Part shown: positions 1 through 64,000 of the stretch, one piece after another | How the letters are laid out: every line of letters begins with the position of its first letter | Position numbering within the stretch: position 1 is the first letter of the stretch | NCBI RefSeq assembly: GCF_002156965.1 | Contig: NZ_CP021324.1 | Span: 158,988 to 222,987, forward strand | Direction: 5' to 3' | From: Candidatus Nitrosomarinus catalina | Lineage (GTDB): Archaea > Thermoproteota > Nitrososphaeria > Nitrososphaerales > Nitrosopumilaceae | DNA length: 64,000 nucleotides | Translations under genes and position numbers: made by a program | The notes under the pieces: generated by a model | What the model saw: only the letters and a program-made list of their open reading frames with translations | What the model was told of the DNA's origin: nothing | The model's database searches: none

Positions 1-146
1 TCGTAATGCTTGCAGTCACTTTTGTTGTCACTCTTATTATTTTAGGAATTTCTACGCGTAGTTTTGGTGGTATTACTGGAGATGTTCTTGGTTCTACAAA
101 TGAATTAACTCGTTTAGCATCATTGATGGTATTTGTATCATTATGA
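1..146 (+). CDS. cobS: Adenosylcobinamide-GDP ribazoletransferase, C-terminal end (partial)
   Basis: Only the last 47 codons lie in the window, read from base 3 and ending at TGA 144-146. The visible tail has a hydrophobic segment followed by GGITGDVLGSTNEL and a second hydrophobic stretch, matching the conserved C-terminal membrane region of CobS. In that family the enzyme joins adenosylcobinamide-GDP to alpha-ribazole in the last step of cobalamin assembly, at the membrane. The stop overlaps the ATG of the next gene, a GTP:adenosylcobinamide-phosphate guanylyltransferase candidate, so the two are surely co-translated. This pairing strengthens both calls. Confidence 0.8.
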   Translation, partial: VMLAVTFVVTLIILGISTRSFGGITGDVLGSTNELTRLASLMVFVSL

Positions 147-727
147 TTGGTTTGATTATGGCCGGTGGTAAGGGCACTAGAATGAATTTAGATAATGAAA
201 AATTATTACTTGAATATAAAAAACCAGTAATTTTTCATGTAGTTGATTCTTTAAAAGAATCAAATTGTTTTTCAAAAATTTTAGCTTTAACTAGTTCTAA
301 TTCTCCAAAAACAAAAAAATTATTAGAAGAAAATAATATTGAAATTTTTAATACTAATGGAATTGGATATGTTGAAGATTTAACATTAGTACTTCAATCA
401 ATTAATGATTCTGTTTTAGTAACTTCAGGCGATTTACCTCTTTTAGACAATGAAATAATAAAAAAAATTGTTAGCAATTATGATCCGAAAAAAACTTGGA
501 CTAGTATTTTAGTAACCAACAAATTTTTAATTTCTCTAGGATTGGAATCCAATTATTTTGTTAATCATGATAATCAGAAATGTAATTACACTGGAATTTC
601 ATTAATTAATGCAAATAAAATTAATTCATCACAAAATTTACATGAAAATTATATTATCATTGATGACAAAAGAATTGCATTAAATCTAAATACAAAAGAA
701 GATTACGAATTACTCGGCGCTACCTGA
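143..727 (+). CDS. cobY: CobY-like GTP:adenosylcobinamide-phosphate guanylyltransferase
   Basis: The 194-aa protein opens with MIGLIMAGGKGTRM, the nucleotide-binding signature of the NTP-transferase (MobA/CobY) fold, and carries a TSGDLPLL segment fitting the metal-binding Asp loop. CobY is the archaeal replacement for CobU and activates adenosylcobinamide phosphate with GTP, the step before CobS. Overlap with the preceding cobS tail in ATGA form supports the assignment over molybdopterin guanylyltransferase, which has the same fold. It ends convergently inside the last codons of rps27e (18-base overlap). The call is family plus context; substrate is inferred. Confidence 0.8.
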   Translation: MIGLIMAGGKGTRMNLDNEKLLLEYKKPVIFHVVDSLKESNCFSKILALTSSNSPKTKKLLEENNIEIFNTNGIGYVEDLTLVLQSINDSVLVTSGDLPLLDNEIIKKIVSNYDPKKTWTSILVTNKFLISLGLESNYFVNHDNQKCNYTGISLINANKINSSQNLHENYIIIDDKRIALNLNTKEDYELLGAT

Positions 728-907
728 AACTTTTCCGTTAATTTTTGCTTTAGAACCAGTTGGCTCTGAAATTGTATTGCCACATGAATTACATGCGATA
801 ATTGTTGATGCATGCGAATATATTATTTGTAATTCACCGCATTCTTCACAATTAACTTTTTGAAACTTACTTGATGGTTTTGGAACTCCAATGTGATCTT
901 TCTTCAT
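710..907 (-). CDS. rps27e: Small ribosomal subunit protein eS27
   Basis: The 65-aa zinc-ribbon protein has the Cys pattern CEEC (residues 20-23) and CNSC (39-42), the C4 finger typical of S27e, and is of normal archaeal length. It is a component of the 30S subunit found in archaea and eukaryotes only. Its ATG overlaps the stop of rpl44e by four bases, so the two ribosomal genes form one minus-strand operon transcribed from upstream of rpl44e. The L44e-S27e pairing is conserved in archaea. Confidence 0.93.
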   Translation of the reverse strand: MKKDHIGVPKPSSKFQKVNCEECGELQIIYSHASTIIACNSCGNTISEPTGSKAKINGKVSGSAE

Positions 908-1185
908 GCTGCTACCAACTCAAATTTCTTAATTCTTACACCTGTTTTATTGTATTTCTTTTTACAAACAGTACATGTCATAATAGGAGTAACTTTCTTA
1001 GTAACTTTAGCTGGTTTTGCAAGTTTTGGGAATTTTTGTCCACCATAACCTTGTTTACGTTCAGCGTGACGACGTTCACCTCTAGCAGAACCGCGTCTCT
1101 TTCCAGCTTTGTAAATGGAGACCTTTTGGTCAGTATGTGTTTTACATTTTGCACAATACTTTCTGATCACCTTTGGAATGTTCAT
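904..1185 (-). CDS. rpl44e: Large ribosomal subunit protein eL42 (L44e)
   Basis: The 93-aa basic protein begins MNIPKVIRKYCAKCKTHTDQ and contains the RRGSARGERRHAERKQGYGGQ segment and two CxxC pairs (CAKC near residue 11, CTVC near 71) that define L44e/L36a. This protein sits near the E-site of the 50S subunit. It is the first gene of the rpl44e-rps27e operon. Length and motifs are fully ordinary. An opposite-frame reading across the same DNA is Phe/Ser/Cys-rich noise. Confidence 0.96.
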   Translation of the reverse strand: MNIPKVIRKYCAKCKTHTDQKVSIYKAGKRRGSARGERRHAERKQGYGGQKFPKLAKPAKVTKKVTPIMTCTVCKKKYNKTGVRIKKFELVAA

Positions 1186-1217
1186 ATCAACAAAACCTTC
1201 TCAACCGTAATTTAAGC

Positions 1218-1236
1218 ATTGAACCTATAATAGTCA
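1218..1236. promoter_or_regulatory. Shared promoter region between rpl44e and ade
   Basis: The 69-base gap between the divergent rpl44e and ade genes holds the near-palindrome CTATAATAG at 1224-1232. It can act as a TATA element on either strand, about 23-31 bases ahead of the ade ATG and about 40 bases ahead of the rpl44e ATG. A bidirectional TATA is inference from position and composition only. Confidence 0.4.
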
Positions 1237-1254
1237 TAAATTTTATTCAAAATT

Positions 1255-3018
1255 ATGGATTCAAGCCTAGCTGTCTCAATTGACTCTCTAAATTCTGTTG
1301 CCATGGGTGAAAAGAAAGCAAATCTGGTCTTAACAAACTGTAACTTATTGTCAGTTTACACTAGAGAAATAATTCCAAACACTCAGATCGCAATAATTAA
1401 TGATCGCATTGCATATGTTGGTCCAGATGCTAATCATACTGTAGGACCGAAAACTAAGATTATTGATATCAAAAATAAATTTGTCAGTCCTGGATTTGCA
1501 GATCCTCATTTACATATTGATCAATTTGTGTTACCTTCTGAATTTGCAAAACAAGCTCTTCTTTGTGGTGTAACTTCTCTTTTTTCAGATCCTATTGATA
1601 TTGTAAGTGTAGCTGGCAACAAAGGCTTTCAAGAATTTCTTAAATTAGGTGAAAATTTACCTATTAGAATATTTCAAACAGTTCCTGGAGGACTTCCTGT
1701 TGATGCCAAATTTAGTAATAGTAAATCTCTAACTTTATCTCAAGAAAAATCTGCAATTAAACATCCTCATGTAATAGGAATGGGTGAAGTTTTTTCATGG
1801 ACTAAAGTAACTTCACGTGAACCAAAAACAATGAAATCGCTTTCAACAATGTTAGAACATGATTGTATTATCAATGGACATACTGCTGGTGCAAGTGGAA
1901 AAAAACTTAATGCGTATATTTCATCTGGAATTCTTTCTTGTCATGAACCAATTAACTTTGAACAAGTATTAGAAAGATTACGATTGGGGATGTGGGTAAT
2001 GATTAGAGAAGGTTCTATTCGCCGTGATCTAAAAGAAATTATTCCACATATTTTATCTCATGGTACATACCGTAATCGATTAATGTTTTGTTCTGATGGT
2101 CTTGATCCCTTAGATATTTCTAAATTTGGTCATATTGATTATTGTATAAGAGAATCTATCGAACTCGGTTTAGAACCTATAGATGCTGTTACGATGGCAT
2201 CAAAAAATAATTTTGATTATTATAATATGGGAAAAGACCTTGGGGGAATTGCACCTGGAAAATTAGCTGATATTTTGGTTTTTGATAATCTAACATCATT
2301 TAAACCAAAACATGTTTTTGTTGGAGGAAAATTAGTTGTTTCAAATGGTTCATTTGTATCCCGTATTAGAAGAAATGTAATTTCTCAATGGATTAAAAAA
2401 ACTGTTAAACTAAAAAAATTCTCTAAAAATGATTTTCTAATTAAATCTAAAAAAGATCATGTTAAAGCAAATACAATTTTTATGTTAAATGAAATTATTA
2501 CTAAATTAGGTGAATCAGAGCTTAGTTGTAAGGATGGCTTTGTTTCTGCATCAATAGACAAAGATATTTGGAAAATTGCAGCATTTGACAGAATTCATGG
2601 AACAAGTCAACACTCTATAGGATTTCTTGAAAATTTTGGTGCTGAAATTGGTGCATTTGCTTCAACATGGAGTTTTCATGAAAATGATTTGATTGTACTA
2701 GGTTCTAATGATTCAGATATGGCAATTGCATCAAATCATTTAATCAAAAATCAAGGTGGATTAGTTGTCGTTAAATCTGGAAAAATTCTTGCCTCTTTAC
2801 CCTTACAATTTGCAGGAATAGTTTCGACTGACTCTTTTGAGACTGTTTCATCTAATTTTGAACAGATCAATAATTCTATAGTGGATTTAGGTTGTAAATT
2901 TGCAAGACCTCATCTGATCCCTCTATTCTTGCCGTTTCTAGCACTACCTTCTGTAAGAATTCTTTCAGGTGGAATTGTTGATGTTAAAAAACGATCTTAT
3001 ATTTCGCCTATCAATTAG
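1255..3018 (+). CDS. ade: Adenine deaminase
   Basis: The 587-aa amidohydrolase has the metal-binding HxH in SPGFADPHLHID (about residues 78-89), a GHTAGASGKKLNAY segment near 205, a HEPINFEQ segment near 227 and a SDGLDP aspartate near 276. These match adenine deaminase, which converts adenine to hypoxanthine and ammonia in purine salvage. Length is typical for the Ade family. The gene is monocistronic or leads into the thermosome gene 44 bases downstream. Other amidohydrolases are unlikely given the conserved Ade C-terminal domain, but substrate is by family resemblance. Confidence 0.88.
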   Translation: MDSSLAVSIDSLNSVAMGEKKANLVLTNCNLLSVYTREIIPNTQIAIINDRIAYVGPDANHTVGPKTKIIDIKNKFVSPGFADPHLHIDQFVLPSEFAKQALLCGVTSLFSDPIDIVSVAGNKGFQEFLKLGENLPIRIFQTVPGGLPVDAKFSNSKSLTLSQEKSAIKHPHVIGMGEVFSWTKVTSREPKTMKSLSTMLEHDCIINGHTAGASGKKLNAYISSGILSCHEPINFEQVLERLRLGMWVMIREGSIRRDLKEIIPHILSHGTYRNRLMFCSDGLDPLDISKFGHIDYCIRESIELGLEPIDAVTMASKNNFDYYNMGKDLGGIAPGKLADILVFDNLTSFKPKHVFVGGKLVVSNGSFVSRIRRNVISQWIKKTVKLKKFSKNDFLIKSKKDHVKANTIFMLNEIITKLGESELSCKDGFVSASIDKDIWKIAAFDRIHGTSQHSIGFLENFGAEIGAFASTWSFHENDLIVLGSNDSDMAIASNHLIKNQGGLVVVKSGKILASLPLQFAGIVSTDSFETVSSNFEQINNSIVDLGCKFARPHLIPLFLPFLALPSVRILSGGIVDVKKRSYISPIN

Positions 3019-3062
3019 GCAATGTTAAAAAGGGGGATTTTGAGAATCGAAAATGAAACTAA

Positions 3063-4688
3063 ATGGCATCAATTCAACAAGGACCAAATGGACCTGTACT
3101 AGTTCTTAAAGAAAGTGCATTACAACAAAAAGGTAAAGATGCACAACAAAACAATATTGCTGCAGCAAAACTAGTTGCAGAATTAGTTAAAAGTAGTCTT
3201 GGACCTCGTGGCCTTGATAAAATGCTAGTAGATTCCTTAGGTGACGTTACAATTACAAATGATGGTGCAACAATTCTCAAAGAAATTGATGTTCAACATC
3301 CAGCAGCCAAAATGATAGTTGAGATTTCTAAAACAGTAGATAATGAAGTAGGCGATGGAACAACTTCTTCTGTAGTTTTTGGTGGTGCATTATTAGCAAG
3401 AGCAGAAGATCTTTTGAAAAAAGATGTTCATTCATCAACTATTATTGAAGGTTTTCAAGCAGCATCTGAAAAAGTTCTTGAAATTTATTCACAATTATCT
3501 AAAAAAGTAGAACCTGATGACAAAGCATCACTTCTAAAAATTGCTTCAACAAGTATGCAATCAAAATTAATTTCTGAAGATAGTAGTAGCTTATCAAAAA
3601 TTGTAGTAGATGCAATTCTTAGCATTGCAACCAAAAAAGGAGATGAATATTTTGTTGATCTTGAAAATATTAAAGTTGAAAAGAAACCAGGTGGTTCAAT
3701 CGAAGATACACAAATTATCAAAGGAATTGTTTTAGATAAAGAAATTGTTCACAGTGGAATGCCAACTAGAATTGATAAGGCAAGTATCGCATTGATAAAC
3801 TCTGCATTAGAAATTGAAAAAACTGAAATGAGTGCAGAAATTAGAATTACTGATCCAACTCAAATGCAAATGTTCTTAGAAGAAGAAAACAGAATGCTCA
3901 AAACTATGGTTGATAAATTACATGATGTTGGAGCCAATGTTTTGATTTGTCAAAAAGGAATTGACGATATTGCACAACATTATCTTGCAAAGCACGGCAT
4001 CATGGCAATTCGTCGTGTTAAAGAAAGTGATATGATAAAACTTTCAAAAGCTACTGATGGACGTGTAATTAGTAATTTAGATGATTTAACTGAAAAAGAT
4101 CTTGGATCTGCAGATTTGGCTCACCAAAAGAAAGTTGAATCTGATAAATGGGTATTCATTGAAGGTTGTAAACATCCACAATCCGTTACATTGCTAATTC
4201 GCGGAGGAACTCAAAGAGTAATAGATGAGGTTGACCGTTCTATTCATGATTCACTAATGGTAGTAAAAGATGTAATTGAAAAACCAGAAATTGTTGCAGG
4301 TGGAGGAGCTCCTGAATCATTTGCAGCAGCACAACTAAAAGACTGGGCTGATAATTTTGATGGAAGAGAACAACTTGCAATTAAGAAATATGCTGAAGCA
4401 TTAGAAATCATACCATTAACAATTGCCGAAAATGCAGGAATGGACCCTATTGACACTATGGCCACTTTAAGATCAAAACAAAACCAAGGTCAAAAATGGA
4501 CAGGTATTGATGCAAAAAATACAAAAATTGCTGATATGATGGCAATTAATGTTGTAGAACCAATTGCAGTTAAAGAACAAATCATCAAATCTGCAACTGA
4601 AGCAGCATGCATGATACTAAGAATTGATGATGTTATTGCCATATCTGGTGGTCCAGGTGGCGGTGGCGGCATGCCTCCAATGGGATAA
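3063..4688 (+). CDS. thsB: Thermosome subunit (group II chaperonin)
   Basis: The 541-aa protein has all group II chaperonin hallmarks: [29 protein letters not shown] near residues 39-68, [11 protein letters not shown] near 97 as the ATP-binding/catalytic loop, VAGGGAPE near 415, and a Gly/Met-rich C-terminal tail ([13 protein letters not shown]). It forms a double ring that folds proteins in the cytoplasm using ATP. The alpha/beta naming cannot be decided from this copy alone; thaumarchaea usually carry two paralogues. A purine-rich AAAGGGGGAT lies upstream. Confidence 0.96.
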
Positions 4689-4730
4689 ATTTAGTTAAAA
4701 CTTAATCCTACTAGTAATCATAAATTATTA

Positions 4731-5597
4731 TTGCACAAAATTGGTATTGATTTAGGCGGTACTAAAACTGAAATTATTGTTTTGGATGAATCCCTGAATA
4801 TTTTAGAAAGAAAAAGAGTTCCTACGCCTAAAGATAATTATGAAAAAATTATTCAAAATATTGTTAATTTGGTAAATGAGGTATCTCAAAATATTTCTAA
4901 TTTTTCTATTGGAGTTTGTTGTCCTGGTGCAATTTCAAAAAATAGCGGTCTTATCAAAAATAGTAATACTCAATGTTTGATTGGTAAATCATTAAAAAAA
5001 GATCTTGAAAATAAATTAAAAAAAAATATTTCTATTGAAAATGATGCAAATTGTTTTGCTTTATCTGAATCCAAAATGGGTGCTGGGATTGGATTTGATT
5101 TTGTCTTTGGTGTAATTTTAGGTACTGGTGTAGGTGGTGGAATTGTAATTCGTGATTCCCTTCATTGTGGAAGAACCAATATTGCAGGTGAATGGGGTCA
5201 TCATACTTTACATCAAAATGGAAATTCTTGTTACTGTGGAAAATCAGGGTGTGTGGAGACATATCTGAGTGGACCTTCTTTAGAAAAACGTTGGAATCAA
5301 CTAACTGGATTAACTCAATCTATGCCTGAAATAATAGATAATTTAGATTCTAAAATTGGTAAATCTTGGAAAAATGAATTTTTAGAAAATTTTGGTTACG
5401 GTCTTGCAAATGTTATTGATATCTTAGATCCTGATGCAATTATTCTTGGTGGAGGTTTATCAAATATTGATTTTTTGTACGATGAAGGAAAAAATTCCAT
5501 ATATTCAAAAGTATTTTCAGATATTGTTGAAACACCAATTTTGAAAAATAAACTTGGTGATTCTTCAGGTGTATTTGGAGCTGCACTTTTGGATTAA
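4731..5597 (+). CDS. ROK-family sugar kinase
   Basis: The 288-aa protein starts at TTG, since the ATP-binding motif IDLGGTKTE immediately follows. Other ROK features are GVCCPGAI near residue 61, the catalytic Asp in IENDANCFAL near 105, GTGVGGGI near 133 and the zinc finger CYCGKSGC near 166, preceded by the GEWGHH histidine. ROK kinases phosphorylate hexoses such as glucose, N-acetylglucosamine or N-acetylmannosamine, and some members are regulators; no HTH is present here. Specificity cannot be read from the sequence. It ends one base before the stop of a convergent gene. Confidence 0.85.
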   Translation: MHKIGIDLGGTKTEIIVLDESLNILERKRVPTPKDNYEKIIQNIVNLVNEVSQNISNFSIGVCCPGAISKNSGLIKNSNTQCLIGKSLKKDLENKLKKNISIENDANCFALSESKMGAGIGFDFVFGVILGTGVGGGIVIRDSLHCGRTNIAGEWGHHTLHQNGNSCYCGKSGCVETYLSGPSLEKRWNQLTGLTQSMPEIIDNLDSKIGKSWKNEFLENFGYGLANVIDILDPDAIILGGGLSNIDFLYDEGKNSIYSKVFSDIVETPILKNKLGDSSGVFGAALLD

Positions 5598-5858
5598 TTA
5601 TTGTGGACATCCTTCCATTTCTACAATAAAATAACCGTTTGTCATAATCTCAATCTCTATATCTTCTGAAACTGATTCTGAATGACAAAATTTACACTCT
5701 TCACTAGTTACTATGGAATCATTTTCATTAATTGATCTTAACCATTCTTTTGCAAACCCAATTGCTTCTTCATTATTTTTTTTATCAGTAATCACATCAA
5801 AGTGCATTGTATGACCATCATTTGCTTTTACATATGTGTCAAAGACATGAAAATCCAT
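5598..5858 (-). CDS. DUF2024-like small protein
   Basis: The 86-aa product begins MDFHVFDTYVKANDGHTMHFDV and ends with a CKFCHSES pair and GYFIVEMEGCP. This arrangement (VFDTYV, MHFD, SECKFCH, MEGC) matches the DUF2024 family, whose role is unknown; the CxxCH pair could bind a metal. An in-frame GTG at 5867 would add three residues. The ATG at 5858 is preferred because the GTGAT just before it resembles a Shine-Dalgarno sequence and the family starts at this Met. The upstream gene's stop overlaps that site. Confidence 0.65.
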   Translation of the reverse strand: MDFHVFDTYVKANDGHTMHFDVITDKKNNEEAIGFAKEWLRSINENDSIVTSEECKFCHSESVSEDIEIEIMTNGYFIVEMEGCPQ

Positions 5859-5866
5859 TTTTATCA

Positions 5867-6226
5867 CTAATTTTCAATATGTGAATTTCTAATTTCAAGA
5901 GTCTTGTCTACAATTTGATTAACATCTACATCTATTTCTGTAGTAATCAAAATTAATCCTGCTCCTCCTATAGGTATCGTAATTCTGTAAATTTTTTCAT
6001 ATTTTGCTAATGCAAAAATTGGTGTTCCAATTTTATCCGCAGTTTTTTTTCTTGTTGACCAACGGTAAATTGCTTGTGATAATGATGTTTCAGTTTCTTC
6101 TCTTGATAAGTGAGATTTTACACCTGGTTTTATTTTATCATGTAATTCACCATAATCATAAACTGCTGCATATCTGATATTCTGACTCAACTCTAAAATT
6201 TCATCGCAGATTTTTTCATAATTCAT
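5867..6226 (-). CDS. Conserved hypothetical protein, Roadblock/profilin-like size
   Basis: I do not recognise this 119-aa protein with confidence. It begins with a helix (NYEKICDEILEL), then RYAAVYDYGEL, and later alternating strands (IFALAKYEKIYRITIPI, GLILITTEIDV) and a final helix. The order is compatible with a small longin/Roadblock-type sensor domain, a fold common among thaumarchaeal hypotheticals, but this is structural guesswork. It sits between guaA (11 bases upstream) and the DUF2024-like gene on the same strand and probably shares their transcript. Confidence 0.6.
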   Translation of the reverse strand: MNYEKICDEILELSQNIRYAAVYDYGELHDKIKPGVKSHLSREETETSLSQAIYRWSTRKKTADKIGTPIFALAKYEKIYRITIPIGGAGLILITTEIDVDVNQIVDKTLEIRNSHIEN

Positions 6227-6236
6227 AATATATCAC

Positions 6237-7760
6237 TTATTGTGGCTCAATTGTTGCTGGTGGTTTGCTTGAAATTGTATATGTCACCCAAGTAACATCC
6301 TCAATTTCATTAGTAATTCTATTACTCATTTTTTCTAATACTCCATGTGGCAGTCTAGTCCAATCAGCAGTCATTGCGTCAATAGAATCTACCACTCTAA
6401 TCATAACTATGTTTCCATATTTTCTCTCATCTCCAACTACTCCTACAGCCTTATCATCTCCCACTGCTGCATATGCCTGCCAAACTTTTGTATAGAATCC
6501 AGATTCCATTAACTCCTCTTCAACTATTTTACTAGCAATCTTTGAAATCTGTAATTTTGTCTGAGTAATTTCTCCCATAATTCTAACTGATAATCCTGGA
6601 CCTGGAAATGGATGTCTCATGAAAAGTTTTTCAGGAACACCTAAAATTTTAGCAATTTGTCTTACTTCATCTTTGTATAATTCTCTTAATGGTTCCAAAA
6701 TTTCTAAATTTAACCAATCTGGTAATCCTCCAACATTATGATGTGATTTAATTACATCTGCTGGACCTTTTGAAACTCCACTTTCAATTACATCTGGATA
6801 CAAAGTTCCTTGTGCTAACCATTTGAATGGACCCTCTTTTTCAGCAAAATTTGTAAAAACATGAATAAATTCTTCACCTACAATTTTTCTTTTTAGTTCC
6901 GGATCTTCTACTCCTTTTAATTTTTCAAGGAATTGATTTCCTGCATCAACTGATGTAAAATTCACTTTAAAATTATCTTTGAACATCTCTTCCACTTCTT
7001 TCTCTTCATTTAATCTTAACAAACCATTGTTGACAAAAACACACTTGAGTCTATCTCCAATGGCTTTGTCAATTAACAGTGCTACTACTGTAGAGTCTAT
7101 ACCTCCACTAACACCACATAATACATTTCCATCAATTTTTGAAATTTTTTCTATTGCTGAATCGATAAAACCTTCCATTGTCCATTCTTGTTTTGCTTTA
7201 CAAACTTTTAGAACAAAATTCTTGAGAATTTCAGTACCTTGTTCTGTGTGCACTACCTCTGGATGAAATTGAATTCCGTATACTGATTTTTCATCTGATG
7301 CAATTGCTGCAGCTTTAGCCCCTTCAGTATGCCCAATAATTTTGAATCCTGATGGTATTTCTTCTGCTTCATCACCATGACTCATCCATGCACGAACCGA
7401 TTCACCAATACCATTTAACAAATCACTATCATTATCTATTGTTAAAAGTGAAGAGCCATATTCTTTGTTGGCTCTTTTTACTTTACCTCCAAATTTATCT
7501 ACAATTAATTGATGTCCGTAACAAATTCCTAAAAGCGGTAAATCCATCTCAAAAATTTTATTTTCTGGTACTGGAGCTTCTGAACTATAAACACTTGATG
7601 GTCCTCCTGAAAAAATTATTCCTTTTGGATTGTGTTTTTGTATTTCTTCATAACTAATATCAAATGGTACTAATTCTGCATAAACGGAAAACTCTCTAAT
7701 TCTTCTACAAATTAAATGACTATACTGTGAACCAAAGTCTAAAACTAAAATTTTATCCAT
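6237..7760 (-). CDS. guaA: GMP synthase (glutamine-hydrolysing), two-domain
   Basis: The 507-aa protein has the class I amidotransferase domain with nucleophile Cys80 in LLGICYGHQ and the IQFHPEV His-Glu pair near 166. The PP-loop ATP pyrophosphatase domain (GVSGGIDST near 217) and the GMP synthase C-terminal dimerisation domain follow. It converts XMP to GMP with ATP and glutamine. Many archaea keep these domains as two genes; here they are fused as in bacteria. guaB, the preceding enzyme, lies about 2.3 kb away on the other strand. It is four bases downstream of the next minus-strand gene and likely in its operon. Confidence 0.96.
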   Translation of the reverse strand: MDKILVLDFGSQYSHLICRRIREFSVYAELVPFDISYEEIQKHNPKGIIFSGGPSSVYSSEAPVPENKIFEMDLPLLGICYGHQLIVDKFGGKVKRANKEYGSSLLTIDNDSDLLNGIGESVRAWMSHGDEAEEIPSGFKIIGHTEGAKAAAIASDEKSVYGIQFHPEVVHTEQGTEILKNFVLKVCKAKQEWTMEGFIDSAIEKISKIDGNVLCGVSGGIDSTVVALLIDKAIGDRLKCVFVNNGLLRLNEEKEVEEMFKDNFKVNFTSVDAGNQFLEKLKGVEDPELKRKIVGEEFIHVFTNFAEKEGPFKWLAQGTLYPDVIESGVSKGPADVIKSHHNVGGLPDWLNLEILEPLRELYKDEVRQIAKILGVPEKLFMRHPFPGPGLSVRIMGEITQTKLQISKIASKIVEEELMESGFYTKVWQAYAAVGDDKAVGVVGDERKYGNIVMIRVVDSIDAMTADWTRLPHGVLEKMSNRITNEIEDVTWVTYTISSKPPATIEPQ

Positions 7761-7764
7761 ACAA

Positions 7765-8349
7765 TCACTTACTAATATTTTCCAACATCCTAGTTAATGA
7801 CCATCCTGCTGTATTGATTAATTCTGTTACTCTTTGTTTTTCTCTATAATTTTTAATTATTATTTCTCTTATATCAGTCCCATTTTTATTAATAATGTAA
7901 TCAATAATTGATTCTTTTTGGATTTTTCCATTTTCTGCTTCCACAAAATCTTTTTTCTTCATCTCTCCAATTATTCTATCTAAAAAGAATGATTTGAAAG
8001 GTGGTGTATCTGCATTAATCAAAATTTGTTCATCTAAAATAATTGAAACTTGTTCTGGTGTCACATATGCATTGGCAATGATTTTTCCATCATTTCCTCT
8101 TTTAATTGGAATTGAATTTTCTACTGGTTTTGATTTTTCTACTGGATTTGGTATTTTGATCTCTTCTTTAGGCTCAACTTTTGTATCTAATTTAGATGCC
8201 TTAACAAAACTAGAATCTTTTAGAAATCCATCTAATACTACAATATTTTTCTCTAACATCTCTATTCCTTCCTGATGTTTATCCACTTGTCTCATTAGAT
8301 CTTCTCTTAGAGCAACTATTTCTTTTACTTGTTCTTCAGAAAATTTCAT
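7765..8349 (-). CDS. Hypothetical protein with N-terminal coiled coil
   Basis: The 194-aa protein is not recognised. Residues 1-45 are charged and heptad-like (EEQVKEIVALREDLMRQVDK), predicting a coiled coil. Residues about 50-90 are Pro/Lys/Glu-rich and probably disordered. The C-terminal half is a compact mixed domain containing a VEAENGKIQKESIIDYII segment that could be a winged-helix-like unit. It stands between guaA and the mptE-like gene on the same strand. No signal peptide or membrane segment is visible. Confidence 0.55.
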   Translation of the reverse strand: MKFSEEQVKEIVALREDLMRQVDKHQEGIEMLEKNIVVLDGFLKDSSFVKASKLDTKVEPKEEIKIPNPVEKSKPVENSIPIKRGNDGKIIANAYVTPEQVSIILDEQILINADTPPFKSFFLDRIIGEMKKKDFVEAENGKIQKESIIDYIINKNGTDIREIIIKNYREKQRVTELINTAGWSLTRMLENISK

Positions 8350-8383
8350 AATCTAATTAATCAGTAATGGGTATAAATGCATT

Positions 8384-9130
8384 CTAGGTAATTATGATAT
8401 CCAAGTCTTTGTATGGTATTTTTTTAAATCCTTTAATTGGCATCGATGTAGTAAATAACTCTGATTTTGTGATCGATGATAACCAAATTAAAAGATCTTT
8501 GGCTATTTTCAATTTCTTTAATTTTATTTTTCTGTCAGATTTTTTTGTATTAGAAAATTTACCTATTCGCGTTCCAAAATCCATTCCAAAAAGAATAATT
8601 TTTTTTGCATCAAAATAACTTGCTAAAAAAACACCTCTGTCTCCATCTGTAAATCCTCCGAAATTTTGAATTTTATTAAATGGTTCTGTTTGAGTTGTCC
8701 CAATACAATTTTTAATTTTTTTTACCATTTGTAATTTTTCAATATTGTCTCCATGTGCATGAACTACAAAAATTGATTTTTTCTTTGAAATTTTTTTGAT
8801 AGCATTTTCATCTCCATCTAAATCTGTTACAATGATGTCTGGAATTATCCCATTGTCTATTAATGGTTTTAAAGAACTATCAGCTGCAATTTTTATAGAT
8901 TTTTTAAATTTCTTTAATTCAGGGATTGCAAATGATAATGATGGTCCAGAACCTATAACAAATACTGTATTTCCTTGAATTAATTTTTCAACTTTTTCTA
9001 TATTCTTTGTTTTTTTTAAAATAGAGTCAAGTATTATGGTTGATTCCTTATCTTTTTTTTCAGAATATTTCAATTCTTTTAAAATTGATAGATATCTTGT
9101 TTTCCAACCTAAAATCATCATATAACTCAA
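8384..9130 (-). CDS. mptE: MptE-like 6-hydroxymethylpterin diphosphokinase (DUF115)
   Basis: The 248-aa protein contains VFVIGSGPSLS near residue 52 and VTDLDGDE near 100, the paired signatures of the DUF115/MptE family, followed by HAHGDN and FGGFTDGDRG. In archaea MptE replaces FolK and transfers pyrophosphate from ATP to 6-hydroxymethyl-7,8-dihydropterin. The divergently transcribed neighbour is a dihydropteroate synthase-like gene, the next pathway step, which strengthens the call. The start at 9130 gives MSYMMILGW; the internal Met4/Met5 are alternatives. Confidence 0.78.
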   Translation of the reverse strand: MSYMMILGWKTRYLSILKELKYSEKKDKESTIILDSILKKTKNIEKVEKLIQGNTVFVIGSGPSLSFAIPELKKFKKSIKIAADSSLKPLIDNGIIPDIIVTDLDGDENAIKKISKKKSIFVVHAHGDNIEKLQMVKKIKNCIGTTQTEPFNKIQNFGGFTDGDRGVFLASYFDAKKIILFGMDFGTRIGKFSNTKKSDRKIKLKKLKIAKDLLIWLSSITKSELFTTSMPIKGFKKIPYKDLDIIIT

Positions 9131-9155
9131 ATTGTATGAGGTTTTGATAAACTAT

Positions 9156-10007
9156 ATGGCAAAAATTGCAAATATTTCTGTTGGAGGACAAAACCCTGTT
9201 AGAATAATGGGAATTTTGAACACTAGTCCTGAATCATTTTATAAAAAATCCATTAATACTACTCGCTCAAAAATCAAAAATGTTGTTATCCAAATGGAAA
9301 ATGACGGTGCAGATTTTATTGATGTAGGTGGAATGTCCACAGCACCTTATTTGTCAACCATGATTTCTGAAAAAGTAGAATCTAAAAGAGTTCTTGATGC
9401 AATTAAAATCATACAAAATACTACCAATCTTCCAATATCTGTCGATACTTGTAGATCTAGTGTAGCTAAAATTGCTTTAGAAAATGATGTCGAAATAATT
9501 AATGATATTTCAGGATTAAAATACGACAAAAATATGAAAGATGTAATTTCTAAATTTCAACCTTCGTTAATTTTATGTGCATATGATTCAAAAATAATAT
9601 TGGGAAATTCAATTAATTCTACAAAAAAACTTTTTAAAAGTAGTTTAAAAATTGCAAAAGATTGTCATATACCAGATAAAAAAATTGTACTAGATCCAGC
9701 AATTGGCTTTTTTAGAAAAACAGGAAAAGGTAAATTTTTTACAAAAATTAAAACAGACTGGGTGGAAAGGGATCTTTCTATTATCAAAAATCTTAATTCC
9801 TTTAAAATGAAATACCCTATTTTAATTTCAGTTTCAAATAAATCTCTAATTGGTAATCTTTTAGAAAAAGAAAATCCTTCTGATCGATTATTTGGATCTA
9901 TTACTGCAGAAGCAATATGTGTTTTAAATGGAGCCAATATCATACGTACTCATAACGTAAAGGCTACTCGAGATGCTATTACAATAGCTACAAAATTATC
10001 AAAATAA
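9156..10007 (+). CDS. folP: Dihydropteroate synthase-like pterin-binding protein
   Basis: The protein of about 283 aa follows the DHPS TIM-barrel motif order: MGILNTSPESFY, DFIDVGGMSTAP, ISVDTCRSS, IINDISG, VLDPAIGF and SVSNKSLIG. Two loops differ from classical DHPS: STAP for STRP and SNKS for SRKS, so the arene substrate may not be free p-aminobenzoate. In archaea, DHPS relatives act on a ribofuranosyl-aminobenzene phosphate in methanopterin-type cofactors. Start at ATG 9156 is preferred over 9132 because GAGGT lies upstream and the family begins here. It is divergent from mptE. Confidence 0.78.
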   Translation: MAKIANISVGGQNPVRIMGILNTSPESFYKKSINTTRSKIKNVVIQMENDGADFIDVGGMSTAPYLSTMISEKVESKRVLDAIKIIQNTTNLPISVDTCRSSVAKIALENDVEIINDISGLKYDKNMKDVISKFQPSLILCAYDSKIILGNSINSTKKLFKSSLKIAKDCHIPDKKIVLDPAIGFFRKTGKGKFFTKIKTDWVERDLSIIKNLNSFKMKYPILISVSNKSLIGNLLEKENPSDRLFGSITAEAICVLNGANIIRTHNVKATRDAITIATKLSK

Positions 10008-10013
10008 CGCAAA

Positions 10014-10024
10014 GGCTTATAATC
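10014..10024 (+). promoter_or_regulatory. BRE/TATA of guaB
   Basis: GGCTTATAATC lies about 30-40 bases ahead of the guaB TTG and resembles the A-rich BRE plus TATA element seen before the Rieske and cupredoxin genes. Transcription would begin close to the start codon. Confidence 0.5.
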
Positions 10025-10052
10025 AATTTTTAACTTTTGAAACAAGGTTTCA

Positions 10053-11483
10053 TTGGAATTTAAAGAAGGATTAACATTTGACGACGTTCTTCTTGTACCC
10101 AAATATTCAGATATTACTAGTAGAACTCAAACTAATCTAACCACTCAACTATCTCGAAATATCTCTCTAAACATACCATTTGTTAGTGCAAATATGGATA
10201 CTGTAACTGAATCATCTATGGCAGTCGCTATTGCTCGTGCAGGTGGAATTGGAATTATTCACAGGTTTTTAACAATTGAAGAACAAGCTGATGAAGTTCT
10301 TAAAGTTAAACGATCTGGAAGTGTCATTATCGAGAATCCTTATTCAATAACTGGAGATAAAACAATTGAAGATGCATTAGATTATGCTGAAAATCAAGAT
10401 ATTTCTGGATTATTAGTTGTTGATGATAACTCAAAATTAATTGGTATTGTAACTGAAAGGGATTTACTATTTGCAAATTCTAAAAACCTTATTCAAGATG
10501 TAATGACTAAAGACGTAATCACCGCAAAAGCTGGTGTATCAATTGATGATGCAAAAGAACTTTTACACAAACATAGAATTGAGAAATTACCTCTTATTGA
10601 CGATTCAGGATTGGTGAAAGGTTTGATTACCAGTAAAGACATTACAAATAATGCTGATTATCCAAATGCATCAAAAGATAGTAAAGGTCGACCTTTGGTT
10701 GGAGCTGCAGTTGGAGTAAAAGGTGACTTTTTAGAAAGAAGTGAATCTCTTTTAGAAGCAGGAGCTGATACTTTGGTTGTTGATATTGCTCATGGTCATA
10801 GTGAAAATGCAATTAGTACTGTAAAACATATCAAAAAAGCATTTCCTGATTGTGAATTAATTGCAGGAAATATTGCAACTGCTCAAGGAGCTGAAGATTT
10901 AATGAAAGCAGGTGTTGATGCAGTAAAAGTTGGGGTTGGCTCAGGCTCAATTTGCATTACAAGAGTAATTACTGGTTCAGGAGTTCCACAATTGACTGCT
11001 GTAATGGATTGTGCAAAAATAGGACGTGATTATGGAATTCCAATTATTTCTGATGGAGGTACTAGAACTTCTGGTGATGCTACAAAAGCATTAGCAGCTG
11101 GTGCTTCAACTGTTATGGTTGGAAGTATGTTAGGTGGAACTGACGAATCTCCAGGAACCGTCCTAACAAAGAATGGTAAGCGTTTCAAAGTATATCGTGG
11201 AATGGCATCTTTAGCAGCATCAATTGGAAGAAAATCTAAAGAAACAGGCTCAACATCATTTGATGACGATCTAAATGATTATGTTGCAGAAGGAGTTGAA
11301 GCTATGGTTCCATACAAAGGAACTGTTGTAGATATTTTAAAACAATTAACTGGTGGAGTTCGCTCAGGTTTAAGTTATTGTGGTGCACATACAATTCCTC
11401 AAATGCAAACAAATGCAGAATTTATCAAAATGTCAAGAGCTGGATTTGCAGAAAGTCAGCCTCATGATGTTTCTTTAATGTAG
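10053..11483 (+). CDS. guaB: Inosine-5'-monophosphate dehydrogenase
   Basis: The 476-aa enzyme starts at TTG, giving the canonical [16 protein letters not shown]-terminus. Two CBS domains occupy about residues 90-205. The catalytic Cys is in [10 protein letters not shown] near residue 300, followed by [11 protein letters not shown] and the GMASLAAS flap region. It oxidises IMP to XMP with NAD+, the first committed step to GMP, and hands on to GuaA encoded nearby. Length and motifs are ordinary. Confidence 0.96.
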
Positions 11484-11518
11484 ATAATTTTTTAAGCAGT
11501 ACATAAGGTCATTTTATT

Positions 11519-11992
11519 ATGCTTGCAACAAGAACCCTCATTGGTATGATTGTAGGTGGTTTAATTATTGGGTTGGGAGGTTATTCTTTAGTTGATACTT
11601 TAGGCGCTTCGACAGTTTCTATGAATGAAAATTTTGTAATTGGTTCTGGAGATAATGCTTCTTTTTCTATTCCTGCACCTAAAGATGCACCACAGTATAT
11701 GAAAATAGTCGGTGATGATTTTGATGTTAAACTTACTAGTCCTGGTGAAGGATTAACTATTCCAAATACATCTTACAAAAAAGAATTAGTTTTGGATTGG
11801 ACTCACGTTACAGAAGGTCAAACCATAATTGTAGTTCAAAATACGGGTGCAAGTGAATTAGAAATTATCGCAAATACTAATCAAACACCTAATCCATTTG
11901 GAATCACATTTGACTTTATGGTTATTACATCTGGAGTAATAATTCTTGGATTTAGTTTAGGTTTTACATTAAGAAAACCAAAAGGTTTCTAG
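11519..11992 (+). CDS. Membrane protein with two TM segments, unknown function
   Basis: The 157-aa product has a TM segment at about residues 5-27 (TLIGMIVGGLIIGLGGYSLV), an exported-looking beta-rich middle of about 100 residues, and a second TM at about 130-150 followed by a short basic tail (RKPKGF). The topology suggests a small extracellular domain held by both ends. No family was recognised. A TTTTTTAAGC stretch lies about 30 bases upstream. The last codons overlap the convergent pheA stop by four bases. Confidence 0.65.
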   Translation: MLATRTLIGMIVGGLIIGLGGYSLVDTLGASTVSMNENFVIGSGDNASFSIPAPKDAPQYMKIVGDDFDVKLTSPGEGLTIPNTSYKKELVLDWTHVTEGQTIIVVQNTGASELEIIANTNQTPNPFGITFDFMVITSGVIILGFSLGFTLRKPKGF

Positions 11993-12804
11993 TTTATTTT
12001 TGCAGAAGGATAAGAACCTAAAATTTTCATGAAAAGTGTTTCTTTTTTAATTTCATCCAGCATTTCTAAAATCTTACTATTTTTTTGATGTCCTTCAAAA
12101 TCTACATAGAAATTATATTCCCATGAATTGGTTTTAGTTGGTCTTGATTCTATTTTTGTCAAATTAACATTATTTTTGTTAAAATTTTCAATTATTCTAA
12201 ATAGTGAACCAGGCTCATGCTTTATGGAAAAAATTATTGAAGTCTTGTCATTTTCTGTTTCTTGAGTCTCTGTTTTTGATAATATTAGAAATCTTGTATA
12301 GTTATTCAGATTATTGGCAATATTTTCTTGAATTATTGATATGTTAGAAATTTCTGCAGCTTCTTTACTTGCTATACATGCACAATTTCTTTCTTTCAAT
12401 TCTTTGATAATTTTTACACTGCCTGCAGTATCGTAAGTAGGAATTGTTTTCATTTTAAATTTTTCAATAAATTCTCTGCATTGACCTAACGCTTGTGGAT
12501 GTGAATACACTGTATCAACTTCTTCTAAATTACCTAATCCGATTAAACAGTGTTCTATTCTATGATATGTTTCCCCAGTAACATTTAGATCTGTTGAATT
12601 TAACAAATCATAACTTTCTCCAACACTTCCTTCCAAAGAATTCTCAACAGGTAAAATTGAAAATTCTGAAATATCCTTAGAGGTGTTTTGCAAAATTTCT
12701 GAAAATGTTGGTAATGGAATTGTTTCAATATCATGATCAAAAAAAGATTTTGCTGCGGCTTCACTATATGCGCCTCGTTCACCTTGGAACGATACACTAG
12801 TCAT
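11989..12804 (-). CDS. pheA: Prephenate dehydratase
   Basis: The 271-aa enzyme begins VSFQGERGAYSEAA and shows ILPVENSLEGSV near residue 49, NNYTRFLIL near 165 (the catalytic TRF motif) and a C-terminal ACT domain (FSIKHEPGSLFRIIENF, then LTKIESRPTK) that normally senses phenylalanine. It decarboxylates and dehydrates prephenate to phenylpyruvate. No chorismate mutase domain is fused. It lies four bases after csl4 on the same strand, so the two are probably co-transcribed despite unrelated roles. Confidence 0.93.
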   Translation of the reverse strand: MTSVSFQGERGAYSEAAAKSFFDHDIETIPLPTFSEILQNTSKDISEFSILPVENSLEGSVGESYDLLNSTDLNVTGETYHRIEHCLIGLGNLEEVDTVYSHPQALGQCREFIEKFKMKTIPTYDTAGSVKIIKELKERNCACIASKEAAEISNISIIQENIANNLNNYTRFLILSKTETQETENDKTSIIFSIKHEPGSLFRIIENFNKNNVNLTKIESRPTKTNSWEYNFYVDFEGHQKNSKILEMLDEIKKETLFMKILGSYPSAKIN

Positions 12805-12808
12805 TTTT

Positions 12809-13363
12809 TTACTCTCTCAATTTTACGAAATTGCTTTTTCCAAAATTTGAAGAAAGTTTTCTTTCATCAATCCATCCGCAATCTGTACATTTTATTGCAT
12901 CTGAAGACTTGGAAACAACTTTTCCTACACATTTTCTACATTTTGTAAACATAATTCCTAAATCTGGTTCATTCATTACTGCATGAATTGTTCCATTTAG
13001 ATGAGCAACAATCTTCAATGATGCAATATCATTAACAAGTGCTACATTTCTTATTCTCATATTTCGTGTACCACAAATACATTCTACTTTTGAAGTAGTT
13101 GGATTTCCATTAATGTAATCAATTGTGACTGCAATCATTGACGACATTACAGCTGCAACTGTGCCGATAATTACATCTCCAACTTTTGGAACTGATAATA
13201 ATTTTGGATGATTGATGTCAACTACTCGTGTTTCTTTATCCATATTTTTCTCCCCTACTGCGGCTGCTCTTACCATATCTCCATCATCAAACGTGTTATT
13301 TCCAGCCTCGTATTCTTCAATTGATGCTATTTTATCACCGGGAAAAACTGAATTATCTGACAT
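12809..13363 (-). CDS. csl4: Exosome complex RNA-binding protein Csl4
   Basis: The 184-aa protein has an N-terminal FPGDKIASIEEY segment, a central S1-type RNA-binding domain (VGDVIIGTVAAVMSSMIAV) and a C-terminal zinc ribbon with CRKC and CTDC pairs. This is the archaeal Csl4 layout. Csl4 caps the RNA exosome (Rrp41/Rrp42 ring) and helps recruit substrates and DnaG. It heads a two-gene unit with pheA. Confidence 0.93.
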   Translation of the reverse strand: MSDNSVFPGDKIASIEEYEAGNNTFDDGDMVRAAAVGEKNMDKETRVVDINHPKLLSVPKVGDVIIGTVAAVMSSMIAVTIDYINGNPTTSKVECICGTRNMRIRNVALVNDIASLKIVAHLNGTIHAVMNEPDLGIMFTKCRKCVGKVVSKSSDAIKCTDCGWIDERKLSSNFGKSNFVKLRE

Positions 13364-13420
13364 AATCTAATTTTTCTTCCTATGATTATAATTGTTTTTG
13401 GTACAAAAGATCTTGATAAA

Positions 13421-13430
13421 TCATATATCT
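13421..13430 (+). promoter_or_regulatory. TATA element of the zinc reductase gene
   Basis: TCATATATCT lies 21-30 bases before the ATG at 13451, so the transcript would have almost no leader. Confidence 0.5.
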
Positions 13431-13450
13431 GGAAAAATTAGAGAGTAATC

Positions 13451-14530
13451 ATGAGGGCATTAGTATATGATGAATATACAACTGATGATGATTTTTCTAA
13501 AATTCTAAAAATCAAAAATCTTCCTATTCCTGAACCACGTTCTAATGAAGTAATTTTCAAAGTAATTTCTGCTGCATGTAATTATGATGATATTTGGGGA
13601 ATGAGGGGTAAGCCTTTGGCAATACCATTACCTCACATTTCTGGAACTGACGCAGCAGGTATTGTTACAGCTGTAGGAAATGATGTAAAAAATATCAAAG
13701 TTGGAGACAGAGTTGTTTCTCATGGCAATATGTCATGCAGAGTTTGTAAGGCATGTACAGATGGACGAGAATTTGATTGTAAAAAAAGAACAATTTGGGG
13801 TTTTGAAACTGGTCCTCTATGGGGTGGATATTGTGAATATACACATTTACCTGAAGTTAACGTATTGAAAATTCCTGAAGGAGTTTCATATGATGACGCA
13901 GCAGCTGCATCAATGACATTACTAACTTCATGGCATATGTTAGTTGGAAGAGCAAAGATTCAACCAGGACAATTAGTTCTAATTATGGGTGGAAGTTCTG
14001 GTGTTGGAAGTTTTGGAATTCAAATTGCAAAATTATTTGGTTGTACAGTTATTGCAACCGCTAGTCCAGACAAATTAGAAAAATGTCTAGAACTTGGAGC
14101 AGACTATGCAGTTGATCATAGAAAAGATGATTGGCATAAGGAAGTAAGATCAATTGCTAAAAAAATTCCAAAACCCTATGGTGGTGTTCCAAGTATAGAT
14201 GTAATTTTTGAACATATTGGTGGTTCTCACTGGAATAAGGAATTGACTTTGTTAAATTACGGTGGAACTATTGTCACAACAGGTGCTACAACTGGATACA
14301 ACGCTAAAACTGATTTAAGACATATTTTCTTCAAAGGAATTAATATTTTAGGTTCAACTCAAGGTACTAGATCTGAATTAGAAGAGTGCTTTTATTGGAT
14401 GTCAAAGGGTAAAATCAAATCTATTATTGATTCAGTTTACTCTTTGGAAAATGCCGTTGAGGCTCATAATAAAATGCTAAAGGGTAAAGGACTCTTTGGA
14501 AAAATTTTGATAAAACCTAATTTAGATTAA
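13451..14530 (+). CDS. Zinc-type alcohol dehydrogenase/quinone reductase, possible acryloyl- or crotonyl-CoA reductase
   Basis: The 359-aa medium-chain reductase has the structural zinc Cys set CRVCKACTDGREFDC near residues 97-111, the Rossmann motif GGSSGVGSFGIQIAK near 178, and ACNYDDIWGMRGKP near 42, a form close to crotonyl-CoA reductase and the acryloyl-CoA reductase of thermoacidophilic archaea. In thaumarchaeal carbon fixation (3-hydroxypropionate/4-hydroxybutyrate cycle) acryloyl-CoA reduction needs such an enzyme, which makes this a candidate. That role is inference; a general NADPH:enone reductase is equally consistent. Confidence 0.75.
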   Translation: MRALVYDEYTTDDDFSKILKIKNLPIPEPRSNEVIFKVISAACNYDDIWGMRGKPLAIPLPHISGTDAAGIVTAVGNDVKNIKVGDRVVSHGNMSCRVCKACTDGREFDCKKRTIWGFETGPLWGGYCEYTHLPEVNVLKIPEGVSYDDAAAASMTLLTSWHMLVGRAKIQPGQLVLIMGGSSGVGSFGIQIAKLFGCTVIATASPDKLEKCLELGADYAVDHRKDDWHKEVRSIAKKIPKPYGGVPSIDVIFEHIGGSHWNKELTLLNYGGTIVTTGATTGYNAKTDLRHIFFKGINILGSTQGTRSELEECFYWMSKGKIKSIIDSVYSLENAVEAHNKMLKGKGLFGKILIKPNLD

Positions 14531-14532
14531 TT

Positions 14533-15132
14533 ATGACAGATCCTAAAATAAATTCATTATTAGATGAAGGTAATCGATTATTTTTACAAAAAAAATTCCA
14601 ACAGGCAATTACATATTATGATAAAATACTAGATGAAGATCCAAAAAATGTTAGTTCATTAAATAATAAAGGATATGCATTAAGTAAACTCAAAGATTTC
14701 ACTAATGCTATGAAATGTTATAAAATTGCGTTAGAAATATCCCCAAATGATTTATCCGTACTTACTAACATTATCTCATCACTTCGAAAACAAGGAAATT
14801 TAATTGAAGCATTATCTTGTTGTGATGAAATCTTAGAAAATAATCCCAAGTATAATATTGTTTTATATCATAAAGAGAGAATTTTATTTTCTTTAAAAAA
14901 ATTTCATGAATCAATTTCTTGCTGTGATAAAATTTTAGAGGATTATCCAAATAATGGGGATGTTCTTTTTGATAAAGCGTCTAGTCTTTCTATGTTGTCT
15001 AACTTTGATAACGCATTAAATTTACTTGAGCGTGCTATTTTTCAGGGTGTCCAATTTAAAATTAAAGCTAAAAAATCAAAATCATTTGCAAATTTATCTG
15101 AAAACCCTAAATTTCAAAATTTAATTTCTTAA
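14533..15132 (+). CDS. TPR-repeat protein
   Basis: The 199-aa protein is almost wholly made of about five 34-residue tetratricopeptide repeats, for example the segment around FQQAITYYDKILDEDPKN and the similar CCDKILEDYPNN. It has no signal peptide or TM, so it is cytoplasmic and probably a protein-protein adaptor. The start is two bases after the reductase stop, indicating co-transcription, but no functional link follows from TPRs alone. It ends one base before the convergent dph2. Confidence 0.8.
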   Translation: MTDPKINSLLDEGNRLFLQKKFQQAITYYDKILDEDPKNVSSLNNKGYALSKLKDFTNAMKCYKIALEISPNDLSVLTNIISSLRKQGNLIEALSCCDEILENNPKYNIVLYHKERILFSLKKFHESISCCDKILEDYPNNGDVLFDKASSLSMLSNFDNALNLLERAIFQGVQFKIKAKKSKSFANLSENPKFQNLIS

Positions 15133-16128
15133 TTATAGCCAATGTGGGATTTCTAGATATTCATCAATACTTTCTTTTCGTAAAACTTTCAAAAGTGCAT
15201 TTGCTTGCGGTGTTGACAATACTGGTTTGTCAAATTGATTATCTGTGGAAATTCTGGGGCATGCAACTTGAATAAATGCATCTATTCCTCTAAGGTTATT
15301 CAATCGTTCATTTGTAATATCAGTCAATGCAAATAACTGAACCCTTTTACCTTCCTTTTCTAATTCTTTTTTAAATTTTAATCCAAATACTTTTGATAAT
15401 TGTCCTTCTTTTAATCCAATTATTATTCCAAAAGATTTTGCTTCAGCCGCTTTGAAAATTGCAAGTGTTGCTTTCTTTTTTAGAGAACGTGCAAAATCAG
15501 TTACCTCTCTTACTTCATTAAAATATGGATCTAATACAAAAGTTGGTAAATTTGTTGATAATGCAATACCTGCTGCATGAAAATTACTTTGACCTAAAAA
15601 TACATAGGCATCTACTTCTTTTTTTAATTCTGTTGCTGGATAGAATTCACAACCAAATACCTGACCATCGTTTAACTGTCCTTTACCTTTTCCAATTTTA
15701 ACATTAATTCCATTTTTTGTTAGAATTTTTTCAACTTTATCCATTTGATGTAGATGTTGACTATCTGTGACAAGCGAAATTAATTTTCCTTTTAACAATT
15801 TTGTACATTTTTCTGCAACGCCTTCAAATCCCACATCGTCAAATGCATCAATTAAAACTAAATTTTTTTCTAATGATTCTGTATTAATCGTATGTCCTAT
15901 ATTGAATTGGATATCTGCTCCTAATATTTTTGATCCTGTAGTATTCAAATCACAAGTTCCCCATGTGGTATCTGCTAGAACATATGCTGGAATTTCATAT
16001 TTTTCTGTTATTTTCATAGCCATATCTTGTACTTGTGGTAACATTCCATCTGGACCGTTTAATGAAACTGAAGCCGGTTGTTTTTCTTCTATTTCTTTGA
16101 AAATTCTTGCTTCATCAATTATAATCAA
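15133..16128 (-). CDS. dph2: Diphthamide synthase, Dph2 (2-(3-amino-3-carboxypropyl)histidine synthase)
   Basis: The 331-aa protein, started at TTG, has the three Cys that bind the [4Fe-4S] cluster in archaeal Dph2: DTTWGTCDLN near residue 59, VFGCEFYPA near 164 and VACPRIS near 290. This non-classical radical-SAM enzyme moves the aminocarboxypropyl group of SAM to a histidine of elongation factor aEF2, starting diphthamide synthesis. The gene is transcribed alone, convergent with the TPR gene. Confidence 0.9.
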   Translation of the reverse strand: MIIIDEARIFKEIEEKQPASVSLNGPDGMLPQVQDMAMKITEKYEIPAYVLADTTWGTCDLNTTGSKILGADIQFNIGHTINTESLEKNLVLIDAFDDVGFEGVAEKCTKLLKGKLISLVTDSQHLHQMDKVEKILTKNGINVKIGKGKGQLNDGQVFGCEFYPATELKKEVDAYVFLGQSNFHAAGIALSTNLPTFVLDPYFNEVREVTDFARSLKKKATLAIFKAAEAKSFGIIIGLKEGQLSKVFGLKFKKELEKEGKRVQLFALTDITNERLNNLRGIDAFIQVACPRISTDNQFDKPVLSTPQANALLKVLRKESIDEYLEIPHWL

Positions 16129-16210
16129 TTTAGCTTCGAATATTATGTTATTAATTTAAACCAACTGTAATTTTCAACAACTAAAAATGTATGAATTAAT
16201 TAGATAAGTT

Positions 16211-17539
16211 GTGGATACCGAATCTGTTTTAAATATTGGATTTGATGATACTGATTCTCCTACTGGAATGTGTACTACTTTTCTAGCCTACAAAATTGTT
16301 GATTTACTACAAAAACAAAAAACAGAATTTCTTGATTTTCCAAAATTAATTAGATTTAATCCTAATATTCCATGGAAAACTCGTGGAAATGGAGCTGTTT
16401 CTTTAAAAATTAAGACCAATCAGCCTTCAAAAATAAAAAAACAGATTAAAAATTTAGTTTCAAAATATTCTGATACCAAAAATGGTGCTAATCCTGGTTT
16501 GGTATTTTTTGAAAGTGATTCAATTCCTTCTGAATTTACAAAATTTAGTAATTTAGCTTTATGGCAATTAATTAATCGAAATAATGCTAAAAAATTTGTC
16601 AAAAAAAATAATCTTGATTTTTACTATGAAGGTAATGGTCAGGGATTAATTGGTGCAATTAGTGCAATTGGTTATGATTTTTCTGATCATACTTTAGAAT
16701 TATTAAGTTATAGAAAAAAAAGAAAGTTTGGGAAAGAAAGAATAATTTCTGCAGATAGTGTAAAAAAAATGCAAGAGAATACTTTTCCATATACATTCAA
16801 TAGTTTTGATACAAAAAAAAGCCGAGTTTTAATTATGCCTCATGGACCTGATCCTGTTTTTTATGGAGTAAGAGGTGAGAACGTAAATTCGTTGGTTACT
16901 GCAACTAAAATTCTACAAAGTAATGAAAAATTAGATGGATACATGATTTTCAAATCTAATCAAGGCACTGGTGATCATTTAAAAAATGAATTAAATTCTA
17001 AAACTATGAAGCCTTATGCATCTGGGACATTAATTGGAATTGTTTCCAATACACCAAAAATCGCAAAAGGTGGACATGTCTTTTTTACAGTCACTTCTAA
17101 AAATCATGAATTTTGGTGTGCTGTGTATAAGGAAACAGGAATTTCTACAATTGCTTCTAATCTGATAATTGGTGATAAAATTTCAGTTGGTGGAGGAGTT
17201 AGAAAAGCATCAAAAAATTTTCCACGAATAATTAATCTTGAATTTATCAAAATCATCTCTCTCGAAAAAAATCTATCAAAAACTAATCCAATTTGTAAAA
17301 AATGTGATAAAAAAATGAAATCAAAAGGCCGTAATCAAGGATTTCAATGTATAAAATGTGGTGCTAAAAATTTGAAAAAAACAACCATAGAAATTCCTAG
17401 AAAAATCAAAAAACAATTGTATATTCCTAAAATTTCTGCTCATAGACACTTAACACGACCTTCACAGAGAACTGGAAAAATTAACAAAACTATTGCCTTT
17501 GATAATTCTCAATCTTGGTTTTGTGTTTATGAAAAATAA
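16211..17539 (+). CDS. tiaS: tRNA(Ile2) 2-agmatinylcytidine synthetase TiaS
   Basis: The 442-aa protein starts at GTG and has the N-terminal IGFDDTDSPTGMCTTFL kinase-like motif, the GNGQGLIGAISAIG segment near residue 141, an OB-type domain (GTLIGIVSNTPKIAKGGHVFF) and a C-terminal zinc ribbon with CKKC and CIKC pairs near 358-378. TiaS attaches agmatine to C34 of tRNA-Ile2 so that it reads AUA instead of AUG; it is essential in archaea. The initiator tRNA-Met gene lies directly downstream on the opposite strand. Confidence 0.93.
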   Translation: MDTESVLNIGFDDTDSPTGMCTTFLAYKIVDLLQKQKTEFLDFPKLIRFNPNIPWKTRGNGAVSLKIKTNQPSKIKKQIKNLVSKYSDTKNGANPGLVFFESDSIPSEFTKFSNLALWQLINRNNAKKFVKKNNLDFYYEGNGQGLIGAISAIGYDFSDHTLELLSYRKKRKFGKERIISADSVKKMQENTFPYTFNSFDTKKSRVLIMPHGPDPVFYGVRGENVNSLVTATKILQSNEKLDGYMIFKSNQGTGDHLKNELNSKTMKPYASGTLIGIVSNTPKIAKGGHVFFTVTSKNHEFWCAVYKETGISTIASNLIIGDKISVGGGVRKASKNFPRIINLEFIKIISLEKNLSKTNPICKKCDKKMKSKGRNQGFQCIKCGAKNLKKTTIEIPRKIKKQLYIPKISAHRHLTRPSQRTGKINKTIAFDNSQSWFCVYEK

Positions 17540-17540
17540 G

Positions 17541-17615
17541 TAGCGGGGAGTAGATTTGAACTACTGAACTGCGGGTTATGAGCCCGCCGGGATGACCTGG
17601 CTTCCCCACCCCGCT
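17541..17615 (-). tRNA. tRNA-Met (CAT), initiator type
   Basis: On the minus strand a complete cloverleaf is readable: acceptor AGCGGGG pairs with CCCCGCT (17609-17615 and 17542-17548), with discriminator A at 17541. The anticodon stem GCGGG/CCCGC encloses CTCATAA, giving anticodon CAT. The A1:U72 pair and the G-C-rich anticodon stem mark an initiator tRNA. No intron and no encoded CCA. A TATA-like GTATATAC (17637-17644) sits about 25 bases upstream and T-rich sequence follows the 3' end. Confidence 0.95.
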
Positions 17616-17696
17616 GAACCTAAATAAAGTTCAACGGTATATACGCTTTATCCAATCTTTGAAAGTAATTAATAGGATTTTAAAAGATAATTTTTT

Positions 17697-18794
17697 ATGA
17701 ATAAAAAAATTCAAATCGCTGCAATTAGCGGTGCTATTTTATTTTCAATATTTGTTTTAACTTCTTCAGATAATGAAACATCAATTCCATTACCAAAACC
17801 AAATTCATATTCGGAAAATGACTCTGTAATGATTTTAGCTGAAAATCTTGATAAGCCTCGTGCAATAGCTGTTTACGATAATAGAATTTTTGTAACTGAA
17901 AAAGGTGGTACGATTAGAGTAATTGAAAACGATCAATTATTGGAATCACCTTTAGCTACATTTCGCACACCTAATGTATTTGATGGAGGTCTATTGGGAA
18001 TCGCAGTACATCCAAATTTTTCTAATAATAATTTTCTATATGTCTTTTTGACATATGAAGAAAATGGAAATTTGTGGAATAAAGTTTTGAGAATTACTGA
18101 AGAAAATAACAAGTTAAAAGATGTTGAAATAATAATTGATAAAATTCCTGGTTCCTCATTCTATAATGGTGGTTTTCTAAAATTTGGACCTGATGGAAAA
18201 TTATATGTTGGAACAGGTACTGTTTCAGATGATTCACATTTGCCCCAAGATATCAATTCCTTAGCAGGAAAAATCTTAAGATTGAATGATGATGGTACAA
18301 TTCCAAGTGATAATCCATTTACAAATTCACCAGTTTATTCATTAGGACATAGACATACACAGGGAATGACTTGGGATGATCAAAATAATTTGTATGTTGC
18401 AGAATTTGGACCTGAAAAAAATGATGAAATAAATCTAATAAAATCTGGAAAAAATTATGGCTGGCCTGAACAACAATGTTCTGGAAGTGATGATTTTGAA
18501 AATGCAATCTTATGTTATGATCCTAGCATAGAGCCTGGAGGAATTTTATTTTATTCTGGAGACAAAATAAATTTTGAATCCAAATTTATCTTGGCTTCGA
18601 TGCGAGCTTCTAATCTTTACCAAGTTGATTTTGAAGAAGGATTAAGCTCTCAAAAATCAATTCTTAGCGGAAATGGAAGAATTCGTGATGTAGTTGAAGG
18701 TCCAGACGGTAGTATCTATGTAATTACTTCAAATACTGATGGAAAAGGTTTTCCAGATAGATTGGATGATAGATTATTGAGGATATTGAAATAA
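17697..18794 (+). CDS. Secreted PQQ-dependent sugar dehydrogenase-like beta-propeller
   Basis: The 365-aa protein has an N-terminal signal/anchor (IQIAAISGAILFSIFVL) and the soluble glucose dehydrogenase/YliI fold motifs: LDKPRAIAVYDNRIFVTEKGG, LGIAVHPNFSNNNFLYV, GGFLKFGPDGKLYVGTG, GHRHTQGMTWD and EFGPEKNDEIN. Such six-bladed propellers oxidise aldose sugars outside the membrane using PQQ, but many archaeal members have no proven substrate. No PQQ biosynthesis genes are in the window. It ends one base before hmgA and probably shares its transcript. Confidence 0.8.
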   Translation: MNKKIQIAAISGAILFSIFVLTSSDNETSIPLPKPNSYSENDSVMILAENLDKPRAIAVYDNRIFVTEKGGTIRVIENDQLLESPLATFRTPNVFDGGLLGIAVHPNFSNNNFLYVFLTYEENGNLWNKVLRITEENNKLKDVEIIIDKIPGSSFYNGGFLKFGPDGKLYVGTGTVSDDSHLPQDINSLAGKILRLNDDGTIPSDNPFTNSPVYSLGHRHTQGMTWDDQNNLYVAEFGPEKNDEINLIKSGKNYGWPEQQCSGSDDFENAILCYDPSIEPGGILFYSGDKINFESKFILASMRASNLYQVDFEEGLSSQKSILSGNGRIRDVVEGPDGSIYVITSNTDGKGFPDRLDDRLLRILK

Positions 18795-18795
18795 A

Positions 18796-20052
18796 ATGCC
18801 TGATTCATCTATTTCCAAATTTTTTGAAAAATCTCGAAAAGATAGATTAAAAATAATTGGAAATTTTGCAAATCTATCTGAAGATGAATTAATTACCTTG
18901 GAAAACATGAATGGTGGAATTTCTTTTGATAAAGCTGATAAAATGATAGAAAATGCAATTGGAACTTTTTCATTGCCTTTGGGTGTTGCAACAAATTTTA
19001 AAATTAATAACAAAGATTACGTGGTTCCCATGGTTATTGAGGAACCCTCTGTAATTGCAGCTGCATCAAAAGGTGCTAAAATTGCACGAATTAAAGGAGG
19101 ATTTGAAGTGACTGCAGATGAATCGTATAGTATTGGCCAAATCCAAATTTTGAATACTGATGCAAATATTGCAATCAAAAAAATTAATGAACAAACTAAT
19201 GAAATTTTAAAATTAGCAAATTCAAAGAGTAATACTTTGTCAAAAATGAATAAGGGTGCAAAAGAAATCATGTGTAAAGAAATTGATACGCCATCTGGTA
19301 GTATGTTAATTGTAGAATTGTTAATTGATGTTGGGGATGCCATGGGTGCAAATGTTACAAATACAATGTGTGAAGCAGTTTCACCTCTTATAGAAAAAAT
19401 TACAGGAGGAAAAGCATTACTTAGAATTTTATCAAATTATTCAACTAGACGTATGGTAAAAGCAAAAGCTATTTTTGAAAAAGAATCTGTAGGTGGTGAG
19501 GCTGTTGTAGATAATATCATTTTAGCATATGAATTTGCAGATAATGATGTCTATCGTGCAGTTACTCATAATAAAGGAATTATGAATGGAATTATTTCAG
19601 TAGCAAATGCTGTTGGTCAAGATAGTAGAGCAATTGAAGCTGCTGCAAATGCATATGCTGCAATTTCAGGAAAATATCGTTCACTAAGTAAATGGAGTAA
19701 AGACGATGATGGTAATTTGGTTGGCATTTTAGAAATCCCACTTTCTGTTGGTATTGTTGGCGGAATTGCTAACGTCCATCCAGTAGCTAAAATTTGTGCA
19801 AAAATTCTCAACGTGGAATCTGCTCAAGAACTTGCATGTGTAATGACTGCAACAGGATTGGCACAAAATTATAGTGCAATTAGAGCTCTTTCTACAGAAG
19901 GAATTCAAAAGGGTCACATGAGGCTACATGCACGAAATCTAGCAGCAGCAGCAGGTGCTACTCCTGAACAAATTGATCCTATTGTTGAAAAAATGGTTCA
20001 AGCTAATTCAATTTCACTTGATAAAGCTAAAGAATTGCTTCATCAAATTTAA
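18796..20052 (+). CDS. hmgA: 3-hydroxy-3-methylglutaryl-CoA reductase, class II type
   Basis: The 418-aa enzyme has the class II HMG-CoA reductase signature order: LPLGVATNFKIN near residue 55, VVPMVIEEPSVIAAAS near 75, LLIDVGDAMGANVTNTM near 175, GKYRSLSKW near 294 and a C-terminal GHMRLHARNLAAAAG histidine region near 375. Class II enzymes were first known for mevalonate catabolism, yet in several archaea they serve lipid synthesis. Here it most likely makes mevalonate for isoprenoid membrane lipids. Confidence 0.93.
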   Translation: MPDSSISKFFEKSRKDRLKIIGNFANLSEDELITLENMNGGISFDKADKMIENAIGTFSLPLGVATNFKINNKDYVVPMVIEEPSVIAAASKGAKIARIKGGFEVTADESYSIGQIQILNTDANIAIKKINEQTNEILKLANSKSNTLSKMNKGAKEIMCKEIDTPSGSMLIVELLIDVGDAMGANVTNTMCEAVSPLIEKITGGKALLRILSNYSTRRMVKAKAIFEKESVGGEAVVDNIILAYEFADNDVYRAVTHNKGIMNGIISVANAVGQDSRAIEAAANAYAAISGKYRSLSKWSKDDDGNLVGILEIPLSVGIVGGIANVHPVAKICAKILNVESAQELACVMTATGLAQNYSAIRALSTEGIQKGHMRLHARNLAAAAGATPEQIDPIVEKMVQANSISLDKAKELLHQI

Positions 20053-20060
20053 ACATCCTA

Positions 20061-20068
20061 TTATATAG
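20061..20068 (+). promoter_or_regulatory. TATA element of the histidine operon
   Basis: TTATATAG lies 18-31 bases before the two possible hisG ATGs (20086, 20092) in the 33-base gap after hmgA. Transcription would be nearly leaderless and would run through the whole his cluster. Confidence 0.55.
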
Positions 20069-20085
20069 CTAAAAAGTGAAAACTA

Positions 20086-21069
20086 ATGAAAATGTCTGAT
20101 GTGAAATTTGCAATACCTAAAGGAAGTTTAGAAGATGCTACATTCAAGCTTCTTGAGAAATCTTGGACAAAAGTAAATAGAAAAAGTAGAACTTATCGCG
20201 TTTACCTAGACGATCCTACAATTACTATGAAAATGCTACGTCCACAAGAAATACCAACTCTAGTTTCTGAAGGATTGTATGATGTTGGAATAACTGGAAA
20301 AGATTGGGTTGGTGAAACAAATTCTGACGTTGAACCTATTCTTGATTTAGAATATGGAAAAATTAGACTTGTAATTGCGTTTCCTGACAAATATAGTTAC
20401 AAAAATCTTGATTCTATGATTGCTGATTATGGTAAAAAGAAAAAAACTCTAAGAATATCCTCTGAATATTTGACAACAGCTTCAAAATTTATCAAAAGTT
20501 TAAAGTCCTATCAAAAATATTATGGTAAAAAAGATCCATTAATTGTTACACCCTGGATGAGATTAGGAAATAACAAAGATGTTCAAATTCATTTATCATT
20601 TGGAGCAACAGAAGCAAAACCTCCAGAGGATGTGGATGCAATCATGGATGTAACTGAAACCGGAACAACTCTAAAACAAAATAAATTAAAAATTGTTGAT
20701 GAAGTATTGACTTCCACTGCACATTTGATAATTAATAAAAAATCATTAAAAGATCCAAAAAAACGTGAAAAGATTTTTGATATTATTACTCTAATGAGAG
20801 GTGCAGTAAATGGAAGAAAATATTTACACATCTATCTTAATGTTGAAGAAAAAAATCTGAAAAAACTTTTATCTCAAATGCCTTCTTTAAAGAGACCTAC
20901 AATTAGTCCTCTTAGTGAAGATGGTTGGTTTGGAGTTAATACTGTAATTAAAAAAGAAGAATTTCACAAACTTGTTCCTAAATTGAGAAAAATTGCTCAA
21001 GGATTAGTTGTTCATGAACCTCGTCAAATATTAGAACTAGAAGAAATTAAACGCGACGAAGAAAATTGA
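20086..21069 (+). CDS. hisG: ATP phosphoribosyltransferase, long form
   Basis: The 327-aa protein has KFAIPKGSLEDATF at the N-terminus, GLYDVGITGKDWV near residue 65, and DVTETGTTLKQN near 188 as the PRPP-binding loop. A C-terminal ACT-like domain (about 240-320) marks the long, hexameric HisG that is feedback-inhibited by histidine and needs no HisZ. It catalyses the first step of histidine synthesis. ATG 20092 (MSDVKFAIPKG) is an alternative start. It overlaps hisD by four bases. Confidence 0.95.
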   Translation: MKMSDVKFAIPKGSLEDATFKLLEKSWTKVNRKSRTYRVYLDDPTITMKMLRPQEIPTLVSEGLYDVGITGKDWVGETNSDVEPILDLEYGKIRLVIAFPDKYSYKNLDSMIADYGKKKKTLRISSEYLTTASKFIKSLKSYQKYYGKKDPLIVTPWMRLGNNKDVQIHLSFGATEAKPPEDVDAIMDVTETGTTLKQNKLKIVDEVLTSTAHLIINKKSLKDPKKREKIFDIITLMRGAVNGRKYLHIYLNVEEKNLKKLLSQMPSLKRPTISPLSEDGWFGVNTVIKKEEFHKLVPKLRKIAQGLVVHEPRQILELEEIKRDEEN

Positions 21070-22340
21070 TGAAAATCCATAAAGTAACAAATGTTGAACA
21101 ATTTGTTGCAAAGATCATTCCAAAACAGGCTCAAAAAAACAAAACTATAGTTGAAACTATAATAAAAAATGTTCAAAAAAATGGTGATTCCTCAGTAAAA
21201 AAATATGAAAAAAAATTTACTGGTGCAGCTATTTCTAATTTACGAGTTTCTAAGAGTGAAATTAAAAATGCATACTCTAGGGTATCAAAAAACGAAATTA
21301 CCGCATTAAAGTTATCAAAAAACAAGGTTGAAAAAACTGAATCTGTAATTAAAAATATTTTCAAGAATAAAAAAATTAATCAAGATGGAGTTCAAATATT
21401 AAAAAAATTTATTCCTATTCAAAGTACTGGTTGTTATATTCCCGGTGGTCTTGCAAGATACCCTAGCTCTGTGATTATGTCTGTTATTCCTGCAAAAGTT
21501 GCTGGTGTTAAAAGAATAGTAGTTGTATCTCCTCCAAATTCTAATGGTAAAATTGATCCACTAACAATTGTAGCTGCAGATATTTGTGGTGCTACTGAAA
21601 TCTATAAGACTGGTGGTGTACAAGCAATTGCTGCTTTATCTTTTGGTACAAAATCAATTTCAAAAGTTGATAAAATTGTTGGACCTGGTGGTGCATTTGT
21701 TACATTAGCAAAATCATTAGTTAGTGACAATACTGGAATCGATATGCTTGCGGGTCCTACTGAATTAGGAATTATTGCAGATAATTCAGCTAATCCTGAA
21801 TACATAGCGCTTGATTTAATTTCACAAGCAGAACATAGTAGTGATACTTTTTGTTATTTAATTACAAATTCTGAAAAAACTGCAAAACTTGTAAATCAAA
21901 TAATTTCAAAATTATTGCCAACAATTCAAAGACAGGATTTAGTAAAATCTAGTTTATCTAAAAATGGATTTATTGCTGTTTGTAAAAATAATTCTGATAT
22001 GATAAATTTAATTAATTATTTGGCTCCTGAACACCTACAAATTATGACTAAAACTGCAAAATCAATGTCCTCAAAAATCACTTCTTCTGGATTAGTTTTA
22101 CTTGGTAATTACTCTCCATCCTCTGCAAGTGATTACTTGCTAGGCTCAAATCACATACTTCCTACAAACGGCTTTGGAAAAATTCGTGGTTCACTATCTG
22201 TAATTGATTTTATTAAAATCAATACAGAGGTAATTGCCTCAAAAACTTCATTGTCTAAAATTTCAAAACACCTTGACACATTAACTTCTGCAGAAGGATT
22301 ACCTAATCATTATGAGGCAGTAAGAGGTAGATTGCAATGA
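21066..22340 (+). CDS. hisD: Histidinol dehydrogenase
   Basis: The 424-aa enzyme shows GCYIPGGLARYPSSV near residue 120, DMLAGPTELGIIAD near 223, DLISQAEHSSDTF near 246 and LAPEHLQI near 320, all conserved HisD motifs with the catalytic His/Glu pair and zinc ligands. It performs the last two oxidations from histidinol to histidine. ATGA overlaps join it to hisG and hisC. Length is normal. Confidence 0.96.
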   Translation: MMKIHKVTNVEQFVAKIIPKQAQKNKTIVETIIKNVQKNGDSSVKKYEKKFTGAAISNLRVSKSEIKNAYSRVSKNEITALKLSKNKVEKTESVIKNIFKNKKINQDGVQILKKFIPIQSTGCYIPGGLARYPSSVIMSVIPAKVAGVKRIVVVSPPNSNGKIDPLTIVAADICGATEIYKTGGVQAIAALSFGTKSISKVDKIVGPGGAFVTLAKSLVSDNTGIDMLAGPTELGIIADNSANPEYIALDLISQAEHSSDTFCYLITNSEKTAKLVNQIISKLLPTIQRQDLVKSSLSKNGFIAVCKNNSDMINLINYLAPEHLQIMTKTAKSMSSKITSSGLVLLGNYSPSSASDYLLGSNHILPTNGFGKIRGSLSVIDFIKINTEVIASKTSLSKISKHLDTLTSAEGLPNHYEAVRGRLQ

Positions 22341-23407
22341 AAAAAAACTGGTTTGATTCCAAAGTAAAAGAATTTTCTTCAATTGGTGGATACCAAAAAC
22401 CAGAATTAAATGAAAATTCTCTAAAACTTGATTCAAATGAAAATTATGTTTTATCAAAACAATTTCAAAATGATATTGTATCAGGAGCTAGAAAAAATTC
22501 TGATGTAAGGGAATATCCTCTTGGAGGGGTTGAAAGACTAATTCAAATGATTTCCAAGTTTGTAAAAGTACCTTCATCTATGATTGGGATTGGAAATGGT
22601 TCTGATCAAATTTTAGATTTAATTCTATCTAACTTTGCATCAAAACAAACTAAAGTTCTTACATCAAATCCAACTTTTGGTTTTTTTGAGGAGCGATGTA
22701 AATTATATTCAATTCCACTAATCAGAATTCCATTTTCTAATGAAATGAAATTAGACGTTGAAGAATTCATCAAAGAATCAAAAAACGCTGATATTCTATA
22801 TCTTGATTCCCCAAATAATCCAACTGGCTTTCAATTTTCTAAAATAGAGATTAAAAAATTAATCAAATCTTTTGAAGGTATGATAATCATTGATGAAGCA
22901 TACGGTGAATTTTCTGATTATTCTCTTTCTAGCTTAGTTAAAACTCAAAATAATTTAATTGTAGTTAGAACCTTGTCCAAGTCTTTTGGAATGGCCGGTC
23001 TACGGTTGGGTTATTTTGTTGCAAACAAAAAATTTACTGATGCATTTCTAAATGTTTTACAATACCCATACCCTCTTAGTACAATAACAATTGAATCTGG
23101 AATTTTAGCCTTAGAAAAAGTGAATTTGATGGAAAATGCAGTAAAAATCATCAAAACTGAGAGGCAAAGAATTATTGAAACATTGCAAAAATTTGATGCC
23201 TTTGAAGTCTTTGATTCCAAGGCTAATTTTGTACTATTTGATGCACATAGCTCCTACAAGCGAGTATATTCAGCATTATCTGAACAAGGAATTTCTATTA
23301 GAAAATTGGGTAAAATAGGAAATCATGATGGATGTCTTAGAGTCACAATTGGAACAAAGGAAATGAATTCAAAATTCTTATTGGCTATTCGTGATTATTT
23401 GGGATGA
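22337..23407 (+). CDS. hisC: Histidinol-phosphate aminotransferase
   Basis: The 356-aa class I/II aminotransferase has LDSNENYVLS near residue 30, IGIGNGSDQILDL near 81, DSPNNPTGF near 155, IIDEAYGEFSD near 182, and the PLP lysine in VRTLSKSFGMAGLRLGY near 213. It converts imidazole acetol phosphate to histidinol phosphate. Its position between hisD and the HAD gene, with four-base overlaps on both sides, confirms the substrate over other aminotransferases. Confidence 0.95.
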   Translation: MKKNWFDSKVKEFSSIGGYQKPELNENSLKLDSNENYVLSKQFQNDIVSGARKNSDVREYPLGGVERLIQMISKFVKVPSSMIGIGNGSDQILDLILSNFASKQTKVLTSNPTFGFFEERCKLYSIPLIRIPFSNEMKLDVEEFIKESKNADILYLDSPNNPTGFQFSKIEIKKLIKSFEGMIIIDEAYGEFSDYSLSSLVKTQNNLIVVRTLSKSFGMAGLRLGYFVANKKFTDAFLNVLQYPYPLSTITIESGILALEKVNLMENAVKIIKTERQRIIETLQKFDAFEVFDSKANFVLFDAHSSYKRVYSALSEQGISIRKLGKIGNHDGCLRVTIGTKEMNSKFLLAIRDYLG

Positions 23408-24372
23408 CTCTAACACAAAAATCAAAAGGTATCTATGTTGATGATTCATTTGATCCCACCAAATTTGACAGTATAATTTTTGATTGTGATGGTGTACTAG
23501 TTGATATTACAAATTCATATGATCAAACAATAGTTAAAACAGCAAAATATGTTTTAGAAACTTTAGCAAAAATTAGTGATTCAATTCAAATAGATTTTAA
23601 AATTATTGATGGTTTCAAATCCACTGGCGGTTTTAATGATGAAGTTGACTTGACTTATGCCGCAATTCTTTCAATTGTTGCTGCAAAAAAATTAAAAAAA
23701 GATCAAACAGAATTTATTAATCTTGTAATAAAAAATTCTGATTCAACAGGAATCAAATCTGTTGAGACTTTCATAAAAAATCAGGTTGACATATCTGAAA
23801 TTATTGAACAACTATCTTATCCTGGTTCACACAAGGACAATATTTTATATCAAATATTTGATCAATTATTTTATGGACCAGAACTTTATTTAAAATTATT
23901 TAAAAATATATCAAAATTTTCTGAATCTGGTTTAATTGAAAATGATATTGTAATTTTTAATAATGATTTATCTGATAAATTAGAAAATAAATTTCATAAT
24001 CAAATTTCAATGGTTACTGGAAGGGGAAAAGAATCTGTTAAGTATTCGTTAAAAAATCTGCTTGAAAAATTTGACTTGCAAAATTCAATGTTTTTAGAAG
24101 ATGAACCAAGAGAACTTGCAAAACCTAATCCTCAATCACTTGTAAAATCTATCACTGGTATGAATAGCAAATCCTGTTTGTATGTTGGTGACTCTATGGA
24201 GGATTTTATTATGGCTAAAAAAGCCACAATTTTGGGTAATAAAACAACCTTTTGTGGAATTATTGGAACAAGTAAAAATCCTGAGGAAAAATTGCAATTA
24301 TTTGAACAAAATGAGGCTATTTTAGTTCTTGATTCGATTAATTTGCTACCAAAGGTATTAAATTTAGAATAA
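23404..24372 (+). CDS. HAD-superfamily hydrolase, candidate histidinol-phosphate phosphatase
   Basis: The 322-aa protein has the four HAD motifs: IIFDCDGVLVD with nucleophile Asp27 and Asp29, SMVTGRGKES, the Lys in ELAKPNPQS, and CLYVGDSMEDF. A large helical cap lies between motifs I and II. No other histidinol-phosphatase is in the operon. This gene sits between hisC and hisB, overlapping hisC by four bases, so it probably supplies that missing step. In enteric bacteria a different HAD domain is fused to HisB. The assignment rests on context; a generic phosphatase cannot be excluded. Confidence 0.75.
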   Translation: MTLTQKSKGIYVDDSFDPTKFDSIIFDCDGVLVDITNSYDQTIVKTAKYVLETLAKISDSIQIDFKIIDGFKSTGGFNDEVDLTYAAILSIVAAKKLKKDQTEFINLVIKNSDSTGIKSVETFIKNQVDISEIIEQLSYPGSHKDNILYQIFDQLFYGPELYLKLFKNISKFSESGLIENDIVIFNNDLSDKLENKFHNQISMVTGRGKESVKYSLKNLLEKFDLQNSMFLEDEPRELAKPNPQSLVKSITGMNSKSCLYVGDSMEDFIMAKKATILGNKTTFCGIIGTSKNPEEKLQLFEQNEAILVLDSINLLPKVLNLE

Positions 24373-24397
24373 ATCTATCAGATAATCTGTGACAAAC

Positions 24398-24985
24398 ATG
24401 GCTCAAAGAAAAGCATCAGTAAATCGAAGTACAAAAGAAACTACTATTTCTGTATCTGTCAATCTTGATGGACAAGGAAATACTAGTATCAAAACTGGAA
24501 TTAATTTTGTTGATCACCTAATCACATCATTTGGAAAACATGGTATGATGGATCTTAAAGTAAATGCAAAATCTAATGATGGCATTGAACACCACTTAAT
24601 TGAAGATACTGCAATAACAATTGGTCAGGCAATTGATAAAGCACTAGGTTCTAGAAAAGGAATTACTAGATTTAGCTATGCTTCTGTTCCTATGGATGAA
24701 TCTTTAGCTGAAGCATCTATTGATCTTGTAAAACGACCCTTCTCAAAATTGACTCTATCCATTAAACGAAGCAAAATTGAAAATGTATCTAAAGAAGATT
24801 TAGAACACTTTTTCCAATCACTACTTCAAAATTTGAATAGCTGTATCCACCTTACTGTCAAGTATGGAGACAATGATCACCACAAAGTTGAATCTGCAAT
24901 CAAATCCCTTGCAGTTGCATTTAGATCTGCATCATCATATGATAAAAAACAAAAAGGAATTCCAAGTACAAAAGGTTCAATGTAA
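24398..24985 (+). CDS. hisB: Imidazoleglycerol-phosphate dehydratase
   Basis: The protein of about 195 aa carries the duplicated metal-binding HHLIEDTAI (near residue 65) and [13 protein letters not shown] (near 166), plus [13 protein letters not shown] near 37, diagnostic of IGPD. It dehydrates imidazole glycerol phosphate. The phosphatase domain of bifunctional HisB is absent. The start at ATG 24398 is preferred to GTG 24389, because GTGAC then serves as a ribosome-binding site. Its stop shares one base with the hisH start. Confidence 0.95.
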
Positions 24986-25593
24986 TGGTAAATTTAGCAA
25001 TTTTTGATTATGGCGCTGGAAATATTTTCAGCCTTAAAAATAGTCTTGAACAAGCTGGTGCCTCAGTTGATGTAATTACTTCTTTTGATAAAAGCAATAT
25101 TTATTCCGGATTATTATTACCTGGAGTTGGAAATTTTGATCCTGCAATACAGAGTATTAATGAAAATTCAAAAACAAAATTTCATGATTATGTAAAGGAA
25201 GATACTCCTGTTTTAGGCATATGTTTGGGCATGGAAATGTTTTTTGAAAAAAGTGAGGAGGGAGTTGAAAAAGGATTTAATGTTATTGATGGTGAAATAG
25301 TAGTTTTACCATCTACTATGAAAGTTCCACATATGGGATGGAATAATTTAGAAATTAAAAAATCTGGAACCATTCTGGAAGGTGTAGATGATGGTTCATG
25401 GGTTTATTTTGTTCACTCTTATCGTGCTAAACCAAAATCTGATGATGTGATTACTGCTGAATCTGATTATGGTGTTAAAGTTCCAGCAGTTGTTGAAAAA
25501 AATAATTTCTTTGGAACTCAATTTCATCCTGAAAAATCAGGCGATGTTGGAAAAATAATGATCCAGAATTTTCTTAATGTGTGTAAAAAATGA
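24985..25593 (+). CDS. hisH: Imidazole glycerol phosphate synthase, glutamine amidotransferase subunit
   Basis: The 202-aa class I amidotransferase has DYGAGNIFSLKNSL at the start, LLPGVGNFD near residue 48, the nucleophile Cys in PVLGICLGMEMFF near 78, and QFHPEKSGD near 181. It releases ammonia from glutamine and channels it to HisF, encoded two genes on. It overlaps hisA by four bases. Entirely ordinary. Confidence 0.96.
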   Translation: MVNLAIFDYGAGNIFSLKNSLEQAGASVDVITSFDKSNIYSGLLLPGVGNFDPAIQSINENSKTKFHDYVKEDTPVLGICLGMEMFFEKSEEGVEKGFNVIDGEIVVLPSTMKVPHMGWNNLEIKKSGTILEGVDDGSWVYFVHSYRAKPKSDDVITAESDYGVKVPAVVEKNNFFGTQFHPEKSGDVGKIMIQNFLNVCKK

Positions 25594-26297
25594 AAGTGAT
25601 TCCCGCAATTGATTTAATGAATGGACAAGTAGTTAGACTCTACAAGGGTGATCCAAACCAAAAAACCGTTTATAGTGATGATCCAATTGGTATTGCCAAA
25701 AAATGGGAAGAATCTGGAGCTGATATGATTCATCTAGTAGATTTAGATGCTACTTTGGGATTGGGTTCTAACTTTGAATTAATCAAAAAAATTGTTTCAT
25801 CAGTGTCTGTTCCAGTAGAAATAGCAGGTGGACTACGTTCTGAATCATTAATTCTTGAAGCACTAAAAATTGTAGATAGAGTTGTTATCGGAACAATGGC
25901 ATTCAAAGAACCTGAATTATTACAAAAGTTACTGATTAAACTTGGTTCAGACAAACTTGTAATTTCCGTAGATCACAAAGATGGCATTATTGTTACACAT
26001 GGATGGCAAAGCAATACTGATATTTCATTAATTGATTCAATGAATGAATTTTTAGGTGTCGGATTTACCGAATTTCTTTTAACAAATGTTAATCGTGATG
26101 GTACTTTGGAAGGACCAGATTTGGAATTTTTAGAGGAAGCATGCAGTTTGGATAAGGCAAATGTGATTGCAAGCGGTGGAATTTCTAATGTTGATGACAT
26201 TCCTAAAGTAAAAGAGAAAAATGCTTGGGGAGTTATTTTAGGAAAGGCACTTTATGAAAATAAAATTAGTATTGAGGAGACAAAAAAATTATCATGA
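25590..26297 (+). CDS. hisA: ProFAR isomerase HisA
   Basis: The 235-aa (beta/alpha)8 barrel begins KVIPAIDLMNGQVVRLYKGD, with the catalytic Asp in that strand, and has VPVEIAGGLRSE near residue 74, VDHKDGIIVTHGW near 128 with the second catalytic Asp, and VIASGGISNVDD near 193. It isomerises ProFAR to PRFAR. It overlaps hisH and hisF by four bases each, keeping the synthase subunits and isomerase translationally linked. Confidence 0.96.
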   Translation: MKVIPAIDLMNGQVVRLYKGDPNQKTVYSDDPIGIAKKWEESGADMIHLVDLDATLGLGSNFELIKKIVSSVSVPVEIAGGLRSESLILEALKIVDRVVIGTMAFKEPELLQKLLIKLGSDKLVISVDHKDGIIVTHGWQSNTDISLIDSMNEFLGVGFTEFLLTNVNRDGTLEGPDLEFLEEACSLDKANVIASGGISNVDDIPKVKEKNAWGVILGKALYENKISIEETKKLS

Positions 26298-27097
26298 CTT
26301 TAACTAAAAGAATAATCCCCTGTTTGGATGTAAAAAATGGTAGAGTTGTCAAAGGCCTAAATTTTGAATCCATAAAAGATGCTGGTGATCCAGTTGAGCT
26401 AGCTGCTAAATATAGTAATGAAGGTGCTGATGAGCTTGTATTTCTTGATATTACTGCTTCAAATGAACAACGAGAAACAATCAAGGAATTAGTTAGAAAA
26501 GTTGCTTCTGTAATTAATATTCCATTCACTGTTGGTGGTGGAGTCAAATCAGTTGATGACGCAAGAAACATTTTACTTAATGGAGCTGATAAAGTTGGAG
26601 TTAATACAAGTGCAATTAAGACTCCTGTACTTGTTACTGAATTAATGACATTGTTTGGTAGACAATGTGTTGTAGTGGCAATTGATGCAAAAAGAAATTT
26701 TGAGATTAAAGAAAATGTAAATGTATTTTCAGAAAATGGAAAAGAATTCTGGTTTGAAGTTTTCATTTATGGTGGAAAACAAGGAACTGGAATTGATGTC
26801 ATTAACTGGGCCAAAGAAGCTGAAAAATTAGGTGCTGGAGAAATTTTACTAACTAGTATTGATGCTGATGGAACAAAAAATGGATATGATGTATTGTTAA
26901 CAAAATCTATTGTTGAAAACGCCTCTATTCCTGTAATTGCTTCTGGCGGATGTGGAAAACCGGATGATATGGTAGAAATATTTGAAAAATCAAATGTTGA
27001 TGCTGCACTTGCAGCCTCAATATTTCACTATGATTCTCATGGTGTTCAAGGCGTCAAATCTTTTCTAAAAGATAAAAAAATACCTGTAAGATTATAA
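26294..27097 (+). CDS. hisF: Imidazole glycerol phosphate synthase, cyclase subunit
   Basis: The 267-aa barrel has KRIIPCLDVKNGRVVKG at its start, ELVFLDITAS near residue 50, FTVGGGVKSVDD near 78, LLTSIDADGTKNGYD near 189 and VIASGGCGKPDD near 213. The two catalytic aspartates (LDV and SIDADG) are present. With HisH it forms the imidazole ring, producing IGP and AICAR. The AICAR links the operon to purine synthesis. Confidence 0.96.
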   Translation: MTLTKRIIPCLDVKNGRVVKGLNFESIKDAGDPVELAAKYSNEGADELVFLDITASNEQRETIKELVRKVASVINIPFTVGGGVKSVDDARNILLNGADKVGVNTSAIKTPVLVTELMTLFGRQCVVVAIDAKRNFEIKENVNVFSENGKEFWFEVFIYGGKQGTGIDVINWAKEAEKLGAGEILLTSIDADGTKNGYDVLLTKSIVENASIPVIASGGCGKPDDMVEIFEKSNVDAALAASIFHYDSHGVQGVKSFLKDKKIPVRL

Positions 27098-27113
27098 CCA
27101 ATTATCTTTAGAT

Positions 27114-27446
27114 ATGGGTATGAACAAATCTATTGATGAAATTGATTTTGAAAAAAGTGGTGGAATTGTGCCTGTAATTGTTCAAGATGCAAATTCAAAA
27201 GATGTTTTGACTTTGGCTTATTCTAATAAGGAATCTTTAGAACTTGCAAAAAAAACTGGCAAGTCATGGTTTTGGAGCCGTTCAAGAAATAAACTTTGGA
27301 TGAAAGGTGAAGAATCTGGCAATACACAAAAAATTAAAGAAATTTTAGTTGACTGTGATTTTGATGCAATAATCTATTTGGTTGAACCATCCGGTCCAGC
27401 TTGTCATACTGGCGAAAAAGTTTGTTTTCATCACGAATTAAAATAA
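27114..27446 (+). CDS. hisI: Phosphoribosyl-AMP cyclohydrolase
   Basis: The 110-aa protein has VPVIVQDANSKDVLTLAYSN, TGKSWFWSRSRNKLWMKGEESGN and the zinc ligands in VDCDFDA and GPACHTGEKVCFH, all typical of HisI. It opens the adenine ring of PR-AMP. The phosphoribosyl-ATP pyrophosphatase domain (HisE) is not fused and no hisE follows, since the next gene is convergent. ATG 27120 is an alternative start. Confidence 0.93.
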   Translation: MGMNKSIDEIDFEKSGGIVPVIVQDANSKDVLTLAYSNKESLELAKKTGKSWFWSRSRNKLWMKGEESGNTQKIKEILVDCDFDAIIYLVEPSGPACHTGEKVCFHHELK

Positions 27447-27447
27447 T

Positions 27448-28020
27448 TTAGCATACCGATTCAAATGAATAATCCATTCCAGGAATCATTTCGTCTATTA
27501 TTTTGAATTGTATGCTTTCTAAATTAACTCCTTCAAAGATTACTTCCCAATTTCCCACCAAGTCATCTGCTGTACAAAATTGTCTTGATAAAGAGGGATA
27601 AATTCCAAAATACACGTTCTGTTGTGATTCCCCACCTCTAAAATCTATTGTTTTGTATATCTGTCCATGAGTAAAATTAGTAATTTTTGAAATTATTAAT
27701 TTACCTCTAACATTTTCATTCATTTCATCAAAGTTGATGAAAACTTTTTCTCCTAAAACATATTGACTTCGATCTATCTTAATTGGTCCAGAACTCGGCC
27801 AATCTCTCTTAGCTGGTACATAGGGAGAATCTGATTCATCATTCTTAATTTTATCTTCTTCTATTTTTTTTAACATACTGCTAATTTCATCTGTTCCTTC
27901 AAATTTAGATGAAGTTTTATTTTCATCAATTTGTGTTAAACTAAATACAATTATTCCAATTGTTATAACTACAGATATGACAATTATTATTTTATTATTC
28001 ACAAAATCTTTTTTGTACAA
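27448..28020 (-). CDS. Membrane-anchored hypothetical protein
   Basis: The 190-aa protein has one N-terminal TM segment (about residues 10-30, IIIVISVVITIGIIVFSLTQ), then a charged linker and an exported beta-rich domain of about 120 residues starting near PIKIDRSQYVLGEKVFINF, with Cys near 147 and at the C-terminus that could form a disulphide. This resembles Ig-like surface proteins of thaumarchaea. Function is unknown. Its stop lies one base after hisI, convergent. Confidence 0.65.
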   Translation of the reverse strand: MYKKDFVNNKIIIVISVVITIGIIVFSLTQIDENKTSSKFEGTDEISSMLKKIEEDKIKNDESDSPYVPAKRDWPSSGPIKIDRSQYVLGEKVFINFDEMNENVRGKLIISKITNFTHGQIYKTIDFRGGESQQNVYFGIYPSLSRQFCTADDLVGNWEVIFEGVNLESIQFKIIDEMIPGMDYSFESVC

Positions 28021-28147
28021 ATCAGTAAAAACTTTACTTGATTTTCATTTAATTAAATTTTTCTTATAATTTCGTATTTTTCTCACTTTTATGTTGATTT
28101 TATAATGATTTTATACTATATTTTTATTATATTAATTTAGAATAAAG

Positions 28148-28162
28148 TTAAGTAATACTTAA
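28148..28162. promoter_or_regulatory. Inverted repeat upstream of threonine synthase
   Basis: TTAAGT-AAT-ACTTAA is a perfect 6-base inverted repeat in the AT-rich 182-base gap, about 41-55 bases before the thrC start. It overlaps the expected core-promoter zone and could be an operator. In DNA this AT-rich a chance palindrome is possible. The rest of 28021-28202 shows nothing else I can support. Confidence 0.3.
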
Positions 28163-28202
28163 TTTAATATTAGGATTTTTTATTATCTAATTAAAGGAAG
28201 AA

Positions 28203-29423
28203 TTGATCTTGACTAGAACTTCACTTCAATGTAGGGAATGTAAAAAGGAGTATGAAACTGCCTTCAAATATGTTTGTGATGACTGTTTTGGTCCATTAGA
28301 TGTAAAGTATGATTTTCCAACTATAACAAAAGATATGTTTGCTAATCGTGAACAAACGTATTGGAGATATTTTGAATTACTCCCAATTGAAAATAAATCA
28401 AATATCGTAAGTATTGATGCTGGAATGACCCCTCTTGTCAAAGCAGAGAATCTTGGAAAAAAATTGGGATTAAATAATTTATACATAAAAAATGATTCTG
28501 TTAATCCGACATTCTCATTTAAAGACAGACCAGCTGGTGTTGCAATTTCAAAAGCAAAAGAACTTGGTTTAACTGCAGTTGGATGTGCATCCACTGGTAA
28601 TTTAGCTTCTGCAACTGCAGCACATGCCGCAAGAGCTGGATTACCATGTCATGTATTTGCACCAAGTAATATTGAAATAGCAAAAATTGCACAGGCATTA
28701 TCCTATGGTGCAAATTACATTGCAGTTGATGGAACTTATGATGATGCAAATAGAATTGCAGCTCAAATCGGTGACAGTAAAGGAATTGGTGTAGTTAACA
28801 TTAACATGCGTTCACATTACGTTGAAGGTTCTAAAACATTTTCATATGAAGTTGCAGAACAACTTGATTGGCAAGTACCTGATCAATTAATTGTACCTGT
28901 AGGAAGTGGTGCAATGCTTAATGCAATTTGTAAAGGATTTGAAGAATTACAAACTGTTTCACTACTTGGGGATGTATCAAATATGCATATGATTGCAGCA
29001 CAACCACATGGCTGTGCACCTATTGTTGATGCCTTTAAGAATAATTCTAAAGAAGTAATTCCAGTTGAAAATCCTGACACTGTTGCTAAGAGTTTAGCAA
29101 TTGGTGATCCTGGAGACGGTAGATATGTTTTGAAAAGACTTCAACAATACAATGGATTTGCAGAAGAATGTAACAATAAAGAAATTTTAGATGCAATACT
29201 TCTTTTGGCTAAAACTGAAGGAATATTTACAGAACCAGCAGGTGGTGTATCTGTTTCAGTATTACAAAAAATGGTTGAACAAGGTAAGATTGATAAAAAT
29301 GACAAAGTAGTTTGCTATGTTACTGGAAATGGTCTGAAAGCAACTGAATCAATTATGGAAATATTGCCTAAACCTACTGTTTATCAGCCAAACATTAAAG
29401 AAATCTCGGCTGTGGTTCAATAA
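28203..29423 (+). CDS. thrC: Threonine synthase
   Basis: The 406-aa PLP enzyme starts at TTG after AAAGGAAGA. An N-terminal zinc ribbon (CREC and CDDC, residues about 9-31) is followed by the PLP lysine in NPTFSFKDRPAG near 106, CASTGNLASATAAHAARAG near 128, and VPVGSGAML near 234. It converts O-phosphohomoserine to threonine. The zinc ribbon is usual for this archaeal subgroup. The next gene starts one base after the stop. Confidence 0.93.
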   Translation: MILTRTSLQCRECKKEYETAFKYVCDDCFGPLDVKYDFPTITKDMFANREQTYWRYFELLPIENKSNIVSIDAGMTPLVKAENLGKKLGLNNLYIKNDSVNPTFSFKDRPAGVAISKAKELGLTAVGCASTGNLASATAAHAARAGLPCHVFAPSNIEIAKIAQALSYGANYIAVDGTYDDANRIAAQIGDSKGIGVVNINMRSHYVEGSKTFSYEVAEQLDWQVPDQLIVPVGSGAMLNAICKGFEELQTVSLLGDVSNMHMIAAQPHGCAPIVDAFKNNSKEVIPVENPDTVAKSLAIGDPGDGRYVLKRLQQYNGFAEECNNKEILDAILLLAKTEGIFTEPAGGVSVSVLQKMVEQGKIDKNDKVVCYVTGNGLKATESIMEILPKPTVYQPNIKEISAVVQ

Positions 29424-29424
29424 T

Positions 29425-30747
29425 ATGGCAAATATCACATTTACAATTCCTTCAGTTCTAAATGCTGGTGGCGGCGAGAAAAAAACTGAAATCTCAGCAG
29501 ATTCTCTACAGGATGCTTTTATCAAAATATCAGAAATTCAAGGTGATGATTTTAAGCGCAGAGTACTAGAGGCTGATAACACACCACGCTCTTTGATTAA
29601 TATCTACATTAATGGAAAAAATGCAAAATTTGCTAGTGGAATGGAAACTCCGTTAAATGATGGTGATGAAGTCTATATTTTACCTGCAGTTGCTGGCGGT
29701 TCTGAGGATTTATCTTCAAAAGAACTGGATCGATACTCTCGTCAAGTAATGCTTGAAGAAATTGGTTTTAACGGTCAACTAAAATTAAAAAATTCTAAAG
29801 TTTGTGTTGTGGGAACTGGTGGATTAGGACATCCAATAATTACAAGATTGACTGCAATGGGAGTCGGTACATTAAGAATTGTTGATAGAGATGTTATTGA
29901 ATTATCTAATTTACATAGACAAACATTGTTTGATGAAGATGATGTCGGACAAGTAAAAGTTGAAGCAGCTGCAAAAAAATTAAAAAAATTAAATTCTGAA
30001 TGTAACATCGAAGCACTAACAGTTTCAGTAAATGATTACACTGCACTTGAAGTTGTTGAAGGCTGTGATGTTGTAATTGATGCACTTGATTCAGTAAATG
30101 CACGTTATGCATTAAACAAAGCTTGTGTTAAATTTGGAATTCCTTTTGTAACTGGAGCTGCAGTTGGAACATCAGGACAAGCATTTACAATTTTACCAAA
30201 AGAATCTGCATGTTACTATTGCATGTTTCCTGCACTTGATGAAGAGACAATGCCAACTTGTAGTATTGAAGGTGTACATCCATCAATACTTTCCATCATG
30301 GGTGGAATAGAAGTTGCAGAAGCTGTCAAAGTAATTACAGGAAAAAAACCAAATCTATCAAACAGAATTTTACATATTGATTTAGAAAATTTAGATTTTA
30401 ACAGCACAAGAACTTTTAGAGCTGATGAATGTCCCATTTGTGGAACTGGAAAATTAGAAGTTGTTGAAAAACAAGAATTAATTTTAGAAGAATTATGTGG
30501 ACGAAACAGAGGAAAGAGAACTTACTCTATCACTCCAACTGAAACTTTTGATTTGGATTCTGCAAGTGTTTCAGCTGTTGCAAAAGAAAAAGGATTCTTA
30601 GTTGAAAATTTAGGTGACTTGGGCTTATCTATGAGAACAAATGAATTATCTGTTAATTTTATGAAAAGGGGATCTGCAGTTGTTGTTGGATCAAAAGATG
30701 AATCTGATGCAATTACTCTGTACAAGACTCTATTATCAAAAAATTAG
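29425..30747 (+). CDS. Ubiquitin-like (MoaD/ThiS) domain fused to E1-like MoeB/ThiF enzyme
   Basis: The 440-aa protein joins two normally separate partners. Residues 1-92 are a MoaD-type beta-grasp domain ending EVYILPAVAGG, with the diglycine at 91-92. Residues about 97-350 are an E1 adenylase with GTGGLGHPII (ATP loop), DRDVIELSNLHRQ, the Cys in TMPTCSIEGV, and zinc pairs CYYC and CPIC. A C-terminal domain of about 90 residues follows. The E1 adenylates the C-terminal Gly of small carriers for sulfur transfer or protein conjugation. An internal diglycine needs cleavage or acts differently. Confidence 0.85.
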   Translation: MANITFTIPSVLNAGGGEKKTEISADSLQDAFIKISEIQGDDFKRRVLEADNTPRSLINIYINGKNAKFASGMETPLNDGDEVYILPAVAGGSEDLSSKELDRYSRQVMLEEIGFNGQLKLKNSKVCVVGTGGLGHPIITRLTAMGVGTLRIVDRDVIELSNLHRQTLFDEDDVGQVKVEAAAKKLKKLNSECNIEALTVSVNDYTALEVVEGCDVVIDALDSVNARYALNKACVKFGIPFVTGAAVGTSGQAFTILPKESACYYCMFPALDEETMPTCSIEGVHPSILSIMGGIEVAEAVKVITGKKPNLSNRILHIDLENLDFNSTRTFRADECPICGTGKLEVVEKQELILEELCGRNRGKRTYSITPTETFDLDSASVSAVAKEKGFLVENLGDLGLSMRTNELSVNFMKRGSAVVVGSKDESDAITLYKTLLSKN

Positions 30748-30831
30748 GCTGTAAATATTTCATAAATACTTAGTAAATCTTATAAAATATTGTTATATGA
30801 TCTAAATATTCTTATGAATTATAATAAATTG

Positions 30832-30930
30832 GGACAAATTATATGGAAATTATAAAAAATCTAAAAAATAGATGAAATAATCACAAAAAACAGTCAATTT
30901 GTGGACAAATCGTCCATTAGCCTTAAATAC
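30832..30930 (+). promoter_or_regulatory. S-layer promoter with repeated GGACAAAT boxes and inverted repeat
   Basis: GGACAAAT occurs at 30832-30839 and again at 30903-30910. The second copy lies inside the inverted repeat TGGAC-AAATC-GTCCA (30902-30916). Directly after it comes the TATA-like CCTTAAATAC (30921-30930), about 27-36 bases before the S-layer ATG, so the leader is very short. The boxes are candidate activator or repressor sites, by position only. Confidence 0.45.
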
Positions 30931-30956
30931 AAATTTTTTCGAAAAATATCAATAAC

Positions 30957-33900
30957 ATGAATAACGAAATAGGACGTAAATTAACTAGTCTTACGCTAAT
31001 GACAATAATGTTAGCCGGTGGTATGACCATTGCAGCACCTTCAATGATGCCGCAAGCAGCAGCCGCAGGTGCATTATATGTCTCCGCAGAAAACGCAATG
31101 TTCAACAACACCTTCGGTGGTGCACAAATCATTGAAGTTGTAGTATTTAGTGGACAAGATGAAACAGATGAAGAACAAGGTGAGCCAGTCGTTAAAGTAG
31201 ATGAAAATCTACTTAGAATGGCTCAAGGTGTTGACGGCAACTGGTACGGTTACTTCGGTGATTCCACCGCAGTAGCTGCAGCAGATACCGCAACAAACAA
31301 CTTGGACTTTGGTATCGATGATGTTCCATTACAACTTGGAGCTAACGATGCAGCCTTTGAATCCGTTAACATATATCTTAACGCAACAACAGGTGTCATC
31401 ACAAACCCACCAGTACTATCTAACTTCAATAACACAATCGCAAAACAATCACTTCCAGATGTTGGCGGTGCTACTGCAGCTCAATTAGTTGATGCAGCAT
31501 ATAGTATCGGTCAAATTGGATTGGTTGATTCTGCAGGTTGGAAAAACACCTTACCTGATAATGGTACCGATGAATCTCAATGGCCTATGATCCAATTGTA
31601 TGACTTTACAAGTGGTGATTATACCTTTGATGTTGTTTATGAACAAGCCGGAACAGATGAGAGAGTTACATTAACTCACGATTCTTCCGATTTAGATGAT
31701 TATGCAAGTTTGACATTAGATAGAAGCGCAGCCTCACAAGGTTCCGATGTCCATCTAACAATTACTGATAACCAACTAAACATCGACCCAACTGCTGAAG
31801 ATATTATTATCTTCAAAGTAACAGCAGGTTCTGAAAGTGTATCATTCACTGACAGAGATGCCACTGCTACTTACAGAGCCTACGATAACTACTTCGATGA
31901 CAATGGAAAATTAATCATTGATTACGATGCTAACAGTGTCGGAACCAATGTACTCGTTAACGACGCAACTTTAGATGATGCAACAGCTGACGCTAACTTA
32001 GTATTCTATGAATACGGTGAGAACAGTGGTATCTTCTTAAATACCGACGATAACGATGATTCAAACCTTGACATCGCAAGCTATGCTAAAAGAGGCACTA
32101 CTGCTATGTTTGATTACAACGATTCAGCACAATCTTTGATTGTTGCACAAGACTTCGGTGTAATTGAAATGGATGCAGCATCTGTTGGTGACGAATGGAA
32201 TTCCGGTGAAGCTTTGACAGTTACACTTATTGATCAAGATCTCAACAAGAACACTCTTGTTGATGAAGATATAGTTCTAAGTGGTAATACAACAAGAACA
32301 CATTTAGTTCCATCCTTACAAATTGGTAGTCCGCTATCAATTACAGCAAGTGGTGATAATATTGAAGCTGTTTCCTCATTCAGTAAAATTGCATATTATA
32401 CTAATGCAACTATTCCTGAAACAGCAGGAAACGGAGTCAACTTTACTATCTACACTGGTTACACAGGAACAGAACTAAATGCTATTGATACTGTAAACAC
32501 ATACTTCTCATGGGACTTTTCATCTTTCGCTAACAGTACAAACCCTGTTACCGGAGTATGTTTAGCCAATGCAACTCCTGATTACATTGCATGTTCATCA
32601 GCACCAGAAGCAACCTTACTAGGTACTACTGATAATGGTGACGATGCAAAAGGTATCGTGGAGATTACACAACCATATGGAAGTACTGGTGAATTAACAG
32701 TACATGTACAAATGACACAAAACCACGGTGGTGATGAAGCAAGTTTCCCAATGGTCTCTTTGCCAGTCGTCGCTGATGTTTTCTCATTTGGTTCTGACGG
32801 TACCAATAACGCAATCTACAGACTCCTCTTAGAGGAAACTGATGATAATACAGCAACATTTAGCGGTACAATTGAATACACTATGTTGACACAAATCAAC
32901 GTTAATAGTGATACATTGTACTCAGGCCTTGAAGTCATTGATCAAGATATCGACGTAATTGTCGAACAAGACATGACTGACGAGGATTCACTTAGAGTCA
33001 ATTACCTTGACCTAGGTGCAGATGGTGTTAGTACTCAAATTGCAGATCAAGTAGAAGCTCCAACACACAGTGGTGTAGTTTCATTTGATCTTGACAATTA
33101 CAAGATTGGTGATACTGTTGTTGTAACCTTAGACGATCAAGATATGAATGAAGATTCTGAACTAATTGACGTCTACACTACCCAGGCAACTGGTGATGTA
33201 GTCGGTTCCGGTACCTCCTTGGCAACCGGTTTAGTTCTCGATATTACTTATGACGATGAAACATGGGTCGACAACGTTGAAGGTAACTGCAATGCTGCAG
33301 TAACTGGTGACGATGGTCTCCATGCAACAGGCTTTACATTGTTAGAGACTGCTGCTGATTCTGGTATCTTTACCGGTAGCTTCCAAGTCCCAACCAATTA
33401 TTGTAGCCAAGCTAGCGATAGCGTAATTACAGTAACTGGTACAGACATTGAAGTCAACTATCAAGATTTCAGAAACTCATCTGGTGAATCTACAGAAGTA
33501 GGAGATGGTGCAAGCATTAATGCAAACACCGGTTCTGTTGCTTTTGATAGAACAGTCTACCCAGTTCCATACGGTTCTGTTACAGGAGCACAATTCCTTG
33601 AACACGCAACTGCAGGTACTGCTGACTTAGCACAAGGTGATGTCACTGTACACGTTAGAGTAACCGATGCTGACTACAACGTATCAGCAATGGGTGAAGA
33701 TACTATCAGTGATACTACTGTCGTACTTAAAATCGAAAGAGGATCTAATTCTACTACCTTAGCAACAATTGGTAACGGTGCAAATCCAATCACCGAAGTT
33801 TCACCAGATTCTGGTGTCTTCGAGTATGATCAGACTGTAACATTTACTGACGGACCAACAAATTCATGTCCATCAGTATTCACCGGATTATCAAGTGGTA

Positions 33901-35534
33901 ACGGATGTATCTTACAAGGTGATATTATCACTGCAACATACACCGACCAAAACGATGCTTCAGGTAAATCACAAACTGTAACTGACTCTGCTACTTTTGA
34001 CCTTAGAAACGGTGTATTACAATCCGACAAATCTGTCTACTTAATTGGTTCAGATATGATCTTAACCTTAATTGAGCCAGACTTTGACCTCGATAATGAT
34101 GCAGCAAACTCTGCTCCACTTAACTTGATTGAGTGGGACAGTGATGCCGCAACTACTACCTTAAATGGTAACGAATCTGGTGGCGATAGCACTGCTAACG
34201 CAGCTGCATTCGATCCAGAGCCTTCTGAACTCCGAGAAACAGGTGACTCTACTGGAATCTTCCAAGTAGTCATTGAAATCCCAGAGACATTAAGTTCTGA
34301 GAAACTAGATAGAGGTGAAATGGTCGAATTAGAATATACTGATTGGGGTCCAGCCGGAGCTGACTATGTTGGACAAGAGGATGAGGATATAGGTTTAGTT
34401 ATCTATACTTCTAACTTTGGTGCAACAATAGAACTCGATCAAAAAGTATACACATGGACTGACAAAGTCTACATCACAATTGTCGCCCCTGACCATAACA
34501 TGGACAGCGGTTTAGTTGACGAAATTGGTAACACTAGTGACGACCCAATAAAGGTCTCAACTAGAGGTAACGAATTAGATCAATACAAACTCGTTGAATC
34601 AGGAGCTGACACTGGTATCTTTATCGGTGAGGTAACACTCGCAGGTATGACACACGATGCAGATGGTGACGGTTCAAATGATATTGATAGCACTCCTACC
34701 GCCTTAACGACCGGTTCCGGTCCAACAGAAGGTAAGATTGCAACAACTGATAACGACGGACTTACTGTCTCCTTTGAATTCTCAGAGGATGAAACAGTTG
34801 TAGGTTCAGCACTTATCAGATGGAATATCGGTGAAGTACAATGGCTCGAGGCCAGCTATCCAGCAAGCGGAACAGGTGTTGTAAGAGTAATTGACGCAGA
34901 TATGAACTTAAACCCAGAGGCAATCGACAACTTTGAAGTTGACGCTTGGTCTGACTCCGACGCCGGAGGTATTGACCTTACCGTAACTGAAACTAATGAG
35001 GCAACTGGAATTTTCGAGGGTACAGTATTCTTTACTACTACCAACGATTCTTCCGGTCATAGACTCAGAGTAGCAGAAGGTGACACGATCACCGCAGAAT
35101 ACGAGGACAATACATTACCTGATCCATATACTACTGCAGATGAACTTGATATCACAGCCACATCACTAATCGGTACTGTTGTACCACCTCTCGAGAGAGC
35201 ACCAGCTGCTAACTTGAGAACTGTTGATGCATTCGGTAACAGCTTAAACGCTGTTAGCGTTGACCAACAAGTACAACTAACTGCTGACTTAGCAAATGGT
35301 CAAGATAGAGAGCAATCATTCGCATACTTAGTACAAGTTCAGGATGGTGACGGTGTAACAGTCTCACTCGCATGGATTACAGGTTCACTATCTAGTGGTC
35401 AATCATTCAGCCCTGCATTATCATGGATTCCAGCCGATAGCGGTAGCTACACAGCAACTGCATTCGTATGGGAATCAGTAGATAATCCAACGGCATTATC
35501 ACCACCAGTTAGTACAACAATAAGTGTACAGTAA
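30957..35534 (+). CDS. Major S-layer protein
   Basis: The 1525-aa secreted protein has an n-region MNNEIGRKL, a hydrophobic core and a likely cleavage after the Ala run near residue 36. The mature chain is acidic, Thr/Asp/Gly-rich and built of repeated Ig-like units with recurring phrases such as DTVVVTLDDQDMNEDSE, TDADYNVSA, APDHNMDSG and DSGIF/DTGIF. This matches the giant S-layer protein of Nitrosopumilus-type archaea, which forms the lattice around the cell. There is no C-terminal TM. Codons favour C endings (GAC, AAC, TTC), unlike neighbours, as expected for a very abundant protein. Confidence 0.88.
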   Translation: MNNEIGRKLTSLTLMTIMLAGGMTIAAPSMMPQAAAAGALYVSAENAMFNNTFGGAQIIEVVVFSGQDETDEEQGEPVVKVDENLLRMAQGVDGNWYGYFGDSTAVAAADTATNNLDFGIDDVPLQLGANDAAFESVNIYLNATTGVITNPPVLSNFNNTIAKQSLPDVGGATAAQLVDAAYSIGQIGLVDSAGWKNTLPDNGTDESQWPMIQLYDFTSGDYTFDVVYEQAGTDERVTLTHDSSDLDDYASLTLDRSAASQGSDVHLTITDNQLNIDPTAEDIIIFKVTAGSESVSFTDRDATATYRAYDNYFDDNGKLIIDYDANSVGTNVLVNDATLDDATADANLVFYEYGENSGIFLNTDDNDDSNLDIASYAKRGTTAMFDYNDSAQSLIVAQDFGVIEMDAASVGDEWNSGEALTVTLIDQDLNKNTLVDEDIVLSGNTTRTHLVPSLQIGSPLSITASGDNIEAVSSFSKIAYYTNATIPETAGNGVNFTIYTGYTGTELNAIDTVNTYFSWDFSSFANSTNPVTGVCLANATPDYIACSSAPEATLLGTTDNGDDAKGIVEITQPYGSTGELTVHVQMTQNHGGDEASFPMVSLPVVADVFSFGSDGTNNAIYRLLLEETDDNTATFSGTIEYTMLTQINVNSDTLYSGLEVIDQDIDVIVEQDMTDEDSLRVNYLDLGADGVSTQIADQVEAPTHSGVVSFDLDNYKIGDTVVVTLDDQDMNEDSELIDVYTTQATGDVVGSGTSLATGLVLDITYDDETWVDNVEGNCNAAVTGDDGLHATGFTLLETAADSGIFTGSFQVPTNYCSQASDSVITVTGTDIEVNYQDFRNSSGESTEVGDGASINANTGSVAFDRTVYPVPYGSVTGAQFLEHATAGTADLAQGDVTVHVRVTDADYNVSAMGEDTISDTTVVLKIERGSNSTTLATIGNGANPITEVSPDSGVFEYDQTVTFTDGPTNSCPSVFTGLSSGNGCILQGDIITATYTDQNDASGKSQTVTDSATFDLRNGVLQSDKSVYLIGSDMILTLIEPDFDLDNDAANSAPLNLIEWDSDAATTTLNGNESGGDSTANAAAFDPEPSELRETGDSTGIFQVVIEIPETLSSEKLDRGEMVELEYTDWGPAGADYVGQEDEDIGLVIYTSNFGATIELDQKVYTWTDKVYITIVAPDHNMDSGLVDEIGNTSDDPIKVSTRGNELDQYKLVESGADTGIFIGEVTLAGMTHDADGDGSNDIDSTPTALTTGSGPTEGKIATTDNDGLTVSFEFSEDETVVGSALIRWNIGEVQWLEASYPASGTGVVRVIDADMNLNPEAIDNFEVDAWSDSDAGGIDLTVTETNEATGIFEGTVFFTTTNDSSGHRLRVAEGDTITAEYEDNTLPDPYTTADELDITATSLIGTVVPPLERAPAANLRTVDAFGNSLNAVSVDQQVQLTADLANGQDREQSFAYLVQVQDGDGVTVSLAWITGSLSSGQSFSPALSWIPADSGSYTATAFVWESVDNPTALSPPVSTTISVQ

Positions 35535-35550
35535 GAATAACTAGTTCTAA

Positions 35551-35571
35551 TTTTCCTTTTTTTCTTTTTTT
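35551..35571 (+). terminator. Poly-T terminator after S-layer gene
   Basis: A long T-tract (CCTTTTTTTCTTTTTTT) begins about 17 bases after the S-layer stop. Archaeal RNA polymerase stops at such oligo-T runs without needing a hairpin. It would separate the very strong S-layer transcript from the protease genes. Confidence 0.6.
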
Positions 35572-35644
35572 AAATATCTCTCAACTAAGGTCATGCACAA
35601 TTTTTCAAAAGTAATATCTAGGAGTAGATTAGAAATAAATTAAA

Positions 35645-36613
35645 TTGAATTACTTTGTTTTACTTTCTTTTCTTTTGATATTTCTATTAATTCCAATTCA
35701 GGATTCTTTCTCAGAGTTAGAAATTTCTACAAATAGTAAAGTCTATTCTCCTGATCATACTTTACAAGTTTACGGAAATGGATTAGCAGAAGAAAATTTA
35801 ATTTTAAGACTTTTTGCACCAGATGAATCTATTACTAAATTTGAACAAATACAAACAAACTCTGATGGTAGTTTTAATCATCAATTGTTAACTTGGCCTG
35901 AACCTTCATCTATTGTTCCATATGGAACTTATGTAGTCGAAGTATTAAGTACAGAACAAAATGGTTTATCCAAAAAAATTGAAATTACATTTTCATCAAC
36001 AACAGAATTAGTTTCAGTTGCAATAGAAAGACAAATTGATACTGTTGTATTTGCACCTGATACTGGTGCAATTAACCAATCATTTCGTGTATTTATTCAA
36101 ACAACTCGTGATGGACTAAATATAGGAAATGACCCAATTGAACTTCTTGAAAATTCTCAACTGCATTTGCCTGATGGTTCATCATTATCTTTAAAAGATT
36201 ATTTTAGGACATTATATGCTGGAGTTTATTATTTTGATTACACTCCAAGACAAGAAGGAACTCATGTTTTTCAAATTTCTGTTTTTAATGAGGGAATTTC
36301 CTCAAAAGGTTTTGGAGCAACTCATGTCTTGAGTCAAAATCTTGGTGGAATCAACAAACAAATCAGTAAACTCAATTCTATTTTGGATGAAACTTCTACT
36401 GAATTAAATATTTTAAAATCTGAAATTTCAGGATTTGATGATACTTTGTCTTCAGCAAGTACAAACATCAATGACAGTACTGATAATATTTCAGAATCTG
36501 TCAATTCTATTGAAGAAGCATCATCTCAATTAAATTCCTTATTATTTCCAATTATAGCTTCTATAGGAATAATAGTTGCATTACAAATTACAATTATTGC
36601 AAGACGAAGATAG
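35645..36613 (+). CDS. Surface protein with C-terminal coiled coil and TM anchor
   Basis: The 322-aa product starts at TTG with a signal peptide (FVLLSFLLIFLLIPI, cleavage near residue 23). It has two beta-rich domains (about 25-220) with a YSPDHTLQVYGNG motif seen in archaeal Ig-like surface domains. A helical Ser/Asn-rich coiled coil follows (about 235-295, LNSILDETSTELNILKSEI), then a C-terminal TM (298-318) ending ARRR. The layout suggests a stalk projecting from the membrane under the S-layer. It is eight bases before the protease gene, so the pair is probably co-expressed. Confidence 0.7.
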   Translation: MNYFVLLSFLLIFLLIPIQDSFSELEISTNSKVYSPDHTLQVYGNGLAEENLILRLFAPDESITKFEQIQTNSDGSFNHQLLTWPEPSSIVPYGTYVVEVLSTEQNGLSKKIEITFSSTTELVSVAIERQIDTVVFAPDTGAINQSFRVFIQTTRDGLNIGNDPIELLENSQLHLPDGSSLSLKDYFRTLYAGVYYFDYTPRQEGTHVFQISVFNEGISSKGFGATHVLSQNLGGINKQISKLNSILDETSTELNILKSEISGFDDTLSSASTNINDSTDNISESVNSIEEASSQLNSLLFPIIASIGIIVALQITIIARRR

Positions 36614-36621
36614 TTTGAATT

Positions 36622-39600
36622 ATGCAAAAATCTGAAATCAAGTTATCTATAGTTTTAACTCTTTTTTTTCTTTTTTCTCCAATTAGTGCACATGCAATTT
36701 CATTTGATGAACAGAATCTTACTGATAATTCAGAAAATAAAATAATTGTTGATTCAAACATTATTGATATTGAACCTAATCTTTTTCTTGAAAATAATTA
36801 TAAGAGATATTTGATTTTTGGTTCAACTTCATTACCCGATAACATGAAAAATAATTCCATGTATGATGTTGAATCTGATTATGGTTTTTTTTCTGTTTCA
36901 TTACTTTCAGAAATAACTGCATCCAATTTAATTTCTCAAGGATACTATGTAATTGAAGACTCTAGATTAGATTTTCATCAATCTGAAGAAAAAATATCTG
37001 ATGTGTCACGAATTGGTGATATTACTGGCTCAACTATTGCAAAACAAAAATACAATTCAACTGGAAATGATATTGTTATTGCTATTGTAGATACAGGTGT
37101 TGATTTTTCAAATCCTGACATTCAACATTCACTTGCACGAGATGAATTTAATCGCCCAATTATGTTGGATCCTGATGGACAAGGAATTATTTTAACAAAT
37201 GCAACTTTTGTAGCAAACATTAGTCAATATGACACAATTCAAAATTTTACAAAACCAATTTCAGAAAATGTAACTTCATCTGTTTATCATACACGAGATG
37301 GTGTTTTTCTTGATATATCTCAACAAGGAAAAGAAACAATAATTCAGGTTTACAATTCGTTCTTCCCTCAGTTTGGTTCTTCTATAATTTTTAATGGAAC
37401 TCTGTCTAATGACATGAAAATTGGGCACAGTGTTACCAATTTTATCAAATCCCAAAGTGGAATATATCATCTTGGTGTAATGTATCAAGGTGGATTATTT
37501 GATAAAATTCAAGTTGTTCCTGTTTTAGTTGTTGATTCTACTTCTTCTGGCATTTACGATACTGTGATTCCTGATCTTAGTACTTCTTGGGAAGATTATA
37601 CTAGGGATACTTCAGATTCAAATCAAAAATCTAATTATGATTTTGATTTTACTGATGAAATTCCTATTGTTTTGGGAAGTGGAAACGAGTTTTTAGTTTA
37701 TGATTACAATGATGATGGAAAAAATGATTTTAGTGCGGGAACAATAGGTGCAAATGTTTTAGATGTTTATGGCGTAATCAAAAATAATTCTACAACTATT
37801 GATGACTCTCTTAATGCAATTAATGGTACATTACTTCCTCCAATAGATCCTGATGGAAATTTTTTTGGTGTAATGACTGATTTTATGGGACATGGAACAT
37901 CTAGTGCAGCATCTATTACTTCAAGAGGTATTGAAACTTATGATATTTACAATGACACAAAAAAATATTCTATAATTGGAGTTGCACCCGATGCAAAAAT
38001 TTTACCAGTAAAGGCATTGTGGTTTGGTGATACTGTTTATGGTTGGTTATGGGCAGCAGGATTTACAAATAATGAGGATAGTTGGGAATTCTCAGGAAAA
38101 CCTAGAGTAGATATTATATCTAACAGTTGGGGAATTTCTAATTTTCCAAATTTAAAATATGCTCCTGGCATGGATATTTTGTCTTTAATTCTTAGTGTTC
38201 TTTCTACACCTCATTCCTTACATGATGATTATCCTGGTGTAACAATAATTTCTAGTGCCGGTAATTCTGGTCATGGGTACGGAACTATTGGATTACCTAA
38301 TGCTTCACCGTTTGGAATTTCTGTTGGAGCAACCACAAATAATGTGTTTGTTGGATATGGTCCATTTGAGGATCAACCAAGATTTGGAAACAATACAATT
38401 CATCATGATCATGTAGTTGATTTTTCAAGCCGAGGTCCCAGTTTGATTGGTGATCCTAAACCTGATTTAATGAGTATTGGTGCACATGGATTTGTTCCTT
38501 CAAATATTTTAAAAGAATCTAAAGATTCACAAGATGAATCTTTCTCGTTATTTGGTGGAACTAGTATGGCTGCCCCAATAGTTTCAGGTAGTGCTGCAAT
38601 TTTGATGGAAGAAATGAAAAAACAATATCAGGATTATGATTCATTTACAATTAAAAATATTCTAATGTCAACTGCAACGGATTTACATAATGATCCTTTT
38701 ACTCAGGGTTCTGGATTGGCAAATATTGAATCTGCTTTAGATTATGTTCACGGTACCAATGGATTTTTCATTGTTCACAATAATGCATCTTATGAAAATA
38801 TAAAAAAAATTCTTGAACCTTCAATGATAAATATTAATTCAACTAAAATTGGATTAGAAAAGTTCCAATTTTCTTCAAAATCATTCCCTATGACTAGTTG
38901 GTTTGCAGGCCAAATACTTCCTGGTGAACGAACTACAACTACTTTTACAATAGATAATCCTAGCAATAATACATTAATAATTAATTTAGAACCACAAACT
39001 ATTTCATTAATAAAACGTTCAAGTTTAGATAGTCAAACAATTACTCAACAACAAGATTCTATTTTAAATAAAACTGGAATTTTTTCTCCAAACTATGTTA
39101 AATTGTCAGATGTAACAAACAATGCTGAACTAGGAGATTTTTTTGATTCTGAAAATCCCATACCTGATGATTCTTCACTAATGATATTAAATCTCAATTT
39201 CCCATTTACTCAATTTATGAATTCCACAGCTGATGTATATGCTGATGATCTAAAAATTTCTTCATTATATCTTTATGATTGGATTGACAAAAATAACAAT
39301 ACTGAAGTGACTTCTGATGAATTATCTATGGTTAACAGAGCTGGTTCATGGGGTACGGTTCAAGAATTACGAGTTTCGGAACCTAAAGAAAAATTTGAAG
39401 GAGAACCTCTAGTTGGTGTTTATCCTGTTCCATCTCGTTATTCTTATTGGTTAGGTGACACAAACCAAAATTCAACATCAATGGATTATACCTTATCTGC
39501 AAGTTATTACAAAAATAATATCTGGTCTGTTTTGTGGCCTGATTCCAAAGTAATTGAAGTTTCACCAAATAATTCTGCAAATGTAGATGTTACATTAATT

Positions 39601-40425
39601 GTTCCAGATAATTATCAAACTGGTGTTTATCAGGGATTTTTAAATTTTAAGAGCGATATTCATTCTGTTAATGCACCTGTATCTTTTGTTGTAAAAGAAT
39701 CTGTCACAAAACTAGATTCTGTTATTTCTGTTGAAGGAACTTTAACTGATGATGTACTTTATGGAAATGGATTTACAAAAGGCGCATTTGATATGTCTAA
39801 TCGATATATGGCAGGAGATTGGAGACAATATTATTTTGATATTCAAAATGAACTTGTTGATTCTGCAATCATAGAACTTTCATGGAATTCTGATGATACC
39901 AATTTTGGTATGTTTGTAATGGATCCGTTTGGAAAAATTATTCAAACAAATGTTCCATCTGGAGTTTTTGGTCATTTTCTTGGATGGCCTTCACTTGATT
40001 GGTTAGGAAATTCTCTCTTTAGTCAAGGTGGTGGGTTTTATCCTGTAAAAAATAAAGATTATACCTCAACAGTACTTAATGTTCCAATTAATCAAACTGG
40101 AACTTACACATTATTAACACATTCAACATTGTTTGGAGGAAATTCAACTACTGAACCAATTACACTTAAAGCAAAATTTACAAATCTTTCATCAGAAATT
40201 ATTGTTAGTGAAAATATTCTTCCATTAGAATCAATTGTTACAGATTCAGAAAATTTAACTAAAATCACTGAACTCAAAAATCATACTATGGGAATTTCAG
40301 AAAATGAACCGTTATCTCAAACTAGTGATAATTCTGATTTTGAAATTGGATTATTCATGGGAATTATTGTTGGTGCAGCGATCGGAATCTCCATGATTTT
40401 GATATTTAGGCAAAAAAATACCTAA
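36622..40425 (+). CDS. Giant membrane-anchored subtilisin-like serine protease (S8)
   Basis: The 1267-aa protein has a signal peptide (residues 1-25) and the S8 catalytic triad: Asp in IAIVDTGVDFSNPDI near 155, His in MGHGTSSAASI near 424, and Ser in FGGTSMAAPIVSG near 648. An insertion of about 270 residues separates Asp and His, far more than in subtilisin. Beyond 700 come beta-rich domains and a C-terminal TM (about 1245-1262, IGLFMGIIVGAAIGISMILIF). It probably acts on the outer face of the membrane. Proximity to the S-layer gene suggests processing of surface proteins, an inference. Confidence 0.88.
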   Translation: MQKSEIKLSIVLTLFFLFSPISAHAISFDEQNLTDNSENKIIVDSNIIDIEPNLFLENNYKRYLIFGSTSLPDNMKNNSMYDVESDYGFFSVSLLSEITASNLISQGYYVIEDSRLDFHQSEEKISDVSRIGDITGSTIAKQKYNSTGNDIVIAIVDTGVDFSNPDIQHSLARDEFNRPIMLDPDGQGIILTNATFVANISQYDTIQNFTKPISENVTSSVYHTRDGVFLDISQQGKETIIQVYNSFFPQFGSSIIFNGTLSNDMKIGHSVTNFIKSQSGIYHLGVMYQGGLFDKIQVVPVLVVDSTSSGIYDTVIPDLSTSWEDYTRDTSDSNQKSNYDFDFTDEIPIVLGSGNEFLVYDYNDDGKNDFSAGTIGANVLDVYGVIKNNSTTIDDSLNAINGTLLPPIDPDGNFFGVMTDFMGHGTSSAASITSRGIETYDIYNDTKKYSIIGVAPDAKILPVKALWFGDTVYGWLWAAGFTNNEDSWEFSGKPRVDIISNSWGISNFPNLKYAPGMDILSLILSVLSTPHSLHDDYPGVTIISSAGNSGHGYGTIGLPNASPFGISVGATTNNVFVGYGPFEDQPRFGNNTIHHDHVVDFSSRGPSLIGDPKPDLMSIGAHGFVPSNILKESKDSQDESFSLFGGTSMAAPIVSGSAAILMEEMKKQYQDYDSFTIKNILMSTATDLHNDPFTQGSGLANIESALDYVHGTNGFFIVHNNASYENIKKILEPSMININSTKIGLEKFQFSSKSFPMTSWFAGQILPGERTTTTFTIDNPSNNTLIINLEPQTISLIKRSSLDSQTITQQQDSILNKTGIFSPNYVKLSDVTNNAELGDFFDSENPIPDDSSLMILNLNFPFTQFMNSTADVYADDLKISSLYLYDWIDKNNNTEVTSDELSMVNRAGSWGTVQELRVSEPKEKFEGEPLVGVYPVPSRYSYWLGDTNQNSTSMDYTLSASYYKNNIWSVLWPDSKVIEVSPNNSANVDVTLIVPDNYQTGVYQGFLNFKSDIHSVNAPVSFVVKESVTKLDSVISVEGTLTDDVLYGNGFTKGAFDMSNRYMAGDWRQYYFDIQNELVDSAIIELSWNSDDTNFGMFVMDPFGKIIQTNVPSGVFGHFLGWPSLDWLGNSLFSQGGGFYPVKNKDYTSTVLNVPINQTGTYTLLTHSTLFGGNSTTEPITLKAKFTNLSSEIIVSENILPLESIVTDSENLTKITELKNHTMGISENEPLSQTSDNSDFEIGLFMGIIVGAAIGISMILIFRQKNT

Positions 40426-40435
40426 AATTCAAACA

Positions 40436-40447
40436 AGGTTTATATCC
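40436..40447 (+). promoter_or_regulatory. BRE/TATA of the Rieske-cytochrome b operon
   Basis: AGGTTTATATCC lies 24-35 bases before the ATG at 40471, the classical archaeal spacing. The preceding CAAAC purine/A-rich run fits a BRE. Confidence 0.65.
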
Positions 40448-40470
40448 ATTTTGTCGAGTATTCTAGCTGA

Positions 40471-41076
40471 ATGTCAGAGGCTGAGACTAAAAAATCTGAG
40501 GGTCTGTCCCGAAGAGATTTTCTAAGATTAATGGGTGCCGCAGGCACAGGTCTGGCTTTTGCACCATTTATCCCATTTGGAGACTATATGCCAAATCCAA
40601 ATCAGGCATCTTTGGAAAAAGTTCCTGTTATTTTACCTGATGGTTCACATGCAAATTTGAATAGCTATGAAATTAATTCTGCACAAGTAATTACATATCC
40701 TGCAACTGGAGATGCTGCACTTGATGCAGAAGCATTTCGTAAATGGCAATTCATTAGACTTCCAGAAGAACTAGGTGGAGGAAAAAGTGATGCAACAAGC
40801 ATTCGTGCATACAGTATGATTTGTCTTCATCTTTGGTGTTTGTGGAAATATTGGCCTGATGATGGAAGAAAGAGAGGTGAATGCCCTTGTCATGGAAGTA
40901 TGTATGATCCACTAACTGGAACAGCATTTGTTGGACCTGCATCATTGCAAGCAGCACCATCAGATACTTTACCTGAATTAACTTTAGAAGTTGATTCCGA
41001 TGGATTTGTTTACATTTTACCACCTAAATTTGACGCAAACAGTAATGGAGTAATTGGATATGGCCGTTTCACTTAG
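40471..41076 (+). CDS. Rieske iron-sulfur protein
   Basis: The 201-aa protein has a twin-arginine type N-terminus (SRRDFLRLMGAAGTGLAF), so it is exported folded and held by the uncleaved helix. Cluster ligands are Cys118 and His120 in CLHLWC and Cys138 and His141 in CPCHGS, with Cys123 and Cys140 forming the disulphide. Trp122 replaces the usual Gly. It carries electrons from quinol to a high-potential acceptor in a bc-type complex. It overlaps the cytochrome b gene by 17 bases. Confidence 0.95.
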   Translation: MSEAETKKSEGLSRRDFLRLMGAAGTGLAFAPFIPFGDYMPNPNQASLEKVPVILPDGSHANLNSYEINSAQVITYPATGDAALDAEAFRKWQFIRLPEELGGGKSDATSIRAYSMICLHLWCLWKYWPDDGRKRGECPCHGSMYDPLTGTAFVGPASLQAAPSDTLPELTLEVDSDGFVYILPPKFDANSNGVIGYGRFT

Positions 41077-42658
41077 TAGACATACGGGTATAGTGGCCCT
41101 ACTTTATTGGATTTGGGATGGAGTAGATAGAACTATTTTTACAGCTATAAAGTTTTCTTTCCCTGCAAGATTTGTAAGTCCATTTGGATTTTTAGGAATG
41201 TTAACATTTACTGTATTTATCATCCTTGGAGTTTCAGGAGCTCTGCTCATGTTTTACTATCAACCAATATTAGATAGAGCGTGGGACAGTGTTGAATTCA
41301 TTAATGATGAAGTACCATTTGGTTTTCATATTAGAAACATACACTATCATGGTTCTAATGCCATGGTTTTACTTGCAGTTCTTCACATGTATTATCAATA
41401 CTTTAGTGGAAGATACAAAATTAGAAATGAAGTTTTATGGATGACAGGTGTTATTTTAGGTGTTGTTACTATCCTTGAGGCCTTTACCGGTTATGATGTT
41501 ATATTTAGTGAAAGAGCAGAACTTGCAATCAGTATTGCAGCGTCGCTGACAACATCCATACCTGTAGTTGGTCCTACAATTCGAGATGCGGCGCTGGGTA
41601 GTGGATTTTCAGATTTCGTTTTAAGGTTCTATGCACAACATGTGTTCTTGCTACCTATTGTAATGCTGGGATTAATGGCAGTACACTTCCCAAGATTCCT
41701 TGTGTTTGATGTTCCAATGGTGATGGCAATTGGTGGTGCAATTTTGATCACTGGTGGTGTTTTCCCAATTGATTTAGGATTCAAATTTGAACCCACGGTA
41801 CCTCCAGGAGTAACAGTACCTGAGTGGTATCTTACTGGAATTTACGCTTTTATGAGAACTCAATATGATAAGTTTGTTACAGGTTTACTGTGGCCACTAG
41901 TGTTTATCATATCACTGGTATTGATTCCATTCCTTGACAGATACAAGAAATTTTCATGGAGGGATAGACCAATGGTTACTGCATTTGGAATTACTAGTCT
42001 TGCACAGATTATGGTAACTACCTATTGGGGATTCTACATTTCTCCAGACGTATCAATTCCATTAGTAGAGCGTTTGGTAATTGATCCAATATTCTTCTAC
42101 GGAACAATGTTATTGTTAGTTCCATTAGGATTCGGATTCACATACATGATGATTAAACTTGCAAACGAAGCAGAAAGAAAATCCAAACTAGCAAAAAGTG
42201 CTGGCCCACAAAAGGTTGCAACTATCAACTTATCTGACAAATGGATTAACTGGCTACTTGTTGCACTATTGGCATTCCAAGTGTTCCTCAACATTGCAGC
42301 TTATAATGCAGCATTAACAGGAATGAAGAATGTTTCACTATTCTTGGTTGGAATAATCTTGTTGGTATTTGCAGCATTCTTCCATATCTACAGATATGCG
42401 CTAGCCCAACAAAAGAATGCACCACCACCAGCACCTGTTAAAATTGAAGAGGACTTGCCAGAATTATCCGAATCTGAAACAACCCCTGAAATTACTGGTG
42501 ATGCAACTAGTGAAGCCTCTAAACTTCCAGATGGCACTTCTGAAGAAAAACCTCAAGAGTTGGCACCAACAGTTCCAACACCAACAACTAAAGCTGATTT
42601 GAATACTGAAACAAGTAATGATCCTAATTTAGGATCTCAAGATCTAACAAAACCTTGA
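41060..42658 (+). CDS. Cytochrome b of bc-type complex
   Basis: The 532-aa membrane protein has two haem-ligand His pairs: IHYHG...VLH (14 apart) near residue 94 and QHVFLL...VHF (15 apart, b6-like spacing) near 190. The Qo-site motif is present as VPEWY near 253, followed by C-terminal helices, so b6 and subunit IV parts are fused. The last 90 residues or so are an acidic, Pro/Thr-rich tail facing the solvent. With the Rieske protein it oxidises quinol. ATG 41060 with GGAG nine bases upstream is preferred over TTG 41054. Confidence 0.94.
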   Translation: MAVSLSRHTGIVALLYWIWDGVDRTIFTAIKFSFPARFVSPFGFLGMLTFTVFIILGVSGALLMFYYQPILDRAWDSVEFINDEVPFGFHIRNIHYHGSNAMVLLAVLHMYYQYFSGRYKIRNEVLWMTGVILGVVTILEAFTGYDVIFSERAELAISIAASLTTSIPVVGPTIRDAALGSGFSDFVLRFYAQHVFLLPIVMLGLMAVHFPRFLVFDVPMVMAIGGAILITGGVFPIDLGFKFEPTVPPGVTVPEWYLTGIYAFMRTQYDKFVTGLLWPLVFIISLVLIPFLDRYKKFSWRDRPMVTAFGITSLAQIMVTTYWGFYISPDVSIPLVERLVIDPIFFYGTMLLLVPLGFGFTYMMIKLANEAERKSKLAKSAGPQKVATINLSDKWINWLLVALLAFQVFLNIAAYNAALTGMKNVSLFLVGIILLVFAAFFHIYRYALAQQKNAPPPAPVKIEEDLPELSESETTPEITGDATSEASKLPDGTSEEKPQELAPTVPTPTTKADLNTETSNDPNLGSQDLTKP

Positions 42659-42675
42659 TTACAAAAATTCTAACC

Positions 42676-42688
42676 AAGCTTTATAAGA
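42676..42688 (+). promoter_or_regulatory. BRE/TATA of the cupredoxin gene
   Basis: CAAGCTTTATAAG precedes the ATG at 42711 by 23-35 bases and resembles the Rieske promoter (AAGGTTTATA). The cupredoxin therefore has its own promoter besides any read-through. Confidence 0.6.
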
Positions 42689-42710
42689 ACTTGGAAAATC
42701 TACAGAAATT

Positions 42711-43172
42711 ATGAGTGCTACTACATCAAGTCATGCATATGGTATTGGTGTAATTGCATTAATTATTGGAATGGGTGCTGTACTTGTATTTTATACTTCA
42801 TTTTGGCTTCCAGAATCTTTAGAAAAACCTTCTGTCGATATCCATATTTTGGAACCAACTGAAAATTTCATTATTAGCATTGCACAAGGTGCAGCAACAG
42901 AAGGAAACCCTAGTTATGTTCCAAACAAACCTACGATCACATTAACGATAGATAATCATGTGATTTGGATGAATGATGATGATACTCCTCACACTGTTAC
43001 TGCAGATCATAGACACATGGATTCGTATAGTGGTGAATTTGGTTCTGCAGGAGTTGTAATGCCAGGAGAATCATATGAATTCATTTTCACAGAACCTCAA
43101 GAACTTCATTATCACTGTGATCCACATCCATGGATGATTGGCTCTTTAGTTGTAGAAAAAAGTAGGTTCTAG
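42711..43172 (+). CDS. Membrane-anchored blue copper protein (cupredoxin)
   Basis: The 153-aa protein has an N-terminal TM (about residues 10-33) and a plastocyanin-type domain with the type 1 copper ligands His94 (DDTPHTV), Cys136, His139 and Met142 (HYHCDPHPWM). Small copper proteins of this kind are thought to replace cytochrome c as electron carriers in ammonia-oxidising archaea. Its place directly after Rieske and cytochrome b suggests it accepts electrons from that complex. It overlaps the convergent gene by four bases. Confidence 0.92.
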   Translation: MSATTSSHAYGIGVIALIIGMGAVLVFYTSFWLPESLEKPSVDIHILEPTENFIISIAQGAATEGNPSYVPNKPTITLTIDNHVIWMNDDDTPHTVTADHRHMDSYSGEFGSAGVVMPGESYEFIFTEPQELHYHCDPHPWMIGSLVVEKSRF

Positions 43173-43519
43173 TTTGAATATTTAGCAAAAATTATTTTGC
43201 TCTCAATTTCCTTATGTTGTTCTATTATTGACACTCTAAATTTTACTTCATAGTCTTGTGTTGGTTCAAATTCAATAACTGCAGAAAATTCTGCTTTGTT
43301 TTCAGGCATTGTATCTTTATTGATAAATAATCTAGAAACGTGCTGTGATATCTTTTTTTGATTGTAAGATTTGTAAATGATATGTTCATTTGAGTCTAAA
43401 ATTGTTGTATTAACTACTACACCATCATATCGTCCAGGATATGATACATCAATCGTACCAACAATCTCTGAATTTTGATGTATGTCCGTTGAATTTAGCT
43501 TAAATTCTAAATCTCCCAT
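43169..43519 (-). CDS. Hypothetical beta-rich protein, arrestin-like pattern
   Basis: The 116-aa protein is not recognised by family. It starts with LEFKLNSTDIHQNSEIVGTIDVSY and continues with alternating strands (VVVNTTILDSNEHIIY, AEFSAVIEFEP, EVKFRVSII). A run such as a long N-terminal strand, polar turn and GTIDV is reminiscent of arrestin-like N-domains, but this is a weak impression. It has no signal peptide or TM. It is a single gene between cupredoxin and tRNA-Arg. Confidence 0.55.
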   Translation of the reverse strand: MGDLEFKLNSTDIHQNSEIVGTIDVSYPGRYDGVVVNTTILDSNEHIIYKSYNQKKISQHVSRLFINKDTMPENKAEFSAVIEFEPTQDYEVKFRVSIIEQHKEIESKIIFAKYSN

Positions 43520-43559
43520 ATTGGAACTTTGTTTAATTCTGAATAAATAATTTGTTAAG

Positions 43560-43634
43560 TGGGCCCAAAGGGCTTCGATCCCTTGACCATTGGATTAGAA
43601 GTCCAACACTCTATCCATGCTGAGCTATAGGCCC
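43560..43634 (-). tRNA. tRNA-Arg (TCT)
   Basis: On the minus strand the acceptor GGGCCTA (43634-43628) pairs with TGGGCCC (43567-43561), with discriminator A at 43560. The D-arm is TAGCTCAGCATGGATAGAG. The anticodon stem TTGGA/TCCAA encloses CTTCTAA, so the anticodon is TCT, reading AGA. The T-arm is AAGGG/CCCTT. No intron, and CCA is not encoded. A TATA-like CCTTAAAATG lies about 20-30 bases upstream. Confidence 0.94.
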
Positions 43635-43667
43635 AGAAACCTACCAATTAATTGACATTTTAAGGGT

Positions 43668-44510
43668 TTACAGCCATTTTTTTTCATAATTTTCTCTTTC
43701 CATTTTAAATAAAAATTGCTGAGCATATCCACAATATTGACCAAAATAATCTACAATTTTTTTATGAAGTATTTCATATTGCTTTTCTGTAATTGTTTTT
43801 GTTTCAATGTGAAATTCATTTGAATAATACTTTTCTAAAATTTTAATCATCCACGTATCTAATGGAAATGCATCTAATTTATTTAATGAAAATAACATAA
43901 TGCAATCTGCCACTTTATTTCCTACTCCTGGAATTAACCTGAGATTTCTTTTTGTTTCATTATAATCACTATTTTTTAAATATTCAAAATTAATTTTTTT
44001 TGAAGTGACCATTTTTGCTGCCTCTTTGATAAATGGAGCTCTGTATCCTACTCCACAAATTTTAATTTCATCTATTGATGCTCTTGCAATTTTTTCAGGT
44101 CTTGGAAATAAATAAAATTCTTCATTTTGTACAACCAATTTAGTACCGAATTTTTTTGAAATTTTTTCTAAACTGTTTTTAATTTTTTGAATATTAGAAT
44201 TTGATGAAATAATAAAAGAAATCATACATTGAAAAGGATCTTGATTGAAAAGTCTTAATCCTTCATACTGCCTTATAGCTTTTTTTACTGTTTTATCTTT
44301 TGAAATTGATTTAATTATTTTTTGAATATCATCATTTTTTCTAAAAAAATCTGTTTTTGTATTTTGAATTGATTCAATTTTACCTCCTTGACTGATTTTT
44401 AATATATTTTGACCATCTATTCCATACCAATTCTTTTTAATTTTTTTCCACAGAAAAACTTGACCACTATTAATTGAATTATCTATGTCTATAGTGAATT
44501 TATTTTTCAT
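43668..44510 (-). CDS. ogg: 8-oxoguanine DNA glycosylase, Ogg1 type
   Basis: The 280-aa protein has an N-terminal SGQVFLWKK segment as in Ogg1, then a helix-hairpin-helix LIPGVGNKVADCIML with the catalytic Lys, and FPLDTWMI with the catalytic Asp. The presence of the N-terminal domain separates it from the shorter Ogg2 and AGOG. It removes 8-oxoguanine from DNA and nicks the abasic site. It begins one base after the stop of the beta-CASP nuclease gene and is in its operon. Confidence 0.9.
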   Translation of the reverse strand: MKNKFTIDIDNSINSGQVFLWKKIKKNWYGIDGQNILKISQGGKIESIQNTKTDFFRKNDDIQKIIKSISKDKTVKKAIRQYEGLRLFNQDPFQCMISFIISSNSNIQKIKNSLEKISKKFGTKLVVQNEEFYLFPRPEKIARASIDEIKICGVGYRAPFIKEAAKMVTSKKINFEYLKNSDYNETKRNLRLIPGVGNKVADCIMLFSLNKLDAFPLDTWMIKILEKYYSNEFHIETKTITEKQYEILHKKIVDYFGQYCGYAQQFLFKMERENYEKKWL

Positions 44511-44511
44511 C

Positions 44512-45777
44512 TTAAATGGTTATTTTGTCATTAACCATTGGAGCGTATGCCTCTAAACCAAACTGCTCATGAATCTCTTGAGCAAATATTTGACATGATT
44601 CTGAATCTCCGTGAACTGCCCAAACCTTTGGATTTCCTTTAATTGTTTTAATCATTTCAAATAACTCCTTTCTATCTGCATGGCCTGAAAATTGGAATTG
44701 TTTTACTTCTGCTTGAACATTAAGATCTTTTCCTCTAGTTGATACTTTTCCTGTATCTAGTAGTTTTTTCCCTGGTGTGCCATCACCTTGATATGAAACT
44801 AATGCAATTCCATTTTTACTGTCAAATGATAATTGTTGTAAGTAGTATACTGCATTTCCTCCAACTAGCATTCCAGCTGGTGAAATTACAACACATGGTT
44901 CGCCCATTGCACGCTTTCTTTCTGCATGTTCTCTAATTGCAGTTGAACTTTTAATTGCTTCAGCAAATATTTTTGGATCTCTAAGGTAATCTGGATTTTT
45001 AAACATTATTTCATTTACTTTTAATGCCATTCCATCCATTATGATTTTATGTTTAAAATTTGCACTTCGTAAAATGCATGCCATTTCTTGAGAACGTTCA
45101 ACTGAAAATGATGGAATAAACAATATTCCTTTTCTGTCCATTACTTCGTTTGCAAATTCAATTAATTGTTGTTCTGATGTTTTTCTAGGTATTTGTTCTG
45201 TTTTAGCATATGTGCTTTCTGTGATTAGTAAATCTATTTCCCCTATGTCTGTATCCATTTCTCGTAACATTCTTGAACCATTTGTTTTAATGTCTCCTGT
45301 ATAGAATAACTTCTTTTTTTCTGATTCTACTAAAACTGTACTTCCACCAATAACGTGACCTGATTCTCTGAATTCAAAAGTTGCATTTCCTTTTGTTACT
45401 TTTTGTTTAAATCCAATTTCTTTTGCATTTTTCATCATGTTATTTAATTCAGGCAAGTCAAATGGATGTGAATTTTTTTCAATTTTTAACATATCATTAA
45501 TCAACAATTTTGAAAGATCAAATGTTGGTGGAGTTGCATAAACATCTGTATTCCCACTTACAAATAATGATGGAACGTTTCCGGAATGATCTAAATGAGC
45601 ATGAGTAATTATGATTGCATCTAGGTCCTTAGGTTTAACATGTAATGGATATTGTGGGGGTGAACCTCTTTTCCCAAACATTACCCCATAATCTAATAAT
45701 AATTTGGTACCATTACAGTCCACTAAAAATCCTGATCTGCCTACTTCATTTGCAGCACCTAATACTTGTACTTCCAA
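44512..45777 (-). CDS. Beta-CASP metallo-beta-lactamase ribonuclease (aCPSF2-like)
   Basis: The 421-aa protein starts at TTG and has the metal-binding THAHLDHSG motif near residue 59, LLITESTYA near 187, and beta-CASP motifs through SPAGMLVGG, then SGHADRKELFEM near 370 and AVHGDSESC near 398. No N-terminal KH domains are present, so it fits the shorter CPSF-like class rather than aCPSF1, the terminator nuclease. It probably processes or degrades RNA. The AT-rich promoter lies at about 45798-45815. Confidence 0.85.
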   Translation of the reverse strand: MEVQVLGAANEVGRSGFLVDCNGTKLLLDYGVMFGKRGSPPQYPLHVKPKDLDAIIITHAHLDHSGNVPSLFVSGNTDVYATPPTFDLSKLLINDMLKIEKNSHPFDLPELNNMMKNAKEIGFKQKVTKGNATFEFRESGHVIGGSTVLVESEKKKLFYTGDIKTNGSRMLREMDTDIGEIDLLITESTYAKTEQIPRKTSEQQLIEFANEVMDRKGILFIPSFSVERSQEMACILRSANFKHKIIMDGMALKVNEIMFKNPDYLRDPKIFAEAIKSSTAIREHAERKRAMGEPCVVISPAGMLVGGNAVYYLQQLSFDSKNGIALVSYQGDGTPGKKLLDTGKVSTRGKDLNVQAEVKQFQFSGHADRKELFEMIKTIKGNPKVWAVHGDSESCQIFAQEIHEQFGLEAYAPMVNDKITI

Positions 45778-45854
45778 GGCTTTGATGCGTTTTTATCGTC
45801 CTTAAAACCTTTTTAGAATACTCCCGATCATTATATCTGATATAGAATCGACAA

Positions 45855-45867
45855 AAGCTTTAATTAG
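45855..45867 (+). promoter_or_regulatory. TATA element of the 70-aa gene
   Basis: AAGCTTTAATTAG stands 23-35 bases before ATG 45890 and shares the AAG(C/G)(T)TTA form of the other strong promoters in this window. Confidence 0.5.
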
Positions 45868-45889
45868 TGACAGCTAAGAATGGATCCTC

Positions 45890-46102
45890 ATGGGAAGAAC
45901 CTATGATGAATGGATAGCACAACAAGACCAAGCTGTCGTAGCAAAAACTCGTGCAGGTGACGAAGGAAATAAAGTACTTCTAAACCAGATCAATTGGATT
46001 TGGGTTAACAATCTTATGAACAAGAAAGCAGACCTAAACCCATCATCCGCAGAATTACTCGATTGGGTAACCTCTGGTCAAATTGATGCAATGAGAAAAT
46101 AA
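45890..46102 (+). CDS. Small 70-aa protein of unknown function, likely highly expressed
   Basis: The product is soluble and helical (TYDEWIAQQDQAVVAKTR, NQINWIWVNNLMNKK, SAELLDWVTSG). I recognise no family. Codon choice (GAC, AAC, ATC, CTC) is like that of the S-layer and ferredoxin genes rather than the AT-rich neighbours, and the gene has a clear promoter and a hairpin terminator. Both point to an abundant monocistronic mRNA. A second ATG at 45879 is in another frame and does not lead to an ORF of interest. Confidence 0.75.
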   Translation: MGRTYDEWIAQQDQAVVAKTRAGDEGNKVLLNQINWIWVNNLMNKKADLNPSSAELLDWVTSGQIDAMRK

Positions 46103-46135
46103 ACGTGAATACACGTTAATTTTTTATTTTTAATT
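46102..46135 (+). terminator. Hairpin plus T-tract terminator
   Basis: AACGTG-AATA-CACGTT (46102-46117) forms a six-pair stem with a four-base loop, starting in the stop codon of the 70-aa gene, and is followed by TTTTTTATTTTT. This is one of few intrinsic-looking hairpin terminators in the window. Confidence 0.65.
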
Positions 46136-46206
46136 TTTAATTATGTATTCTGCGCATAATTTTTTGACGATCATTTTCATAACAGGGTTATGATATTCAA
46201 TCATGG

Positions 46207-46215
46207 TTTAAATAG
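46207..46215 (+). promoter_or_regulatory. TATA element of the ferredoxin gene
   Basis: TTTAAATAG lies 25-33 bases before ATG 46240, so the mRNA should start at or very near the initiation codon. Confidence 0.6.
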
Positions 46216-46239
46216 CTATATTGATATTTTATTTTTGTA

Positions 46240-46542
46240 ATGCCAATAGCAATACTTCCAGACATTGATGAACAAAGATGTATCGGATGTGCACTATGTG
46301 TAGAAATCTGTACAACTCTTGGTCCTGATGTCCTTAGGGTAAAACCTGTTGAAGGCTGGAAGAGAGGTAAAGCATTTGTTTTCTACCCAGAAAGATGTAT
46401 TTCTGATGGTGCATGCATCGGTGTATGCCCAACAAAATCAATCTTTTGGATGAGACCAATGAATTACACTGCTGGACAACCAGTACCTCTTCACAAAAAC
46501 GGTATCTTCATCAAAGGTTGGGCAGAAGACGCAGCACTTTAA
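46240..46542 (+). CDS. Dicluster ferredoxin with an Asp in place of one cluster Cys
   Basis: The 100-aa protein has cluster motif CIGCALCVEIC (Cys14, 17, 20, 24) and a second motif CISDGACIGVCP (Cys53, Asp56, Cys59, Cys63). The central Cys of the second motif is Asp, as in archaeal ferredoxins that hold a [3Fe-4S] or an Asp-ligated [4Fe-4S] cluster. It shuttles low-potential electrons in the cytoplasm, probably for 2-oxoacid oxidoreductases. A 35-residue C-terminal extension (WMRPMNYTAGQP and on) is unassigned. Codon use and a strong TATA suggest abundance. Confidence 0.9.
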   Translation: MPIAILPDIDEQRCIGCALCVEICTTLGPDVLRVKPVEGWKRGKAFVFYPERCISDGACIGVCPTKSIFWMRPMNYTAGQPVPLHKNGIFIKGWAEDAAL

Positions 46543-46561
46543 GTGTAAATCTTTTAGCACA

Positions 46562-46581
46562 TTCTTTTTATTTTTATTTGT
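46562..46581 (+). terminator. T-rich terminator between ferredoxin and tgtA
   Basis: TTCTTTTTATTTTTATTTG follows the ferredoxin stop by about 20 bases in the short convergent gap before tgtA. It fits an archaeal oligo-T terminator for the ferredoxin transcript. Confidence 0.5.
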
Positions 46582-46594
46582 TAAAGTAATTCTT

Positions 46595-48106
46595 TTACCC
46601 GAATGATTTTTTCTTAATCTCTTTTGGCAATATTTTTACAAAATATTTTAAAAATTCATCTTTTTTGTTATAATGTATCTCTAAAAATTTATTTTTGTTA
46701 AAGAACTCTTCCCAAGTTTTTTCAAATTCTGTAAATTCTTCTGGAATATATTTAATTCTGGATGCTACATGATGTGATGCAGGAAACATATCTGAAATCT
46801 CAATTGGAATTAATCCTAGATGAGGACTGTATTGACATACTTGAAATGAATCAAAGTCCTTCACTTTCTTTTTTAATGCCAAATATTCTGGAGATAGATA
46901 TCCTGGTTTAGTACTGGATTCTTTAGTAATCAATAATCTCTTTTTCTTGGATTTGAATTTTCTAACAATATTGTGAAATGATTGTATTTCTGGACGAAAT
47001 TGATCATATTTATCATACAGGAAAATTGCTCTTTCTTTGAATTTTGGAGTTCCTAAACCTAAAAATTCATAATTTTCAGTCATCACATCTATCATTTCAA
47101 ATAATTTAGGATGGGCTCTGGCTTTTTTTATCACATATTCCCATAATCTTCCTTCATGAATAGCTTGTTTTACTTTATCCACTTCTAGTTTGATTGCATA
47201 CAAATTATGAATTGCTAATTCGTTAATTTTTGTTGTTTCTTCTAATTGTCGTAATTTTTCAGGAGTATACTTGCTACATATTTCACAATTACAAGGAAAT
47301 ATTTCAATATCTGATAAATATCGTGTCCCATCTTCTGTAATGTATCTCAGTTGTTTAGCATACAGCATGTATGAAGCTGAATCAAATGAATCACATCCTA
47401 AAGCTATGGCAAACGGTATTGTAAGTGGATGACCAGCTCCAAAAAGATGTAGTGGAACTGATTCTGGCATTTGTTTTTTAGCAGATACAATCATTTGTGC
47501 TAGCAATCTATATTCATAAGATTCCATAAATTCAACAGGACTTCCCAATGCTAACATTTTGAAACCCATGTCGATTAACCCTTTAGTTGATTTTGATACT
47601 AGATCAAAATGTTCGCCACCTTGAATAGGACCAATCCAAATCTGCCCATTATCTTTACTATCATCAAGAGTTTGTTTACAAACTTTCAAAGTATGTTTTA
47701 CATACGATTCAGCTTTTTTAATTGGTAATCCATATCCTGTTGGTTTATCTAGTGGTATTGCAAAATCTGTTAATATTCCTGTCTCAAAGTTTGCCATATC
47801 AGGTGGTAGAACTTCTAAGTCACCGTATTCTAATACTTGATATCCGCCAGAATCTGTCATAATTGACTTATCAAAATCAATTATTTTGTGAATTCCTTTT
47901 TTTACTGCTTCATCGCCATAATTATTTTTTGTAATGTATGCGTTTGTGATCACAACATCAAATCCAATTTCTTTAATTTTTTTTGATGGAATTGTTTGTT
48001 TTACTGGATGAATTACAGGAACAAATGCAGGTGTGTTAATTTTACCATGATTTGTGTACATGATTCCTATTCTTCCAGCAAGATCTGTTTTAGAAATTTG
48101 AAACAA
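46595..48106 (-). CDS. tgtA: Archaeosine tRNA-guanine transglycosylase
   Basis: The 503-aa enzyme starts at TTG and shows the catalytic MTDSGGYQVLEYG with Asp85, IGPIQGG near residue 157, LGSPVEFMESY near 192 and the zinc site CNCEICSKYTPEKL near 274. It exchanges G15 in the D-loop of tRNAs for preQ0, the first step to archaeosine. Sequence beyond about 350 matches the archaeal C-terminal extension, including the GYLSPEYLALKK and SPHLGLIPIE segments; a PUA domain is not evident. Confidence 0.92.
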   Translation of the reverse strand: MFQISKTDLAGRIGIMYTNHGKINTPAFVPVIHPVKQTIPSKKIKEIGFDVVITNAYITKNNYGDEAVKKGIHKIIDFDKSIMTDSGGYQVLEYGDLEVLPPDMANFETGILTDFAIPLDKPTGYGLPIKKAESYVKHTLKVCKQTLDDSKDNGQIWIGPIQGGEHFDLVSKSTKGLIDMGFKMLALGSPVEFMESYEYRLLAQMIVSAKKQMPESVPLHLFGAGHPLTIPFAIALGCDSFDSASYMLYAKQLRYITEDGTRYLSDIEIFPCNCEICSKYTPEKLRQLEETTKINELAIHNLYAIKLEVDKVKQAIHEGRLWEYVIKKARAHPKLFEMIDVMTENYEFLGLGTPKFKERAIFLYDKYDQFRPEIQSFHNIVRKFKSKKKRLLITKESSTKPGYLSPEYLALKKKVKDFDSFQVCQYSPHLGLIPIEISDMFPASHHVASRIKYIPEEFTEFEKTWEEFFNKNKFLEIHYNKKDEFLKYFVKILPKEIKKKSFG

Positions 48107-48137
48107 TTACTTTAAGAAAATTAAAGGCGTTATTTAA

Positions 48138-48686
48138 TCAATGAGTAAAAAATTTTTCTAAATCGTTATTTTTTGTTACCAAATCTAACCAATCCACTTG
48201 TTCACCATTTCCTTTTTCAGAAATAATTTGCAATACTTTTTCAACTACTTGTTCTATGTTTTTTTCACTAACATCAATTTGAAATGCTTTTTCTTCAAAT
48301 TTTTCTATTGTATCATGAGTAATTATCCCTAAAATTTCACTACCTACATTTTCTTTAATTTTATTTTCTGAATAATCTCTTTCTTTGTAAACTGATTCCA
48401 AATGATATGGGTTTCTTCTTAATATGATGATTTTTTTGACTTGATTTTTTTCTAAAACATATGGTGCTAAATGGCCTACAACAATTTTTTCATCTAATTT
48501 CATCTCTTTTACAATAATGGCAAGTTTTTGAGTATCCACGTCATTGGTATTTTCTCTTTTCTCCATTACCTCTGAATCTTTTGCAATAACATTGATATCA
48601 ATTATTGACAGATTCATCTTTTTTGAAATTTTTTTTGTAATTGTATGTTTACCAACGCCTGGATTTCCAGTTATTACTATTGACAT
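48138..48686 (-). CDS. Adenylate kinase AK6/Fap7-like
   Basis: The 182-aa protein has the P-loop ITGNPGVGKHTITKK at the N-terminus, a VVGHLAP segment near 69 and IILRRNPYHLESVYKERDYSENKIKENV near 90, the lid-like region of the AK6 (Fap7) family. Those enzymes act both as nucleotide kinases and in small-subunit ribosome maturation. It is close upstream of tgtA (31 bases) on the same strand. Which activity matters here is unknown. Confidence 0.82.
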   Translation of the reverse strand: MSIVITGNPGVGKHTITKKISKKMNLSIIDINVIAKDSEVMEKRENTNDVDTQKLAIIVKEMKLDEKIVVGHLAPYVLEKNQVKKIIILRRNPYHLESVYKERDYSENKIKENVGSEILGIITHDTIEKFEEKAFQIDVSEKNIEQVVEKVLQIISEKGNGEQVDWLDLVTKNNDLEKFFTH

Positions 48687-48758
48687 AATTTAAAATTATT
48701 AGAACTAGATTAAACGATTTCTGCAATACTAATAAGTACAATTACATTTTTCTGGGTA

Positions 48759-49946
48759 ATGCAAATAGGATTACTTGGTAAAGCAAATGTTGGAAAATCA
48801 ACATTTTTTTCTGCTGCAACTGAAACTGATGTTGCTTCTGGTAATTTCCCATTTACAACAATTGAACCAAATGTTGGTGTGGCATATGTTCAATCAGACT
48901 GTGCTTGCAAACATTTTGATCTAAAACATGAAAATGAATTATGTGTTAATGGTACTAGATTGATTCCAATAAAGTTGATTGATGTTGCTGGATTGGTACC
49001 AGGTGCACATGAAGGAAAAGGTTTGGGAAATCAATTCCTCGATGATGCAAGACAAGCTGAAGTTTTAATTCATGTTGTTGATATTGCAGGTACTACAGAT
49101 ATCCAAGGTCAATCAATACCTGTTGGAACTCATGATCCTTTGGAAGATGTTGCTTTTGTTCAAGATGAATTTGATCAATGGTTTATTGATATTCTAAAAA
49201 GAGAATGGGATAAAATAACTCGTGAAGTGGACCAAAAACGTGCAAAACTTACTGATGGAATTGCAAAAAGATTCAGTGGTTTGGGAATAAAGGATTACCA
49301 AGTGCAACAAGTCTTACAAAAACAGGATCTTATCACTATAAATCCAAAAGAATGGAATGATTCCAATATAGAAAATTTTGTTAAAGAACTAAGGAAAAAT
49401 ACTAAACCAATGATAATTGCTGCAAATAAGGCAGATCTTTGTAAAGATCTTGATATTATGAAAAAAATTTCTGATACTGTAATTCCTTGTAGTGCTGAAA
49501 CTGAATTACTATTAAGAAAAGCCACTAAAGCTGGAATAATTAATTATAATTCTGGTGACAAAGGATTTAAAATTAATTCTGAAAAAGAAATTCCTGCTCC
49601 ACAACAAAAAGCACTTGATCTAGTTAATACAATTTTTTCTAAAATTGAATCAACTGGAATACAAAAAATTCTAAATACTGCAGTTTTTGATTCATTAAAT
49701 TTGATTACAGTCTATCCTGTAGAAGATGAAACTAAACTTACTAACAAGGATGGAGTAATTCTACCTGATACAAAATTACTTCCACAAGATTCAACAGCTA
49801 AAGATTTAGCAATCTTAATTCATGCTGATATAGCAAAAGGATTTTTGCATGCAATAGATTGTAAAACTAAACAAAGAATCAGTGGTGAACAAAAACTAAA
49901 ACATGGTGACGTAATCAAAATTGTATCAACATTAAGTCGTGGATAG
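48759..49946 (+). CDS. ychF: YchF-type translation-associated GTPase/ATPase
   Basis: The 395-aa P-loop protein has LLGKANVGKSTFF (G1), FPFTTIEPNVG (G2), DVAGLVPGAHEGKGLGNQFLDD (G3) and AANKAD (G4). A coiled insertion follows, then a C-terminal TGS domain (DLAILIHADIAKGFLHA, KHGDVIKI). This is the archaeal branch of the Obg/YchF family, which associates with ribosomes. The kae1 start falls just after its stop, so the genes are coupled. Confidence 0.9.
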   Translation: MQIGLLGKANVGKSTFFSAATETDVASGNFPFTTIEPNVGVAYVQSDCACKHFDLKHENELCVNGTRLIPIKLIDVAGLVPGAHEGKGLGNQFLDDARQAEVLIHVVDIAGTTDIQGQSIPVGTHDPLEDVAFVQDEFDQWFIDILKREWDKITREVDQKRAKLTDGIAKRFSGLGIKDYQVQQVLQKQDLITINPKEWNDSNIENFVKELRKNTKPMIIAANKADLCKDLDIMKKISDTVIPCSAETELLLRKATKAGIINYNSGDKGFKINSEKEIPAPQQKALDLVNTIFSKIESTGIQKILNTAVFDSLNLITVYPVEDETKLTNKDGVILPDTKLLPQDSTAKDLAILIHADIAKGFLHAIDCKTKQRISGEQKLKHGDVIKIVSTLSRG

Positions 49947-49947
49947 T

Positions 49948-50931
49948 ATGATTGGTTTAGGAATTGAAAGTACTGCACATACATTTTCTTGTGCAATAAT
50001 TGAAAAAAAAGGAAAAAAAGGTAAAATTTTATCTGATGTTAGAAAAATTTTTCGACCAGAAGCTGGTCAAGGAATTCATCCACGAGAGGCTTCTCGTCAT
50101 CATATTGAAAATAGTCCTATAGTATTATCAGAGTGTTTAAACGAAGCAAATGTTTCTGTAAAAGATTTAGATATTATTTCATATGCTGCAGGACCTGGAT
50201 TAGGACCATGCCTTAGAGTCGGTGCTGTAGTGGCTAGATCTCTATCTTCATTTTACAAAATTCCAATTTATCCAGTAAATCATGCAATTGGCCATATTGA
50301 ATTAGGAAAATTACTTACAGGAGCAAATGATCCTTTGGTTTTGCTAGTTTCAGGAGGACATACAATGCTTCTATCATTTCTAAACAAACAATGGAGAGTT
50401 TTTGGTGAAACATTAGATATTACATTGGGTCAATTACTTGATCAATTTGGCAGATCAATAGGTTTTGCTTCCCCCTGTGGAAAAAATATTGAAGAATTAG
50501 CTTCAACATCAACAAACTATGTTTCATTGCCATATTCTGTTAAGGGAAATGATGTATCTTTTTCTGGATTATTATCAGCTACAAAACCTATTTCAGAAAA
50601 AAGTAAAATTGACGCTTGTTATTCTCTTCAAGAAACAGCATTTGCTATGATTAGTGAAACAGTGGAACGTGCATTATCATTTACATCCAAAAAAGAATTA
50701 ATGATTGTAGGTGGAGTTGCTGCAAACAAAAGATTGTCTGAAATGTTAAAGGATGTATGTAAAAGACACGGAGCTAAATTTTTTGTTGTACCATTAAAAT
50801 ATGCTGGAGATTGTGGAAGTCAAATTTGTTGGACAGGACTTTTAGAATCACAAGTTAAAAAAAGTGCTACATTAAAGGACACATTTGTAACTCAGTCTTG
50901 GAGATTAGATTCTGTTATAGTAAATTATTGA
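49948..50931 (+). CDS. kae1: tRNA threonylcarbamoyladenosine synthase subunit Kae1
   Basis: The protein of about 327 aa has GLGIESTAHTFS, the HPREASRHH segment, SYAAGPGLGPCLRVG near 82 and NHAIGHIELG near 107 with metal-binding His residues, then LVSGGHTML and GGVAANKRL. It adds threonylcarbamoyl to A37 of ANN-decoding tRNAs in the KEOPS complex. In many archaea Kae1 is fused to Bud32; here bud32 is a separate gene 340 bases on. ATG 49948 is preferred over in-frame GTG 49939, which lies inside ychF. Confidence 0.95.
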   Translation: MIGLGIESTAHTFSCAIIEKKGKKGKILSDVRKIFRPEAGQGIHPREASRHHIENSPIVLSECLNEANVSVKDLDIISYAAGPGLGPCLRVGAVVARSLSSFYKIPIYPVNHAIGHIELGKLLTGANDPLVLLVSGGHTMLLSFLNKQWRVFGETLDITLGQLLDQFGRSIGFASPCGKNIEELASTSTNYVSLPYSVKGNDVSFSGLLSATKPISEKSKIDACYSLQETAFAMISETVERALSFTSKKELMIVGGVAANKRLSEMLKDVCKRHGAKFFVVPLKYAGDCGSQICWTGLLESQVKKSATLKDTFVTQSWRLDSVIVNY

Positions 50932-50937
50932 AAATAA

Positions 50938-51252
50938 TTACTCTTTCATTGTTTGTTCTATTGACTTTACCCATGATTTTGTATTAAAAACTCCAAATTT
51001 GTAAGTCTGTTCCCCTTCATTTGTTTTCGCAGTAAAACAAACTTTTTTTATGAATAGGCCTTCTTTCCAAATTTTAATTACATTTTCTAACGGAACATCC
51101 AGTACTGTATCACCCATACGTTTTGTAAAGTCCATTATTCTTGCTTGTGTTTTATCAAATGCCAATCTTTTATTTGTCAATGTGAGAATTCCAGGACCTA
51201 GCTTATCTTCGCTACAATCCTCTTGTTTCACTCTGTTTTCTCCATCTTCCAT
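50938..51252 (-). CDS. Small PH/GRAM-like protein, unknown function
   Basis: The 104-aa protein has a beta-strand series (GPGILTLTNKRLAFDKTQ, VLDVPLENVIKIWKEG, KKVCFTAKTNEGEQTYKFGVF) ending in a helix (TKSWVKSIEQTMKE). The order LTLTNKRLAF, then a strand pair and a terminal helix, is typical of GRAM/PH-like domains. It sits alone on the minus strand between kae1 and bud32, splitting two KEOPS genes that are normally adjacent or fused. Function is unknown. Confidence 0.65.
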   Translation of the reverse strand: MEDGENRVKQEDCSEDKLGPGILTLTNKRLAFDKTQARIMDFTKRMGDTVLDVPLENVIKIWKEGLFIKKVCFTAKTNEGEQTYKFGVFNTKSWVKSIEQTMKE

Positions 51253-51288
51253 GATAACTTTTATTGAATTCTTTTGGATATAATGTTA

Positions 51289-51909
51289 ATGAAATTAATT
51301 AAAAAGGGTGCTGAGGCTGATATTTACACAGGCACTTGGAAAAATTCTAAATCTCTTTTTAAAATTAGAAAAATTAAAACTTATAGAAATAGTTCATTGG
51401 ATTCAAAAATACGTAGGCAACGAACAATTAAAGAATCACAAATGCTTTCGCAAGTGAAATCATTTGGAATTCCATCACCTCTTGTTTATTTTGTAAATTT
51501 GGAAAAAAGTATGATTGTAATGCAAGAGATTCCTGGAAAACCTGTTCATGATTTACCTGAGTCAAAAATTATTGTAATTTGTAAACAAATTGGAAAATTA
51601 GTTGGACTTTTACATAAAAATGGAGTAATGCACGGAGATTTAACAACATCCAATTTCATTTTGTTTAAAAATATTATCTACATGATTGATTTTGGACTTT
51701 CTCAAAATACTATAAAACCAGAAGACCATGCGGTTGATTTAAGATTGATTAAAGAAATTCTTAACAGCGCTCATGCAAAAATCATGGAATCCTCTTGGAA
51801 AAATTTCCTCATTGGATACAAATCTGTAGTTGGAATGCCTTATCAGACTAAAATTGTAAAATTAGTTTCAGAAATTGAGAGTCGTGGTAGGTATGCACAA
51901 GTTGTCTAA
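51289..51909 (+). CDS. bud32: KEOPS protein kinase Bud32
   Basis: The protein of about 206 aa is a minimal RIO-like kinase: KLIKKGAEADIY (P-loop region), KIRKIKTYR with the ATP Lys, the RQRTIKESQML helix, HGDLTTSNFI (catalytic loop) and MIDFGLS (DFG). In KEOPS it acts as an ATPase stimulating Kae1. Alternative starts are TTG 51274 and ATG 51283; 51289 gives the usual N-terminus. It overlaps the downstream rdgB start. Confidence 0.93.
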   Translation: MKLIKKGAEADIYTGTWKNSKSLFKIRKIKTYRNSSLDSKIRRQRTIKESQMLSQVKSFGIPSPLVYFVNLEKSMIVMQEIPGKPVHDLPESKIIVICKQIGKLVGLLHKNGVMHGDLTTSNFILFKNIIYMIDFGLSQNTIKPEDHAVDLRLIKEILNSAHAKIMESSWKNFLIGYKSVVGMPYQTKIVKLVSEIESRGRYAQVV

Positions 51910-52459
51910 TTTGTTGTTTGTATCGTCTAATATTCATAAATTCAAAGAAGCTAGAGAAATTTTAGACTCATTTGGAATAACAACTAAATTTTTTAAATTA
52001 ACTTTAGAGGAAATCCAGTCAAACTCAATCAAACAAATTGCAACAAAAAAAGCACAAGATGCATTTTCAAAATGTAATGCCCCTCTAATTATTGAAGACG
52101 ATGGGTTGCATATTGATTCTTTAGATGGATTTCCAGGACCCTATTCTTCTTACGTCCAAAAAACTATTGGTAACAAAGGAATTTTGAATTTGTTAAAAAC
52201 ATCCAGAGATGCAAAATTTATTTCAACCATTACTTATTGTGATAAAAATAATTTGAAATCTTTTGAAGGGAAACTTTATGGAACTATCTCTAAGCTAGAA
52301 AAAGGCCAAGGTTGGGGATTTGACCCAATTTTTATTCCAAAAAATCAAAAGAAGACGTATGGTGAATTAATTGACAAAAATAATATTTCACACAGATACA
52401 AAGCACTGAAAAAATTTTCTAATTGGTATTTGCATACGCTGAAATATAACGATCAATAA
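51893..52459 (+). CDS. rdgB: XTP/dITP pyrophosphatase (RdgB/HAM1)
   Basis: The protein of about 188 aa has FVSSNIHKFKEAREIL, IEDDGLHIDSLDGFPGPYSSY and KGQGWGFDPIFIP, the defining motifs of house-cleaning nucleotide pyrophosphatases. It removes inosine and xanthosine triphosphates from the pool. ATG 51893 is chosen over TTG 51875; even so it overlaps bud32 by 17 bases. Its 3' end overlaps the convergent taw1 gene by 41 bases. The bud32-rdgB linkage is also seen in other archaea. Confidence 0.93.
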   Translation: MHKLSNLLFVSSNIHKFKEAREILDSFGITTKFFKLTLEEIQSNSIKQIATKKAQDAFSKCNAPLIIEDDGLHIDSLDGFPGPYSSYVQKTIGNKGILNLLKTSRDAKFISTITYCDKNNLKSFEGKLYGTISKLEKGQGWGFDPIFIPKNQKKTYGELIDKNNISHRYKALKKFSNWYLHTLKYNDQ

Positions 52460-53450
52460 ATCTCTCATTATTTTGTAAAATTGAGATTCTTGAAACAAGA
52501 CTTTCATCCATAATTGAAAATATTTTACTTTGTTTAGCTATTTCTTCACTGAATTTTTTTACTTCTGGCATTTCTAACATATTTTCATGTTCAAGTCTAT
52601 TAGTTGAACGACCAATATGCATGTAAGATTTTATTTCAATAAAATGTGGACTAGCTTTTCTAAACATATTTGCAAATGCTGGTATCATTTCTTTTTGATC
52701 ATTATAATTTCGAATTAATGTAATTCTTAAAACAGTTCGTGTATCTAGATCTTTTAACATATCTAATGTTCTGTTCCATCTTTCCCATGAATCATCATAT
52801 TTTGGTTTGTTAATTTTTATAAATGATTCATAATCTGCTGCATTTGTAGATAAATACAATTGTGTTGGTAATGCATCTTCATCTTGTAGTTTTTGAATCA
52901 TATCTGGTTCTTGTCCATTTGTTACAAGAAAAATTGATTTTGTAGCTTCTAATGATTTTAGATATTTAATCAATTCCGGTAATTTTGGATACATTGTTGG
53001 TTCTCCAGACAATGAAATTGCATAATGTGTTGGTAACAATGATTCATCTAATCTTTGATTATCATTTCTTGAATCTCCATAAAATCCATCAATCAGTTTT
53101 TTTCTTTCACCCATTAATTTTCTTAAAATTTGTTCTGGTTCTGCAACTTGTTCTGGTTCCATTTTCATTGCATCATAAAATTCCATTGGCCTCCAACAAT
53201 AAACACATCTATTTTCACAGTACATTCCAGCTGGTGAAAATTCCATACATCTATGAGTTAAAATTCCATAAAATTGATGTTTATAGCAACTTCCTTCATG
53301 TTTGAATGATTTTTTTGTCCAATGGCATAATTCAACGGTAGAGTGGTCTGCAACCCCATATTTTGCTTTTTTGAGTTGTGCAGCAATGGCTGGTTTTATT
53401 TGAATGAGGTTTTCTTGATCATTTTCTACTACTTCTCCAGAACAACTCAT
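52419..53450 (-). CDS. taw1: 4-demethylwyosine synthase TYW1/Taw1 (radical SAM)
   Basis: The 343-aa protein has the radical-SAM motif Cys78-x3-Cys82-x2-Cys85 (YCENRCVYCWRPMEF), an upstream Cys set (Cys55, Cys68) that can hold the second cluster, SLSGEPTMYP near residue 150 and FLVTNGQEPD near 174. It builds the tricyclic ring of wyosine at G37 of tRNA-Phe from pyruvate and SAM. It is convergent with rdgB, sharing 41 bases, and monocistronic. Confidence 0.94.
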   Translation of the reverse strand: MSCSGEVVENDQENLIQIKPAIAAQLKKAKYGVADHSTVELCHWTKKSFKHEGSCYKHQFYGILTHRCMEFSPAGMYCENRCVYCWRPMEFYDAMKMEPEQVAEPEQILRKLMGERKKLIDGFYGDSRNDNQRLDESLLPTHYAISLSGEPTMYPKLPELIKYLKSLEATKSIFLVTNGQEPDMIQKLQDEDALPTQLYLSTNAADYESFIKINKPKYDDSWERWNRTLDMLKDLDTRTVLRITLIRNYNDQKEMIPAFANMFRKASPHFIEIKSYMHIGRSTNRLEHENMLEMPEVKKFSEEIAKQSKIFSIMDESLVSRISILQNNERFIDRYISAYANTN

Positions 53451-53568
53451 ATCATGTCTTGTAATTTGATTTACTTAAATTCATTTAGAATATTATATAG
53501 AAAAAGTAGTACATTTAACGAAACTAAAGTGTAATTTAATAACTGGAATTACTGAATAAAAGCGTAAA

Positions 53569-55713
53569 TTGAAAGTTAAATATGCTCTAATGCTTTTGTT
53601 CATGCTTGGCTCCACACTAAGTATTTCGATTTCTCCAGTTTTAGCAGCTACTGAGATTGATATTGATAATGACGGTGTTTTAGATGATGTTGATAATTGT
53701 CCTCGATTACAAGAAGATTATTTTGGTGAAATAGATGGTTGTCCATCTAAAAATCTAAATTGGGTAGATTCTGATTCTGATTCAATTCCTGATAATGTAG
53801 ATCAATGTATTTTATCTCAAGAAACTTTTAATGGATTTGAAGATACAGATGGCTGTCCTGATAATATTTCTTCAGAATTAATTTTTGATCAAGATTCTGA
53901 TTCAATTCCTGATATGCAAGATAATTGCCCATTAGTTTCTGAAACTTTTAATGGATTTGAAGATACAGACGGCTGTCCAGACACACTTGCAATTGATTCT
54001 GATTCTGATGGAGTTCAAGACTTTTTAGATAATTGTCCTTCAACTCTTGAAACTTGGAATGGCTTTGCAGATTTTGATGGGTGTCCTGATGAAATAATTA
54101 ATCCTGATTCTGACTTTGATGGAATTTTAGATGTAAATGATCAATGTGTTAATGAACGTGAAAGAGTAAATGGATTCCAAGACGATGACGGTTGTCCAGA
54201 TATTTCTCCAGATAATATGGCACTTGATACTGATTTAGATGGAATAAGAGATACAATAGATCTTTGCCCATATCAAAAAGAAACTTTTAACAACATTCAA
54301 GATACCGACGGCTGTCCTGATGAACGTTCCACTGAATTATTTATTGATAACTTGATGAAAGATTCAGATGGTGATGGAATTTTAGATGCAATTGATAAAT
54401 GCATTTCATTACCTGAAACTTTTAACGACTTCCAAGATCGTGATGGTTGTCCGGAATTTTATGCTGATTATGATACTGATTTTGATGGAATTTTAGATAG
54501 TGCTGATAATTGTCCATTAGTACAAGAAACTTTTAACAATTTCCAAGACGATGACGGCTGTCCTGATGACGTATTTTCTGAAATTATTATTTATGATTCT
54601 GATTATGATGGTATCTTAGATAATGTAGACAAATGCATTTCATTACCTGAAACTTTTAACAATTTCCAAGACGATGACGGCTGTCCTGACTTTGTTTCAC
54701 AAACTGATTCTGATTATGATTCTATTCTTGATGTCTTTGATAGTTGTAAATATGCAGTAGAAACTTACAACGGATTCCAAGACGATGACGGCTGTCCTGA
54801 TACACTGTATGATCAACAATTCTCAAATGATTCTGATGGCGATGGAATTATAGACAATCTTGACCTTTGTCCTAATTCCCCTGAAAATTATAATCGATTC
54901 TTAGACGATGACGGCTGTCCTGACGATCCAATTATGAGTGATTTTGATCAAGATGGAATTTCTAATTCAGTAGATCTTTGTCCAAGTATATCTGAAACTT
55001 ACAACGGATTCCAAGACGATGACGGCTGTCCAGATTCTGTTGATACAATAGAATTATTCACATATCAATTACCTGATGTTGATAATGATGGTGTTGATGA
55101 TAGATGGGATCAATGTCCAGAAAAATCTGAAAACTATAATGGCTTTGCTGATAATGACGGCTGTCCAGACACAATTGGATTTTCAATTCCTGTTGATGCT
55201 TCTATGATTGACTCTGACGATGATGCAATCCCAGATGGAATAGATCTATGTCCTACAGCACCTGAAAGATACAATGGCTACTTTGATACTGACGGCTGTC
55301 CTGATAATGTTGATGTTAATTCATCAACTGATACTGATTTTGATGGATTTATTGATACATTAGATGTTTGTAAATATGAAAAAGAAGTTTACAATAATTT
55401 TGAAGACGATGACGGCTGTCCAGACACAGTACCAGGTGATTATTCTGCTATTTCCCCGAAATACCAATCATTAGATGTTGATAATGATGGTGTTGATGAT
55501 AGATGGGATCAATGCCTTAATGAACGTGAAAATTTTAATGGATTTTTAGATTTTGACGGCTGTCCGGATGTTTTTGGTGCAGAATCTACTATTGTTCCAA
55601 TAACTGATTCAGATTTAGATGGATATGATGATGAATTTGATTCCTGTCCTTCAGAACCAGAAACTTGGAATAAATACAAAGATACCGACGGCTGTCCAGA
55701 TTCACTTCCTTAA
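53569..55713 (+). CDS. Secreted thrombospondin type 3-like calcium-binding repeat protein
   Basis: The 714-aa protein starts at TTG with a signal peptide (residues 1-26, ending PVLA). The rest is 17 consecutive repeats of about 36-45 residues, each of the form DxDxDGxxDxxDxCPxxxETxNGFQDxDGCPD. Paired Cys and Asp-rich loops match thrombospondin type 3 calcium sites and OmpA-linked adhesins. There is no C-terminal TM or anchor. It is probably a rigid, calcium-stiffened cell-surface or released protein; the partner is unknown. A TATA-like ATTATATAG lies at about 53491-53499. Confidence 0.85.
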   Translation: MKVKYALMLLFMLGSTLSISISPVLAATEIDIDNDGVLDDVDNCPRLQEDYFGEIDGCPSKNLNWVDSDSDSIPDNVDQCILSQETFNGFEDTDGCPDNISSELIFDQDSDSIPDMQDNCPLVSETFNGFEDTDGCPDTLAIDSDSDGVQDFLDNCPSTLETWNGFADFDGCPDEIINPDSDFDGILDVNDQCVNERERVNGFQDDDGCPDISPDNMALDTDLDGIRDTIDLCPYQKETFNNIQDTDGCPDERSTELFIDNLMKDSDGDGILDAIDKCISLPETFNDFQDRDGCPEFYADYDTDFDGILDSADNCPLVQETFNNFQDDDGCPDDVFSEIIIYDSDYDGILDNVDKCISLPETFNNFQDDDGCPDFVSQTDSDYDSILDVFDSCKYAVETYNGFQDDDGCPDTLYDQQFSNDSDGDGIIDNLDLCPNSPENYNRFLDDDGCPDDPIMSDFDQDGISNSVDLCPSISETYNGFQDDDGCPDSVDTIELFTYQLPDVDNDGVDDRWDQCPEKSENYNGFADNDGCPDTIGFSIPVDASMIDSDDDAIPDGIDLCPTAPERYNGYFDTDGCPDNVDVNSSTDTDFDGFIDTLDVCKYEKEVYNNFEDDDGCPDTVPGDYSAISPKYQSLDVDNDGVDDRWDQCLNERENFNGFLDFDGCPDVFGAESTIVPITDSDLDGYDDEFDSCPSEPETWNKYKDTDGCPDSLP
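53650..55710 (+). repeat. 17 tandem coding repeats with conserved GACGGCTGTCC core
   Basis: At DNA level each unit ends with a copy of GACGGCTGTCC or one-base variants, and the middle copies share GACGATGACGGCTGTCCTGA. These stretches use GAC/GGC codons that are rare in the AT-rich surroundings. Identity is highest in units 8-12 (about 54540-55035), pointing to recent duplication or gene conversion within the array. Confidence 0.8.
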
Positions 55714-55744
55714 ATAATTAATATCTCTAAAAATTAATTTTCTT

Positions 55745-56707
55745 ATGTTACCCAAATTTTCAAGTAAAGCATTTTTGGCTCCAATGGCAGGAGTTAGTGA
55801 TCCTGCACTTAGATTACAATGCAAAAAAATGGGTGCAGGTCTTGTCGTTACAGAATTTACTAGTATTCATAGTATTATTGCAAAAGAAAAACAACTCAAG
55901 GAACATATGCAAAGTATTACAGAATTTATTGAATATTCTGAACAAGAACGACCTTTATCTGTGCAATTATTTGGCTCAGATCTAGATGCATTAGAAAAAG
56001 CTGCTAAAATTGTTGAACCCTATTTTGATATAATTGATTACAATATGGGTTGCCCAGCACCTCATATTACACAACAGATGGCAGGAGGAGCTTTATTACA
56101 ACAATCCAATCTTACCGAACAAATATTCAAAACTCTCGTTAATGCTGTAAAAAAACCTGTAACATTAAAAATTCGTTCAGGAGTTACTGATGCAAGTCGT
56201 TATTTGTTTAAAGATATTGCTGAAATTGCTGAAGATGAAGGAATTGAAATGATTACATTTCATCCACGTACAGTGAATCAAGGATATTCTGGAAATGCAG
56301 ATTGGGAACTAATTAAAGAACTAAAAGAAATTTCAAATATTCCAATTGTTGGAAATGGTGATATTACTACTCCTGAGGATGCAAAAAAAATGATTGATGA
56401 AACAAATTGTGATTATGTTATGGTTGGCCGTGGCGCAATGGGTAATCCATTTTTATTTGAACAAATCAATGATTATCTTAAAACTAATTCTTATCAGGAA
56501 TATTCTTTTAATGATAGATTGGATTCTTTCTTTGACTACCTACATTTAACAAGTAAATACAAAATTAAATTTGCAAATCTTAAGGGTCAAGCAATGCGTT
56601 TCACTAAAGGTATGAAGGGCGGTTCAAAAATTCGTTCAAAAATTACATTTGCAACAAATATTGAAGAATTAGAAAAAATTATGAAAGATGCATATCTGAT
56701 ATCTTAA
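55745..56707 (+). CDS. dus: tRNA-dihydrouridine synthase
   Basis: The 320-aa flavoenzyme has FLAPMAGVSDPALRL, NMGCPAPHITQQMAGGALL near residue 101 with the catalytic Cys, ITFHPRTVNQGYSG near 178, IVGNGDITTPEDA near 200 and VMVGRGAMGNPFLF near 226. It reduces uridines in tRNA D-loops. The C-terminal helical domain binding tRNA is present though short. It starts 31 bases after the repeat protein; co-transcription is possible but functionally unexplained. Confidence 0.92.
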   Translation: MLPKFSSKAFLAPMAGVSDPALRLQCKKMGAGLVVTEFTSIHSIIAKEKQLKEHMQSITEFIEYSEQERPLSVQLFGSDLDALEKAAKIVEPYFDIIDYNMGCPAPHITQQMAGGALLQQSNLTEQIFKTLVNAVKKPVTLKIRSGVTDASRYLFKDIAEIAEDEGIEMITFHPRTVNQGYSGNADWELIKELKEISNIPIVGNGDITTPEDAKKMIDETNCDYVMVGRGAMGNPFLFEQINDYLKTNSYQEYSFNDRLDSFFDYLHLTSKYKIKFANLKGQAMRFTKGMKGGSKIRSKITFATNIEELEKIMKDAYLIS

Positions 56708-56796
56708 TCAAATTTATTCCTGAACAAATTGTGCTCAAATCATATCATGTGTTTTTATAGTTAAATTATGATAAATAATATCCCTTCAAAAATATG

Positions 56797-56839
56797 TCCT
56801 CCAAAAGGATAACGACCTGAGAGGGTTTGTGACCTCTCA
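56797..56839. ncRNA. Double-hairpin locus: candidate small RNA or bidirectional terminator
   Basis: Between the convergent dus and PII genes, TCCT-CCAAA-AGGA (56797-56809) is followed by an 8-pair stem CTGAGAGG-GTTTGTGA-CCTCTCAG (56817-56839), then AT-rich sequence. A TATA-like TTTTTATAG (about 56752-56760) lies 37 bases upstream. The stem is far more GC-rich than the surroundings. It could be a small RNA or a terminator for dus; on the other strand it would follow the PII stop. No known RNA family was recognised. Confidence 0.45.
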
Positions 56840-56875
56840 GCAGATAATTTTCATTTAATTTTATATTTTTAATAA

Positions 56876-57217
56876 TTAAAGAGCTTCAGAATTTTCTTTC
56901 TTTGTTCCAATATTGAAAACACTATCGATATTGCTAATTGCAATTATACCATCTGTATTTTCACCTGTATATGCTTCTTCTTCAATAATCTTGCATACTT
57001 TTTCTACAATTGCATCATCTACAATTGTACTGATTATTGCAACTTTGTTGTATTCTGCAGTAATTGTTTTTGTTCCTCTCTCTGATCTAATGTTTTGTCT
57101 TTTTCCTGAACCTCTCCCATTTCCTTCTAAAATCGTAAATCCTTCCACAATACCAGTAATTGCATCTGAAATCATCTTAATTTTATTTATTTGAATAGTT
57201 GCTTCAATCTTTTTCAT
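56876..57217 (-). CDS. Divergent PII-family (GlnB/GlnK-like) signalling protein
   Basis: The 113-aa protein begins MKKIEATIQINKIKMISDAI and keeps the PII order of strands, T-loop (about residues 37-55) and B-loop. T-loop alignment places Thr51 where the uridylylated Tyr51 lies in classical PII (RGTKT for RGAEY), and the B-loop TGENTDG lacks the usual Lys. PII proteins sense ATP/ADP and 2-oxoglutarate and control ammonium transporters or nitrogen enzymes. No amt gene is adjacent. It may be a specialised PII-like sensor. Confidence 0.82.
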   Translation of the reverse strand: MKKIEATIQINKIKMISDAITGIVEGFTILEGNGRGSGKRQNIRSERGTKTITAEYNKVAIISTIVDDAIVEKVCKIIEEEAYTGENTDGIIAISNIDSVFNIGTKKENSEAL

Positions 57218-57240
57218 TAATCTTATACCGTAATAGGATC

Positions 57241-57250
57241 AAAATATACC
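57241..57250 (-). promoter_or_regulatory. TATA element of the PII-like gene
   Basis: On the minus strand GGTATATTTT ends 24 bases before the ATG (57217), the standard spacing for a leaderless transcript. The 112-base gap also holds the promoter of the divergent 60-aa gene. Confidence 0.55.
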
Positions 57251-57303
57251 CTTTTTTTATATTCTAACAAATTTTTATTGGTTATTATGCAATCCCATTT
57301 TCT

Positions 57304-57320
57304 TTTTAATATAAGGTGAA
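57304..57320 (+). promoter_or_regulatory. TATA-like element and Shine-Dalgarno of the 60-aa gene
   Basis: TTTTTAATATAAGGTGA combines a TATA-like TTTAATATAA with AGGTGA placed nine bases before ATG 57330. AGGTGA matches the archaeal anti-SD well, unlike most starts in this window. Confidence 0.45.
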
Positions 57321-57329
57321 ATAATAATT

Positions 57330-57512
57330 ATGAAAAGTGATGAGAAAAGGTCTCACAGACTAAATTATCTGTTAAAATGTTATTTGAGTAATCCCGAAGA
57401 GACTGAGATTTATCGTAGAGCTAAACAAATGGGTGTTACTGATTCTACTGCTAAGGATTACATTCGAACTGTTATTATCCAAGCCCAGAAAACACACACA
57501 AAGAATTTTTAA
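57330..57512 (+). CDS. Small 60-aa helix-rich protein, possible DNA-binding
   Basis: The product is short and basic (KSDEKRSHRLNYLLKCYLSN, AKQMGVTDSTAKDYIRTVI). The segment from about residue 25 to 50, with a helix, the turn MGVTDST and a second helix, resembles the recognition part of a helix-turn-helix. Its size and own SD/TATA support a real gene. It is divergent from the PII-like gene, so a regulatory tie is possible. No family recognised. Confidence 0.6.
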   Translation: MKSDEKRSHRLNYLLKCYLSNPEETEIYRRAKQMGVTDSTAKDYIRTVIIQAQKTHTKNF

Positions 57513-57601
57513 ATTATATATAAAAAATAATCATTTACTAACAAATCTCTAGAAATCTTAAACAAGCTATTCATAAATAATGAATGTGAGGAAAAATTAA
57601 C

Positions 57602-58279
57602 ATGAGTGATATGCTGCTTGATGATGTAAATTCATTATTGGATGGGGATTTTGGTGATGATCGAATACTCAAGCAAATTGCTCGAGCCTGTAAAAATAAT
57701 GAAGTAATTAGTAATTATGAACGAAATTATGTTCAAAAACTAGCAGAACAACATTTAGGTAAAAAGCCATTAACTAATAAAAAACCTGAAACGATTACGC
57801 CTGAAATACCTAGAATTGAAATCCCAAAACCTGAACCTCTTGTGACAACACAACTATCTCAACCTAACAATCATTCAAAATCAAAAAACCCCAAATTATT
57901 TTTAGGGTTTGGAGGCATTGCAGTAGTGATAATTATTGCAACTGCATTTTTACTTTCTAATGATGTTAACCCATCTGAATCAAATATCACATCTGAAATT
58001 AAAATAGAATTATCTGTTCAAACTGATTTATCGTCATATGCTAAGTCTGATTTGATTTCTATTAATGGTGTTTCTCAAAATTCTAATATTGTAAATTTAT
58101 CAATTTTAAATCAAAACAATGATCTTGTGTGGGCTGAACAAGTTTCTGTAAAATCAGATGGGAGATATTCAACATTAGCTATAGCTGATGGTGAGGGATG
58201 GGAAAATTCTGGTACCTATAATATTAAAGTTGAAGATGGAACAGAAATCAAATCTATAAAATTCACATTTAACTCATAA
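57602..58279 (+). CDS. Single-TM protein with exported Ig-like domain
   Basis: The 225-aa protein has a cytoplasmic N-terminal helical domain (about residues 1-52, DDRILKQIARACKNNEVISNYERNYVQKL), a Pro-rich linker, a TM at about 101-120 (FLGFGGIAVVIIIATAFLL) and an outer beta domain (about 130-225: SYAKSDLISINGVSQ... SGTYNIKVEDG) of the Ig-like kind found in thaumarchaeal surface proteins. GTGAGG 12 bases before the ATG serves as SD. The role is unknown; an envelope sensor is one possibility. Confidence 0.65.
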   Translation: MSDMLLDDVNSLLDGDFGDDRILKQIARACKNNEVISNYERNYVQKLAEQHLGKKPLTNKKPETITPEIPRIEIPKPEPLVTTQLSQPNNHSKSKNPKLFLGFGGIAVVIIIATAFLLSNDVNPSESNITSEIKIELSVQTDLSSYAKSDLISINGVSQNSNIVNLSILNQNNDLVWAEQVSVKSDGRYSTLAIADGEGWENSGTYNIKVEDGTEIKSIKFTFNS

Positions 58280-58855
58280 CTTTTCAAATTCTTTCCAATG
58301 TGTATCTATGAGTGCTCGTAATTCTTCTACACTAATCTCTTCCATATATTCACGATAAACTATGAATTTATTTTGTTTATTTGAATTTTCACCAAAAACA
58401 TCTGTAGTATTTTTTGGAATTATGTTATTTGACCATTGATTCATTTCAAAAATCCATATTGATGAATCTGGATTAGAAAAATCAATATCATCACATCCTA
58501 TAATATACAAATAACATTTTGTAGATTGATTTAATTTTTCATAGAGTTTTTCATAAGCTATTATTTGTCCTTGTGGAATGTTGATTTTATCATTATGAAA
58601 TCCTTTGAATTCTAAAATTATAAAACTCCCTTTATGTTCAATTAACCAATCAATATCTGTCCCTCCAGAGGCTAACATTCCATGTACAATTATCTCTCCT
58701 AATACCTCTCTGCCGCGAGTAAATTCTGATTCATCAAAAATTTGATATTTTGCTTTAGAACTTTTACGAAAACCTTTTTCGTGTGAATTTTGTGCCTGAT
58801 TTGATACTTTTTTCTCATATATTATATCGATAATATCATTTGTTTCATCTGTCAT
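58274..58855 (-). CDS. PD-(D/E)XK-like nuclease-fold protein, unknown role
   Basis: The 193-aa protein has the restriction-enzyme core pattern: Glu54 in the first helix (EVLGEIIVHG), Asp67/Asp69 in GGTDIDWLIE, the Glu82-Phe-Lys84 triad on the next strand (IILEFKG) and a helix with Gln and Tyr (IPQGQIIAYEKL), as in PD-(D/E)XK nucleases. No methyltransferase or specificity gene is adjacent, so it is not an evident restriction system. DNA repair or an Hjc/NERD-like role is possible. It is convergent with the preceding gene (six-base overlap). Confidence 0.6.
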   Translation of the reverse strand: MTDETNDIIDIIYEKKVSNQAQNSHEKGFRKSSKAKYQIFDESEFTRGREVLGEIIVHGMLASGGTDIDWLIEHKGSFIILEFKGFHNDKINIPQGQIIAYEKLYEKLNQSTKCYLYIIGCDDIDFSNPDSSIWIFEMNQWSNNIIPKNTTDVFGENSNKQNKFIVYREYMEEISVEELRALIDTHWKEFEKL

Positions 58856-58924
58856 TGTTTTATTTTTTTTTAATCTGTGATAAAATATCTTGTAAAATTT
58901 TCTACAGTTAACTATTTTCCTATT

Positions 58925-59161
58925 TCATCTTGAACAAAATTCATTATTTTGATCTTTATACAGTATGAAATATTCATCTTGAATTTTCCTATCTTTTTTT
59001 GCAGTTAGTGCATCTTGATACATATCAAAATGCTCAACTATGTATAATTGATTTCCTGGATTTTCAAAATAATCAATTCCAACTAAATTAAATCCTGTTT
59101 CTGGAGTCATCTTAATTTTTTCTTTTTCAAATTTATTATTAGACATTTTTTCATTAATCAT
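58925..59161 (-). CDS. Small hypothetical protein downstream of tbp
   Basis: The 78-aa product is not recognised. It has PETGFNLVGIDYFENPGNQLYIVEHF followed by a charged helix (MYQDALTAKKDRKIQDEY), a compact alpha/beta arrangement with no TM. The first ATG overlaps the tbp stop by eight bases; Met6 at 59146 is an alternative start. Overlap with tbp implies a shared transcript. Confidence 0.55.
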   Translation of the reverse strand: MINEKMSNNKFEKEKIKMTPETGFNLVGIDYFENPGNQLYIVEHFDMYQDALTAKKDRKIQDEYFILYKDQNNEFCSR

Positions 59162-59714
59162 AAATCATTAAATTTTTTTCTTCTAATAATGAATGTAAAT
59201 TATGTACTGATCTATACACTTCTGTTTCTTTTTTAGCTCCTGTACAAACAAGTTTTCCTGATGCAAAAACTAACATGACTGTTTTTGGGTCGAGCATTCT
59301 GTGAATCAAACCCGGGAATTGTTCTGGTTCGTACATGCTTCTTGGAAGTGTTCTTGCAGATTTTTCTAAATGAATTTTACCTCCAAGACTAATTGATGAA
59401 ACAATATTTTGTATAGAAATTATGGCATCCTTTTTAATTTTGATCTTTGCTTTTCTTAACTTTTGAACAACTGTGTTTACAGCTGCAATTGCTAATTCTT
59501 CTGATTTAGCTCCAGTACATACCATTTTACCTGTTCTAAAAATTAGAGTTGCTGTTTTTGGTTTTGTTAATCTAAAAACTAATCCCGGAAATTGTTCTGG
59601 ATTATATTCTGTTTCTGGAAATTTTTTTGTAATCTCGTTTAAGTCCATTTTTTGATCAACTGATGCTGATGCAACTACATTTACTACGCTGACAATTGGT
59701 TTTGTTTGTGGCAT
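59154..59714 (-). CDS. tbp: TATA-box-binding protein
   Basis: The 186-aa protein shows the two imperfect direct repeats of TBP: YNPEQFPGLVFRL with GKMVCTGAKSEE, then YEPEQFPGLIHRM with GKLVCTGAKKET. It binds the TATA box and recruits TFB. The reading frame stays open back to 59792, but Met at 59714 is preferred: it gives the family N-terminus (MPQTKPIVSVVNVVASAS), a TATA box lies 23-31 bases before it, and the longer form would overlap the upstream gene. Confidence 0.95.
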   Translation of the reverse strand: MPQTKPIVSVVNVVASASVDQKMDLNEITKKFPETEYNPEQFPGLVFRLTKPKTATLIFRTGKMVCTGAKSEELAIAAVNTVVQKLRKAKIKIKKDAIISIQNIVSSISLGGKIHLEKSARTLPRSMYEPEQFPGLIHRMLDPKTVMLVFASGKLVCTGAKKETEVYRSVHNLHSLLEEKNLMIYD

Positions 59715-59736
59715 GCGTGGTTGTTTATATACTTCC

Positions 59737-59745
59737 TTATATATA
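59737..59745 (-). promoter_or_regulatory. TATA box of tbp
   Basis: On the minus strand TATATATAA lies 23-31 bases before the chosen tbp ATG, followed by a second TATAAAC nearer the start. The transcript should be leaderless. The TBP gene is thus driven by a near-consensus site for its own product. Confidence 0.55.
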
Positions 59746-59773
59746 CTAGTGACGTTTTCTAAAGTTTTTTTCT

Positions 59774-60229
59774 TTAGTGATGGCCAACCCATTGATATGT
59801 AAACTCCTCTTCAATCATATCGTTTACAATTTTATTTTCTTTAATTTTTATTTTAGGTAATTCTGTATCAAAAAATTTCAATTTGCCTTTACATGCAATT
59901 GGAATTCTAAATGGTTTAGCATTTTTTAAAATAAAACCATATGTTGTTTTTTGAAAACTTTGTGAAGAAAAGTGTTTATTTTTATCAATTCTAATTTCTT
60001 TTAATGATTCATATTTTTTTACATCAAATAGTTCTGCTTTACCTATGATTGCACCTGTTACAAACTCTTCATTAATTTTTAATCTTTTACAATCCTCTTT
60101 TCTAATTTTAATTGGAGCATGTATTAAGAAAATCCCACGAAAATTAGTATTCCATTTTCTTAACTCTATTGTTTTCTTATTTTGTATAATTAAATTTGCA
60201 AACGGTTGACAAATTGAAAGACATTTCAT
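59774..60229 (-). CDS. ASCH-domain protein
   Basis: The 151-aa protein starts KCLSICQPFANLIIQNKKTIELRKWNT, with the ASCH GRKT-like IELRKW motif. FLIHAP and GAIIGKAELFDV strands follow, and it ends FTYQWVGHH. ASCH domains are PUA-like and bind RNA or modified nucleotides; functions include translation regulation and nucleoside deamidation. No partner domain is fused. It is 60 bases upstream of tbp on the same strand, though tbp has its own TATA. Confidence 0.75.
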   Translation of the reverse strand: MKCLSICQPFANLIIQNKKTIELRKWNTNFRGIFLIHAPIKIRKEDCKRLKINEEFVTGAIIGKAELFDVKKYESLKEIRIDKNKHFSSQSFQKTTYGFILKNAKPFRIPIACKGKLKFFDTELPKIKIKENKIVNDMIEEEFTYQWVGHH

Positions 60230-60256
60230 ACTTGTTTTTAATATGATTTTTAATAG

Positions 60257-61822
60257 TTAAAATTGTGATGCTTGTTTAACTAATTCTGAAAGTTGACTAT
60301 TTCTAGCTTCAGGAAGTTCTGTAATTCCTCCAATTAAACTGTCTGTAACAATTCCTTTTTCAGCTAATACATTTGCTGCCATTAGAGATGTTCGTCCTGC
60401 CATACAAACCATGAGGGATTTGCCTTTAGATTCTTGAATTGAATTATTTATCTCATCAGGAATTCCTTGTCCAGATAATAGTTGTTGTGCGGTTCGAGCA
60501 TTTGGAATTACAATTTTACTTTTATCTATACCTAAAGATTTTGCAAGTAATTCTATTCCTCCTTCTTGAGGGGTATATTGAGTGTGTATCCAAATTACTT
60601 TATCATACTCTGATGAATTTGAGGCTACTTCCTCTTGTGATACTTGTCCTGGTGGTTGAATTTTTCCAATTTTTTCTAAATTCTTTCTATATTTTTCTAT
60701 TCCATCACAAATCATTACTACAAACTTTTTTCCTTTATTTGCACTAACTAGTTGTAAAGTTGCGTATAATTCCAATGCACTACTTTCTCCAATATCGTGT
60801 CCTTTTTCAACAAAAAATTTCAAAAGTGGCTTTGCTTTTTCAAAATCTACTTCATATTCTCCGGCATATTTTTCTGGTTGATAATATTTCAGACCATCTG
60901 CGTTGTTATGTGTTCTAATTCCAGCAACGTCTTGACCGCCTGGAGGGAATATTACGTGAACTCCTTTTTTGTTATATTTTTCTGAAATGTATCTACTTAA
61001 TCCACCTGATGTTCCACCTGTTCCAAACGTGCATAGAATATTAAATTCATCTAAAGAATTTCCATCTTGTTGTAATTGCTGATCTATTTCAGCTCCAGTA
61101 ATTGTTCTATGTGCATTTACATTCAAATCATTATCGTATTGTTCTGGACAAAAACAATTGTATTTTTTTGCAAGCAATTTTGCTAAATTGATTATGTCTT
61201 GTTTACCTAACAGTGCTTCTATCTCTGTAATTGAATTATCAAATATACTAGGATCAAATCCTAACTGTGTTAATTGTGAACGAACATTTGCAGCTGTTGC
61301 TTTTGCAACCAATTCATCCTTTTTGCCTTCCATTCCAGGGGCTGGACAAATATCCATTTCCAAATCCATAATTTTGATACCCATATTTCTTAATTCATGA
61401 AAAACACCTTCTTGTAATTTTCTTGAAACAATTGTGACAACTTGTAACCCAAGTTTTGATAGCATTCCTAATGCAATTCCGAAATTACCTGACGTTGCTT
61501 CAATTACTGTCTGACCACTCTTTATTTTTCCAGTACTGATTGCTTCGTGAATAATATTTGCAGCAGGTCTCACTTTGATTGAACCTGTAAGTAATGTGGA
61601 ATCTAATTTTCCATAAACTTGTAATTCAGAATCAGAAATATCCAAATTGTAAATTTTTTTGGCACATTCTTTAAAATCTGCTGTAATATCTACCAAAGGA
61701 GTTGCATTAACGATTTTTCCACCTTCTTGATTATTTTCTAAGTGGGGTACTTTATTCCAAATTTCTGATTCAAATCGCTCAAGAAGAACTTTGTCAACAG
61801 CATTGTCCTGATTTTGATCCAA
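60257..61822 (-). CDS. PLP-dependent cysteine synthase-like enzyme fused to a rhodanese domain
   Basis: The 521-aa protein starts at TTG. Residues about 35-390 are a fold-type II PLP domain with the Schiff-base Lys83 in LTGSIKVRPAA, ATSGNFGIALG near 109 and the phosphate cradle GTGGTSGG near 268. Residues about 405-515 are rhodanese-like with putative active Cys473 in CMAGRTSLMAANVL and GGITELPEARN. The synthase part resembles O-acetyl/phosphoserine sulfhydrylases, and a rhodanese could deliver sulfane sulfur to the PLP site. A large insertion (about 150-250) is unusual. Substrate is unknown. Confidence 0.82.
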   Translation of the reverse strand: MDQNQDNAVDKVLLERFESEIWNKVPHLENNQEGGKIVNATPLVDITADFKECAKKIYNLDISDSELQVYGKLDSTLLTGSIKVRPAANIIHEAISTGKIKSGQTVIEATSGNFGIALGMLSKLGLQVVTIVSRKLQEGVFHELRNMGIKIMDLEMDICPAPGMEGKKDELVAKATAANVRSQLTQLGFDPSIFDNSITEIEALLGKQDIINLAKLLAKKYNCFCPEQYDNDLNVNAHRTITGAEIDQQLQQDGNSLDEFNILCTFGTGGTSGGLSRYISEKYNKKGVHVIFPPGGQDVAGIRTHNNADGLKYYQPEKYAGEYEVDFEKAKPLLKFFVEKGHDIGESSALELYATLQLVSANKGKKFVVMICDGIEKYRKNLEKIGKIQPPGQVSQEEVASNSSEYDKVIWIHTQYTPQEGGIELLAKSLGIDKSKIVIPNARTAQQLLSGQGIPDEINNSIQESKGKSLMVCMAGRTSLMAANVLAEKGIVTDSLIGGITELPEARNSQLSELVKQASQF

Positions 61823-61907
61823 TTTCTCTCAATTTTTTAAATTTTAGAAGGTCATATAAAATATCTGATAGATTTTATGGACTTATTTGATATTTTTACT
61901 TCTTGAA

Positions 61908-63470
61908 TTACACATCTAGTAGGTTGATTACTTTATTTGGAATGTCTTTTAGTCTACTTACTGCCATTGTTTTATCATATCCTAAATGTTTGAGATTATT
62001 TGCAATAGTTGTGGCTCTTACAGTATTTGGACCTAATCCTAAAGCTACCATAGTGATTCCTATTCCTTTAAGTGATTTTGTCATTTTTCTAACTGCATTA
62101 GAATCTGATGGCTCCCCATCTGTTAATGTCAAAAAAATATTTGGCTGTTTTGCTTGAAGTGTTGAAAACATCTTGTCATAAACTTCTGCTAATGGTGTAG
62201 AACCATTTGCAACAATTTGTGCCAATCTTTTAGCAGTAATGTTATTCCATTTCATGTTCTCTTCTTTAACAGACCAACAAACTACTGATCTATTTTCAGT
62301 ACTAAATGCATATACTGCAAATTTTACTCTAAGAAATGCTAAAACTTCACATAATGCAATTGTTGCTTTCTTATATTCAACTGCATCAGATGAAATGCTT
62401 GATGAATGATCTAATAAAATTATAATTTTTGTTTTAATTGATTTTTTAATATCTGTAAAAAATGGTTCATTTCCCTCAATAAAATTTTCATCATCAAATT
62501 CATCTCCTGATCTTAGATGCTGTTCCTTCCAGCCTGTTTTCCATTCTTTAAATTTCATTTTTAATCCATTTATCAAACTCATATCATAGATTATTGTTTC
62601 ATCAATATTTTTTGTTGATGGAATTTGTATTCCTACTGATTCTGTCGTTAGTCCTTTGTTTTCATTTTTTTCATTTTCTTCAATCAACACTTTGTATTCG
62701 TCATAAACATTATCTCCTTTTACGACTGAAGAGGTATCTATTGCACCAAAATCACCTTCTTTGTTTTTTGCAATAATTTTTAAAACTTTTTTTAATTCTT
62801 CTTCCGATAATGCCATACCTGCTTTCATAAATGCCACTGATATTGGAATCGTTAACAACGAATCAATATCTAAAATTTTGATTATTTCAGCTACATTTTT
62901 TTCAATCCAACTAGTCTTTTGATTATTTTCAATTGACTCAATTACAATTTTTTTTGCAAATGTTGTTGCTTTTTTGATTTTTTCAAAATGACTTTCTTGT
63001 AACTCTCCTTTAATTGCACCAAACATGAAATATTGATAAAATGCTTCTACCATTCTGGCTTTTCCATAAACTGTGTGCAGTTGTGGTCTTGAAACAAGCA
63101 TATATGAATAATTGAAAATTATTTCTTCATCCATTCCCCTCCAAATTTTTCTTCCTAGCTGTTCTACTCTTTTTGTTTCCATTGTATTTAGTATAAATCC
63201 AAAAGCATGATCATCACTCAAAATTTTTTCAGAATATTTTATCTTCATTGCTTCATACCATGATGATGTTCTAAATTGCCTGTATTTCTGAAAATTATTT
63301 CCTATTCGTTTTTCTAATGGTGTCAAAATGACTTTTTTTTCTTTTAATCTTGTTTTTGTTTGTATGTTGTCTGAAATTTCAATTATGACATTTTCTTTTT
63401 CAGACCATCGTCGAATTAGAAAAGTTGCTATTTCTAATAAAGAATCATTTTGTAATTGAATTGATTGCAT
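61908..63470 (-). CDS. VWA-domain protein (CoxE/NorD/CobT-like)
   Basis: The 520-aa protein ends in a von Willebrand A domain with an intact MIDAS: DHSSSISSD near residue 355, the Thr in NGSTPLAEVYDK near 425 and LTDGEPSD near 450. The N-terminal 300 residues are helical and charged. It starts one base after the stop of an AAA+ ATPase gene. MoxR-type ATPases with VWA partners insert cofactors or assemble metal enzymes and complexes. Candidate clients here are a metallo-enzyme or cobalt chelation; neither is shown. Confidence 0.82.
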   Translation of the reverse strand: MQSIQLQNDSLLEIATFLIRRWSEKENVIIEISDNIQTKTRLKEKKVILTPLEKRIGNNFQKYRQFRTSSWYEAMKIKYSEKILSDDHAFGFILNTMETKRVEQLGRKIWRGMDEEIIFNYSYMLVSRPQLHTVYGKARMVEAFYQYFMFGAIKGELQESHFEKIKKATTFAKKIVIESIENNQKTSWIEKNVAEIIKILDIDSLLTIPISVAFMKAGMALSEEELKKVLKIIAKNKEGDFGAIDTSSVVKGDNVYDEYKVLIEENEKNENKGLTTESVGIQIPSTKNIDETIIYDMSLINGLKMKFKEWKTGWKEQHLRSGDEFDDENFIEGNEPFFTDIKKSIKTKIIILLDHSSSISSDAVEYKKATIALCEVLAFLRVKFAVYAFSTENRSVVCWSVKEENMKWNNITAKRLAQIVANGSTPLAEVYDKMFSTLQAKQPNIFLTLTDGEPSDSNAVRKMTKSLKGIGITMVALGLGPNTVRATTIANNLKHLGYDKTMAVSRLKDIPNKVINLLDV

Positions 63471-64000
63471 TTAATTTCCAAACATTGAGGTAATGATGTC
63501 GCTTACTTTTTGATATTCAATATTTCCCCATTGTGTATACACATTTCCAAAAACAATGTTTGCAGCTTCTTTAGGTGACATTTGTTTATCTAATAATTTT
63601 GCAAATGCAATAGTTTCTCTCAAACTTGGTGAGTAAAACAATTCTTCAACTGCTGCAGCTTGTCTTAATGTATTTGCCAATTTAATGGCCTGGATGATTT
63701 CTGAATCATGATTTCCTGAAATATGTTCTTTAACAATTTCTAATTCTACTTCTTCAGGTGGATATTCTAATCTTATTCGAACTGGAAATCTACTTAGAAT
63801 TTGCGGCGGAAGTTCTTTTGTTCCACTATGTGTTAATGGATTAATGGTTGCAATCACAAACCAATTTTCTTTTGCTTTGATAACTTCTCCAGCTGCTTCT
63901 TTTAATACAATTTGTCTTCTGTCATCTAATGCTTCATCTAATCTAAGTAAAACATCTGCTTCAGCAGCATTAATTTCATCCAAATATAATACATCTCCAT
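63471..64000 (-). CDS. MoxR/NorQ-type AAA+ ATPase (partial, 5' end beyond window)
   Basis: The visible 176 codons are the C-terminal part of an AAA+ ATPase and remain open to the window edge. Walker B (DVLYLDEINAA) is at the start, sensor 1 is VIATINPLTHSG, and the arginine-bearing LPPQILSRFPVRIRL and a C-terminal lid follow. The Walker A half lies outside. The pattern is that of the MoxR/CbbQ/NorQ group, chaperones for VWA-assisted metal or complex assembly. The following VWA gene starts at the next base, so the two are one operon. Confidence 0.85.
   Translation of the reverse strand, partial: GDVLYLDEINAAEADVLLRLDEALDDRRQIVLKEAAGEVIKAKENWFVIATINPLTHSGTKELPPQILSRFPVRIRLEYPPEEVELEIVKEHISGNHDSEIIQAIKLANTLRQAAAVEELFYSPSLRETIAFAKLLDKQMSPKEAANIVFGNVYTQWGNIEYQKVSDIITSMFGN

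Follow-up and report, generated by a model that had tools for sequence, protein, structure and literature searches.

Concerted evolution of core DNA in a 17-unit thrombospondin type 3-like repeat gene of a Nitrosopumilus-like archaeon

The DNA cores at the unit ends of a thrombospondin type 3-like (TSP3) repeat gene evolve in concert: they are alike between units within a genome and differ from one genome to the next. The gene lies in the 64,000-nucleotide stretch of archaeal DNA analysed here (the window), and its features are collected in Table 1. The explanation that we regard as best, and as fairly likely when its two parts are taken together, is that the product, in a Nitrosopumilus-like archaeon, would be a strongly acidic, secreted repeat protein of TSP3 type and that its cores would have been homogenised by short-tract conversion. 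The kind of protein is already known, as TSP_3 repeat proteins of ammonia-oxidising archaea, and it is the mode of evolution that is less ordinary. Each unit has two cysteines of which one is homogenised; with this clean internal control, the array is well suited as a natural assay of short-tract recombination in a group of archaea abundant in the sea. The pattern can also tell where the protein accepts exchange from unit to unit, in an array whose length is constrained.

Table 1. Features of the repeat gene and its neighbours (positions in the window)
Feature	Position	Strand	Basis or detail
TSP3-like repeat protein gene, 17 units, 714 aa	53569..55713	+	ORF, TTG start; Pfam TSP_3
Probable signal peptide, residues 1-26, MKVKYALMLLFMLGSTLSISISPVLA	53569..53646	+	translation, judged by eye
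Array of 17 units	53647..55698	+	unit ends DGCP; spacing kept in orthologs
Lengths of units 1-8			59 (incl. signal peptide), 38, 40, 36, 37, 40, 45, 37 aa
Lengths of units 9-17			41, 37, 41, 37, 45, 45, 40, 48, 44 aa
12 exact GACGGCTGTCC cores, span	53968..55697	+	genome-wide exact match
GACGGCTGTCC core starts, first six	53968, 54307, 54553, 54676, 54787, 54910		
GACGGCTGTCC core starts, last six	55021, 55156, 55291, 55411, 55555, 55687		
Divergent neighbour, taw1/TYW1-like radical SAM protein	52419..53450	-	ORF; name by eye; recurs beside relatives' genes
Downstream neighbour, dus-like tRNA dihydrouridine synthase	55745..56707	+	ORF; name by eye; recurs beside relatives' genes

The repeat array and its product

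The first-pass annotation described a 17-unit Asp/Cys protein made of TSP3-like repeats, and both parts of that description hold. In the translation, all 17 units end in DGCP, all are covered by a DxDxD loop (18 matches, two of them overlapping in one unit) and all contain two cysteines, giving 34 Cys in 17 pairs with a 16-residue spacing in 16 units and 14 in unit 1. A Pfam scan returned TSP_3 (PF02412) over 12 stretches at 93.4 bits (gathering cut-off 25, E 6.3e-27), and phmmer matched TSP3 structures, namely the TSP3 wire of COMP (3fby, E 1.2e-5) and the TSP3 of a bacterial OmpA-family protein (5wtl, E 1.2e-4). Asp-rich loops are common to all three, but the Pfam scan found none of the other domains of COMP or the OmpA-family protein in the window protein. 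TSP3 repeats also occur in the myxobacterial cohesion protein MtsC (NCBIfam NF047638), against which the window protein scores 127.6 bits (E 5.8e-37), far below the equivalog cut-off of 350 bits, and it is not assigned to that family.

Beyond a signal-peptide-like start, judged by eye, the protein is repeats throughout. Neither a later hydrophobic segment nor a C-terminal anchor was seen by eye, the chain ending in DGCPDSLP. Acidic residues dominate after residue 26 (156 Asp and 36 Glu, as opposed to 12 Lys and 11 Arg), and the computed pI of this part is 4.05. A structure prediction with 11 sequences gave a poor model (mean pLDDT 46, pTM 0.16). Because each unit carries a calcium-type DxDxD loop and a Cys pair, the array would probably be a calcium- and disulfide-stabilised rod or an extracellular matrix component, and the filament or matrix role put forward in the first-pass annotation is plausible. 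By analogy, an extracellular rod or matrix role appears likeliest because of published reports on thrombospondin-like proteins in ammonia-oxidising archaea (AOA). In Nitrosopumilus cultures exposed to H2O2, according to these reports, two TSP3-type proteins, which can be likened to the window protein on two grounds, repeat type and genus, were 15-40 times as abundant, and a thrombospondin-like extracellular structure is mentioned for alpha AOA (PMC7265257).

Concerted evolution of the core DNA

Searching the genome for the exact core GACGGCTGTCC gave 12 occurrences in the window gene and none elsewhere in the genome, a single contig of 1.36 Mb with no second match to the gene. The looser GAYGGCTGTCC occurs 13 times genome-wide (12 with GAC, one with GAT), always on the + strand and within the gene. 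Over the 17 units, the core codons are GAC 13 times, GGC 13 times and TGT 17 times; in the rest of the gene GAC encodes 22 of 139 Asp and GGC 5 of 30 Gly, and the genome background in 270 sampled ORFs is 18% GAC and 8% GGC. The conserved DNA core proposed earlier is therefore confirmed, but not in its presence in all units, the exact 11-mer being found in 12 of 17.

Other genomes carry other cores. The commonest version is GACGGCTGT in the window gene, GACGGCTGC in L003 and GACGGTTGC in L004, L010, L012 and L013. Residue -1 (D or E) also varies by genome, identical 30-nt tracts sit on different sets of units from genome to genome, and the codons of the flanking taw1 and dus genes show no matching shift. 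A permutation that kept unit columns intact gave an excess homogeneity of 0.122 at the core Gly (z 14.5), 0.177 at the core Cys (z 14.6) and 0.085 at Asp -2; the values were -0.001 at the first Cys of the units (z -0.1), -0.001 at Asp -19 and 0.000 at Asp -16. A weak excess was seen at loop Asp -23 and loop Gly -22, outside the tract, and at Asn -6 (z 2.7-2.9), and the core Asp is without genome-specific homogenisation (z 1.0).

Over most of the unit, in 12 orthologs, the same unit in different genomes is more alike than different units within a genome. In the core this order is reversed, with between-unit identity inside genomes against same-unit identity between genomes standing at 0.71 vs 0.60 for the core Gly, 0.69 vs 0.50 for the core Cys, 0.93 vs 0.72 at -1 and 0.97 vs 0.85 at -3. 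The within-genome value is slightly higher at -4, the two are equal at Asp -2, and the core Asp shows no reversal; a reversal by at most 0.04 is found also at -15, -9, +4 and +5. These 12-ortholog counts include the window copy and leave out three truncated genes (L014-L016), one with an internal stop (L011) and the second, full-length match in G099 (82%).

A symmetric nearest-unit test can be used to compare the tract with the rest of the unit. For the 30-nt tract the nearest unit was in the own gene 1539 times and in the other genome 317 times, the same direction being seen in 12 of 12 genomes, and for the 18-nt core the counts were 1490 and 238; control regions gave 1156 vs 673, 1165 vs 598 and 1158 vs 631. 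This version supersedes an earlier test, which was weakened by the tract being more alike between units anyway. Two paralog families behave in the same way: in fam20 (34 genes, dereplicated to 30) the ratio for the tract is 3.4 vs 1.3-1.8 for controls, and in fam17 it is 5.0 vs 2.4-3.1. The 18 genes of the latter were picked on length and on having 16-18 units, and thus give no evidence for a constant unit number. Control ratios exceed 1 in every family (1.3 to 3.1), and genome pairs share ancestry, which means that the comparisons are not independent. Between 20-unit and 17-unit genes within one genome, the same-genome tract was closer in 1525 cases vs 597, and the control gave 1253 vs 860.

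Sources of the homogenised cores

Recent duplication, an option raised in the first-pass annotation, did not survive comparison with relatives. All 10 complete orthologs (L003, which ends after unit 15, is excluded) have 17 units at 65-88% protein identity, all 17 core Cys are present in each, and 145 of 160 unit spacings are identical to those of the window gene, with at most three differences per ortholog. Given this constancy of unit number and spacing, recent tandem duplication of units is contradicted for the window gene and highly improbable as the maker of the near-identical cores, even though Tandem Repeats Finder detects a partial array at 54397-54837 and blocks of five or six units have been gained in paralog families (the 22- and 26-unit genes of L033). 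Outside the tract, moreover, units are closer to their positional counterparts in other genomes than to their neighbours. Two observations had been named in advance as speaking against the annotation: identical repeat number in relatives was found, and uniform synonymous divergence between units was not. The constant unit number presumably results from selection on length.

Runs of shared sites bear on how units come to resemble each other. The run test counts units that agree with another unit of their own gene against their ortholog, with control donors taken from the other genome. In close pairs, runs of at least 7 shared sites had an own-gene donor in 41 and a control donor in 11 of 332 comparisons; in distant pairs, for runs of at least 9, the figures were 582 and 62 of 1846. 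In close pairs of fam20 they were 31 and 16 of 494 for runs of at least 7, with a modest own-donor excess (55 vs 35) for runs of at least 6. In close pairs 32 events are clear, with lengths from 14 to 61 nt and a median of 36 nt. A first permutation scan for runs, which took no account of regional conservation, is set aside in favour of the control with other-genome donors.

Since multi-site runs have own-gene donors, we infer conversion as the mechanism, and short-tract gene conversion probably offers the best explanation of homogenised cores at a fixed unit number. In non-reciprocal conversions spanning about 20-45 bp, the best-conserved stretch, roughly ETYNNFQDDDGCP, would time and again be replaced by its counterpart from another unit of its own gene. 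Such conversion would homogenise the core DNA inside a genome and leave genomes free to drift to different versions. Tracts of 20-45 bp are shorter than usually assumed for homologous recombination. Gene conversion had been suggested at the outset, and the permutation, offset and symmetric nearest-unit tests and the own-gene donor runs all support it, with fam20 and fam17 alike. Both hallmarks of concerted evolution by gene conversion, greater similarity within than between genomes and multi-site own-gene runs, are present, and the core Asp is the exception to them. In the titles and abstract openings of the open-licence PMC literature, no report of homogenisation of this gene was found.

Codon preference can also be considered, in the form of parallel selection on each unit for translationally preferred codons without recombination. 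In the 12 orthologs, the tract (-4..+2) is rich in C-ending codons of two-fold NNY boxes (407/865, vs 276/2173 outside) and poor in G-ending NNR codons (3/190, vs 55/473 outside). Likely highly expressed genes of this genome favour NNC as well, the fraction being 0.48-0.74 in four amo-cluster genes and 0.485 in a 1525-aa S-layer-like protein (mean 0.20; names by eye, except AmoA). Summed over the same orthologs, GAC encodes 170 of 202 core Asp vs 251 of 1503 other Asp, and at the core it is favoured in all 12. As the sole cause, however, codon preference is unlikely: the GGC of the window gene (13/17) is not a preferred codon (6/130 in the S-layer-like gene), genomes split sharply between GGC and GGT and between TGT and TGC, a split absent from the first Cys and from the flanking genes, residue -1 varies by genome too, and the linked multi-site runs come from own-gene donors. 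Unbiased conversion, for its part, does not explain the GAC of the core Asp; as all 12 orthologs favour this codon there, a degree of site-specific preference persists. Translational preference probably acts alongside conversion, since in NNY use the tract resembles the S-layer-like gene and those of the amo cluster; the window gene's GGC and the TGC of others are not explained by it. We rejected the idea that the C-ending codons stem from GC-biased gene conversion because G-ending NNR codons are rarer in the tract, the opposite shift. A simple codon-context rule finds no support in the background, GAC being 18% of 404 before Gly and 8% of 436 before Glu. The core Gly is rarely GGA, whatever the genome-specific variant. 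Many C-ending codons were also seen in two proteins of 220 and 251 aa with short KDGF/KNGY-like repeats (in the window or the sampled own-genome stretches L080-L093).

Selection acting directly on the DNA or RNA, as a binding, recombination or modification motif, would fit the confinement of the 11-mer to the window gene and the near-universal GAC of the core Asp. It is decidedly unlikely, as the core is GACGGTTGC or GACGGCTGC in other genomes and therefore no fixed motif is kept beyond GACGGY. The earlier suggestion of selection at the nucleic acid level is thus unsupported for this particular sequence, the homogenised core differing by genome, but a GAC preference remains at the core Asp. 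More tentatively than for short-tract conversion itself, one may picture surface rods of fixed length in which micro conversion over 20-45 bp, perhaps with a bias to preferred codons, keeps rewriting the calcium/disulfide cores and acts across tandem paralogs too.

Neighbourhood and relatives

A match to the window gene at E 1e-10 is found in 131 of 250 genomes of the family; the relatives are mostly draft or metagenome assemblies, and those that are close in this gene carry the label Nitrosopumilus sp. A taw1-like and/or dus-like neighbour is present at 67 of 69 archaeal loci, a set that includes three duplicates (L031, L032 and L034 equal L002, L003 and L013). Both lie on the fetched stretch at 18 loci, and neither does at L021 and L028.

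Two or more tandem TSP3 genes are common in other genomes, with recurring classes of about 20 and about 17 units from which some genes depart, for instance those of 26 and 22 units in L033. Higher-order repeats occur in the paralog families, their period being five units in the 17-unit class and six in the 20-unit class, and the 22- and 26-unit genes of L033 each have one extra higher-order block relative to the 17- and 20-unit genes. A similarity of 0.58 links unit 1 of the window gene with the first unit of the 20-unit gene, and values of 0.56-0.61 link its units 13 and 16 with units 5, 10 and 15 of the 17-unit gene; descent from two fused paralogs, one first-type and one later-type, drawn from such resemblances, is suggestive only and was not adopted. 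The L011 ortholog is split into two ORFs by one in-frame TAA, for which decay and assembly error are both possible. G099 has two matches on different contigs, G099:C6:23188-25329 and G099:C7:15827-17782 (82% and 89%), of which the 82% one is full-length.
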